DNA of 39,796 nt. Source: a virus. Below the pieces are notes generated by a model. It saw only the letters and a program-made list of their open reading frames with translations. It was not told where the DNA came from and made no database searches. Where the stretch lies: positions 1 through 39,796 of the IMG/VR virus record IMGVR_UViG_3300025141_000259, one strand, 5' to 3'. The translations under genes and the position numbers were made by a program. Shown here piece by piece: positions 1 through 39,796 of this stretch (positions are counted from its first letter, which is position 1; every line of letters starts with the position of its first letter).

Positions 1-1
1 A

Positions 2-139
2 TTTAATGAGTTAGAAGATAATGTAAAGAAATTAAATAAAGATAAAGCCGTGAAGTGGGGTAAAAAATATCATAAGAGTGCTAGAAAATTAATAGAAATA
101 CTTACACTTCTTAATAAGAACATAAAAAGGATTAGATAA
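2..139 (+). CDS. C-terminal end of an unidentified upstream gene (partial)
   Basis: An open frame runs in from the left edge and ends at TAA 137-139. It gives about 45 residues of a lysine-rich, probably helical tail (ending KNIKRIR). The stop overlaps the next start as TAATG, as in many neighbouring gene pairs, which supports a real translated frame. It lies upstream of the scaffold and capsid genes, where T4-like phages keep portal, core and protease genes. The fragment is too short to identify. Confidence 0.6.
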   Translation, partial: FNELEDNVKKLNKDKAVKWGKKYHKSARKLIEILTLLNKNIKRIR

Positions 140-627
140 TGAAGAGAACAACAGTTAAAGAAATCAAAAAGTGGTTCAAAACTCTTGAAGAGAACAGATA
201 TAAGAAAACTTATAATTCTGATGCTCGTAGAGTTGCTTGGATGGTAAACAATGAAGGTGTTGATTTATCTGAAATGCCTGAAACAATGAGAAAGAAATGG
301 GTTAAAGCAGAATACAAAAGAGAAAGATATATGGCAAATAAATTTTTAGAAGGTATGAACCAGAATGAAAGTATTGAAGATAAAATAAGACAAACTATCA
401 GAGAAACAATTAAAGATTTGATGGAAGCTAAAAGAAAACAATTACAAATACCTATCATTGATAAATTAAAAGTTAATAAGATACTGGCTAAACTTAGATT
501 AAAAATTGGTAAAGATTATGATATAGGTGTAGGTAAAGGCGCAACATTTATATTAGATGTAGATGGTAAACACCTAGATAAGGTAATTGGAATGTTTATG
601 AAAAATAGAATACAAGTGAGAGGTTAA
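139..627 (+). CDS. Hypothetical protein, head-gene region
   Basis: This encodes 162 residues, rich in lysine and arginine through the N-terminal 110 residues and probably helical. A more globular C-terminal segment of about 50 residues (from about residue 112) contains GKGATFILDVDG and ends NRIQVRG. The start overlaps the previous stop (TAATG). I do not recognise the family. Its place two genes upstream of the scaffold suggests a minor head or head-assembly role, but this is inferred from position only. No cysteines, signal peptide or membrane segment are seen. Confidence 0.75.
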   Translation: MKRTTVKEIKKWFKTLEENRYKKTYNSDARRVAWMVNNEGVDLSEMPETMRKKWVKAEYKRERYMANKFLEGMNQNESIEDKIRQTIRETIKDLMEAKRKQLQIPIIDKLKVNKILAKLRLKIGKDYDIGVGKGATFILDVDGKHLDKVIGMFMKNRIQVRG

Positions 628-628
628 T

Positions 629-859
629 ATGGCAAGAAAACAAAAACCATTAACTGGTTTAAAGGTAGATGTAAGAAACAATAATGTTGAATATGCATTA
701 AAGAAATTTAAAAGAATGGTCAAAGAAAGTGAATTGATGGTAGAGTTAAGGAATCGTTCATATTATGAAAAACCATCAATGGTTAAACGAGAAAAGAAGA
801 ATTTACAGAAATCTCGACATAAATATAACCAAATGAAGGATAATAATAGAGATTATTAA
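629..859 (+). CDS. Small basic hypothetical protein
   Basis: This is a 76-residue protein, strongly basic (many Lys/Arg, including KREKKNLQKSRHKYNQMK) and probably helical. It begins one base after the preceding stop, with a GAGAGG Shine-Dalgarno sequence inside the end of that gene, so the two are likely translated together. The family is not recognised. Small basic proteins in this position of T4-like phages can be internal head or nucleic-acid-associated proteins, but nothing in the sequence proves that here. Confidence 0.65.
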   Translation: MARKQKPLTGLKVDVRNNNVEYALKKFKRMVKESELMVELRNRSYYEKPSMVKREKKNLQKSRHKYNQMKDNNRDY

Positions 860-889
860 GATTTATTAAAGGTTTTTTTAACTAAACTA

Positions 890-901
890 TATTTATATAT
901 A
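890..901 (+). promoter_or_regulatory. Putative phage promoter box (TATTTATATATA)
   Basis: This copy of the recurrent intergenic motif lies in the gap before the scaffold and capsid genes. The start codon is about 115 nt downstream, which leaves an unusually long leader. Assignment as a promoter rests on its repetition in eleven intergenic sites of this window. Confidence 0.5.
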
Positions 902-912
902 CAAAACTAAAT

Positions 913-943
913 ACACGATGATTGGTCGGACTTTATATCGTGT
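913..943 (+). promoter_or_regulatory. Inverted repeat in the scaffold/capsid leader
   Basis: ACACGAT (913-919) and ATCGTGT (937-943) are perfect 7-base complements around a 17-nt loop. A second hairpin follows at 958-973 (AAACTT, loop GATT, AAGTTT). Both lie between the promoter-like box and the scaffold start, so they would sit in the 5' leader of a very highly expressed mRNA. They could stabilise the mRNA or control translation. The function is inferred. Confidence 0.4.
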
Positions 944-1016
944 CTAAACATACCGAAAAACTTGATTAAGTTTCCTAATAAACTTATTAAATACACACAA
1001 TGTGAGGAGAAATATC

Positions 1017-2030
1017 ATGGGTGATATTTTGAAAGAAGCTATCGCAGATGCTAAAGCAGTTCGAGAAACAGCTCTTGCAAATGCAAAGATGGCGTTAGAA
1101 GAAGCATTCACACCTCAATTACAATCTATGTTATCTGCTAAACTTCGTGAAGACGATGATGAATTTGAAGGCGAAGAAGAAGTAGGTGGTGAAGAAGGTG
1201 GTGAGGAAGAGGAAGAAATTCCCGCAGAAGAAGCTTACGAAGAAGACGAAGAAGTAGGCGGTGAAGAAGAGTTCGGTGATGAAGAAGCTGAAATGGAAGA
1301 AGAAGGTGTCATTGAAATCAATGGTGTCAAGTATGCTCCAGTAGTTGTTGAAGATGAAGAAGAAGGATATGGTGATGAGGATGAGGAAGAAGTTGAAGAA
1401 GAAGAACTCGACCTTGAAGCTATAATTCGTGAACTTGAATCTGAACTTTCTGAAGATGAAACATCAGACGAAGATACAGTTGATGAAGCTGATGAATCAG
1501 ACGATGAAACAGTTGATGAAGCTGATACATCAGACGATGAAACAGTTGATGAAGAACTTGAAATCGATGAATCTTTATTTACAGAAGATGATGATGATGA
1601 TGATGATGATGAAGATGATGAAGAAGAAGTTGAGGAATCAACAGAAATTTCAGCTGTTCAATCTGAACTTGATCAATACAAAGAAGCCGTTCATTTCTTA
1701 AAAGACAAACTTCATGAAGTAAACATCTTGAATGCTAAACTTTTATTTACAAACAAATTGTTCAAAGAATATTCTTTGGATAACGGTCAGAAATTAAAGG
1801 TGGTTGAAACATTTGACAGAGCACAAACTACAAGAGAGATTAAACTTGTTTATTCTACACTTGCAGAACAGTTCGGTGATAATGGTTCAATTACAAAAAG
1901 AAATAGTGTTAACGAATCAGCTAGTTCAGCTGTTAGTTCAACAAAACCTTCTACAGAATCAAAGAAAGTGATTACTGAAGAAGCACAAGTTGCTAACAGG
2001 TTCAAGAAACTCGCTGGTATAATTAAGTAA
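1017..2030 (+). CDS. Prohead core scaffold protein (gp22-like)
   Basis: A 337-residue, extremely acidic protein lies directly upstream of the major capsid gene, the place and character of T4 gp22, the internal scaffold that is degraded during head maturation. Residues about 45-215 are largely Glu/Asp, with an 11-residue repeat (SDDETVDEADT type, three copies) and a poly-Asp run. Residues about 220-290 look like a helical coiled region (QSELDQYKEAVHFLKDKLHE), and the C-terminus ends FKKLAGIIK. An in-frame GTG lies 15 bases upstream at 1002. I chose ATG 1017 because GAGGAGA at 1004-1010 is then an ideal ribosome binding site. Identity is based on composition and synteny, because gp22 sequences diverge strongly. 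Confidence 0.75.
   Translation: MGDILKEAIADAKAVRETALANAKMALEEAFTPQLQSMLSAKLREDDDEFEGEEEVGGEEGGEEEEEIPAEEAYEEDEEVGGEEEFGDEEAEMEEEGVIEINGVKYAPVVVEDEEEGYGDEDEEEVEEEELDLEAIIRELESELSEDETSDEDTVDEADESDDETVDEADTSDDETVDEELEIDESLFTEDDDDDDDDEDDEEEVEESTEISAVQSELDQYKEAVHFLKDKLHEVNILNAKLLFTNKLFKEYSLDNGQKLKVVETFDRAQTTREIKLVYSTLAEQFGDNGSITKRNSVNESASSAVSSTKPSTESKKVITEEAQVANRFKKLAGIIK
1464..1610 (+). repeat. Tandem 33-nt repeats and (GAT)8 run inside the scaffold gene
   Basis: Three in-frame 33-nt units start at 1464, 1497 and 1530 with TCAGACGA and encode the SDDETVDEADT-type repeat. A perfect (GAT)8 tract at 1587-1610 encodes eight aspartates. Both are prone to slippage in steps of whole codons, so length variants would stay in frame. 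Confidence 0.9.
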
Positions 2031-2047
2031 ATTAGGAGAAAATAATC

Positions 2048-3775
2048 ATGAGTGATTATATTAACGATGCCCTTTTAGGGGCTAGTCCTTATAAAAAACA
2101 AGCAGAAGAGTCTAAAGCTCTTGTCTCTAAATGGGATAAGACTGGTCTTCTTGATGGTTTAAATGAGGATTTTCAAAAAAGTGGAATGGCTACGATGTTG
2201 GAAAACCAAGCTCGTCAGTTAATTTCAGAAGCATCTGGAACCGGTGGTAGAGCCGCAGGTTCTTCAGCAGGTGCTAGTTCAGAAGAATGGTCAGGTGTTG
2301 CACTTCCATTGGTTCGTAGAATCTTTGGTGAGTTAGCAGCTCAAGAATTTGTGTCAGTTCAACCAATGAACTTACCATCTGGTCTTGTATTTTATCTTGA
2401 CTTTAAATATGGTAAGACAACTGCTGGTTCACAGGCCGAAGGTTTTGGTACAAACAATGATGTAAACGTACCTGGTGGTAGTAATGATTCATTGCAAGGT
2501 AAAACTGGTCCTGAAAGTCCATCTGGTTCAACAGCTCCTTACGGTGTTGGTGGTTTGTATGGTGAAGGTCGTTATGACTATTCAATTAACTCTCCATCTA
2601 ATGTGAATTTCGCACCAGCTGGTGGGAACGCTGGAACTCCAACTACTGGTAACTACAGTTCTGGTTCTGCAACTTATAAAGATATTAACTTTAACCAAGA
2701 GTTTTCATCTTCATTAGCAAGTACTGAATTGTTTACTATAACATTTGGTGCTGGAGATCTTACTAGACCTGATGTTAAAGCTGTTAGGTCATTCAACATA
2801 TCAGGTAGTAACCAAACTGATTATGTATCACAACTTCCACAGTTTACGGCTTACAATGCAACAGACAATACAATAAAATTTGTTGTTTCTGCTTCAGCAT
2901 TGGCAACTTTAGGTGATAATCCAGCTGAAACACTTAGTTTGATTTATTCACAACAACCTACTGCTGCAGCTCGTGGTGACTTTGAAGATACTGCTGGTGA
3001 TGCTACTGCTGATACATTAGCAATACCTGAAGTTGACTTACAATTAAGAAGTCAAGCAATTGTTGCTAAGACTCGTAAGTTGAAAGCTGTATGGACACCT
3101 GAATTGGCTCAAGACTTGAACGCCTACCATAGTGTAGACGCTGAAGCTGAGTTAACTTCAATGTTGTCTGAATACATCTCATTGGAAATCGATTTAGAAA
3201 TCCTTGATATGTTAGTAGCAGACGCAGTTACTCAAGACTATTGGTCAGTAACTCCAGGTGAAGATTATGATGGTTCAGGTACTGGTGAATCTGCTTGGGC
3301 TATTACAACATTCTATGGAACACGATTCGAATGGTGGCAGACACTTGTTTCAAAGATACAAAAAGTATCTAATGAAATTCATAGGTTAACTATGAGAGGT
3401 GGAGCTAACTTCGTTGTTTGTTCACCTAAAGTGGCAACAATCCTTGAATCAATTCCTGGATATGGTGTAGCTACGGATGGTAATAAACAAGCTTTCGCAG
3501 CTGGTGTACAAGCTATCGGTTCACTACAGAATCGTTGGACTGTTTATAAGAATCCTTATATGACAGAAAATCAGATTCTTGTAGGTTTCAGAGGAAGTAA
3601 CTTCCTTGAAACAGGTGCTGTATATGCTCCGTATGTACCGCTGATTATGACTCCATTGGTATATGATCCATCTGACTTTACTCCTCGTAAGGGTGTGATG
3701 ACTCGATATGCTAAGAAGATGATCCGGCCGGAATTTTATGGTAAAATCGCAATCAAGGATTTAAACTTGGTGTAA
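2048..3775 (+). CDS. 23: Major capsid protein (gp23-like)
   Basis: This is the 575-residue shell protein of the T4 gp23/HK97-fold class. T4 gp23 is 521 residues. The N-terminus has a likely prohead-protease site: QLISEASGTGG around residues 58-66, where E61|A62 fits the T4 (I/L)-x-E cleavage rule. T4 gp23 is cut after residue 65, so the distance matches. A variable Gly/Ser-rich insertion occupies about residues 125-230. The C-terminal half, from the AIVAKTRKLKAVWTPELAQDL region to GVMTRYAKKM, is typical of gp23. GGAGA lies just before the ATG. A strong terminator follows, consistent with a scaffold-capsid transcription unit that ends here. Confidence 0.93.
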   Translation: MSDYINDALLGASPYKKQAEESKALVSKWDKTGLLDGLNEDFQKSGMATMLENQARQLISEASGTGGRAAGSSAGASSEEWSGVALPLVRRIFGELAAQEFVSVQPMNLPSGLVFYLDFKYGKTTAGSQAEGFGTNNDVNVPGGSNDSLQGKTGPESPSGSTAPYGVGGLYGEGRYDYSINSPSNVNFAPAGGNAGTPTTGNYSSGSATYKDINFNQEFSSSLASTELFTITFGAGDLTRPDVKAVRSFNISGSNQTDYVSQLPQFTAYNATDNTIKFVVSASALATLGDNPAETLSLIYSQQPTAAARGDFEDTAGDATADTLAIPEVDLQLRSQAIVAKTRKLKAVWTPELAQDLNAYHSVDAEAELTSMLSEYISLEIDLEILDMLVADAVTQDYWSVTPGEDYDGSGTGESAWAITTFYGTRFEWWQTLVSKIQKVSNEIHRLTMRGGANFVVCSPKVATILESIPGYGVATDGNKQAFAAGVQAIGSLQNRWTVYKNPYMTENQILVGFRGSNFLETGAVYAPYVPLIMTPLVYDPSDFTPRKGVMTRYAKKMIRPEFYGKIAIKDLNLV

Positions 3776-3802
3776 TTTAACATAAAATAAAAGTTAAAAC
3801 AT

Positions 3803-3834
3803 AAAAAAGAGGGATTTATTTCCCTCTTTTTTTT
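3803..3834 (+). terminator. Rho-independent terminator after the capsid gene
   Basis: AAAAGAGGGA (3805-3814) pairs with TCCCTCTTTT (3821-3830) around a 6-nt loop. The stem runs into a T tract. It is placed 30 nt after the capsid stop and before a new promoter-like box. Confidence 0.9.
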
Positions 3835-3844
3835 ATATTCACTA

Positions 3845-3856
3845 TATTTATATATG
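3845..3856 (+). promoter_or_regulatory. Putative phage promoter box (TATTTATATATG)
   Basis: This is a full match to the recurrent intergenic motif. It lies between the capsid terminator and the GIY-YIG gene, 21 bases ahead of the chosen start. Confidence 0.6.
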
Positions 3857-3876
3857 AGAGTTTTATGGAGAATTTT

Positions 3877-4440
3877 ATGGAAGTGATATATAAATTAACA
3901 AGTCCGAGTGGAAAATGTTACATAGGAAGAGCGAGAGATTTTGATAGTAGAATGAATGAACATAAATATGTTTCTGAACATAATGGCAGTTATACAATAC
4001 ATTCAGCTATCAGAAAATATGGATGGGATAATTTTGAAAAAGAAATTATAGCGGAAGTCAAAAAAGAAGAATCATCGGAATTAGAAAGATTTTTTATTGA
4101 AAAATACGATTCGGTGAAAATTGGGTATAATGATACTTATAATACAGAATCAGGTGGAAATATGTGGGAAGGTTTATATGATTCAGATAAATATAAAGTA
4201 TTTGTTGAAAAGATGTCCAATATGACTAAAGGTAAAAAAAACGGAATGTACGGTAAAAAACAAAAACCAGAATCAATCAAAAAAATGAAAGAAAAAGCCA
4301 AAGGTCGATTTTCATTAGATTGGTTTATTGATAGATATGGTGATGAAGAAGGAACTGATAGATATAATAAAAGATGCAAAGCCCTTTCAGAAAGAAATAT
4401 GAAAAGGAATGATGTTGGTAAATTTATCAAAATCAAATAA
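3877..4440 (+). CDS. Free-standing GIY-YIG homing endonuclease (Seg-like), NUMOD3 motif
   Basis: This 187-residue protein has an N-terminal GIY-YIG nuclease domain (residues 1 to about 90). The signature begins VIYKLTSPSGKCYIGRA. RDFDSRMNEH follows with the conserved Arg, and ELERFFIEKYDS carries the likely catalytic Glu. A NUMOD3-type DNA-binding motif lies near residues 120-135 (KKNGMYGKKQKPES), and the basic C-terminus is probably DNA-binding. GGAG at 3867-3870 selects ATG 3877 over an in-frame ATG at 3865. Such genes cut phage DNA lacking the insertion and spread by repair. This one sits between terminator-bounded units rather than inside an intron and has its own promoter-like box. Confidence 0.88.
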   Translation: MEVIYKLTSPSGKCYIGRARDFDSRMNEHKYVSEHNGSYTIHSAIRKYGWDNFEKEIIAEVKKEESSELERFFIEKYDSVKIGYNDTYNTESGGNMWEGLYDSDKYKVFVEKMSNMTKGKKNGMYGKKQKPESIKKMKEKAKGRFSLDWFIDRYGDEEGTDRYNKRCKALSERNMKRNDVGKFIKIK

Positions 4441-4449
4441 ATAAACAAT

Positions 4450-4486
4450 AGAAAAAACCCTTTTTAATTTGAGGAGTTTTTCTTTT
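4450..4486 (+). terminator. Probable terminator after the endonuclease gene
   Basis: AGAAAAA (4450-4456) pairs with TTTTTCT (4476-4482), with CC/GG pairs inside and a few mismatches. Further T residues follow. It is weaker and less regular than the capsid terminator, but it sits between an ORF end and a new promoter-like box. Confidence 0.5.
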
Positions 4487-4494
4487 TATATTGA

Positions 4495-4506
4495 TATTTA
4501 TAGATG
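4495..4506 (+). promoter_or_regulatory. Putative phage promoter box (TATTTATAGATG)
   Basis: One-base variant of the recurrent motif, preceded by TTGA, 26 bases before the next start codon. Confidence 0.5.
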
Positions 4507-4532
4507 AATAATAATATTTATTGGAGGATTTT

Positions 4533-4943
4533 ATGGCCGCAGGTACTTTTTCATTTACTATCGAACAGGGAGCAACAACAGATTTTGAATTAGTTTATAA
4601 AGATTCAGCTGGAGATCCAGTTGATTTAACAGGTTATGTAGCAAAAATGCAATTAAAAGATTCTATAGGTGGTTCAAATACTTATTTAACATTATCTTCA
4701 AGTTTAATGTCTGATGGAACTGGTTTGAATTTAAGTGGTTCCGGAGGAAATGCTGCATCAAAGCCACCTACATCGGGTAGTATTGGAATTTATATCAGCC
4801 ACGCTACATCTTCTAATTTATCTTTTGGTAGTGCTTTTTATGATTTAGAAATAGTGTCTGGTAGTGGTAATACTGCTAATGTGACAAGATTAATACAAGG
4901 AAAAGTTAATTTATCAAAAGAAGTTACTACTGGTAATTATTAA
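4533..4943 (+). CDS. BppU_N-like virion/baseplate-associated protein
   Basis: A 136-residue protein opens FTIEQGATTDFELVYKDSAGDPVDLTGY, rewritten here as its key parts: FTIEQGAT, VYKDSAGDPVDLTGY, AKMQLKD. This pattern (TIxQGxxF, then WKDxxGxPVDLTGY, then A+MQI+) is familiar from small beta-sandwich proteins and N-terminal domains of phage tail and baseplate proteins of the BppU_N type. The remainder is Gly/Ser-rich, with a final beta-type segment (YDLEIVSG to GKVNLSKEV). The ORF extends to TTG 4521, but GGAGG at 4523-4527 points to ATG 4533. It lies directly before the fibre gene and may attach to it. Confidence 0.65.
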   Translation: MAAGTFSFTIEQGATTDFELVYKDSAGDPVDLTGYVAKMQLKDSIGGSNTYLTLSSSLMSDGTGLNLSGSGGNAASKPPTSGSIGIYISHATSSNLSFGSAFYDLEIVSGSGNTANVTRLIQGKVNLSKEVTTGNY

Positions 4944-4953
4944 GGAGAATTAG

Positions 4954-6792
4954 GTGTCAACAATTAATCCAAAACCAGATTCACCGAATAATATTAATAT
5001 AAGTGAAGATAAAAAACAAATCATAATTGAAAGTCCCGATACTCATAAAGAATTAAATATAACCACAGGACAAACTATAAATGTTTTAACTGCTACTTCA
5101 ACAGGTCCTCAAGGACAAATTGGACCAGAGGGTCCAATAGGTAATGTCGGGGAGAGTGATAGTTTAAATTTATTACACATAACCGCAAGTGGAAACATAA
5201 GTGGCTCATCAACATCAACAATAGAGGTTGGTGGTGATATAACTAGTGGAGATGAAGTTTTCGCTACTGGTGATTTCCGAACTTCTACAAGTGCTAAAGG
5301 TATTCGTAATACAGGTGAGTATGTAAGTTTAACATCTACAAGAGGATTCCATTATAACAAATATGGAACTGGTAATCTTATTACTCTTGATGCAAATAGT
5401 AATCCTAGTGTTATGAATATAGGAACAAGTGCTAATAATATAAATTTAAAAGTAGTTGGAAACATAAGTGGTTCAGCAACATCAACTGGTTCATTCGGTT
5501 CATTAATATCAAGAACAACATACATTGGAGAATACACACCAATATTTAATGAAGGTGCTAATATGTTGATTATTGATTCATCTGATGCTCAAATGCTTTC
5601 ACTTAGAAGAAACAATGAAAACATCCAATGGAATCTTGGATTATCAACCGCTGGTGATTTAACCTTTAGAGAAAGAACAACTGATGCAGGTGGTGGAAAC
5701 AATAGAGTATTTTTTCTTAAAGATGGTGGAGCTTCTTTTGGTTCACACATAACCGCAAGTGGAAATCTATGGGTAGGGAGTGGTTCATCTGCTAATATAA
5801 ATGTAGAAGGAAACATAAGTGGTTCATCAACATCAACTGGTTCATTCGGTGATTTATCAATTGACGACTTAGGAACATTTAGTCGTATAGGAGTTGGAAT
5901 AACTAATCCATCATATGATGTACATTTAGACAACAAACGATTTGTAGTCGATTACACAGGAATTGGTTTTGGACATAGAGACAATTCAAACAATCAGTTT
6001 AGAATTTTTACAAATATATCAAGTGGTCATGGTGAATTGTATGTCAGAGAAAATAATGATAGTAACAGAGTAATATTAAAAGGAAACGAAGCATCAGAAT
6101 TTGTATATGGTATAAGTGGTTCATCAATATCAACTGGTTCGTTGGGAGCTGGTTATTTTGATGGTCGAGTTGGCATCGGAAAAACGAGTCCAACCAGCTT
6201 ACTACATTTAAAACAGTCTGGAATATCAGCTGACACTAATACAGATATTCTTAAAGTAGAAGGTAATTATCTTCTTGGTATTTTAGGGGCACATGATTCG
6301 TTATATAATTCAGGTAAGTTAGAATTATATAAAGATGGTAGTGATGTAAATGTTTCACTTAATGCTGGGGGAACAGGTAATTATCCTAGTTGGTTTAAGG
6401 GCCCTCTTGGTGTCGGCATCACAGGATCATTAGGTGCAAAATTACATGTAGTTGGTGATGTGTGGGTATCAGGTTCAAATGGTCACATAACCGCAAGTGG
6501 AAACATAAGTGCAAGTGGGGCTGTGTATGGATCAACTTTCTATGATTTAGGTGTGGAGTTTGGAGCTGACTATGTATTTGAACCTGAATATATATTGAGA
6601 ACCTTACCAGAAGTTGAAGAACATATTGAAGAACATCAACATCTACCAGGCCTCCCACCAGCCGATGATATAAATGGGTGGAAACAACTATCAATTGGTG
6701 ATAGAGATATGAAACTTCTTGAAAAAGTTGAGGAACTTACATTATATGTTATAGATTTACAGAAACAAATAGATGAGTTGAAGAATAAATAG
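4954..6792 (+). CDS. Tail fibre/appendage protein with collagen-like and repeated beta segments
   Basis: This 612-residue protein has a GTG start preceded by GGAGA. After about 50 residues comes a short collagen-like stretch (GPQGQIGPEGPIG). Repeated motifs of the ITASGNISGSSTSTGSFG type follow at about residues 75, 168, 265, 285, 390 and 515, typical of trimeric fibres. The last 90 residues contain FEPEYILRTLPEVEEHI, HLPGLPPADD and LLEKVEELTLYVIDLQ. That tail closely resembles the C-terminal segment shared by many Bacteroidota surface and tail-fibre-domain proteins. It probably forms a host-binding appendage with an intertwined coiled-coil tip. The resemblance could reflect host adaptation, exchange with a bacterial genome, or a widely shared module. 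Confidence 0.75.
   Translation: MSTINPKPDSPNNINISEDKKQIIIESPDTHKELNITTGQTINVLTATSTGPQGQIGPEGPIGNVGESDSLNLLHITASGNISGSSTSTIEVGGDITSGDEVFATGDFRTSTSAKGIRNTGEYVSLTSTRGFHYNKYGTGNLITLDANSNPSVMNIGTSANNINLKVVGNISGSATSTGSFGSLISRTTYIGEYTPIFNEGANMLIIDSSDAQMLSLRRNNENIQWNLGLSTAGDLTFRERTTDAGGGNNRVFFLKDGGASFGSHITASGNLWVGSGSSANINVEGNISGSSTSTGSFGDLSIDDLGTFSRIGVGITNPSYDVHLDNKRFVVDYTGIGFGHRDNSNNQFRIFTNISSGHGELYVRENNDSNRVILKGNEASEFVYGISGSSISTGSLGAGYFDGRVGIGKTSPTSLLHLKQSGISADTNTDILKVEGNYLLGILGAHDSLYNSGKLELYKDGSDVNVSLNAGGTGNYPSWFKGPLGVGITGSLGAKLHVVGDVWVSGSNGHITASGNISASGAVYGSTFYDLGVEFGADYVFEPEYILRTLPEVEEHIEEHQHLPGLPPADDINGWKQLSIGDRDMKLLEKVEELTLYVIDLQKQIDELKNK
5176..6503 (+). repeat. Dispersed near-identical DNA repeats inside the fibre gene
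   Basis: The 20-mer CACATAACCGCAAGTGGAAA occurs exactly at 5176-5195, 5746-5765 and 6484-6503. A second repeat (GGAAACATAAGTGGTTCA followed by the CATCAACTGG type) recurs near 5458 and 5810. Identity extends to the DNA level, so these could mediate recombination that shuffles or deletes fibre segments. Confidence 0.85.
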
Positions 6793-6814
6793 TATCTATT
6801 CTCTCCTTTTCTTA

Positions 6815-6826
6815 TATTTATATATG
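6815..6826 (+). promoter_or_regulatory. Putative phage promoter box (TATTTATATATG)
   Basis: Exact copy of the recurrent motif, 28 bases before the neck-protein start codon. Confidence 0.6.
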
Positions 6827-6854
6827 AAGAAGAATACCCAATTTGGAGAAATAA

Positions 6855-8030
6855 ATGTCAAAATTTGCTTATATATATTCAGACCCAACAACAGGTTATG
6901 ATGTAGTTGGTGAAACACCTCATGGAATTTATGATAATGATACAGAATTTCAAAATGATAGTTTAACTGTTTGTAAATATGTAGCTAAGAAACTTGGACA
7001 TCCAGTTATGCAATTAGAGTTCAATACAGGTTCAATATACGCTACATTTGAAGAAGCAGTTTCAGAATATTCACAACAAATAAACCATTATAATATAAAG
7101 AATTGGATGTGGGAACATTATGGTTCAACTAACAGACAAAGTGGCTCTACTTTAGGTGACATGGGTTCACATGAACCAGAAACACCTCATATGGGAACAT
7201 CATTTGTTTTATCTGAACAATATGCTGAAGCTGTTAATGTTGGTGGTAGTGTAGAAATGTATAGTGGTTCAATTACTCTTACAAGTAGTAAACAAGAATA
7301 TAATTTAGAAAGCGCGTCATTAGAAAAAACAGGTGACAGACTTGAAATTCAACGAGTATTTAATTATGGTCCATCGGCCGCATTAAAGTTTTATGACCCA
7401 TATGCTGGTTCATTTGACCAACAACAAATGTTAGATGCATTTGGAATGGGTTCAACTTCACCTGCAGTTTCATTTATATTAAGACCGATTTCACATGATA
7501 TAACAAGAATGCAAGCCATTGAAACTAGTGATAAAGTTAGAAAATCTAATTATTCATTTGAGTTAGTAAATAATAAAGTAAGAATTTTTCCAATACCAAA
7601 ATCATCTGATGCGGGTAATAAGATATATTTTAATTATTATATCAGAAGTGAAGCTAGAAATACAACAAGGACACATACAAATAGTAAAGTATCAGACCCA
7701 AGTAATATTCCATATAAGTTCATTACATATTCAGAAATAAATTCAGCTGGTCGTCAATGGATAAGAAAAATGACTTTAGCTTTAGCAAAAGAATTATTAG
7801 GAATTATAAGAAGTAAATATGCATCGATGCCACTTCCAAATGGTGAAGTAACAATGGATGGTGAAGGTTTAAAGGCGGAAGGTAGAGAAGAAAAATCATT
7901 ACTATTAGAAGAGATGAAAGAATTTTTAGATTCGTTAAGTTTAAAAGAAAAAGCAGTAACAGAACAAGAGATAGCAGACGCTAATCAACAAGTGTTGAAC
8001 AAAGCTCCACTTGAGATTTATATAGGATAA
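6855..8030 (+). CDS. Neck protein, gp13-like (head completion)
   Basis: This 391-residue protein has GGAGA before its ATG. The N-terminal third contains ATFEEAVSEYSQQINHYNIK followed by WMWEHYG, a helical segment reminiscent of the N-terminal part of T4-like neck proteins. A beta-rich middle (EMYSGSITLTSS, LEIQRVFNYGPSAALKFYDPYA) and a long C-terminal helical region (about 300-375) follow. It is followed, after an inserted endonuclease gene, by gp14-like and then gp15-like genes, which matches the T4 order 13-14-15. The assignment relies mainly on that order. The protein is longer than T4 gp13 (309 residues). Confidence 0.55.
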   Translation: MSKFAYIYSDPTTGYDVVGETPHGIYDNDTEFQNDSLTVCKYVAKKLGHPVMQLEFNTGSIYATFEEAVSEYSQQINHYNIKNWMWEHYGSTNRQSGSTLGDMGSHEPETPHMGTSFVLSEQYAEAVNVGGSVEMYSGSITLTSSKQEYNLESASLEKTGDRLEIQRVFNYGPSAALKFYDPYAGSFDQQQMLDAFGMGSTSPAVSFILRPISHDITRMQAIETSDKVRKSNYSFELVNNKVRIFPIPKSSDAGNKIYFNYYIRSEARNTTRTHTNSKVSDPSNIPYKFITYSEINSAGRQWIRKMTLALAKELLGIIRSKYASMPLPNGEVTMDGEGLKAEGREEKSLLLEEMKEFLDSLSLKEKAVTEQEIADANQQVLNKAPLEIYIG

Positions 8031-8034
8031 TTGT

Positions 8035-8718
8035 ATGGTAATTTACAAAGCTACAAATAAAGTAAATGGCAAGTCTTATGTGGGTCAGACTATAAATAAA
8101 TTTAATGATAGAAAATTGAATCATTTGAGGAACTCTAAGAACAATTCTAATAATTATTTTCACAACGCTATTAACAAATACGGACAAGAAAACTTTAAAT
8201 GGGAAGTTATCTGTGAATGTAAAGATATTGATGAATTAAATGAAAAAGAGCAATATTACATTAAAGAAAATAATAGTTTTGTTGATAATGGGTGTGGATA
8301 TAATATGACATTAGGTGGTGAAAATTATATTCGTTCTAATATAACTAAAAAACGAATGAGTAAACCGAAATCAGCAGAAACAAAGAAAAAAATGAGTGAT
8401 TATCAATCTGGTAGAAGAAAATCTGATGGGTATAAGAATAGTATCAGTAATACTGTTAAGAAACGGTGGAAAGAAGGTAAATGTCATAATAATAATACTA
8501 CATATCATTCAGGTGAAAACCATCATTGGTATGGAGTAGATAGAACGGGTGATAACAATGGTATGTATGGTAAATATCAATCGATGGAAACTAAGATTAA
8601 AATTGGTGAGAAAGCTAAGAGAAAAATTGAATGTCCACATTGTACATTAATTGGGAGTATAAGTAATATGAAAAGATGGCATTTTGATAATTGTAAGGAG
8701 TTGATATATGGCAACTAA
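8035..8718 (+). CDS. Free-standing GIY-YIG homing endonuclease with NUMOD3 and zinc-finger-like end
   Basis: This 227-residue protein has a GIY-YIG domain at residues 1-95 (VIYKATNKVNGKSYVGQT, then FNDRKLNH, and the likely catalytic Glu in ELNEKEQYYIKE). The linker has NUMOD3-type motifs (KPKSAETKKKMSD; NNGMYGKYQSMETKIKIG). The C-terminal CPHC...HFDNCK pattern (residues about 200-221) looks like a zinc finger for DNA binding. It starts 4 bases after the gp13-like stop and overlaps the gp14-like start by 11 bases, so it is wedged between two neck genes and has no promoter of its own. It is about 40 residues longer than the copy near the capsid gene. Confidence 0.88.
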   Translation: MVIYKATNKVNGKSYVGQTINKFNDRKLNHLRNSKNNSNNYFHNAINKYGQENFKWEVICECKDIDELNEKEQYYIKENNSFVDNGCGYNMTLGGENYIRSNITKKRMSKPKSAETKKKMSDYQSGRRKSDGYKNSISNTVKKRWKEGKCHNNNTTYHSGENHHWYGVDRTGDNNGMYGKYQSMETKIKIGEKAKRKIECPHCTLIGSISNMKRWHFDNCKELIYGN

Positions 8719-9175
8719 TAAGCCTTTTTTTACATCCCAGAAAGATATAAATTTGTTCGACGCGTTTAACGAAGAACTAATTGATGAGATAATAGGACAG
8801 ACAGTAGATATCTATAAGATTACAATAGAGAATACCGAAGAAAATATGTATGGTGAATCTACAACTAAATATTACGACCAAGGGTTTAGAGTAAATTGTC
8901 TTATTAATTATATAGAACCAGAAATAGAAGTAAATGACTTAGGTCCAGACTTAAATACATCAATTGAGATGTATTTCCACAGAACAACTTTATCAGAAGC
9001 GAGTTTTTATCCAGAAATTGGTGATATTGTTGATTGGAATGGTATTTATTTTGAAATGAACTCGGTGACAGAACCACAATTGATTGCTGGTCATCAAAAC
9101 TTTAAACATAGTATAATTGTTAAAGCACATAGAAGTAGGTTATCATCATTACAAATAGAAGAAAGACCTAAATAG
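8708..9175 (+). CDS. Neck protein, gp14-like
   Basis: A 155-residue protein in which FNEELIDEIIGQTVDIYKI opens a domain whose later part (YPEIGDIVDWNGIYFEMNSV, then HQNFKHSIIVKAHRSR) has the same layout as T4 gp14: a GDLIYFP/LFEINWVEP segment followed by a basic K/R strand. T4 gp14 is longer (256 residues). It overlaps the upstream endonuclease gene; GGAG at 8697-8700 lies about 8 bases before ATG 8708. Neck proteins close the filled head and connect it to the tail. Confidence 0.6.
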   Translation: MATNKPFFTSQKDINLFDAFNEELIDEIIGQTVDIYKITIENTEENMYGESTTKYYDQGFRVNCLINYIEPEIEVNDLGPDLNTSIEMYFHRTTLSEASFYPEIGDIVDWNGIYFEMNSVTEPQLIAGHQNFKHSIIVKAHRSRLSSLQIEERPK

Positions 9176-9309
9176 TGCCAAATAGAGCAGCGAAAGAAAG
9201 AAAACGAGAAAGAAGAAAAAGAAATGAATGGTTAAAAAGAAATGGAAGAACAGCAAACCAAGTCAAGCGGATGAGGAAGAAACATGGCAGTACAAAAAAT
9301 ACCAGGTAA
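9175..9309 (+). CDS. Very small, highly basic hypothetical protein
   Basis: This is a 44-residue frame that fills the gap between the gp14-like gene and the next. Its GTG start overlaps the previous stop as TAGTG, and its end overlaps the next gene by 26 bases. The product is about 40% Lys/Arg (RAAKERKRERRKRNEWLKR, then RTANQVKRMRKKHG). The close stop/start coupling and the lack of any other use for the gap support it. The function is unknown, and nucleic-acid contact is plausible from charge alone. Confidence 0.55.
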   Translation: MPNRAAKERKRERRKRNEWLKRNGRTANQVKRMRKKHGSTKNTR

Positions 9310-9706
9310 AAAAATAATAAAATATGATACCAAAAGTCCAAACTTCAAACAATTACCAAAAGTTGAAGAACAAGTTGATGGTAACTTAAAAGAAAACTAT
9401 GAAGAAGATGTATATGGAGAACGGATTTATCAAGCTCCAACAGAACAAAACGGAAATCTAAAATTAGAAGAAATGATGTCAAAGATGTTAGGAAAGATTG
9501 ATAAGTTTGGTAACAGAATCGATGGAAAAGATAGTCAAACTGGAACAGAAGCTGTTGAAGTAGATATACAAAGAGAGATAGCTATCAGTAAAGTTGACCA
9601 GAACGCTGTTAAATCAGAAGTAACGATAGGTAAAGTATTGACTAAAAAGGATAAACTAAAAGCATTACGAATTAGAGAACGCAGACGAAATGGAGATAAA
9701 GTATAA
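9284..9706 (+). CDS. Hypothetical protein between neck and sheath-terminator genes
   Basis: This 140-residue protein is rich in Lys and Glu, with little hydrophobic content and probably extended or helical structure. The central part (KLEEMMSKMLGKIDKFGNRID) could form a short coiled coil, and the C-terminus is basic (KKDKLKALRIRERRRNGDKV). The stop overlaps the next start (TAATG). It is not recognised. The position suggests a neck or connector-associated part. Confidence 0.7.
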   Translation: MAVQKIPGKKIIKYDTKSPNFKQLPKVEEQVDGNLKENYEEDVYGERIYQAPTEQNGNLKLEEMMSKMLGKIDKFGNRIDGKDSQTGTEAVEVDIQREIAISKVDQNAVKSEVTIGKVLTKKDKLKALRIRERRRNGDKV

Positions 9707-10569
9707 TGGCTGTTAAACCAATCACAAATAAACATATAACAACAACATCACAAGTTGATAGGTCAAAACAAAGGTCTTTTAAAGATACACAGATTAAAGG
9801 TAATAGAGCTCAATCTGTAAATCCAGGTAAAGATTTTACTAAAGGATTTTCTATCACATTAAAAGATATTGATACATCTGTTATGAATCATATTAAGAAT
9901 ATAATGAAACCTACTGTGAGAGAAGCCAATGAAAATATAAAAGTTCCTGTATTATATGCGAATGAAGAAAGATGGAAATCAGTTAGAAAGAATGGAGTAT
10001 TAAGAGATAAGAATGGTTCAATAATGTTACCATTAATTATAATGAGAAGAACTGACCTTTCATTTGATGATACAATGCCTCTTTCATTTGACAACGATGT
10101 TCAAGGTAAATTTATTAAAGTAGCAAGAAATAATCAATGGTCTAAAGATAATCGTTATGATAGATTTACAGTTCAAACAGGAAAGAAACCTGTTCAAGAA
10201 ATACTTTACACAGGAATGCCTGACTTTGTATTATGTAGTTATTCGATAATGATGTTTACTAGCTATATGGAACAGATGAATTTACTTAATAACTTATGGA
10301 TTGAACATTTAGAAACATATTTCGGTGATTCAGAGAATTATAAATTCTTATCATCATTGGATGGTGGTATAAGTGATGCATCTGAAATGACAGCTGATGG
10401 AGAACGACTGATTAAAAATGAATTTAGTCTTTCAATAAAAGCATATATGATTCCAGAGTTTACAGATAATATATTTGGAAAAACTTATGAAATGGGCAGA
10501 GAGTTGACACCAGCAAAAGTTGTATTTGGATTTGAAGGTGACGCTACTAATAAACAAGTAGGAAAATAA
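9706..10569 (+). CDS. 15: Tail sheath terminator / completion protein, gp15-like
   Basis: This 287-residue protein matches the layout of T4 gp15 (272 residues), which caps the tail and joins it to the neck. An early segment reads IKVPVLYANEERWKSVRKNG (T4: VPITYASKEHF), followed by LPLIIMRRTDLSFDDTMP. A central PVQEILYTGMPDFVLCSYSI / FTSYMEQMNLLNNLWIEHLE region corresponds to gp15's MIYELSIFTRYEDDMFQIVE. Its place after neck genes and before the sheath fits the T4 order. The start overlaps the previous stop by one base. Confidence 0.75.
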   Translation: MAVKPITNKHITTTSQVDRSKQRSFKDTQIKGNRAQSVNPGKDFTKGFSITLKDIDTSVMNHIKNIMKPTVREANENIKVPVLYANEERWKSVRKNGVLRDKNGSIMLPLIIMRRTDLSFDDTMPLSFDNDVQGKFIKVARNNQWSKDNRYDRFTVQTGKKPVQEILYTGMPDFVLCSYSIMMFTSYMEQMNLLNNLWIEHLETYFGDSENYKFLSSLDGGISDASEMTADGERLIKNEFSLSIKAYMIPEFTDNIFGKTYEMGRELTPAKVVFGFEGDATNKQVGK

Positions 10570-10594
10570 ATCATTTTTTAGAAAAGTTTATATA

Positions 10595-10606
10595 TATTTA
10601 TATACG
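10595..10606 (+). promoter_or_regulatory. Putative phage promoter box (TATTTATATACG)
   Basis: One-base variant of the recurrent motif, 28 bases before the next start codon. Confidence 0.5.
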
Positions 10607-10634
10607 ATATTAACAACAAAATAGAGGTTATAAA

Positions 10635-10916
10635 ATGGCAGAAGAAACAAAATTCACAGACGGAGAACTGAAACAAGTTAAGGAAATACAAGATAATTAT
10701 TTTGATATTCAAACTCAATTTGGTCAATTGTCTGTGGCAAAATTAAGACTTGACCAGCAATCAGACTTATTAAATGGTCAAGAAGATGAATTAAATAAAA
10801 AATTTAATGAGGTACAATCCAACGAAAGAGAACTTTTGAACAAAATCACAGAAAAATATGGTGATGGTTCATTAGACCCCGAAACTGGTGTTTTTACATC
10901 AAATAAATCTGAATAA
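10635..10916 (+). CDS. Small coiled-coil hypothetical protein
   Basis: This 93-residue, Gln/Glu/Leu-rich protein is predicted to be mostly coiled coil (residues 8-75), with a short acidic tail ending GDGSLDPETGVFTSNKSE. GAGG lies at 10624-10627 before ATG 10635. It has its own promoter-like box and sits immediately before the sheath genes. Similar short coiled-coil ORFs with a GxGxLDPxTGxF-type ending are common near structural genes of marine myoviruses, but no function is known to me. Confidence 0.75.
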   Translation: MAEETKFTDGELKQVKEIQDNYFDIQTQFGQLSVAKLRLDQQSDLLNGQEDELNKKFNEVQSNERELLNKITEKYGDGSLDPETGVFTSNKSE

Positions 10917-10952
10917 GTCAAATAAATATAATCGTTTCGAGTTTTTTTCATA

Positions 10953-10964
10953 TATTTATATATG
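10953..10964 (+). promoter_or_regulatory. Putative phage promoter box (TATTTATATATG)
   Basis: Exact copy of the recurrent motif ahead of the first sheath gene, with a 63-base leader. Confidence 0.6.
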
Positions 10965-10968
10965 AAAA

Positions 10969-10989
10969 ACTATCTGTGCACAAGATAGT
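10969..10989 (+). promoter_or_regulatory. Hairpin at the start of the tail-sheath leader
   Basis: ACTATCT (10969-10975) and AGATAGT (10983-10989) form a perfect 7-bp stem around the loop GTGCACA. It begins 5 bases after the promoter-like box, so it would lie at or near the very 5' end of the sheath mRNA. A 5'-terminal hairpin could protect the transcript from decay. A 14-base palindrome (11002-11015) follows just before the ribosome binding site. Confidence 0.5.
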
Positions 10990-11027
10990 ATAAATCATAT
11001 CATTAATATATTAATTGGAGAAATTAA

Positions 11028-12890
11028 ATGCCATCAAGTGAAAAAATTATAAGTCCTGGTGTATTTACGAATGAAATAGACCAGACATTCTTACCGGCAG
11101 CAATTGGTGAAATAGGAGCTGCGTTAATAGGACCAACAGTAAAGGGTCCAGCTGGAATACCGACAGTAGTTACATCATATTCTGAATATCAAGCGTTATT
11201 CGGAGATACATTCAAAAGTGGTTCAAGTTATTATCAATATTTAACATCACACACAGCAAGAGAATATTTAAAATATGCAGGTAAAATGACTGTCGTCAGG
11301 ATATTAGCCAATGGTGGTGGATCTGTCGCAAAAGCAAGTTCATTTGTTCCAACAGGGAGTGGAAATTATTATACTGGTAGTACTACGGGTACACTTTTTA
11401 ATTCAGCTATGAGTTCATTTAAACTTCATACTCTATCAGATGGTGCATTGATGAATAATACTACTGGTTCTGGTGGATATGAAGGTTGTTGTATTGGAAC
11501 AAATAACATTTTAACAAATTCTGGTTCAAAAGATAATGTTCGTTGGGAAATTTCAACCGTTAACCAAAATAAAGGAACATTCACACTTCTTATTAGACGA
11601 GGTGATGATTCTCATAAAAGAAAAACAACATTAGAAACTTGGAATAATCTAACACTTGATCCCAATTCAAGTAATTACATTGAAAAAATAATTGGAAATC
11701 AAGTTTGGACACTTAATGATTCTGGTGGAACAGATCCATATCTTTCATTAACTGGTGATTATCCAAACAAATCAAAATATGTGAGGGTTGAAATACTAAA
11801 ACAAACTGCAGATTATTTAGATGAGAACGGAAATATTAGAGTTAACGCAGCTTCTGCTTCACTTCCTAGTATTAATAGCGGTTCATTTACAGGTGGTTCA
11901 GTAGGACACGCAGGATTTGATGCACTTGGTAATTTTGTTGGAGATAGTGGCGCTTCTCCTCAAGCAGTATTCTATGATAACATAGAATCGTCCAATGTAC
12001 AAGGATTTGATTTAGACGCAGCTACTGATGGTCAAACTGCTTACGAAGATGCAATTAATATTTTAGGAAATCAAGATGAATATGATATTAATTTAGTTCT
12101 GATGCCCGGTGTAACAGATGATTCGTCAGGTGCCGGTTCTGCACTTATAACAAAAGCAATAGATATGTGTGAAGACAGAGGTGATTGTTTTGTTGTTGCC
12201 GACCCAGGTCTTTATGGTCAAGCACTCACAACAGCAACAGCTAAGGCCGAAGCTCGTGATTCAAATTATTCAGCTATGTATTATCCCTGGATTCAAATAG
12301 CAGACGCTGACTTAGGAACAAATAGATGGGTACCACCATCAGTTGTGTTAGCTGGAGTTTATGCATTCAACGATAAAGTTGCACATCCATGGTTCGCACC
12401 AGCTGGTTTAAATCGTGGTGGAATTGATATGGCCATTCAAGCTGAACGAAAATTAACACATTCAAATAGAGATACATTGTATGATTCAAATGTTAATCCA
12501 ATTGCAACATTCCCAGGACAAGGTGTTACTGTATGGGGTCAAAAGACTTTACAGAAGAAAGCATCAGCACTTGATAGGATTAATGTACGAAGGTTGTTAA
12601 TCAAAGTTAAGAAGTTTATTGCATCATCTTCAAGATTCCTTGTATTCGAACAAAACAATGCGGCTACAAGACGAAGATTCTTGAATATCGTTAATCCGTT
12701 CTTAGAACAAGTTCAAGCCAACTCAGGATTAAATGCATTCCGTGTCGTTATGGATGAAACAAATAATACTCCAGATGTTGTAGATAGAAATGTATTATAC
12801 GGACAGATATTTGTTCAACCTACAAGAACTGCAGAATTTATTGTTTTAGATTTCACAGTTCAACCAACTGGAGCTACATTTCCAGAGTAA
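11028..12890 (+). CDS. 18: Tail sheath protein, copy 1 (gp18-like)
   Basis: This 620-residue contractile sheath subunit opens with KIISPGVFTNEIDQTF, then GEIGAALIGPTVKGPAGIPT, the classic sheath N-terminus that hooks adjacent subunits. The C-terminal third (AWFAPAG-type region around residue 465, GVTVWGQKTLQKK, NVRRLLIKVKKFI, IFVQPTRTAEFIVLDFTVQPTGATFPE region) is the conserved sheath core. GGAG lies before the ATG. It is paired in tandem with a longer paralogue downstream, and the C-terminal ~330 residues of the two are nearly identical in protein sequence. Confidence 0.95.
   Translation: MPSSEKIISPGVFTNEIDQTFLPAAIGEIGAALIGPTVKGPAGIPTVVTSYSEYQALFGDTFKSGSSYYQYLTSHTAREYLKYAGKMTVVRILANGGGSVAKASSFVPTGSGNYYTGSTTGTLFNSAMSSFKLHTLSDGALMNNTTGSGGYEGCCIGTNNILTNSGSKDNVRWEISTVNQNKGTFTLLIRRGDDSHKRKTTLETWNNLTLDPNSSNYIEKIIGNQVWTLNDSGGTDPYLSLTGDYPNKSKYVRVEILKQTADYLDENGNIRVNAASASLPSINSGSFTGGSVGHAGFDALGNFVGDSGASPQAVFYDNIESSNVQGFDLDAATDGQTAYEDAINILGNQDEYDINLVLMPGVTDDSSGAGSALITKAIDMCEDRGDCFVVADPGLYGQALTTATAKAEARDSNYSAMYYPWIQIADADLGTNRWVPPSVVLAGVYAFNDKVAHPWFAPAGLNRGGIDMAIQAERKLTHSNRDTLYDSNVNPIATFPGQGVTVWGQKTLQKKASALDRINVRRLLIKVKKFIASSSRFLVFEQNNAATRRRFLNIVNPFLEQVQANSGLNAFRVVMDETNNTPDVVDRNVLYGQIFVQPTRTAEFIVLDFTVQPTGATFPE
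11040..11181 (+). repeat. Near-identical 5' segment shared with the second sheath gene (copy at 12953-13094)
   Basis: About 142 bases match the corresponding segment of the downstream sheath gene with only four mismatches that I can find, including at third codon positions. Immediately afterwards the two genes diverge at synonymous sites while still encoding similar protein. This pattern suggests recent gene conversion. Confidence 0.85.
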
Positions 12891-12905
12891 CATAAAATAA
12901 ATAAC

Positions 12906-12927
12906 GAGGGTCATTAATTTGACCCTC
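12906..12927 (+). terminator. Hairpin between the two sheath genes
   Basis: GAGGGTCA and TGACCCTC form a perfect 8-bp stem with a 6-base loop. There is no real T tract after it (TTATTAATC), so it may be a partial terminator, an attenuator or an mRNA processing/stability element that sets the ratio of the two sheath products. Confidence 0.6.
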
Positions 12928-12947
12928 TTATTAATCGGAGAAACATA

Positions 12948-15194
12948 ATGGCAGAAAAGATTATAAGTCCTGGTGTATTTACGAATGAAATAGACCAGAC
13001 ATTTTTACCATCAGCAATTGGTGAAATAGGAGCTGCGTTAATAGGACCAACAGTAAAGGGTCCAGCTGGAATACCGACAGTAGTTACATCATATTCAGAG
13101 TTTCAAGCAAGATTTGGTGATACTTTCAAGAGTGGAAGTGATTATTATCAATATTTTACATCACATACAGCAAGAGAATATTTGAAACATGGTTCAAAAT
13201 TGACTGTTGTTAGAATACTTGATGGTAGTTATGGTGGAGCATCTGCTACAATTTCATCATCAGTAGATCCAGCAATTGTAGGTGGTGGAAATAAACATAC
13301 TGCAAGTTTGACTATAGCTGGTCCAATATTATCAGCTTCCTTTATTGGTTCTCATGGATCTGCTTCATTTACACCAACTGGTGGTAGTGAAGTTAAATTT
13401 GTATTTACAGGTTCCATTAATAGGAGTGGTCTATTAACAGATTCAGCAACTTTAATATATGTAGATTCTGGTTCTGGTGTTGGTGCAGCTGCATTGACTA
13501 ACGCCGCTTTAAATTTAAAAAACGCCATTAATATCAGTAGTTCGTTACATAATTTACCAATAAGTGCTAGTTCAGATGTTAATGTAGTTGGACTTACATC
13601 AAGTATAGCTGGAAATTTTGGTGTTTATACAAGTCCAACTCAAGGTGTTACACCAGCACCTGTGTTCGGTGGTTCACAAGCAGTTGGTAATTTTGTAGAA
13701 ATAGCTGGACATTCAGGATCTATGACATCTAAAAGTTTAGGGGGTGGTCATGATTTTAATACTGATACATTTAAAGAATCTTTTAAATTACATACATTAT
13801 CAGATGGAGAGATATTAAATAGTGTTGGTCCAATAGGAACAAATAATGTATTAGAATCAGGTTCAAAAGATAATTTAAGATGGGAAATAGGAAGTCTTAA
13901 TCAAAAGAAAGGAACATTTACACTCCTTCTCAGACGAGGTGATGATAGTTCTAAAAGAAAACAAACTCTTGAAACTTGGAACAACCTTACTTTAGATGAA
14001 AATTCAACTAATTATATCTCTAAAGTAATCGGTGACCAAGTTTGGACACTTAACGATTCTGGTGGAACAGATCCATATCTTTCACTAGCTGGTGATTATC
14101 CAAACAAATCAAAATATGTAAGAGTTGAAGTTATAGAACAAACTGTAGATTATCTTGATGAAAATGGTAATATTAGAGTCAATGTAGCTTCTGCTTCATT
14201 ACCATTATTCCATAGCGGTTCAAATAGTGGTTCATTTGGTGGTTCATTTAGTGGTGGTTCTGATGGAACAGTTCAACATCCGAAGAATTTTTATGATTCT
14301 ATAACTGATTCTAATTCACAAGGTCTTATTCTGACTAGTGCTACAGAATATGAAGATGCAATTAATATTTTAGGAAATCAAGATGAATATGATATAAATC
14401 TTGTATTATTACCTGGAGTTATAGATAATCAAACAGGTGGTAGTTCTATTATAACAAAAGCAATAGATATGTGCGAAGACAGAGGTGATTGTTTTGTTAT
14501 ATCTGATCCAACTTTATATTCAGCAGCACTCACAACAGCAACAACAGAAGCTAAAACAAGAGATTCTAACTACGCAGCTACTTACTGGCCCTGGGTTCAG
14601 ATATCAGATGCTGATTTAGGAAGAAATCGATGGGTACCACCATCAGTTGTAGTTGCTGGAATGTATGCGTTTAACGACAAAGTAGCTCATGAGTGGTTTG
14701 CTCCAGCCGGTCTGAATAGAGGAACATTGGATAGTGTAGTTCAAGCTGAACGTAAATTAAGTCATTCAAATAGAGATACCTTGTATGATTCAAATGTCAA
14801 TCCAATTGCAACATTTCCTACCTCTGGTGTTACTGTTTGGGGTCAAAAGACACTTCAAAAGAAATCTTCAGCTCTCGACAGGGTGAATGTAAGACGATTG
14901 TTGATTAAGGTGAAGAAATTTATCGCATCAAGTTCAAGATTCCTTGTATTTGAACAAAACAATGCAAGTACAAGACGAAGATTCTTGAATATTGTAAATC
15001 CGTTCTTGGAACAAGTTCAATCTAACTCAGGCTTAAATGCATTCCGCGTTGTAATGGATGAATCAAATAACACTCCAGATGTTGTAGATAGAAATGTCTT
15101 ATATGGGCAGATATTTGTTCAACCCACAAGAACAGCAGAGTTCATCGTTCTTGATTTCACAGTTCAACCAACTGGAGCTACATTTCCAGAATAA
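12948..15194 (+). CDS. 18: Tail sheath protein, copy 2, with enlarged surface domain (gp18-like)
   Basis: A 748-residue paralogue of the preceding gene. The N-terminal ~90 and the C-terminal ~450 residues align throughout. Between them, residues about 95-270 carry an additional Ser/Gly/Ala-rich, beta-type region largely missing from copy 1, which accounts for most of the 128-residue difference. In sheath proteins such insertions face outward. The variant could build a second class of ring, for example near the baseplate or neck, or decorate the sheath. It has its own GGAGA ribosome binding site, and no promoter box separates it from copy 1, so both are probably on one transcript with the hairpin between them. 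Confidence 0.94.
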   Translation: MAEKIISPGVFTNEIDQTFLPSAIGEIGAALIGPTVKGPAGIPTVVTSYSEFQARFGDTFKSGSDYYQYFTSHTAREYLKHGSKLTVVRILDGSYGGASATISSSVDPAIVGGGNKHTASLTIAGPILSASFIGSHGSASFTPTGGSEVKFVFTGSINRSGLLTDSATLIYVDSGSGVGAAALTNAALNLKNAINISSSLHNLPISASSDVNVVGLTSSIAGNFGVYTSPTQGVTPAPVFGGSQAVGNFVEIAGHSGSMTSKSLGGGHDFNTDTFKESFKLHTLSDGEILNSVGPIGTNNVLESGSKDNLRWEIGSLNQKKGTFTLLLRRGDDSSKRKQTLETWNNLTLDENSTNYISKVIGDQVWTLNDSGGTDPYLSLAGDYPNKSKYVRVEVIEQTVDYLDENGNIRVNVASASLPLFHSGSNSGSFGGSFSGGSDGTVQHPKNFYDSITDSNSQGLILTSATEYEDAINILGNQDEYDINLVLLPGVIDNQTGGSSIITKAIDMCEDRGDCFVISDPTLYSAALTTATTEAKTRDSNYAATYWPWVQISDADLGRNRWVPPSVVVAGMYAFNDKVAHEWFAPAGLNRGTLDSVVQAERKLSHSNRDTLYDSNVNPIATFPTSGVTVWGQKTLQKKSSALDRVNVRRLLIKVKKFIASSSRFLVFEQNNASTRRRFLNIVNPFLEQVQSNSGLNAFRVVMDESNNTPDVVDRNVLYGQIFVQPTRTAEFIVLDFTVQPTGATFPE

Positions 15195-15223
15195 GAGATA
15201 ATCTTACATAGACAGGTTAAATT

Positions 15224-15257
15224 AAGAGGACTTATGAAATTTAAGTTCTCTTTTTTT
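15224..15257 (+). terminator. Rho-independent terminator after the sheath genes
   Basis: AAGAGGACTTA (15224-15234) pairs with TAAGTTCTCTT (15242-15252), including one G-T pair, and a run of T follows. Confidence 0.88.
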
Positions 15258-15268
15258 ATGTTTTTTGA

Positions 15269-15280
15269 TATTTATATATG
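15269..15280 (+). promoter_or_regulatory. Putative phage promoter box (TATTTATATATG)
   Basis: Exact copy of the recurrent motif, 30 bases before the tube start codon. Confidence 0.6.
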
Positions 15281-15310
15281 AAATTAGATAATCTTTTTAG
15301 GAGAAGTATA

Positions 15311-15799
15311 ATGGCAGAGATGTTAACACCACAAGATATAATGTTTACACCATTTGAACCGAAGTTAAAGAATCGGTTTATAATGAACATAGAAGGCATT
15401 CCAGCATATATGATTAAGACGGCCGGAAGACCTCAAATTACATTTGATGAGGTAGAGTTAGAACATATGAATGTGACACGATATGTTAAAGGTAAGGGTA
15501 AATGGCAAGCATTACAAGTTACAATGTATGACCCAATTGTTCCTTCAGCAGCTCAAGCAGCTATGGAATGGGTTAGATTATCACACGAATCAGTAACAGG
15601 CCGTGATGGATATTCTGATTTCTATAAGAAAGAAGTGACATTTAATGTACTTGGTCCAGTTGGTGATGTTGTTGAAGAATGGACACTTAAAGGATGTTGG
15701 ATTCAAGATGCTACTTTTGGTGATTTTGACTTTGCCGCAAGTGATCCGGCTGAGATTACTCTTACATTACGATATGACTACGCTGTATTACAATTCTAA
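15311..15799 (+). CDS. 19: Tail tube protein (gp19-like)
   Basis: This 162-residue protein is the size of T4 gp19 (163). It follows the sheath genes, as in T4. It contains FEPKLKNRFIMNIEGIPAY and ends with the beta-rich FDFAASDPAEITLTLRYDYA region, both characteristic of the gp19/Hcp-like tube fold. Hexameric rings of this protein line the channel through which DNA passes. The open frame extends up to 15278, but AGGAGA at 15299-15304 selects ATG 15311. Flanked on both sides by terminators and promoter boxes, it appears to be a single-gene transcription unit. Confidence 0.93.
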   Translation: MAEMLTPQDIMFTPFEPKLKNRFIMNIEGIPAYMIKTAGRPQITFDEVELEHMNVTRYVKGKGKWQALQVTMYDPIVPSAAQAAMEWVRLSHESVTGRDGYSDFYKKEVTFNVLGPVGDVVEEWTLKGCWIQDATFGDFDFAASDPAEITLTLRYDYAVLQF

Positions 15800-15818
15800 T
15801 ACAATAAAATAAGTATAA

Positions 15819-15853
15819 TAAAAAACCCTTAACAAAAAAGTTGAGGGTTTTTT
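15819..15853 (+). terminator. Rho-independent terminator after the tube gene
   Basis: A long stem of AAAAACCCTTAAC with GTTGAGGGTTTTT (one G-T pair), an A-rich loop, then T residues. Confidence 0.9.
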
Positions 15854-15864
15854 CATTTAGTATA

Positions 15865-15876
15865 TATTTATATATG
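15865..15876 (+). promoter_or_regulatory. Putative phage promoter box (TATTTATATATG)
   Basis: Exact copy of the recurrent motif, directly after the tube terminator and 44 bases before the muramidase start. Confidence 0.6.
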
Positions 15877-15920
15877 AAATGTTATGTAGGTTATTCAAAA
15901 ATAAGAAGGTTATCAATAAT

Positions 15921-16391
15921 ATGAATTTCAATGAAATAATAGAAAAGGTTCTAGAACACGAAGGTGGTTATGTTAATGACCCAAGTGATTTGGGCGGTGA
16001 AACCAATTATGGTATCACAAAGCGATTCTACCCTGATGTCGATATAAAGAATCTGACACGAGAACAAGCTAAAGATATATATAAACGAGATTATTGGGAT
16101 AAGAATCGCGTTGAATCACTTCCAGAAAACTTATGGCATATTTTCTTTGATATGTGTGTAAATATGGGTAGAGGAACAGCCGTTAAGATTCTACAACGAG
16201 CAGCTAACAACAAAGGTAGAGATATAGATGTAGATGGAGGAATGGGTCCAGCAACTGTAAAGGCCATGAAAGGTGTTGAAGTAGAAAGAGTAAGAGCTTA
16301 TAGAGTTAAGTACTATTCAGATTTAGTAACAAAGAAACCAGAACAAGACAGATTTTACTTCGGTTGGTTTAGACGAAGTATGGAGGTATAA
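15921..16391 (+). CDS. GH108-type muramidase (lysozyme)
   Basis: This 156-residue enzyme would cleave the peptidoglycan glycan chain. The N-terminus has the GH108 signature: HEGGYVNDPSDLGGETNYGI, with the likely catalytic Glu at residue 14. A YWDKNRVESLP segment and WHIFFDMCVNMG follow, and the C-terminal DVDGGMGPATVKAM resembles the associated peptidoglycan-binding region. There is no signal peptide or membrane segment. The frame extends upstream to 15879, overlapping the promoter box, so I chose ATG 15921 with AAGAAGG upstream. It lies among tail genes, 1 base before the gp26-like gene. It could therefore be the lytic endolysin or a tail-borne enzyme for DNA entry, comparable in role to T4 gp5. 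Confidence 0.85.
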   Translation: MNFNEIIEKVLEHEGGYVNDPSDLGGETNYGITKRFYPDVDIKNLTREQAKDIYKRDYWDKNRVESLPENLWHIFFDMCVNMGRGTAVKILQRAANNKGRDIDVDGGMGPATVKAMKGVEVERVRAYRVKYYSDLVTKKPEQDRFYFGWFRRSMEV

Positions 16392-16392
16392 A

Positions 16393-17145
16393 ATGGCAGA
16401 TAAACAAAAATTTCCAAGTGAAGTAATTGATTTACCAAGTGAGGGTAAAGTATATCATAAAGATAGTCCATTGTCATCAGGAAAAATAGAAATAAAATAT
16501 ATGACGGCGAAAGAAGAAGATATTCTCACATCACAGAATCTTATAAAGAAGGGAGTGGTGATAGATAGACTTTTAAATTCACTTATTCTCACAGAGGGAG
16601 TTAATGTTGATGATTTGATATTAGGTGATAAGAATGCTGTTATGGTAGCGGCTCGTATTTTAGCATATGGACCAGAATATCCAGCTGAAGTTGAAAATCC
16701 AGATACAGGTGAAAAAATTCAATACACATTCAATCTTGCTGAATGTCCATTCAAAAAAATATCTACAGACATCAACACAAATGAATTTGAGGTTGAACTC
16801 CCTGTATCGAAGGCCAAAATAAAGGTTAAAATGTTAACTGGTGTTGATGAGAAAATTATTGAAACTGAAGTAAAATCAATGAAAAAGATGGATTCACAAG
16901 TTTCAAAAGATTTAACTACACGATTGAAATATTCAATAGTTTCATTTGATGGTGAAACTGACATAAATAAAATAGGAAATCTTGTTCAAAATATGTTGTC
17001 ACGAGATTCATTGTTTTTAAGACATAAAATCAGCGAAGTATCACCTGATATTGAACTTAAACAAGAAATAGAAATAGGAGGTGACATGGTCGAGGTAGAT
17101 ATACCTTTAACCATAAACTTTTTTTGGCCTGACACCTCAGCATAG
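16393..17145 (+). CDS. Baseplate hub / tail assembly protein, gp26-like (upstream product)
   Basis: A 250-residue protein containing VIDLPSEGKVYHKDSPLSSG followed by KIEIKYMTAKEEDILTS and KGVVIDRLLNSLI, a pattern I know from T4-like phages as the gp26/T4_baseplate family. Its N-terminal half is a compact alpha/beta region and the C-terminal half (VELPVSKAKIKVKML onward) repeats a similar strand-rich theme. It lies between the tube and the tape-measure genes, which is where many long-tailed phages keep the G/GT tail-assembly chaperones made by a programmed frameshift. The last codons run through seven T residues, and an open frame without a start codon continues downstream. Confidence 0.75.
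   Translation: MADKQKFPSEVIDLPSEGKVYHKDSPLSSGKIEIKYMTAKEEDILTSQNLIKKGVVIDRLLNSLILTEGVNVDDLILGDKNAVMVAARILAYGPEYPAEVENPDTGEKIQYTFNLAECPFKKISTDINTNEFEVELPVSKAKIKVKMLTGVDEKIIETEVKSMKKMDSQVSKDLTTRLKYSIVSFDGETDINKIGNLVQNMLSRDSLFLRHKISEVSPDIELKQEIEIGGDMVEVDIPLTINFFWPDTSA
17119..17125 (+). other. Candidate programmed frameshift site (TTTTTTT)
   Basis: The upstream gene reads AAC TTT TTT TGG and stops at TAG 17143-17145. Shifting +1, or equivalently -2, on the T7 run continues into GGC CTG ACA CCT and a 74-codon open frame. The downstream frame is closed by TAA at 17114-17116, so the shift must occur between 17117 and 17145, and this run is the only homopolymer there. A -1 shift would hit TGA within three codons. 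Confidence 0.6.
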
Positions 17146-17350
17146 ACCACAAATTCACGAAGAAATATTTAATTTAGTATATCACGGAAATGGATTTACA
17201 CATTCTGATGTATATGCTATGCCTGTTTATTTAAGACGATTCTATCTTCAAAAATTAGTTGATTACAAAACTGAAGAAAATAAACAGATAGAAAAAGCAC
17301 AACAAAAATCAGACCCAATATCTACATTTCAACAAAGATTCAAACAATAA
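17126..17350 (+). CDS. Frameshifted C-terminal extension of the gp26-like tail assembly protein (T-like domain)
   Basis: This 74-codon frame has no ATG, GTG or TTG at its beginning. The first ATG is at 17217, mid-domain, with no ribosome binding site. It reads PQIHEEIFNLVYHGNGFTHS then VYLRRFYLQKLVDYK, and ends with a Gln/Lys-rich tail (PISTFQQRFKQ). The FYLxKL...K pattern and the size resemble the helical C-terminal part of tail assembly proteins. It overlaps the end of the gp26-like gene in another frame and ends before a promoter box. I infer that it is expressed as a fusion of about 320 residues. A sequencing indel joining two halves of one gene is the main alternative. Confidence 0.65.
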   Translation, partial: GLTPQHRPQIHEEIFNLVYHGNGFTHSDVYAMPVYLRRFYLQKLVDYKTEENKQIEKAQQKSDPISTFQQRFKQ

Positions 17351-17366
17351 TTTTTTACATTCTTGA

Positions 17367-17378
17367 TATTTATATATG
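17367..17378 (+). promoter_or_regulatory. Putative phage promoter box (TATTTATATATG)
   Basis: Exact copy of the recurrent motif, preceded by TTGA, 28 bases before the next start. Confidence 0.6.
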
Positions 17379-17406
17379 ATGAATTACATCTTATGGAGAA
17401 TATAAT

Positions 17407-17649
17407 ATGCCCAAAAAGAAATCATATATGAATAACGAAAATGTTTTATCAGAAGGATTTTTTGATAAAATATTTAAATATGCAAAAAATTTAAAGTCAA
17501 CTGATAAAGATAAAATTAAAAAAAGTAGAAAAATTAAGTTAGGTCTAGCCTTACTAAACAGAACAGTAGGTGGACTTGAAAAAGCTTTAAAGCGAGATCA
17601 TGGAGTTGATGTTGAACTTGAAAGATTTAAATTAAGTGATTTTTTTTAA
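17407..17649 (+). CDS. Small basic hypothetical protein before the tape measure
   Basis: An 80-residue basic protein (NENVLSEGFFDKIFKYAKNL, then a Lys-rich helix) ending ERFKLSDFF. GGAG lies before the ATG, and the gene has its own promoter-like box. It ends 14 bases before the tape measure gene and is probably co-transcribed with it. I do not recognise a family. The position suggests an assembly factor or a tail-tip component. Confidence 0.7.
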   Translation: MPKKKSYMNNENVLSEGFFDKIFKYAKNLKSTDKDKIKKSRKIKLGLALLNRTVGGLEKALKRDHGVDVELERFKLSDFF

Positions 17650-17663
17650 AATAGGAAACTAAA

Positions 17664-19655
17664 ATGGCTAAAGAAGATATCAAAGAAATAAGAGCTATAC
17701 AAAAAGAAATAACTCAGTCTGTACAAGATAGAGGAAAAGCTTTAGAGAAAGAGGGTAGAAATTTAAATAAGATAATTGACTCTCTATCGAAACAAGCAGA
17801 GTTGGGTAACAGAACATTAGCAGAAACTAAGGATCTTGCTAAATCTTTAGCCTCAAATGCAAAAATTGGAAACGATATTAATAAACTTACGGAAAAACGG
17901 AGTAAGTTAACCAAAAGTATATCGTTTAATAGAAAACAGATGTTGAAAGGTCACATAAAAATAAGTAGTTTAATAAATAGAGATTTAAGAATTGAACAAA
18001 AACAATTAAAAAGTCAAATTCGAAGAGCAAAACTTCAGGCGAAAGTTACAGAGTTACAAACTAAAGCAAAAGATGCTTTTAAAAAACAGATACTTCAAGG
18101 AGCATTGTTTGTAACAATATTCACGGGTCTATGGAAAATAGCAACAGGTTTTGCCGCTAAAATTGACGATATCGGAAAAACATTTGGTGTTATGGCAGCA
18201 GATGATAAGTTTGTTAAAAATCTCACGGATGCTGAATTTTCTGCTATTGGAATTGGATTAGGTCTTGAAGATGTTGTTTCTACTGTTCAAACATTATCTT
18301 CTGAATTTGGAATTTCAACTGGTGAAGCAGCAGCATTATCAGCTACTGTACTTGATACAGCCAAAGCTACAGGAATGTCTGTTGATGAATCTACAAGATT
18401 ATTTGGTTCATTAAAATCAATTGCTGGATTATCAAATGAACAAGCAGAACATTTAGCAGAATCTACATTTCAGTTAGCTAAACAACGAGGTGTAGCACCT
18501 TCGGCAGTAATGAAAGACATAGCAGCGTCATCAGAAACGATAGCAGATTTCACAGATGCATCTGGTGAAAATATAGCAGAAGCAGCTGTACAGGCAAGAC
18601 AATTAGGTGTCAGTTTAGACACAACAGCTAAAGTAGCAAAAGGATTATTAGATTTCCAAAGTTCACTATCTGCAGAGATAGAAGCTTCAATGTTGATTGG
18701 AAGACAATTAAATTTCCAAAAAGCTCGTGAATTGGCATTGAATAATGATATATCAGGTGCTATGGAAGAAGTTATATCACAGCTTGGAAGTGAAGAAGAA
18801 TTTAATAGTATGAATGTTATACAACGAGAGGCGTTAGCTAAATCAATTGGTGTATCAACATCTGAATTAGCTAAGTTTGTTAAAGGAACAAAAGACTTAT
18901 CTGTATCAGGAGCATTAGCATCGGGTGAGTTTGAAAATCTTGTTGGACAAGATGCAATATCTGGAATATCACGGATGATGAATAAATTTAAACAATTGGG
19001 TGCAGCTATTATGAATACATTAGGACCTACTTTTAATAAAGTAGCTATAATTATGAGCGATTGGGTTGGTGACAGTGGTGATTTGACAGAAGTATTATCT
19101 GAAAAATTTACAGCATTTGGTGAAAAAATAACTGCATTCTTTACTGACGTTTTTACACCTGCTACTGAAGGACAACTTTCAACTTGGGAAAAAATTGGAC
19201 AAGCTATAAATAATATAGGACCCTTCTTCGATAATATTAAATCAGCAGTAAATCAATTACTTCCAGTATTAGTTACACTCAAAATAGCATCAATGGGAGT
19301 AGCATTAGCTTCAGCAGCTGCAACTGTAATGACTGCAGGAGCAGCGAGTATGGGTCTAGGTATTGGAATTGCCCTCGCTACAGTAGCAGGTGCTTGGTTA
19401 GCAGTTAGAGCACTTCCAACATTTCAAACTTTAGCACCCGGACAGCAAGCTACACCAACAGCTGGTAGCGCTGCAATGGCTCACGGCCAAGGACAACACG
19501 GAGCAGAAACTATCCTGCACACAAATGATATTGTAAAAGCTATCAAAAATTTAGAGAACCGGATGGATAGTTATTTCGGAACTACTGGTACAGTACCGAA
19601 CAAGATAGGTTCAGCGGTAGCGAGAAACATAACAAGTAATGCACAGCATGCATAA
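17664..19655 (+). CDS. Tail tape measure protein
   Basis: This 663-residue protein has the composition of a tape measure. There is an N-terminal coiled coil (residues 1 to about 145, Lys/Glu/Leu-rich). A hydrophobic stretch follows around 148-168 (GALFVTIFTGLWKIATGFAA), then a long Ala/Ser/Glu-rich helical body. A second, strongly hydrophobic Ala/Gly region at about 530-580 could span or perturb a membrane during DNA entry. T4's counterpart gp29 is 590 residues. The protein sets tail length and exits ahead of the DNA. It lies after the tail-assembly genes and before cap and hub genes, as expected. The C-terminus is Gln/His-rich (GQGQHGAET). Confidence 0.85.
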   Translation: MAKEDIKEIRAIQKEITQSVQDRGKALEKEGRNLNKIIDSLSKQAELGNRTLAETKDLAKSLASNAKIGNDINKLTEKRSKLTKSISFNRKQMLKGHIKISSLINRDLRIEQKQLKSQIRRAKLQAKVTELQTKAKDAFKKQILQGALFVTIFTGLWKIATGFAAKIDDIGKTFGVMAADDKFVKNLTDAEFSAIGIGLGLEDVVSTVQTLSSEFGISTGEAAALSATVLDTAKATGMSVDESTRLFGSLKSIAGLSNEQAEHLAESTFQLAKQRGVAPSAVMKDIAASSETIADFTDASGENIAEAAVQARQLGVSLDTTAKVAKGLLDFQSSLSAEIEASMLIGRQLNFQKARELALNNDISGAMEEVISQLGSEEEFNSMNVIQREALAKSIGVSTSELAKFVKGTKDLSVSGALASGEFENLVGQDAISGISRMMNKFKQLGAAIMNTLGPTFNKVAIIMSDWVGDSGDLTEVLSEKFTAFGEKITAFFTDVFTPATEGQLSTWEKIGQAINNIGPFFDNIKSAVNQLLPVLVTLKIASMGVALASAAATVMTAGAASMGLGIGIALATVAGAWLAVRALPTFQTLAPGQQATPTAGSAAMAHGQGQHGAETILHTNDIVKAIKNLENRMDSYFGTTGTVPNKIGSAVARNITSNAQHA

Positions 19656-19667
19656 CGGAGAGATATA

Positions 19668-21563
19668 TTGAGTTTAATAAACTTAAAAAGTATATTTACT
19701 GAAAATATTGATTCCCTCGCGAATGATTTTATTGATGGTGCACCAACTCCTGTAGAATCTATTGTTGTCAACATGAGTAGTACATACACAGATGGAATAG
19801 GTGGATTATTTAATAAATCAACCGTTTATGTATCTTCAAAGTTCACTCCAATGTCATCATTAAATGTACCATCAATTGAACAAATATTAACATCAGGAAA
19901 TATTGGAGATGGTATAACTGGTGGAGATGGTTACCCAATACAACTGTCCTCATATACTAATTTAATTATCCCTCCGCCTGAACCGGGTAACGGAATCAGT
20001 TTTAAAGCTGCTGGTGAAGACTTAGCTGCAGTTACTACACAACCTGTAGATGGTTTTAGAAAATTGTTATCACTAGTGACAGAAGATAGAAAATTCCCAA
20101 ATGACACATCTTGGAGTAATTTATACAGAGCCGACCATAAATCTAAAGGTGTTGATGGCCCACAGTATTCTTACGGCTCAAATGTTAATTTGCAATTTGG
20201 TATTAGAGATGAAGCTCCTAATATAACAGGAATTTCAAGAACACAATTATTTGGTGGACCACATGGTGAACCATATATCGTAAGTGGACTACCGGATGGT
20301 GATATTGGTGGACTTGGTGGACTCGGTGACGGTAGATTACAGAATTTTGCGAGTCGTTCTATCCCAATAGTCAGAGCAGTAACTGATACTGTAAGATTAA
20401 CAAAGTATTTAACATCTCCAGATGGTATTGCCTTTATAGCTAAACAAAATGCTTTAGGTGCTGTTACAAAGGTTCAATTCAGAGATGGTGATAAATTGAT
20501 GGAAGGAAAACAAAGATTTAAAGAAGGTTATAATCCATTGAGTACTTTAGGAGCTTCAGTATCACGATTAACCGGAACAACACCAAATATTTTATTTGAC
20601 AGAGAAGAACCTGGTTTGAGTTCATTGTTTGGTAGGGATAGATATGGTAGTGTTGGACTGGGGCCCCTGCGTGAAAATGTTGAATATATATTAGATTCAA
20701 CATTTACAGATGGTTCATCAGATTCAGTTGCCGGGTCTCTTTTTGGTCAATTTACTAATAAAATTAGATCAGCAATGAGTACTGCACTTGGGAGAGATGT
20801 AGAAATAAAACCAAAATCAGAGGGTGGTGACAAAATGACTTTGGCAACTATGATAAGAGGTACTTCATTAGAACCTATAGGCGTTCTAACAACAGGACTT
20901 GGTCATGGTAAACCAAACCAACTTTCATTTAATGTTGAAAAAGAACAAGAAGGAATGCCTTTCTACTTTAAAGATTTAAGAGATGACACCTACATATTTT
21001 TCAGAGCATACATAGACGGACTAACAGAAAATATATCACCATCTTGGGCATCAACAAATTATTTAGGAAGAAGTGAACCAGTTTATGTATATGAAAGGTC
21101 AGAAAGAGATATATCATTCAACCTTAAATTATTCGCACAGACAGAAGATGAGTTAACTTCAATATATCAAAAAATGAATAGACTTACATCATTGTGTTAT
21201 CCAGAATACGCTAAGAATACAGTAGGTTCAACTACATCTGAAACCGGTGGAACTGTATTTGCATCCAACGCTATGCAAAGAATGAAACCACCATTAACAA
21301 AATTTAGATTAGGTGAATTATTTGGTAGTGAACATGCTGAACTGACTGGATTTATAAAAAGTCTTTCATACTCATATCCATCAGAATCACCTTGGGAAAC
21401 TAAAGCAGGAAAACGAGTTCCCAAATATGTTCAAGTTGCAATATCATATCAAGTGATTCATATGACAGTTCCAAGTCTTGATTTTGCGAAGACGGATCCA
21501 GGTGGTAAATATAAAGATGAAACATTCTATGGAACAAATAAAGTTACAGGTATGGGAGTTTAG
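19668..21563 (+). CDS. Tail tube cap / baseplate protein (gp48/gp54-like, tentative)
   Basis: This 631-residue protein starts at TTG 19668, with GGAGAGA about 5 bases upstream and no ATG nearby. The N-terminal 300 residues are Gly/Ser-rich and unrecognised. The C-terminal part (residues about 425-600) has a baseplate pattern: FKDLRDDTYIFFRAYIDGL, ENISPSWASTNYLGRSEPVY, then DISFNLKLFAQTEDELTSIY and PPLTKFRLGELFGSEHAELT. I know this layout from proteins located between tape measure and LysM genes in other myoviruses. T4 places gp48 and gp54 here, where they cap the hub and start tube growth. The exact equivalent is not certain. Confidence 0.6.
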   Translation: MSLINLKSIFTENIDSLANDFIDGAPTPVESIVVNMSSTYTDGIGGLFNKSTVYVSSKFTPMSSLNVPSIEQILTSGNIGDGITGGDGYPIQLSSYTNLIIPPPEPGNGISFKAAGEDLAAVTTQPVDGFRKLLSLVTEDRKFPNDTSWSNLYRADHKSKGVDGPQYSYGSNVNLQFGIRDEAPNITGISRTQLFGGPHGEPYIVSGLPDGDIGGLGGLGDGRLQNFASRSIPIVRAVTDTVRLTKYLTSPDGIAFIAKQNALGAVTKVQFRDGDKLMEGKQRFKEGYNPLSTLGASVSRLTGTTPNILFDREEPGLSSLFGRDRYGSVGLGPLRENVEYILDSTFTDGSSDSVAGSLFGQFTNKIRSAMSTALGRDVEIKPKSEGGDKMTLATMIRGTSLEPIGVLTTGLGHGKPNQLSFNVEKEQEGMPFYFKDLRDDTYIFFRAYIDGLTENISPSWASTNYLGRSEPVYVYERSERDISFNLKLFAQTEDELTSIYQKMNRLTSLCYPEYAKNTVGSTTSETGGTVFASNAMQRMKPPLTKFRLGELFGSEHAELTGFIKSLSYSYPSESPWETKAGKRVPKYVQVAISYQVIHMTVPSLDFAKTDPGGKYKDETFYGTNKVTGMGV

Positions 21564-21565
21564 TA

Positions 21566-21859
21566 ATGGCAAGATACGATACTACAAGAAGAACAAAATA
21601 TACAAGTCCAGATAAAGAAAGAGTTGGTAATAAAGATAAATATAATACAACTATCTATCTTAAAGTCCCAGAAAGAAACGATGATATGTATTTTATTGCA
21701 CAGGAAGGTGATAGATGTGATAATCTAGCAAATAGGTTTTATGGAAATCCACAATTATGGTGGTTCGTTGCAAGAGTCAATCATTTAAAAACAATGAATA
21801 TACCAGCAGGAACATCATTAAGGATTCCAGCATCAGCTGAAAAAGCAAAAGGGTTTTAA
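21566..21859 (+). CDS. LysM-domain baseplate protein (gp53 / gpX-like)
   Basis: A 97-residue protein whose C-terminal 50 residues form a LysM-like fold: YFIAQEGDRCDNLANRFYGN, then PQLWWFVARVNHL and IPAGTSLRIPAS. The same motif is found in T4 gp53 (baseplate wedge) and P2 gpX, where LysM is used for protein contacts in the baseplate rather than cell-wall binding. The N-terminus is basic and extended. It starts 2 bases after the previous stop and ends 3 bases before the hub gene, so the three are one translational block. Confidence 0.8.
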   Translation: MARYDTTRRTKYTSPDKERVGNKDKYNTTIYLKVPERNDDMYFIAQEGDRCDNLANRFYGNPQLWWFVARVNHLKTMNIPAGTSLRIPASAEKAKGF

Positions 21860-21862
21860 ACA

Positions 21863-24800
21863 ATGATAAATAAGAGAATATTCGGTTCTGACATACCTAA
21901 TAAAGTTAAGAAGAAACTTGCACTCAGACAAGCTTACGCACAAAGTACTAATCCAAATGAATCTTTAGCTGAAATAAATAAAAAATATAAAGGTGTTGAT
22001 GGAGTCGGATTAGATAATGAATTTGACAATCAAGCTGATTTATCATCTCGAACACCGTTTGTAAGAATGTGGGTGGGTGTTGAGATATTCAATAGAGAAA
22101 CAGATGAGGACGGAGAACCAGTTAATAAAACCTCATTAGCATCACGAATATATGTTGTCGGCAATCATACTTTAAATCAAGCTACAGCTAATCCTAATGA
22201 ATCAGTAGGATTGGAACCTGGTAAAAGTGGCACTGATCCATTAATGCATGGTTTAGAAAATGATGATATCATTCCACCTGAATTTGGTACAAATGATAAT
22301 CAATATCTGAAACCACCAGCTGGAATAACAAGTTTTACATCTACTACTGAAGGAACATTAGGTGTGATGAGAAAAACAACAGTAGGGTTTACTGTACATA
22401 ACTTTCACGATTTTGATAAGATATACCAACGATACTTCTTACGACCAGGAGCTCAAATATTTGTTGATTATGGTTGGAATACTGGAGTATTATATGACCC
22501 AACCACAGTTGCATTTAAACATGAAAAACCAGATGGTGAAGATACTGCGACAGGATTATCAGTTGAAGAAATATTATATGGTGAGAAGCCGGGAGATAAG
22601 GTTAACGGATATGTTACAGAAGCACAGGGTGATTTAGACACTCTCATTGGATATGTAACTAATTATGATGCAAAGATATTAGAAAACGGTAGTGTAGAAT
22701 GTTCAGTTGAAATAACATCAAAGAATATAGCGTTATTAAGTGAAAAATTTGATAATGCACAAGTAGGTCAATCTATAAAAGATAGATTACAATTTTTATT
22801 AGATACTGAAATAGACAGTATAGGTGTTTTATTTTTAACGTCAAAGGGTACTGCTCGTGATCATATCATAGACCGATTTAAAAATATAACTCCTAAAAGT
22901 AAAGGTCAATTTGACTACAGGCAAAAACGCATGGTCGAACCAAAATTACAGTTTGGCGCATTTAAATTAGAAAAAAATAATGTAGAATCTGGTGTAGGTC
23001 TAGATAAGGTGGTTGGTCAGACTTTTATGTCATGGGGATTTTTTGAAGATGTTATATTAAATCCTGAATTTGGTCTTGGTGAATCTGGTGAATCGATAGC
23101 TACAGGAACTAATACAGAAGTTAGAATTGATTCATCTGAATCATTTACATCACATGACAACCATTTAAGGGAGAGGCAAACTGTGATAGGTAGAGGCTAT
23201 AAAGAAAAACTCAGTTTTTTATATCCTGAAAATTGGGATACAACATTTAATACTAAAGTTAATAAGAACCCAAATAATTCTAATTATGATGAAACTATTT
23301 TAAAAACATATAAAGGTAGTAAGACTAAATACGATATATTACCCGATATAGAAAGAATACCATTAAGAGAAATGTTTATTGATGTATCTATTGTCACGGA
23401 AGCTATCAAAAACGCCAAAAATTTAGTAGATTGTATAAAGCGAGTCTGTGAAAAAATAAATACAAATTCTGGAGATGTATATAATTGGGGAATATCTAAT
23501 AATGGTTCTGATAATCTAATATCAATAATAGATAAAAATTATTTGGGAGTAGAACGAGATATAAAAGATGCTCAAAATATATATGATATGATGTTTGAGT
23601 TTGATGTTATGTCATCTAATTCTATCGTCAAAGGATATGATGTATCATTTACAATGCCAGAAGGTGGAATATCTAACATGATGGCCATTCAAGCTATGAG
23701 TGGTGATGTTGACACTAAAATATATAATGTAAATTCATTCATTGATTCGGCAGTAGCATTACAAGCTTTATTAAATATAGCTAAAAAATCAAAAGACGAC
23801 CAGCAGAATGATGTATATAACACAATGGGTGTGGGTTATTATCCAGATATGGGTTCATTTAAAGCTAAAAAGATAAATAACGACTCTCTCAGAACTAATG
23901 CTAAAGTGTCTAATACATATGATAGAGTTACTGATATATTAGCTGCTAACCCTAATTTAGGAGGTAACATAAGTGGTACGAGTCAAAAGACAACTCCTAC
24001 TACTATCAAAAAATTTGCAAAATATTCCAAAACTAGAGAAAAAGCAGCAGGTGTAGAGGTAATAATAGCAGCTAATGAAGAAGCTTCAGCTGCATCAGGT
24101 ACAATAACAGTAAAGTCTATAAGTGATTATTACATATACCGTGCACGTTCTCAATTTCTTGAACATAAACACTCTACACCTCTACCAATGTCATTAACGC
24201 TGACTATATATGGTATATCATCTATACAACCAGGAGATATTTTCAGAGTTAATTATTTACCAGAATCTTATCGTAATATAGTTTATTTTCAAGTAATGAA
24301 AGTAACACAAGCTATTGATTCGTCTGGATGGTATACAACATTAGAAACTCAGTATAGATTTAGAGCTACTGATAAAATATTTGCAGAATTAACATATCCA
24401 GTATCATCAGTATCATTATCAGTGGAGACGATTAAGAAAAATAACCCACAGGCCACAAAGTCAACTGGAAATATAATTAATTCAGCACAATCTATCTCAA
24501 CTAATACCAATATTAATCCTTCAAAGGAATTACTAATAGGCGCTGATTTTGATAAACTCGCACAATACATGGGTAGCCAAGAACTTCTTCACAATGATCC
24601 AATACTCAATAGATTCAAAGATGTTATTAAATTTAAAGCGGTAGTAGCGAATAGCCCGGCATCAGATATTAAAGAATATTACTTACCATATATAATATAT
24701 GATAAAAATACATATGTAAATGGTGCACACTCTCAAACGGAAACAACTGGACTACTGTTTGATGATGAAAAGTTAAAATCATTCCTTAAATACTTTCCAG

Positions 24801-25291
24801 TAGCTAGTAGTAGTAGTTCTACTCTAACTATTGGTGGAGCTCCAATAACTAGCTTTTCTAGCGAAAAATTTAATTCAACAATAAATACTACAGTAACTGG
24901 ATATATTCCAAGAATTGAGACCATACTAGCGAATGATGAATATTATTATTTATTATTTGGAACTGAACAATGGGTTACAATACCAATTGGCTTAACACAA
25001 GTCGGTTCAGATACAGGATTTATTACTTTACTTTCAGCACTTCTGATGGGTAATATGAAAAATCTAGAAAAAGTACCTGAGTGGAATGAAAAATGTGATA
25101 GATGTCATGAGAGATATATAGCATTCTCAGGACTCAGTATCAAATCGAAAAGCTTTCAAACAGCTAGATGTCAAAAGATATCTGACGATATCGCCAATGT
25201 AATGGGAACAAACCAACAGTACTGTCAATTTGTAGATACAGACGGTATGACCAATGACTGTCTTCCAGTAGTAGATGTTTGTTACGAATAA
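21863..25291 (+). CDS. Very large baseplate hub protein (gp27-like core, extended)
   Basis: The largest protein in the window at 1142 residues. T4 gp27 is 391. Regions that look hub-like are VGFTVHNFHDFDKIYQRYFL with PGAQIFVDYGWNTGVLYD (about 175-215) and, much later, SLTLTIYGISSIQPGDIFRV, YLPESYRNIVYFQVMKVTQ and GWYTTLETQYRF (about 770-835). The latter is the usual ending of the hub beta-barrel domain. An added C-terminal region (about 840-1142) ends in a cysteine-rich segment, with CDRCHERY and further Cys in TARCQKI, QQYCQF, NDCLPVVDVCYE. That segment could bind metal or carry a spike or enzyme-like tip. There is no obvious lysozyme domain; a separate muramidase is encoded upstream. Confidence 0.7.
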   Translation: MINKRIFGSDIPNKVKKKLALRQAYAQSTNPNESLAEINKKYKGVDGVGLDNEFDNQADLSSRTPFVRMWVGVEIFNRETDEDGEPVNKTSLASRIYVVGNHTLNQATANPNESVGLEPGKSGTDPLMHGLENDDIIPPEFGTNDNQYLKPPAGITSFTSTTEGTLGVMRKTTVGFTVHNFHDFDKIYQRYFLRPGAQIFVDYGWNTGVLYDPTTVAFKHEKPDGEDTATGLSVEEILYGEKPGDKVNGYVTEAQGDLDTLIGYVTNYDAKILENGSVECSVEITSKNIALLSEKFDNAQVGQSIKDRLQFLLDTEIDSIGVLFLTSKGTARDHIIDRFKNITPKSKGQFDYRQKRMVEPKLQFGAFKLEKNNVESGVGLDKVVGQTFMSWGFFEDVILNPEFGLGESGESIATGTNTEVRIDSSESFTSHDNHLRERQTVIGRGYKEKLSFLYPENWDTTFNTKVNKNPNNSNYDETILKTYKGSKTKYDILPDIERIPLREMFIDVSIVTEAIKNAKNLVDCIKRVCEKINTNSGDVYNWGISNNGSDNLISIIDKNYLGVERDIKDAQNIYDMMFEFDVMSSNSIVKGYDVSFTMPEGGISNMMAIQAMSGDVDTKIYNVNSFIDSAVALQALLNIAKKSKDDQQNDVYNTMGVGYYPDMGSFKAKKINNDSLRTNAKVSNTYDRVTDILAANPNLGGNISGTSQKTTPTTIKKFAKYSKTREKAAGVEVIIAANEEASAASGTITVKSISDYYIYRARSQFLEHKHSTPLPMSLTLTIYGISSIQPGDIFRVNYLPESYRNIVYFQVMKVTQAIDSSGWYTTLETQYRFRATDKIFAELTYPVSSVSLSVETIKKNNPQATKSTGNIINSAQSISTNTNINPSKELLIGADFDKLAQYMGSQELLHNDPILNRFKDVIKFKAVVANSPASDIKEYYLPYIIYDKNTYVNGAHSQTETTGLLFDDEKLKSFLKYFPVASSSSSTLTIGGAPITSFSSEKFNSTINTTVTGYIPRIETILANDEYYYLLFGTEQWVTIPIGLTQVGSDTGFITLLSALLMGNMKNLEKVPEWNEKCDRCHERYIAFSGLSIKSKSFQTARCQKISDDIANVMGTNQQYCQFVDTDGMTNDCLPVVDVCYE

Positions 25292-25339
25292 TAGAAAAAA
25301 ACATTAGGATTTAACACAAAAAAGGTTGTAAATTAAACT

Positions 25340-26587
25340 ATGAGTTATATTGTAATACCTATATTTTCAGACCCATATCTACATCCATTACACAAGAATA
25401 ATGGATTGTCTATGTTATATGTAAAGAAAATAGATGAAGATAGTCAAATGATATGTAATTATCATCCAGATTGTGGTCAATCATTAGAAGATTATAGATG
25501 GTTAGATTCGGAACTAATATACACACCTGATATGAAAACACTACTATCTGTATATCCATTTAAGAATGTATTAGATATGAATTACGAATGGTGGTCATTA
25601 AACAATAAACCATTTGACGATAGTGTAGTTAGAAACAATGCCTACGAGTTCTTCCATAACAAATATTACAACGCAAAACGATTAAACGAAATCATACCGA
25701 TGGTTAAACACATAGAATATTGTGATGAACTATGTGATAAGATGTCGGTTACTATGAATTTAGAAGAACAACAATACGCAAGAGAAGTATCATCAGCATT
25801 CTACTCAATAGAAAAGAATGGTATATGTGTATCAGATGATGTATGTGATATATTTGATGAGAGAGTGAGAAAACACATATCAGAAGGAAAATTATACACA
25901 AAATACAATCTATGGACATCAACAGGACGACCAAGTAACTCATTCGGTTCAGTAAACTTCGCAGCCCTAACAAAAGAACAACGGAAGGTGTTCATACCAG
26001 AAAATGACTATCTCGTAGAATTTGATTACGACGCATACCACGTTAGACTTATCGGTAGTTTAATTGGATATAAATTCCCACAAGCATCTGTACACGAATA
26101 TTTATCAAGTTTCTATGGTTGTACATATGAAGAATCAAAACAGATAACATTCAAGATTTTATATGGCGGAATACCAGATGATATAGCAAAATCAATACCA
26201 TTTTTCAAAAAAACAAAAGAATATACAAATGAATTATGGAGTAAATATAATAGAGATAATTTCATAGAAACTGATATTTATAAGAGGAAACTTATAAAGA
26301 AAAACTATACAGATATGAATCGTAGTAAATTACTGAATTATCTATTACAGGCATATGAAACAGAATGTAATATAAAGACGATAATTGAACTACAACGATA
26401 TTTATATGAGAAGAAAACAAAATTAGTGTTATATGGCTATGATAGTTTCACAATAGATTACAATAATTCAGACGGAGTAGATACTTTGAAAGAAATAAAG
26501 AAAATATTAGAGAGAAATGGTCATTTAACAAAAGCCAAAGCAGGAGCGAATTTGGGTGAGTTACAATCAATTCAAGATAGGTTATAA
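25340..26587 (+). CDS. Short family-A DNA polymerase-like protein, no exonuclease domain
   Basis: This 415-residue protein carries recognisable polymerase-A motifs. STGRPSNSFGSVNFAAL at 194-210 resembles the SGRLSSSxPNxQN region. Motif A is EFDYDAYHVRLIGSLIGY, with Asp229. Motif B is ESKQITFKILYGG, with Lys267, Phe271 and Tyr275 conserved. A Q-motif-like NYLLQAYETE follows, and motif C is YGYDSFTID, with Asp368. Against E. coli Pol I, the steric-gate Glu is replaced by His and the Glu of HDE by Ser, while both metal-binding Asp residues remain. The N-terminal ~180 residues show no proofreading exonuclease motifs. It may be a gap-filling or translesion enzyme, a priming enzyme, or inactive. 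It sits next to baseplate genes, away from the replication cluster. Confidence 0.7.
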   Translation: MSYIVIPIFSDPYLHPLHKNNGLSMLYVKKIDEDSQMICNYHPDCGQSLEDYRWLDSELIYTPDMKTLLSVYPFKNVLDMNYEWWSLNNKPFDDSVVRNNAYEFFHNKYYNAKRLNEIIPMVKHIEYCDELCDKMSVTMNLEEQQYAREVSSAFYSIEKNGICVSDDVCDIFDERVRKHISEGKLYTKYNLWTSTGRPSNSFGSVNFAALTKEQRKVFIPENDYLVEFDYDAYHVRLIGSLIGYKFPQASVHEYLSSFYGCTYEESKQITFKILYGGIPDDIAKSIPFFKKTKEYTNELWSKYNRDNFIETDIYKRKLIKKNYTDMNRSKLLNYLLQAYETECNIKTIIELQRYLYEKKTKLVLYGYDSFTIDYNNSDGVDTLKEIKKILERNGHLTKAKAGANLGELQSIQDRL

Positions 26588-26590
26588 AAT

Positions 26591-28882
26591 ATGAAACACA
26601 TTTCAGAAATAATAGACGATGTATTAACAGAATGGGCATATCGAGTACATGACGGAATGCCTGATGTTGATAATCCATTACATATGGCTCAATTAGAACA
26701 TAGTCTAAATGATTTAGAATTTCCATCACAATTTATTGTTGAGTTTATGAGTAATTTGAGAGAGAAGGATGATGGTAGATTAGATGATAAAGAAAAAGAG
26801 AAAGCTAAAAAGATGGGATTGGTTTCTCTTGGATATGGTAATTATGGAAAAGAAGAAGGTGGTGAAACTACTCATAAAAATGTAGATGGTAGACTTGTTG
26901 CTGTTGGTGATGATGATAAAGATGATACTGCAGGTGACCCCGATGATTCTTGGGATGATGAAGAAGGAAGAGCAAAACCAAAAATTGTTGAACCTGAACC
27001 TAATCCTTATAGTGTGAAAAAGGATAAAGACGAGCCTAAAAAAGTTAAATCATACCAAAATACACCTAATGAAATTTTACAAGATAAAGGAAGTGATTGG
27101 GAGATAAAACAAAAAGGTTTAGAGTATGGTTATAACGAAATAAAAGATGAAAATGATAATACTATATTCAAAGCTGCACCTGGTAATGCCGGTTCAATGT
27201 GGAATGAGATTATGAGTGGTGAGGTTAGTAATATATTACAAGCAGAACCTAACTTAACCAATGAAGAAATTACAAAAAGAATTATACAACAATTTGGAGA
27301 TACTACATTAGCAGAACAGAATAGTGGTAAGAAAGCAACAGCTGGATTAGGTGTAAATAAATCTAATAGTCCTGAAGAATTTCACGACAATTTGGAATTA
27401 TATTCAAAGACTTTAAATACAGTAAAAGCAGGTAGAAGAAAACATAACAAAGCAGTAAGAAGTGCAGAAGCTCTTGACATTAAAAATCCAAAGATAACCA
27501 ATTTTTATGGACATAAAGATTCCTTACAAGCTATGCAAGACAGAATTGATGAGATGCCCGAAGAAGCTAATATTTATTCGGTTGATAAGAATGGTAATCG
27601 GTATGAGATTCCAAAGAAAATTGCAAAATATTTAATTAGTAAATCAGGTGGGGGAGAAAACCCATCAGATACAGCTACCTTTGTTACAGACCCAAAAACT
27701 GGAAATATTATAATGCATTTCCATTCAGATAAAGATACTTTAGATGCAATAACAGCACAATCATCCCCAAATAAAGAATATACAAAACTTGATGAGCTAA
27801 TCGATGAAGCATTTAAGAATGGTGATGTTAATGAAGGTCAAAGAGACCAGTTAAAAGGTTTCAATGTACAACATAGAGATGCATTAGCAGAAATTGAATC
27901 AGAGCTAAAAACAGTACAGAAGGAAGCTGGTTCTTTTTTCTCAAAGATGAAAAGTTCTGACTTAGATAATGTATTGAATAATATCAAGGGAGACAAAGAT
28001 TCAGATGGTAAAGTGACCAAAAGTTCTAAAGGTGATACAATAGAAAAAACATCTACTAAATGGACAAATGCTACAAAGAAAAAATTCTCACTCCCATCAC
28101 CACCAAAAGGAAATTTTTCTGTATATTTATCTGATGAAGCTAAAGAAAATTGGGATAACATGTCTGATAATGAAAAGGAAAAAGAACAATTAAGAGCTTT
28201 TTTTAATTTTATGGGTGATTCACCTGAAGAAAGAGCTAAAAAATTAGGAAAAGAGTATGATGAAAATAAACCAATAGTTTCAACTGATAAGGAAGATGCA
28301 TTACTTGATAGGATAAATGCTAAATATAGAAAATTAGGTTCACCAGATACATATGGTCAAATTGAAGAAATTAGACAAAAACATGCTATAGCAGAAAAAG
28401 ACCATTATAATAATCTAAATGGATATTATATACCTGATGGGTCAGATATACCTCTTGGTCAAAAAATGGAAGCGAGTACAGTATTTGACCAATTCCATTT
28501 GGAAGCAATGAATCCTAACTCTAAAAAAGGAGTCCACGCATATCCAGGTTTATTTGAAACAAATCATGGTGGATTATCTGTTGATGGTAGTGTGTTGAGA
28601 GATGTTTTTGGTGTCGATAATAAAGAAAACTTTACTGCAGAATTTTCTTTTGAAACACAAGGACAATTGGGAGGTTCAGGTGCAATGAAAGGGAGAACTA
28701 CTGGTGAGACAAGAAATGTTTTTCTTCTTATTAAAGATGAAGAAGGTGTAGAAAAAGAGAGAATTTATGTTGGAGAAAAAAGATTAAGAACTAAAACTGG
28801 TAAACTGGGTAAATTACAGACTGTGTATAAGTGGCACAATGATGCTATAAAGAAATTTAAAGAAAAAGGACATACAGCTTAA
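26591..28882 (+). CDS. Large hypothetical protein, Asp/Lys-rich, modular
   Basis: This 763-residue protein follows the polymerase-like gene by 3 bases. The first ~60 residues (SEIIDDVLTEWAYRVHDGMP, NPLHMAQLEHSLNDL, FIVEFMSNLREKDD) form a compact helical module that I have seen at the start of various proteins in marine T4-like phages. A charged, disordered segment (about 90-150, DDDKDDTAGDPDDSWDDEEGR) follows, then a mixed globular region to about 640. The C-terminus (about 640-763) is beta-rich (GGLSVDGSVLRDVFGVDN, NVFLLIKDEEG). No catalytic motif is evident. The N-terminal module may target a set of proteins to a shared partner, but that is a guess. Confidence 0.75.
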   Translation: MKHISEIIDDVLTEWAYRVHDGMPDVDNPLHMAQLEHSLNDLEFPSQFIVEFMSNLREKDDGRLDDKEKEKAKKMGLVSLGYGNYGKEEGGETTHKNVDGRLVAVGDDDKDDTAGDPDDSWDDEEGRAKPKIVEPEPNPYSVKKDKDEPKKVKSYQNTPNEILQDKGSDWEIKQKGLEYGYNEIKDENDNTIFKAAPGNAGSMWNEIMSGEVSNILQAEPNLTNEEITKRIIQQFGDTTLAEQNSGKKATAGLGVNKSNSPEEFHDNLELYSKTLNTVKAGRRKHNKAVRSAEALDIKNPKITNFYGHKDSLQAMQDRIDEMPEEANIYSVDKNGNRYEIPKKIAKYLISKSGGGENPSDTATFVTDPKTGNIIMHFHSDKDTLDAITAQSSPNKEYTKLDELIDEAFKNGDVNEGQRDQLKGFNVQHRDALAEIESELKTVQKEAGSFFSKMKSSDLDNVLNNIKGDKDSDGKVTKSSKGDTIEKTSTKWTNATKKKFSLPSPPKGNFSVYLSDEAKENWDNMSDNEKEKEQLRAFFNFMGDSPEERAKKLGKEYDENKPIVSTDKEDALLDRINAKYRKLGSPDTYGQIEEIRQKHAIAEKDHYNNLNGYYIPDGSDIPLGQKMEASTVFDQFHLEAMNPNSKKGVHAYPGLFETNHGGLSVDGSVLRDVFGVDNKENFTAEFSFETQGQLGGSGAMKGRTTGETRNVFLLIKDEEGVEKERIYVGEKRLRTKTGKLGKLQTVYKWHNDAIKKFKEKGHTA

Positions 28883-28884
28883 TA

Positions 28885-29283
28885 ATGAGAACCCAACTAT
28901 TAGCTACATTCACAACTAAAACAGACCTCGAAACAACAATCGAGAATATCAAAGGTGCTTATACAATAGCATTCAGTAAGATATATGTCTTACAAAATGA
29001 AGATAGTGTGAGTGAGTTAATATGTACATACAATGTAGATTTAGCAGCAGGTGCAGATTTCAATGATGTAAAAGGAACTATATCATTACATAGAAAGAAA
29101 CATTCAAATACATTATATACAATAAATGCTTTGAATGAAGTTATCACAGACTTAAACAACGGAGTGGTAGATAGTAAATTTATTGTTCCATGGGAAAATT
29201 TTAAGAATACATTATTAGTTACAAATTCAGATGGCCTAAATAGAATCAACACGAGAATCTATAAAATTGTAAAAATAGATTAG
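28885..29283 (+). CDS. Hypothetical protein
   Basis: This 132-residue protein starts 2 bases after the preceding stop, so it is probably co-translated with the large hypothetical protein. The sequence alternates strands and helices (TIENIKGAYTIAFSKIYVLQ, SVSELICTYNVDL, KGTISLHRKKHSNTLYTINA). It is probably a single small alpha/beta domain. No family is recognised, and there is no signal peptide or membrane segment. It is the last gene before a new promoter box. Confidence 0.7.
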   Translation: MRTQLLATFTTKTDLETTIENIKGAYTIAFSKIYVLQNEDSVSELICTYNVDLAAGADFNDVKGTISLHRKKHSNTLYTINALNEVITDLNNGVVDSKFIVPWENFKNTLLVTNSDGLNRINTRIYKIVKID

Positions 29284-29304
29284 TCGTTTTAACAATTTAA
29301 TATA

Positions 29305-29316
29305 TATTTATATACA
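29305..29316 (+). promoter_or_regulatory. Putative phage promoter box (TATTTATATACA)
   Basis: Variant of the recurrent motif ahead of the redox gene cluster, 18 bases before the chosen start. Confidence 0.5.
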
Positions 29317-29334
29317 TATTAGGAGAAAATGGTT

Positions 29335-30078
29335 ATGGCAAAAACAAAAGAAGAAAACCTTCAAGTAGCAGAAGAAACAGAAGAATTATCACCCTTATAT
29401 TATTTCTATTCAGTAGGATGTGGTTGGTGTAAAAAAACAGGACCAATTGTTGATGAATTGATTGATGAAGGACACGATATTCTTAAACTTGATTTATCAG
29501 ACTCCGAAAATAAAAAGATTAATGAAGAACTTAAAAAAGAATATAAAGCACAATGTGGAACACCCTGGTTTATAAACGCCGATACTGGAAACCAGATATG
29601 CGGTTTCAGAGAAAAAGATATTCTTGAAAAGTGGGTAAACGGTGAAGATATCCCTGCACCACCAAGACCAACTGGTCCAATGCCAAAACCACCATTTCAT
29701 GGAGCAACTGGTAAAGAAGAAACAAACTGGAAAAAAGAATATAAGAAATGGACAAAAGAAAATTCACATCTTCCAAACTTACAGCCAGCTGACCAAATCC
29801 TTGAAAGACCAAGACCAAAATCAGAACCACCTAAACCACCCCCACCACAAGCAACTGATACTGAATTAGAAACTTGGAGTAAAGAATATGACAAATGGAA
29901 AGACGAAAATTCACACTTACCCAATCTACAACCAACAAATATGATTATTGAAAATTTCAAGAAAAGACGACAAGGTACTCAACAACCACCAGTCCAAAAT
30001 CAACAAGGTTTAGAACAACGAATTGGAACACTTGAACAAAAACTTGATAGGTTAATGGCTCATTTGGGAGTGAAGTAA
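29335..30078 (+). CDS. Thioredoxin-fold protein with duplicated proline-rich linker and coiled-coil tail
   Basis: This 247-residue protein has an N-terminal thioredoxin/glutaredoxin fold (residues about 18-105) with the redox pair CGWC (Cys29, Cys32) after a YFYSVG strand and a likely cis-proline in QCGTPWFI. Residues about 110-205 hold two related units (NWKKEYKKWTKENSHLPNLQ and TWSKEYDKWKDENSHLPNLQ) separated by Pro-rich spacers. The last 25 residues (LEQRIGTLEQKLDRLMAHLG) are a short coiled coil that could oligomerise. ATG 29335 is preferred over 29329 because AGGAGA then lies 8 bases upstream. It heads an operon with a Cys-rich protein and the TGA-containing thioredoxin. Likely substrates include the phage RNR or virion disulfides (inference). 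Confidence 0.8.
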   Translation: MAKTKEENLQVAEETEELSPLYYFYSVGCGWCKKTGPIVDELIDEGHDILKLDLSDSENKKINEELKKEYKAQCGTPWFINADTGNQICGFREKDILEKWVNGEDIPAPPRPTGPMPKPPFHGATGKEETNWKKEYKKWTKENSHLPNLQPADQILERPRPKSEPPKPPPPQATDTELETWSKEYDKWKDENSHLPNLQPTNMIIENFKKRRQGTQQPPVQNQQGLEQRIGTLEQKLDRLMAHLGVK

Positions 30079-30080
30079 AA

Positions 30081-30497
30081 TTGGCTAGATTCAAACCCAA
30101 AGTTACAAAAGACAGAAGAGCTACTGAACAAGAATTGGAATGTATTTATAAAACTGAAAAGATGTTAGTGGAAGAACAAAAACTTCCTCCAGCATCTCAG
30201 ATGGTTCGTGATATAGCTACAACTCATTGGAAATCTCTCAAGTCTTGGCTAAAAGGTTCACAGGTAATCACAACACAGGAAGAAGCTGAACGAAGATGGG
30301 AAATCTGTAAAGGTTGTCCATTTCTTCTCTATGATGAAACCAATCCAGATACGAATAAAAAAGATGGTAGATGTTCTCATTGTGCATGTTTTATGAATGT
30401 AAAAGTACATTATGCGGTGGCTGAATGTCCTATAGATAAATGGAAAAAACATTGTGGTTGTAATTGTGATTGTGAACATGGAGATTGTGATGAATAA
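30081..30497 (+). CDS. Cysteine-rich, probably zinc-binding protein (DUF6171-like)
   Basis: A 138-residue protein starting at TTG 30081, 2 bases after the previous stop, with GGAG about 10 bases upstream. It contains ICKGCPFLL (about 76-84) and GRCSHCACFMNVKVHY, then AECPIDKW, a four-cysteine cluster with the layout of DUF6171-type proteins. It ends in an unusual Cys-rich tail, CGCNCDCEHGDC. The pattern suggests metal binding. It is placed between two thioredoxin-fold genes, and its stop overlaps the start of the second (ATGAATAA). Confidence 0.75.
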   Translation: MARFKPKVTKDRRATEQELECIYKTEKMLVEEQKLPPASQMVRDIATTHWKSLKSWLKGSQVITTQEEAERRWEICKGCPFLLYDETNPDTNKKDGRCSHCACFMNVKVHYAVAECPIDKWKKHCGCNCDCEHGDCDE

Positions 30498-30825
30498 TTT
30501 AACAAAAACAGAATTTATGAAAATCTATAATGAGGGAGAAAATCTTACAGATAAACCCATATTTATTAGTTTTTATGCAACTTGGTGAGGACCTTGTAAA
30601 ATGTACGAGCGGTCGCTCAACGAAGTTACACCAGAATACAAAGATAAGATAAATTTATATAAAGTAAACATAGAAGAAGAACTTGAAATGGCAGGTTTAT
30701 TTAAAGTAATGAGTGTTCCTACAACTGCAACAATTTCAAAAAGTGGTGATGTACAATCAATGCCAGGAGCTTTAAATGAAGAAACACTTAAATATTTTTT
30801 GGAAGGATTAATTTCAAAAAAATAA
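30490..30825 (+). CDS. Thioredoxin with in-frame TGA at the first active-site cysteine: probable selenoprotein
   Basis: Read through TGA 30586-30588, this frame gives a 111-residue thioredoxin: DKPIFISFYATW-U-GPCKMYER, then LYKVNIEEELEMAGLFKV, the cis-Pro loop SVPTTATI and a GALNEETLKYFLEGL end. It aligns with E. coli thioredoxin along its whole length, with TGA exactly at Cys32 of WCGPC. ATG 30490 overlaps the preceding gene (ATGAATAA). Neighbouring genes ending at 34004, 34630, 35985 and 39590 use TGA as a true stop, so TGA is not globally reassigned. A SECIS-like hairpin follows. The best reading is selenocysteine. Alternatives are a nonsense mutation or a base error (TGT or TGC to TGA). 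Translation from ATG 30601 alone would give a useless half-domain. Confidence 0.78.
30586..30618 (+). promoter_or_regulatory. SECIS-like element: UGA plus hairpin with GGUC apical loop
   Basis: GAGC (30607-30610) pairs with GCTC (30615-30618) around GGTC (30611-30614). The inner G-C can extend the stem to 5 bp. The loop begins 22 nt after the TGA. Known bacterial SECIS hairpins start the loop 16-37 nt after UGA and need a G among the first two loop bases, and E. coli fdhF carries GGUC in its loop. Flanking TGTAA and TTACA could close a lower stem. The codons here (CGG TCG CTC) are rare in this AT-rich genome, suggesting selection on RNA structure. Confidence 0.7.
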
Positions 30826-30835
30826 AAAAAAAGAC

Positions 30836-30903
30836 TTGTTTTATATGTCAAAAAGGATATATATTATAGGTAATAGGTTATATGGTTATAAGATTTAACC
30901 ATA
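30836..30903 (+). promoter_or_regulatory. Leader of the SSB gene: possible promoter and operator hairpin
   Basis: The 121-base gap before the gp32-like gene lacks the TATTTATATATG box. It has TTGTTT (30836-30841) and TATATT (30860-30865), 18 bases apart, a possible host-type promoter. TATGGTTA (30881-30888) and TAACCATA (30896-30903) then form a perfect 8-bp hairpin with a 7-base loop, about 40 bases before the start codon. T4 gene 32 mRNA has a structured leader bound by its own protein. This hairpin could play that role. Confidence 0.45.
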
Positions 30904-30946
30904 ACAATAAACGATAAAAGATAAAACACAAAGCAGGAGAAAACGC

Positions 30947-31714
30947 ATGGACTTAAATGCAATCAAATCAAAGCTAACGCAGTTACAATCAACAACCTCA
31001 ACATCAAACAACTTTTGGAAACCTGACCCAGGTAATCAAGTAGTTCGTATTGTACCTTACAAACATAATAAAGATAATCCATTTATTGAATTATACTTTC
31101 ATTATAATTTAGGTAACAATAAGACCTATATGTCACCTGTATCATTCGGCCGTCCTGACCCAGTTGAAGAGTTTGCAAACAAACTTAAATCAACTGGTAA
31201 TAAAGACGAATGGATTCAAGGTAAAAGACTTGAACCTAAAATGAGAACATTTGTTCCCGTTGTAGTTCGTGGTCGTGAAGATGAAGGTGTTAAGTTTTGG
31301 GGATTTGGTAAAACAGTTTATCAAGAATTGTTATCAGTAATCGCTGACCCTGATTATGGTGATATTACAGACCCAGTAAATGGTCGTGATATTGGTATTG
31401 AACGCCAAACACCAGCAGAAGCAGGAAATCAGTATGGTAAGACAACAGTTCGAGTTAAACCTAATCAAACTACAATTACAGACAATGATACTTTACTTAA
31501 AAGTATTTTTGAGGATCAACCCGATTTGACTGAATTGTACACAGAACCATCCTATGATGATCTCAAAGAAGCTCTTAGTAATTTTCTAAATCCATCAGAT
31601 GACACAACTGAAACATCAAGTGGTGTAGCAGCTACAACAACTCCAACAAAGAATGTTGCAACTAATACTACATCAAATGTCGGTGACGCATTTGACGATT
31701 TATTCAATAGCTAA
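30947..31714 (+). CDS. 32: Single-stranded DNA-binding protein (gp32-like)
   Basis: This 255-residue protein shows the layout of T4 gp32 (301 residues). There is a short N-terminal helix, then an OB-fold core from FWKPDPGNQVVRIVPYKHNK through FIELYFHYNLG, KFWGFGKTVYQELLSVIADP and RTFVPVVVRG. A flexible Thr/Ser-rich linker and an acidic C-terminal tail ending VGDAFDDLFNS would contact replication partners. The Cys/His zinc-binding residues of T4 gp32 are absent; there is no cysteine in the protein. AGGAGA lies before the ATG. It heads the replication and recombination block. Confidence 0.88.
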   Translation: MDLNAIKSKLTQLQSTTSTSNNFWKPDPGNQVVRIVPYKHNKDNPFIELYFHYNLGNNKTYMSPVSFGRPDPVEEFANKLKSTGNKDEWIQGKRLEPKMRTFVPVVVRGREDEGVKFWGFGKTVYQELLSVIADPDYGDITDPVNGRDIGIERQTPAEAGNQYGKTTVRVKPNQTTITDNDTLLKSIFEDQPDLTELYTEPSYDDLKEALSNFLNPSDDTTETSSGVAATTTPTKNVATNTTSNVGDAFDDLFNS

Positions 31715-31723
31715 ATAAACAAC

Positions 31724-31812
31724 TGAAATTGTGTGGGTGTTAAAGCCAACAGTAATAAAACCGACTGTGTGCAGAGCAACTCGTAGAAAGCCGGATACAC
31801 CTACTCATTTCA
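31724..31812 (+). promoter_or_regulatory. Structured leader resembling a compact cobalamin riboswitch
   Basis: The gap between the SSB and uvsX genes folds into a closing stem (GAAAT/ATTTC and TGGGTGT 31734-31740 with ACACCTA 31797-31803). Inside are GGTGTTAAAGCC, then ACAGT (31749-31753) pairing with ACTGT (31764-31768) across an AATAAAACCG loop, then a GAG-CAA-CTC hairpin (31774-31782), and AAGCCGGATACACC. The order GG..AAA..CC, ACAG..CCG..ACTGT, then an AGCC-GGATAC B12-box-like element matches the core of cobalamin riboswitches, especially the shortened marine AdoCbl variants. CCTA in the 3' strand of the closing stem can alternatively pair with TAGG of the uvsX ribosome binding site, which gives a plausible translational switch. 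Confidence 0.6.
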
Positions 31813-31828
31813 TCATAGGAGAAAAGTT

Positions 31829-32950
31829 ATGTCTGAAAAAGATGCATTGGCTGGAATCATAGCCGATGAACTAAATAAACAATTCAAACATCAAAAAGTT
31901 GCATACTTTCTTGATGAAGATTCTAATCCAACTGATGTAACGGATTGGATTTCAACTGGTTCAACAATGTTAGATATAGCTATTTCTAATAAACCAAATG
32001 GTGGTGTTGCCGTAGGTAAGATTACTGAATTAAATGGTTTAGAAGGAAGTGGTAAGTCTTTAATAGGTTCTCATCTATTAGCTTCAACACAAAGAAAAGA
32101 TGGAATCGCTGTTTACATAGATACAGAATCAGCTGTATCACCAGAGTTTCTTGAAGCGATAGGTGTAGATACAACAAGCATGTTATATGTTCACTTAGAA
32201 ACGGTTGAAGAAATATTTGATACTATTGAAACAATTGTTACAAAAATCAGAGAATCAGATAAAGATAAGTTAGTTACAATTCTTGTTGATAGTTTAGCAG
32301 CTGCTTCTACAAAAGTAGAAATGGATGCTGACTTTGATAAAGATGGTTGGGCAACAGCCAAAGCCATCATCATATCAAAAGCAATGAGAAAAATAACACA
32401 AATGATAGCTCGACAAAAAGTGGCTCTCGTCTTTACAAATCAATTACGTCAGAAACTCGGTGTAATGTTCGGAGACCCTTGGACTACATCAGGTGGTAAA
32501 GCATTACCATTTCACGCATCAACTCGTGTTCGGTTTAAGAATATGGGTCAGATAAAAGATGGTAGTAAAAAGAATACAATCGGTATTAAGATAAAAGGTC
32601 AAGTGATTAAGAATCGTCTTGGACCACCAATGAGAACTGCTGAGTTTCCATTGTATTTCGATACTGGTATTGATGACTATGGTTCTTGGCTCACAGTAAT
32701 GAAAGAACACAAGTTACTTAAACAAGGTGGAGCTTGGTACACAATACAACATGCCGACACAGAAACAGGTGAACTTATCAAAGAATACAAATTTCAATCA
32801 AAGGATTTTGAAACATTAGTAACAGAGAATCCAGACTTGAAAGAATTTTGTTATCAACAGATATGTGAAGCTTGTATCTTAAAGTATGATTCAAAAGAAC
32901 TTGGCATCGATGATGTTGAGGAAACTGATGAGGTAGTGGATGAACTCTAA
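31829..32950 (+). CDS. uvsX: RecA-like recombinase (UvsX)
   Basis: This 373-residue strand-exchange ATPase has its Walker A motif GLEGSGKS at residues 70-77 and an acidic Walker B-type strand (VTILVDSLAAAS). Loop regions follow (ALVFTNQLRQKLGVMFGDPW then TTSGGKALPFHA), as in RecA/UvsX. The C-terminal tail is acidic (DDVEETDEVVDEL). T4 UvsX is 391 residues. It forms filaments on gp32-coated ssDNA for recombination-dependent replication and repair. AGGAGA at 31817-31822 is the ribosome binding site, and it may be controlled by the leader RNA. It overlaps the next gene by 11 bases. Confidence 0.93.
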   Translation: MSEKDALAGIIADELNKQFKHQKVAYFLDEDSNPTDVTDWISTGSTMLDIAISNKPNGGVAVGKITELNGLEGSGKSLIGSHLLASTQRKDGIAVYIDTESAVSPEFLEAIGVDTTSMLYVHLETVEEIFDTIETIVTKIRESDKDKLVTILVDSLAAASTKVEMDADFDKDGWATAKAIIISKAMRKITQMIARQKVALVFTNQLRQKLGVMFGDPWTTSGGKALPFHASTRVRFKNMGQIKDGSKKNTIGIKIKGQVIKNRLGPPMRTAEFPLYFDTGIDDYGSWLTVMKEHKLLKQGGAWYTIQHADTETGELIKEYKFQSKDFETLVTENPDLKEFCYQQICEACILKYDSKELGIDDVEETDEVVDEL

Positions 32951-34004
32951 TAAGGACTTGAACGATAAGTTTATATCTTTTTTAGACCAAACCAAAAATG
33001 AAGAACACAAAGAAGTAACACGATTGAATGATAGGGTGTTGATAATCGATGGACTCAACACCTTCATTCGTGGATTTGCAGTCAATCCAGCATTAAACGA
33101 TGACGGATTACATATTGGTGGGTTAATTGGTTTTCTTCGGTCAATAAGATATACTTGTGATATTCTAAAACCATCTCGTTGTATCATCGTCTTTGATGGT
33201 AAGGGTGGTTCACCGAAAAGAAGAAAAATATATCCAGAGTATAAAGCAAATCGTAAGGTTAAGAGTAGATTAAACAGAAATGTTGATTGGGGAACAGCAC
33301 CCCAAGATGAACAAGCTTCAATGAGACAACAGATGGGTAGGTTAATTGAATATTTAGAACAATTACCACTTACTCTGATTTCAATTGACAATGTAGAAGC
33401 CGATGATGTAATGGCTTACATCTCACAACAAGTACTTACAGAAAGTGATATATTCTTGATGAGTACAGATAAGGATTTCTTACAACTTGTAGATGATAGA
33501 GTAAAAGTATGGAGTCCAACAAAAAAGAAGTTATATAACAAACAAGAAGTTTTAGAAGAATATGGAATACCATCAAACAACATTCTAACATACAGAATAC
33601 TTGATGGTGATAAGTCAGACAATATAGGTGGAATACCTGGATGTGGCATAAAATCTATAATCAAATATCTTGAACCGATTTCGGAGCAAGAGGATTTTGG
33701 TGTAATGGAACTATTTGATTATGTAGAAAAATCAGATTCTAAAATAAAACTCTTGGAAAATATAAAAAATAGTGTTAATTTAGTGAAACGGAATTATCTA
33801 CTCATGCAACTAAATAAAGTAGATATTCCAGGTCATGTTAAATTGAAGATACAGGAAGCTGTACATAGAAAGATACCACAATTGATTAAACACAGATTTC
33901 AAGTAATGTTCTTACAAGATAAATTATCAAATCAGATAAAGAACTTGGATAGTTGGATTATGGAGTTTACAAGATTGAGTAGGTTTAGAGGATTAGATAA
34001 ATGA
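32940..34004 (+). CDS. 5'-3' exonuclease / flap endonuclease (T4 RNase H-like)
   Basis: A 354-residue FEN-family nuclease. VLIIDGLNTFIRGFAVN holds the first catalytic Asp. IIVFDGKGGSPKRRKIYPEYKANRK holds the second Asp and the helical-clamp lysines/arginines (split here as VFDGKGGSPKRR and YPEYKANRK). SIDNVEADDVMAYISQ carries the EADD motif and FLMSTDKDFLQLV the STDKD motif. ILDGDKSDNIGGIPGCGIKS is the helix-hairpin-helix and metal-site segment. All key acidic positions are present. It removes RNA primers and flaps. It overlaps uvsX at its start and the sulfotransferase gene at its end (ATGA). Confidence 0.92.
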   Translation: MNSNKDLNDKFISFLDQTKNEEHKEVTRLNDRVLIIDGLNTFIRGFAVNPALNDDGLHIGGLIGFLRSIRYTCDILKPSRCIIVFDGKGGSPKRRKIYPEYKANRKVKSRLNRNVDWGTAPQDEQASMRQQMGRLIEYLEQLPLTLISIDNVEADDVMAYISQQVLTESDIFLMSTDKDFLQLVDDRVKVWSPTKKKLYNKQEVLEEYGIPSNNILTYRILDGDKSDNIGGIPGCGIKSIIKYLEPISEQEDFGVMELFDYVEKSDSKIKLLENIKNSVNLVKRNYLLMQLNKVDIPGHVKLKIQEAVHRKIPQLIKHRFQVMFLQDKLSNQIKNLDSWIMEFTRLSRFRGLDK

Positions 34005-34630
34005 TTTCTTTTAGACATAAATTTATTTTTATTCATATTCCTAAAACAGCTGGAACATCTATAGTTAAATCTTTATCTCTGTATTCTGAAGATATAGTTG
34101 ATAATAGTGGAAATATTAAACCAAATATTGAGTTGATTAGATTGGCTAGAGAGAAAAATATTAGATTGAATAATTATAAACATTTTACATACAATCAATA
34201 TAAAAAAATATTGGGTGATAGAATTAAAGAATTTTTTATATTTTCTATAATAAGAACACCATATGAAAGAATACCTTCTGTATATTATTATTCCAATGTT
34301 ACCGGAGTATCTTTAACTCGTTTTATTGGTGCTATACAAAATGGTGTTCATATAATTCCTAGTATTGGGATAATGAAAAATATGATTGATACATTTATTG
34401 GTGGTGTAGAGGACATTTTTTTATTGAGATTTGAAAATTTAAATAAAGATTGGAAAATTTTGTTGGATAGATTGAATTTACCATATTTATCTCTTAATCA
34501 TTTAAATGTTGGTAGAAAAATAGATTATAATAATTTATATAGAGATCAAAGATTACTAACAGTAGTGAATAAAGTATTTGAAGAAGAGATTAAAAAATAT
34601 GGTTATGAAACTAAAAAGGAACATAAATGA
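34001..34630 (+). CDS. Sulfotransferase family protein
   Basis: This 209-residue protein begins KFIFIHIPKTAGTSIVKSL, the PAPS 5'-phosphosulfate loop of the Sulfotransfer_2 type (PKTAGTS, residues 14-20). Later FFIFSIIRTPYERIPSVYYY matches the 3'-phosphate-binding strand and Arg/Ser pair, and FLLRFENLNKDWKILLDRL and LNVGRK are also typical of the family. It would transfer sulfate from PAPS to a sugar or other hydroxyl. It overlaps both neighbours by ATGA and is wedged between exonuclease and helicase genes. Its codons look more AT-rich than its neighbours', which suggests a recent insertion. The target could be host surface glycan or a phage component. Confidence 0.85.
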   Translation: MISFRHKFIFIHIPKTAGTSIVKSLSLYSEDIVDNSGNIKPNIELIRLAREKNIRLNNYKHFTYNQYKKILGDRIKEFFIFSIIRTPYERIPSVYYYSNVTGVSLTRFIGAIQNGVHIIPSIGIMKNMIDTFIGGVEDIFLLRFENLNKDWKILLDRLNLPYLSLNHLNVGRKIDYNNLYRDQRLLTVVNKVFEEEIKKYGYETKKEHK

Positions 34631-35985
34631 CAAATAACTTATCAGATTTCGGACACACATTTCAAATCAAATCTGTATCGTGTTTAATGTCAGATTCAGG
34701 TTTCATAGCACAAATATATGACATACTTGATGAAAAACATTATGACAGCGATTCACTTAAATGGATTGTAAAAGAATGTAAATTATATTATGATGAATAT
34801 AAAGCACCTATAACACTTGATGTATTTAAAGTAAAGGTTCAAGATGTTCATAATGATATTCTAAAAACTACAATTATTGAAACTCTCAAAGAAGTGTTTA
34901 GATATTTAGAAGCACCAGATTTAGATTTTATCAAAGACCAAGCAATTGACTTCTTCAAAAATCAAACACTTAAAAATGCCATCATTGAATCAGTTGAAAT
35001 ACTTGAGCATAATGGTGATTTTGATACAATTAAAAAGTTGGTTGATGACGCGATGAGAGCAGGAGCTGAAAGAAATTTAGGTCACGATTATATGGAAGAC
35101 ATTGAAGTAAGATATTCAGAGATGGCTCGTGATACAGTTGAAACTCCTTGGGATGTTCTCAATGATTTAACACAAGGTGGTTTGGCTGGCGGTGAACTTG
35201 GAGTAATCGTAGCACCTGCAGGTATTGGTAAAACTTGGATTCTATGTGCATTGGGAGCGGGTGCAATGAAAAGGGGAACAAACATAGTTCATTATACACT
35301 TGAATTAAATGAGGCGTATGTGGGATTACGATACGATAGTTGTTTCACAGGTATAGCAAACCAGAATTTAAAATATCATTTAGATGATGTGAAGACAAAG
35401 ATTGAAAATTTAGAAGGTGAGTTGATAGTTAAATACTTTCCAACAAAGACAGCATCAGTAAATACAATATCAGCTCACTTACAGAAAATGAGAATGATGG
35501 GAAAACCAGTTGATATGGTTGTAGTAGATTATGCTGATATTCTTAAAGATACAGGAAACGCGAGAGAAGTAAGACACGCTCTTGGAAACATTTATGAAGA
35601 TTTACGAGGATTGGCGGGTGAATTTCAGGTACCAGTTTGGACTGCATCACAAGCAAATCGTTCAGCACTTGATGAAGATGTTATTGAAGCACAAAAGATA
35701 GCTGAATCATATCAAAAGATAATGACTGCTGATTTCGTTGTATCATTATCAAGAAAAGTAGAAGATAAGATTGGTAATACAGGAAGATTCCACGTTATAA
35801 AAAACAGATTTGGACCTGATGGTATAACATTCCCAGCAAAAGTAAACACAAACACAGGCGCGGTTGAGATATTTGAATCTACAAGTGTTGGTGGAAAAGA
35901 AACACAAGGTAAGATTGATAACAGAGATAATCTCATGAAAAAGATGTTATCTAATAGATATGATGATTTGATGAGTGATGATTGA
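34627..35985 (+). CDS. 41: Replicative DNA helicase (gp41/DnaB-like)
   Basis: This 452-residue protein has an N-terminal helical domain (1 to about 150) and a RecA-type ATPase domain with Walker A APAGIGKT (196-203). LGVIVAPAG leads into it, and VDMVVVDYADIL is the Walker B motif with VWTASQANRSAL as the H3-type motif. T4 gp41 is 475 residues. A hexamer would unwind the fork 5'-3' on the lagging strand. It ends in TGA, overlapping the next small gene. No gp61-like primase or gp59-like loader is seen within this window. Confidence 0.92.
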   Translation: MTNNLSDFGHTFQIKSVSCLMSDSGFIAQIYDILDEKHYDSDSLKWIVKECKLYYDEYKAPITLDVFKVKVQDVHNDILKTTIIETLKEVFRYLEAPDLDFIKDQAIDFFKNQTLKNAIIESVEILEHNGDFDTIKKLVDDAMRAGAERNLGHDYMEDIEVRYSEMARDTVETPWDVLNDLTQGGLAGGELGVIVAPAGIGKTWILCALGAGAMKRGTNIVHYTLELNEAYVGLRYDSCFTGIANQNLKYHLDDVKTKIENLEGELIVKYFPTKTASVNTISAHLQKMRMMGKPVDMVVVDYADILKDTGNAREVRHALGNIYEDLRGLAGEFQVPVWTASQANRSALDEDVIEAQKIAESYQKIMTADFVVSLSRKVEDKIGNTGRFHVIKNRFGPDGITFPAKVNTNTGAVEIFESTSVGGKETQGKIDNRDNLMKKMLSNRYDDLMSDD

Positions 35986-36184
35986 TAATTGTAGCATATG
36001 TGATTCAGAATTAGAACCAGATAATGGTGATATAATAGGAAATTTTGGAATATCATCAGTTGGATTCTGTGTATGGTGTTTATCAAGTGTAACTGATATG
36101 GTGATACAATTGAATGGATTTAATGATATAGAAACATTAAAAGAGAGAATAGTTGAATTAGAAGAGGATTCAATGAATGAATAA
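35978..36184 (+). CDS. Small zinc-ribbon-like protein
   Basis: This 68-residue protein has two CxxC pairs (CSIC near residue 5 and CVWC near 32), consistent with one zinc site. An acidic helix ends it (ETLKERIVELEEDSMNE). ATG 35978 overlaps the helicase stop by 8 bases; a GTG three bases earlier is also in frame. It overlaps the next gene by 8 bases. Small CxxC proteins of this type are common in phage replication operons, and no specific function can be given. Confidence 0.65.
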   Translation: MIDNCSICDSELEPDNGDIIGNFGISSVGFCVWCLSSVTDMVIQLNGFNDIETLKERIVELEEDSMNE

Positions 36185-36971
36185 TCTTACTATAAAAGAG
36201 ATAGGTAAAGAATTAGCTATAGATTTGATACAAAGTACACACTACTCAAAAGTTATGCCAAGGTTAACAAAACATTATCTTGGGTGTTTTTTAGAAAATA
36301 AATTAGTGGGTGTTGTCACATTAGGTTGGGGTACTCAACCTAAAGGTACTATAAATAAGATGTTTCCTGGATTAGAGACTAAAGATTATTATGAAATTGG
36401 TAAAATGTGTATGTTAGATGAAATGCCTAAAAATTCAGAATCTCAAATGTTATCTAAGGTTGTAAAATGGATGAAGATAAATACATCAGATAGATTATTT
36501 CTTTACACTTGGGCTGATGGTATAGTTGGTAAAGCTGGATATGTGTATCAATCATTTAATTTTTTGTATGGTGGTTTTATTTGGACAGATATATATGTTA
36601 GTGATAAGGGTGAAAAAATTCATCCTCGTTCAGCTAGAACCTTATGTGAGGAAAATGCCAAAATGGTAGGCAAAGATAAGATTTTTTGGCTTACATATGA
36701 TTTTATGAAAAAGAAAGGAATAAAGAGAATAAAGGGTAAACAATTTAGATATATTTTACCTTTAAGTAGAAAAGCTAAAAAAATGTTAAACGATTCAAAT
36801 ATGGAGTGGAGTATAAAATACCCTAAAGATATAGATTTAGAATGGAAAGAATTAGTTGGTAAAGGAAAATATGAGATAATGAAAGAAGAACCAAAATTTA
36901 ATTTAGATGTAGTAGAATATAATATAAAAAATGTAAACCCAAATAGAACAATTAAACATGATTTTTTTTAA
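36177..36971 (+). CDS. Mom-like / GNAT-fold protein (putative DNA adenine modification)
   Basis: This 264-residue protein has an N-terminal region, DLIQSTHYSKVMPRLTKHYLG, then LVGVVTLGWGTQPKG, DYYEIGKMCMLDEMPKNSES and FLYTWADGIVGKAGYVYQSF. These follow the order of the Mom family (helix with HYS, beta strand with a Gly, acidic E-x-x-x-M/C strand, then GxxGxxYxxxxF), which is related to acetyltransferases. Mu Mom converts adenine to a carbamoylmethyl-type derivative that blocks restriction enzymes. A Lys/Arg-rich C-terminus (KKKGIKRIKGKQFRYILPL) could bind DNA. The gene has no ribosome binding site of its own beyond the overlapped upstream end (GAGGA). Other GNAT roles remain possible. Confidence 0.55.
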   Translation: MNNLTIKEIGKELAIDLIQSTHYSKVMPRLTKHYLGCFLENKLVGVVTLGWGTQPKGTINKMFPGLETKDYYEIGKMCMLDEMPKNSESQMLSKVVKWMKINTSDRLFLYTWADGIVGKAGYVYQSFNFLYGGFIWTDIYVSDKGEKIHPRSARTLCEENAKMVGKDKIFWLTYDFMKKKGIKRIKGKQFRYILPLSRKAKKMLNDSNMEWSIKYPKDIDLEWKELVGKGKYEIMKEEPKFNLDVVEYNIKNVNPNRTIKHDFF

Positions 36972-36999
36972 TAGATGTAATAATTTGACAAAAGAATGA

Positions 37000-37011
37000 T
37001 ATTTATAAATG
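37000..37011 (+). promoter_or_regulatory. Putative promoter region before nrdJ (TATTTATAAATG, with TTGACA upstream)
   Basis: Variant of the recurrent motif. A consensus-like TTGACA lies at 36985-36990, 9 bases upstream of it, and the start codon is 51 bases downstream. The pairing may represent a hybrid or overlapping promoter for the nrdJ unit. Confidence 0.45.
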
Positions 37012-37062
37012 TTATTAGATAAAAAATTGATACAAATCACAAAAGAATTATAGGAGTTATAT

Positions 37063-39081
37063 ATGACAGAATTTAAAAAATTCAGCCTGTCAGACAATTT
37101 CATAGACGGATATAAAAGAAAAAGAGCACCATTCGGTTTTAACGGATTGGGTGAACTTGTCTATATGAGAACATATTCTCGTCTAAAAGATGATGGAAAA
37201 AACGAAATGTGGTGGGAAACTGTTAAGCGTGTTGTAGAGGGAACTTACAACATGCAAAAGAAACATATTGAGAGATATGATTTAGGGTGGAACGCGTGGC
37301 AAGCACAAAGGTCAGCACAGGAGATGTATGACCGAATTTTCAATATGAAATTCTTACCACCCGGCCGAGGACTTTGGGCTATGGGAACATCAATAACCGA
37401 AGAACGAGGTTTGTACGCCGCCCTCAACAATTGTGCATTCGTATCAACACAAAATCTGAAAGATGATTTATCTAAACCATTTACATTCTTAATGGATGCA
37501 AGTATGGTTGGTGTTGGTGTTGGTTTTGATACAAAGGGTGCAGAATCGTTTGTTATAAGAGGACCCAAAACTGATAGAGGTATAGAAACATATGTAGTAC
37601 CAGATACTCGTGAAGGATGGGTTGAATCAGTACGAAGATTATTAGATTCATATTTTCTTGGTATAACTCCAGTTGAGTTTGATTACACACAGATTAGAGA
37701 AAAGGGAGCACCAATCAAAGGATTCGGTGGTGTGTCAAGTGGTTACGAACCATTAGAAGAAGTCCATAATACCGTTAGAGAAACATTAGATAAGAATGTA
37801 GGTGAACCAATTTCAATAACTACAATCGTTGACATTATGAATCTAATCGGTAAGTGTGTTGTAGCTGGTAATGTAAGACGAACTGCTGAAATAGTATTTG
37901 GTGATTCAACATCAGAAGAATACATCAATTTAAAGAATTATAAAAAGAACCCACATAGAGAAACATATGGTTGGACATCAAACAATTCTATATTTGCTGA
38001 GTTGGGTATGGATTATACAGAAACGGCTGAACGAATAAATGATAATGGTGAACCTGGTTTCGCGTGGTTAGATAATATGAGAGAATATTCTCGTATGAAA
38101 AATGGTGGGGATAATAAAGATCACAGAGTTGCTGGTGGTAATCCCTGTCTTGAACAATCACTTGAATCTTATGAGTTGTGTTGCTTGGTAGAAACATTTC
38201 CAAACAATCACGAGAGTTTAGAAGATTATATCAAGACATTGAAATACGCATATCTATATGCTAAAACAGTAACACTTGGAAAAACACATTGGTCTGAAAC
38301 AAATAGAGTGATGTTACGAAATAGAAGAATTGGAACATCAGTAAGTGGTGTGGCTCAATTCATTACAGACAAAGGATTACATCAATTAAGAGAATGGTTA
38401 GAAAGTGGATATGATGCAATTCAAGATTATGATAAAATGTATTCAGATTGGTTAGCAGTTCCTCGTTCAATCAAAACTACATCAGTTAAACCAAGTGGAA
38501 CTGTATCTCTATTAGCAGGAGCAACACCAGGATTACACTATCCTGAATCACGTTTCTATATCAGACGAATAAGATTATCAATTAATTCACCATTAATCAA
38601 ACCATTACAAAAAGCAGGTTACAACATAGAACCAGCTTTCGGTAGTGAAGATTCAACAGTAGTCGTAGATGTACCGGTTGATGTGGGTGAAGGTGTAAGA
38701 ACAATTAACGATGTATCAATGTGGGAACAAATGAGTTTAGCAGCATTCATGCAAAAGTATTGGGCAGATAACCAAGTAAGTTGTACTGTAACATTTGACC
38801 CTGATACAGAAGGACATCAGATAGCATCAGCACTTAACTATTTCCAATATCAGATGAAAGGTATATCATTCTTACCTAAAATGGAATTGGGTGCATACAA
38901 ACAAATGCCATACGAAGAAATCACAAATAAAAAATATGATAAGATGGTAAAAGAATTAAGTTTCTTATCATTCAGACAAGTCAAAGGGAACGAAGCAGAA
39001 GTTGAAAAGTTCTGTAACAATGACCATTGTGAAATTGACTTTGGTGAATTGGTAGAAGAAACACAGGAAGTGGGGGTTTAA
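37063..39081 (+). CDS. nrdJ: Class II (adenosylcobalamin-dependent) ribonucleoside-triphosphate reductase
   Basis: This 672-residue monomeric RNR is of the Lactobacillus leichmannii type (739 residues). The catalytic set is visible: Cys124 in ALNNCAFVST, the NPCLE motif with Asn360, Cys362 (thiyl radical) and Glu364, and Cys373 in YELCCL. The 11-residue spacing to the second redox cysteine matches the known enzyme. The C-terminal pair Cys651/Cys656 (CNNDHC) fits the swinging redox shuttle that a thioredoxin reduces. It makes deoxynucleotides using B12 and no oxygen or iron, unlike T4's NrdAB. GGAG precedes the ATG, and the stop overlaps the next start (TAATG). Confidence 0.94.
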   Translation: MTEFKKFSLSDNFIDGYKRKRAPFGFNGLGELVYMRTYSRLKDDGKNEMWWETVKRVVEGTYNMQKKHIERYDLGWNAWQAQRSAQEMYDRIFNMKFLPPGRGLWAMGTSITEERGLYAALNNCAFVSTQNLKDDLSKPFTFLMDASMVGVGVGFDTKGAESFVIRGPKTDRGIETYVVPDTREGWVESVRRLLDSYFLGITPVEFDYTQIREKGAPIKGFGGVSSGYEPLEEVHNTVRETLDKNVGEPISITTIVDIMNLIGKCVVAGNVRRTAEIVFGDSTSEEYINLKNYKKNPHRETYGWTSNNSIFAELGMDYTETAERINDNGEPGFAWLDNMREYSRMKNGGDNKDHRVAGGNPCLEQSLESYELCCLVETFPNNHESLEDYIKTLKYAYLYAKTVTLGKTHWSETNRVMLRNRRIGTSVSGVAQFITDKGLHQLREWLESGYDAIQDYDKMYSDWLAVPRSIKTTSVKPSGTVSLLAGATPGLHYPESRFYIRRIRLSINSPLIKPLQKAGYNIEPAFGSEDSTVVVDVPVDVGEGVRTINDVSMWEQMSLAAFMQKYWADNQVSCTVTFDPDTEGHQIASALNYFQYQMKGISFLPKMELGAYKQMPYEEITNKKYDKMVKELSFLSFRQVKGNEAEVEKFCNNDHCEIDFGELVEETQEVGV

Positions 39082-39590
39082 TGAAAAATACAACTTGGAA
39101 TAAAGATTGGAGAAAATCTGTTATCATATTAAGTGGTGGATTTGATCCAGTTCATAAAGGACATTTAAGAATGTTCAGAGAAGCATCTTGGTTAGGACAT
39201 CAAGTGGTAGTAGGCTTAAATTCAGATGATTGGTTGACTCGTAAAAAAGGAAAACCATTCATGGAATTTAAGGAACGAAAAGAAATACTTGAAGGGTTTA
39301 AATATATAAATCAAGTACTAGCTTTTGATGATTCAGATGATACTGCCTGTGGTTTACTTAAACAAGTTAGAACTATATATAGTGGTGATACTTTCAACTA
39401 TGATTATTTAGATTCAAATCCAACTGGTGAAAGAGAATATAAATTATACTTTGCCAATGGTGGTGATAGAACACAAGAAAATATACCAGAAATTCCTGTA
39501 TGTAAAGAACTTGGTGTTGAAATGTTGTGGGGAATCGGTGGTGGTAAAATTCAATCGTCATCCTGGCTAACAAATGGAGAAGAAAAATGA
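39081..39590 (+). CDS. Cytidylyl/adenylyltransferase-like nucleotidyltransferase (TagD / HldE-C type)
   Basis: This 169-residue protein opens VIILSGGFDPVHKGHLRMF with the HxGH nucleotide-binding motif (His25-Lys-Gly-His28), then VVVGLNSDDWLTRKKGKPFM and FKERKEILEGF. Late elements are FANGGDRTQENIPE and GGKIQSSSWL (the ISSSxL-like signature). It would activate a small phosphorylated substrate such as glycerol 3-phosphate or heptose 1-phosphate with CTP or ATP. The product could feed phage or host surface sugar modification, but the substrate cannot be chosen from sequence. It is translationally coupled to nrdJ and to the lipoprotein gene that follows. Confidence 0.87.
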   Translation: MKNTTWNKDWRKSVIILSGGFDPVHKGHLRMFREASWLGHQVVVGLNSDDWLTRKKGKPFMEFKERKEILEGFKYINQVLAFDDSDDTACGLLKQVRTIYSGDTFNYDYLDSNPTGEREYKLYFANGGDRTQENIPEIPVCKELGVEMLWGIGGGKIQSSSWLTNGEEK

Positions 39591-39796
39591 TTAAAATATT
39601 ATTTATATTATTATTTTTATTTTCTTGTACTAATGATACAAATCCATTAGAAACACAAGAAAATAATTTAACAACAATGTCAGCAGAATCACCGACAATA
39701 AATCCTGGTGATTTACCAGAACCATTTATAGTTGGTGGTGAAGAAGTAGACCCCGCGTGTCCTAATTGTAAATATCCATTTATGGTTTCACTTAGA
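39587..39796 (+). CDS. Secreted trypsin-like (S1) serine protease precursor, lipoprotein signal (partial)
   Basis: The first 70 residues are visible before the window ends. A short signal peptide (MIKILFILLFLF) is followed by Ser-Cys14, a lipobox-like site, so a lipid-anchored product is likely. A Ser/Thr/Pro-rich propeptide of about 33 residues then leads to FIVGGEEVDP and CKYPFMVSLR. IVGG at residues 48-51 and the YPFMVSLR strand are the hallmark start of mature trypsin-family proteases, where cleavage before Ile activates the enzyme. A Cys pair (CPNC) lies between. The catalytic His, Asp and Ser lie beyond the window. The ATG overlaps the previous stop (ATGA). Confidence 0.75.
   Translation, partial: MIKILFILLFLFSCTNDTNPLETQENNLTTMSAESPTINPGDLPEPFIVGGEEVDPACPNCKYPFMVSLR

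Follow-up and report, generated by a model that had tools for sequence, protein, structure and literature searches.

A thioredoxin gene with an in-frame TGA in T4-like phages: a probable phage selenoprotein with a putative SECIS hairpin

We found that a marine T4-like phage lineage very probably encodes a selenoprotein, a thioredoxin with selenocysteine as its nucleophile (UGPC), whose UGA would be decoded by the SelB and tRNA-Sec of the host by way of a downstream hairpin. The earlier note on this DNA had proposed a probable selenoprotein, and the comparisons reported here support that reading: the TGA is conserved, orthologues with TGT occupy the same gene slot, and a SECIS-type hairpin, of which that note had made no mention, lies downstream; from these we infer the insertion of selenocysteine itself.

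The window, that is, the whole stretch of DNA that was analysed, is a 39.8-kb virus record (features in Table 1). As had been claimed, the genome is T4-like, with a gp23 capsid, a contractile tail sheath, gp32 and UvsX all present in the window; among named phages the nearest capsids, from Flavobacterium and Microcystis phages, are ~50% identical. Two tail sheath genes stand in tandem (window 11028-15194) and both are also found in the relatives G001 and G012, while a Mom-like DNA modification protein (PF25680, 1.8e-52; window 36177-36971) is a probable anti-restriction gene.

Table 1. Features of the window that bear on the predicted selenothioredoxin.
Feature	Position	Strand	Remarks
DUF6171-like gene (weak Pfam match, phrog_13558)	30081..30497	+	conserved upstream neighbour; 8-base overlap with thioredoxin start
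Thioredoxin gene, predicted selenothioredoxin	30490..30825	+	111 codons plus TAA stop; in-frame TGA
TGA codon 33	30586..30588	+	nucleophilic Cys position (first Cys of WCGPC; U in UGPC)
Resolving Cys, TGT codon 36	30595..30597	+	invariant
Putative SECIS apical hairpin GAGC-GGUC-GCUC	30607..30618	+	loop begins 22 nt after UGA
Pro77, cis-Pro of thioredoxin fold	30718..30720	+	invariant
gp32-like single-stranded DNA-binding protein	30947..31714	+	conserved downstream neighbour
Class II (adenosylcobalamin) ribonucleotide reductase, proposed thioredoxin client	37063..39081	+	TIGR02505 above cut-off

The TGA is the sole interruption of the thioredoxin frame, and it falls on the first Cys of WCGPC just as the earlier note had described. 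The further claim that thioredoxin-like sequence continues on both sides, including the cis-Pro, was equally borne out. When codon 33 was read through as cysteine, the protein matched PF00085 over residues 4-104 (2e-19), and its predicted structure is a thioredoxin (pLDDT 86.6, pTM 0.80); solved thioredoxins were also matched, the best being Bacteroides fragilis TrxP. Thus the product has the thioredoxin fold, the WCGPC site and the cis-Pro expected of the PF00085 family, with a match to TIGR01068 (NCBIfam) that lies below the cut-off of that model (76.2 vs 96.8 bits). The gene two places upstream (window 29329-30078) encodes another thioredoxin-like protein; it has a CGWC motif and is conserved in relatives.

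Relatives were gathered in searches with the protein, with a DNA pattern and with UvsX, a neighbouring gene. The search yielded homologues with TGA and with a Cys codon at the site, the two kinds that the earlier note had suggested looking for. The TGA stands at codon 33 in 20 of 20 phage contigs with the TGA-interrupted gene, the window counted; the 19 further contigs encode proteins that are 51-84% identical, and together the contigs are distinct sequences from several metagenomes. In five sister phages the same gene slot, between the DUF6171-like gene and gp32, holds a TGT (Cys) version with 53-57% identity to the protein of the window; in many relatives no thioredoxin was detectable. The in-frame UGA is therefore aligned with the redox Cys of Cys homologues (20 TGA, 5 TGT), the pattern by which bacterial selenoproteins are recognized. 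The thioredoxin tree was mostly unresolved and does not give the direction of the Sec/Cys change. In one relative (G003; L161 13200-13860, minus strand) the TGA thioredoxin is followed by a thioredoxin-like paralogue that lacks a CxxC motif and ends in a tail rich in proline and lysine, and then by a tRNA-Met gene.

Next to the TGA we examined the putative SECIS hairpin. In the window the stem GAGC/GCUC starts 18 nt past the UGA and is closed by the loop GGUC, while relatives have the stem (U)UGAGC/GCUCA(A) with loops AGGU or AGUU. The bacterial SECIS model (PMC13188914) calls for an apical loop of 3-9 nt, a stem of 4-16 bp and 16-37 nt from UGA to loop, with a G in the first two loop positions that is often followed by G or U. 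The phage hairpins have a 4-nt loop and a 4-6 bp stem in 18 of the 20 copies, all 18 sharing one register, a stem of 4 or more pairs without mismatch and a G in the first two loop positions (GGUC, AGGU, AGUU; AGUGU in L390); the UGA-to-loop spacing is 22 nt, or 21 in L390. The remaining two, L383 and L390, are the most divergent TGA copies: the former retains the hairpin, in which one internal pair is mismatched and one pair is compensated, and in the latter it is altered in both sequence and register (UUUAGU-AGUGU-ACUAGA, with a 5-nt loop and 6 or more bp).

The case for this hairpin rests on codon rarity, on synonymous freezing, on its geometry and on its presence with TGA but not with Cys. 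In the window it is written with the codons CGG, TCG and CTC, each of which makes up less than 5% of the codons for its amino acid, and of 12,331 stretches of five codons in other genes, just 2 have a score this low. The only other stretch of the window with codons rarer than those of the hairpin lies at 20652-20675. Synonymous divergence (pS), calculated with L383 and L390 left out, is 0.08 over codons 40-43 vs 0.49 over codons 45-110. Fifteen distinct TGA regions were recoded synonymously: the fold energy observed was reached by 0.9% of recodings for L383, by 4% for L390 and by at most 0.6% for each of the other 13. A scan of the Cys orthologues for G-loop hairpins found none, or weak ones (-1.3 to -1.9 kcal/mol) at 17 nt, though in one orthologue another part of the region folds at -5.2; the codons of the Cys orthologues are ordinary here. 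Nothing comparable came from 16 Cys thioredoxins that are more distantly related. The hairpin has the geometry of a bacterial SECIS and goes with TGA, not with Cys.

Other measures set limits to this case. No SECIS family was matched when the window and the gene were scanned against Rfam, and with the register held fixed the paired changes counted were neither strong nor decisive evidence. The isolated 30-nt hairpin region folds at -5.3 kcal/mol in the window and at -4.4 to -7.6 kcal/mol in relatives, in nearly all sequences weaker than the -7.5 kcal/mol or lower quoted for the model in the available text of PMC13188914, where the length of the folded stretch is unstated. The 56 nt from the UGA fold at -9.0 to -11.8 kcal/mol, mostly with other pairings preferred.

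A different decoding of the UGA would need no selenium: a suppressor tRNA or stimulated readthrough could insert cysteine or another standard amino acid. Cysteine would give a working enzyme, since the orthologues of the sister phages have Cys at the site; stimulated readthrough can employ a downstream stem-loop as well; and the Sec machinery was not seen on the phage contigs. Nevertheless, this explanation leaves unaccounted for why UGA is retained when a single base change would give the TGT of the sister phages, and neither the SECIS spacing nor the loop G would be expected from it, while a general UGA suppressor is argued against by the lack of any other in-frame TGA in 40,465 residues. 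We consider it unlikely. The conserved UGA together with the SECIS-type hairpin makes it very probable that this phage produces an enzyme containing selenium.

We also asked what would follow if the TGA were a true stop, leaving either a pseudogene or two separate products, a peptide of 32 aa and one of 74 aa restarted at ATG 30601. That 74-aa reading frame exists and its ATG is conserved, but the restarted fragment would be without the first strand and the catalytic site. Moreover, among the TGA copies purifying selection acts on both halves of the gene (pN/pS is 0.38 upstream of the TGA and 0.44 downstream), and the second half is intact in all other TGA copies, so that the decayed downstream half raised earlier as a sign against a selenoprotein was absent from these relatives. 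No copy has a stop other than TGA at this site, although 28 of the 37 genes in the genome end in TAA, and the Cys orthologues are uninterrupted. Accordingly, a true stop is very unlikely, and the selenoprotein reading is the one we follow below.

When the window proteins were aligned to 14 other TGA-bearing contigs, the 40,465 aligned residues contained no in-frame stop but the counterpart of this TGA, once per contig, which excludes general recoding; the earlier note had reached the same view from four neighbouring genes that end in TGA. Of the 37 genes in the window four have TGA as their normal stop, and beyond those stops the frames extend just 0-19 residues. Recurrence of the same TGA in 19 further phage contigs makes it more than chance, and by these comparisons it is not a sequencing error. 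Hence a sequencing or assembly error, conceivable while the window was one metagenomic contig, or a phage that reads every UGA as sense, has a negligible probability and is already contradicted by the relatives, given the same TGA in distinct contigs from several metagenomes on the one hand and the four TGA-terminated genes and otherwise uninterrupted alignments on the other.

Searches for selA/B/C/D and tRNA-Sec found none on the phage contigs, which are fragments, and without a phage tRNA-Sec there the decoding machinery would be supplied by the host. A weak tRNA-Sec match in G003 turned out to be an ordinary tRNA-Met. Among 245 Neomarinimicrobiota assemblies one, G190, has a related phage contig of 8.4 kb, with a capsid 59% identical and the same gene order, and it has a tRNA-Sec of its own (65.6 bits); tRNA-Sec scored above the cut-off in 150 of the 245 genomes. 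The same search gave one partial match alone, at 33%, in Planctomycetota (n=392) and no match in Bacteroidota (n=395). The Neomarinimicrobiota are thus the best candidate host, a link that is suggestive and consists of a single binned contig. With the phage thioredoxin profile, the Neomarinimicrobiota genomes gave many ordinary thioredoxins, and none among the matches listed had an in-frame TGA. The phage tRNA-Met is up to 89% identical to Neomarinimicrobiota tRNAs; because no control phylum was run, this likeness was dropped as evidence on the host. A scan of bacterial genomes with the WUGPC DNA pattern returned mainly Planctomycetota proteins; as none was a close homologue, we name no gene donor.

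Bacteria and marine metagenomes are known sources of Sec-containing thioredoxins (PMC1088965, PMC2398784), which confirms a statement of the earlier note. The phage gene resembles them (UxxC, PF00085; PMC1088965, PMC2398784, PMC13188914) in its family, in the Cys that is replaced and in having an in-frame UGA with a downstream stem-loop; in both cases Cys homologues are widespread. Unlike those cellular genes, this one is encoded by a T4-like phage, and the cellular WUGPC proteins that we retrieved are mostly longer, secreted, TlpA-like and from Planctomycetota, 36-57% identical over short stretches only. With the phage thioredoxins of phrog_22 (T4-type NrdC and others) it shares a small size and a genome that also encodes ribonucleotide reductase, whereas the phrog_22-type proteins compared have Cys (TGT/TGC) and lack a SECIS-type hairpin. 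A phage link to selenocysteine decoding also exists in Basilisk-like Bacillus phages (PMC6145125) and huge wastewater phages (PMC10747093), which carry tRNA-Sec genes; the available portions of these papers report the tRNA genes and no selenoprotein, the reverse of the present case, in which the contigs carry a probable selenoprotein gene but lack tRNA-Sec. In the literature searched we found no report of a phage selenoprotein; as coverage was incomplete, priority is not thereby proven. A survey that dealt with marine trace-element proteins had few or no viral sequences in families beyond those it singled out (PMC9402790). Gene callers truncate at UGA, so phage selenoproteins have probably been overlooked.

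Two further sets of genes came to light on other contigs. Virus contigs L082 4518, L103 8856, L110, L137 and L145 carry another family of likely phage selenoproteins, unrelated to the first. These are secreted redoxin-like proteins of ~360 aa that bear the motif SFATWUGPC and a dockerin-like domain, and whose C-terminal tail resembles a type IX secretion sorting domain, just below the cut-off of Pfam; in most of them a G-loop hairpin follows the TGA by 16-17 nt. Besides, a putatively viral 115.9-kb contig (L126 4789) encodes a lipoprotein-like thioredoxin with ATWUGPCKK, and its hairpin, UGAAAC-AGUU-GUUUCA at 22 nt after the TGA, has the spacing and one of the loops of the phage thioredoxin family.

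Finally, we considered what the enzyme may do. The product would be a small canonical thioredoxin with selenocysteine as nucleophile, made when the SelB and tRNA-Sec of the infected host decode the UGA under the direction of the hairpin inside the coding sequence. A selenothioredoxin is a thioredoxin with a more reactive nucleophile. Its main job could be to reduce the phage's own class II ribonucleotide reductase, which is B12-dependent and conserved in the relatives whose contigs extend that far; since class II ribonucleotide reductases receive electrons from thioredoxin, this enzyme seems the most likely client. More tentatively, and with somewhat less than even confidence, we picture a lytic marine phage lineage of Sec-using Neomarinimicrobiota that borrows the Sec machinery so as to supply its B12-dependent ribonucleotide reductase with a fast selenothioredoxin, exchanging Sec and Cys versions as hosts or selenium supply change. 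If the selenoprotein reading is right, a lytic phage would depend on the selenocysteine decoding of its host, an unusual host factor for phage growth, and a single gene slot with a natural set of Sec/Cys exchanges would offer a test of what selenium buys an enzyme.
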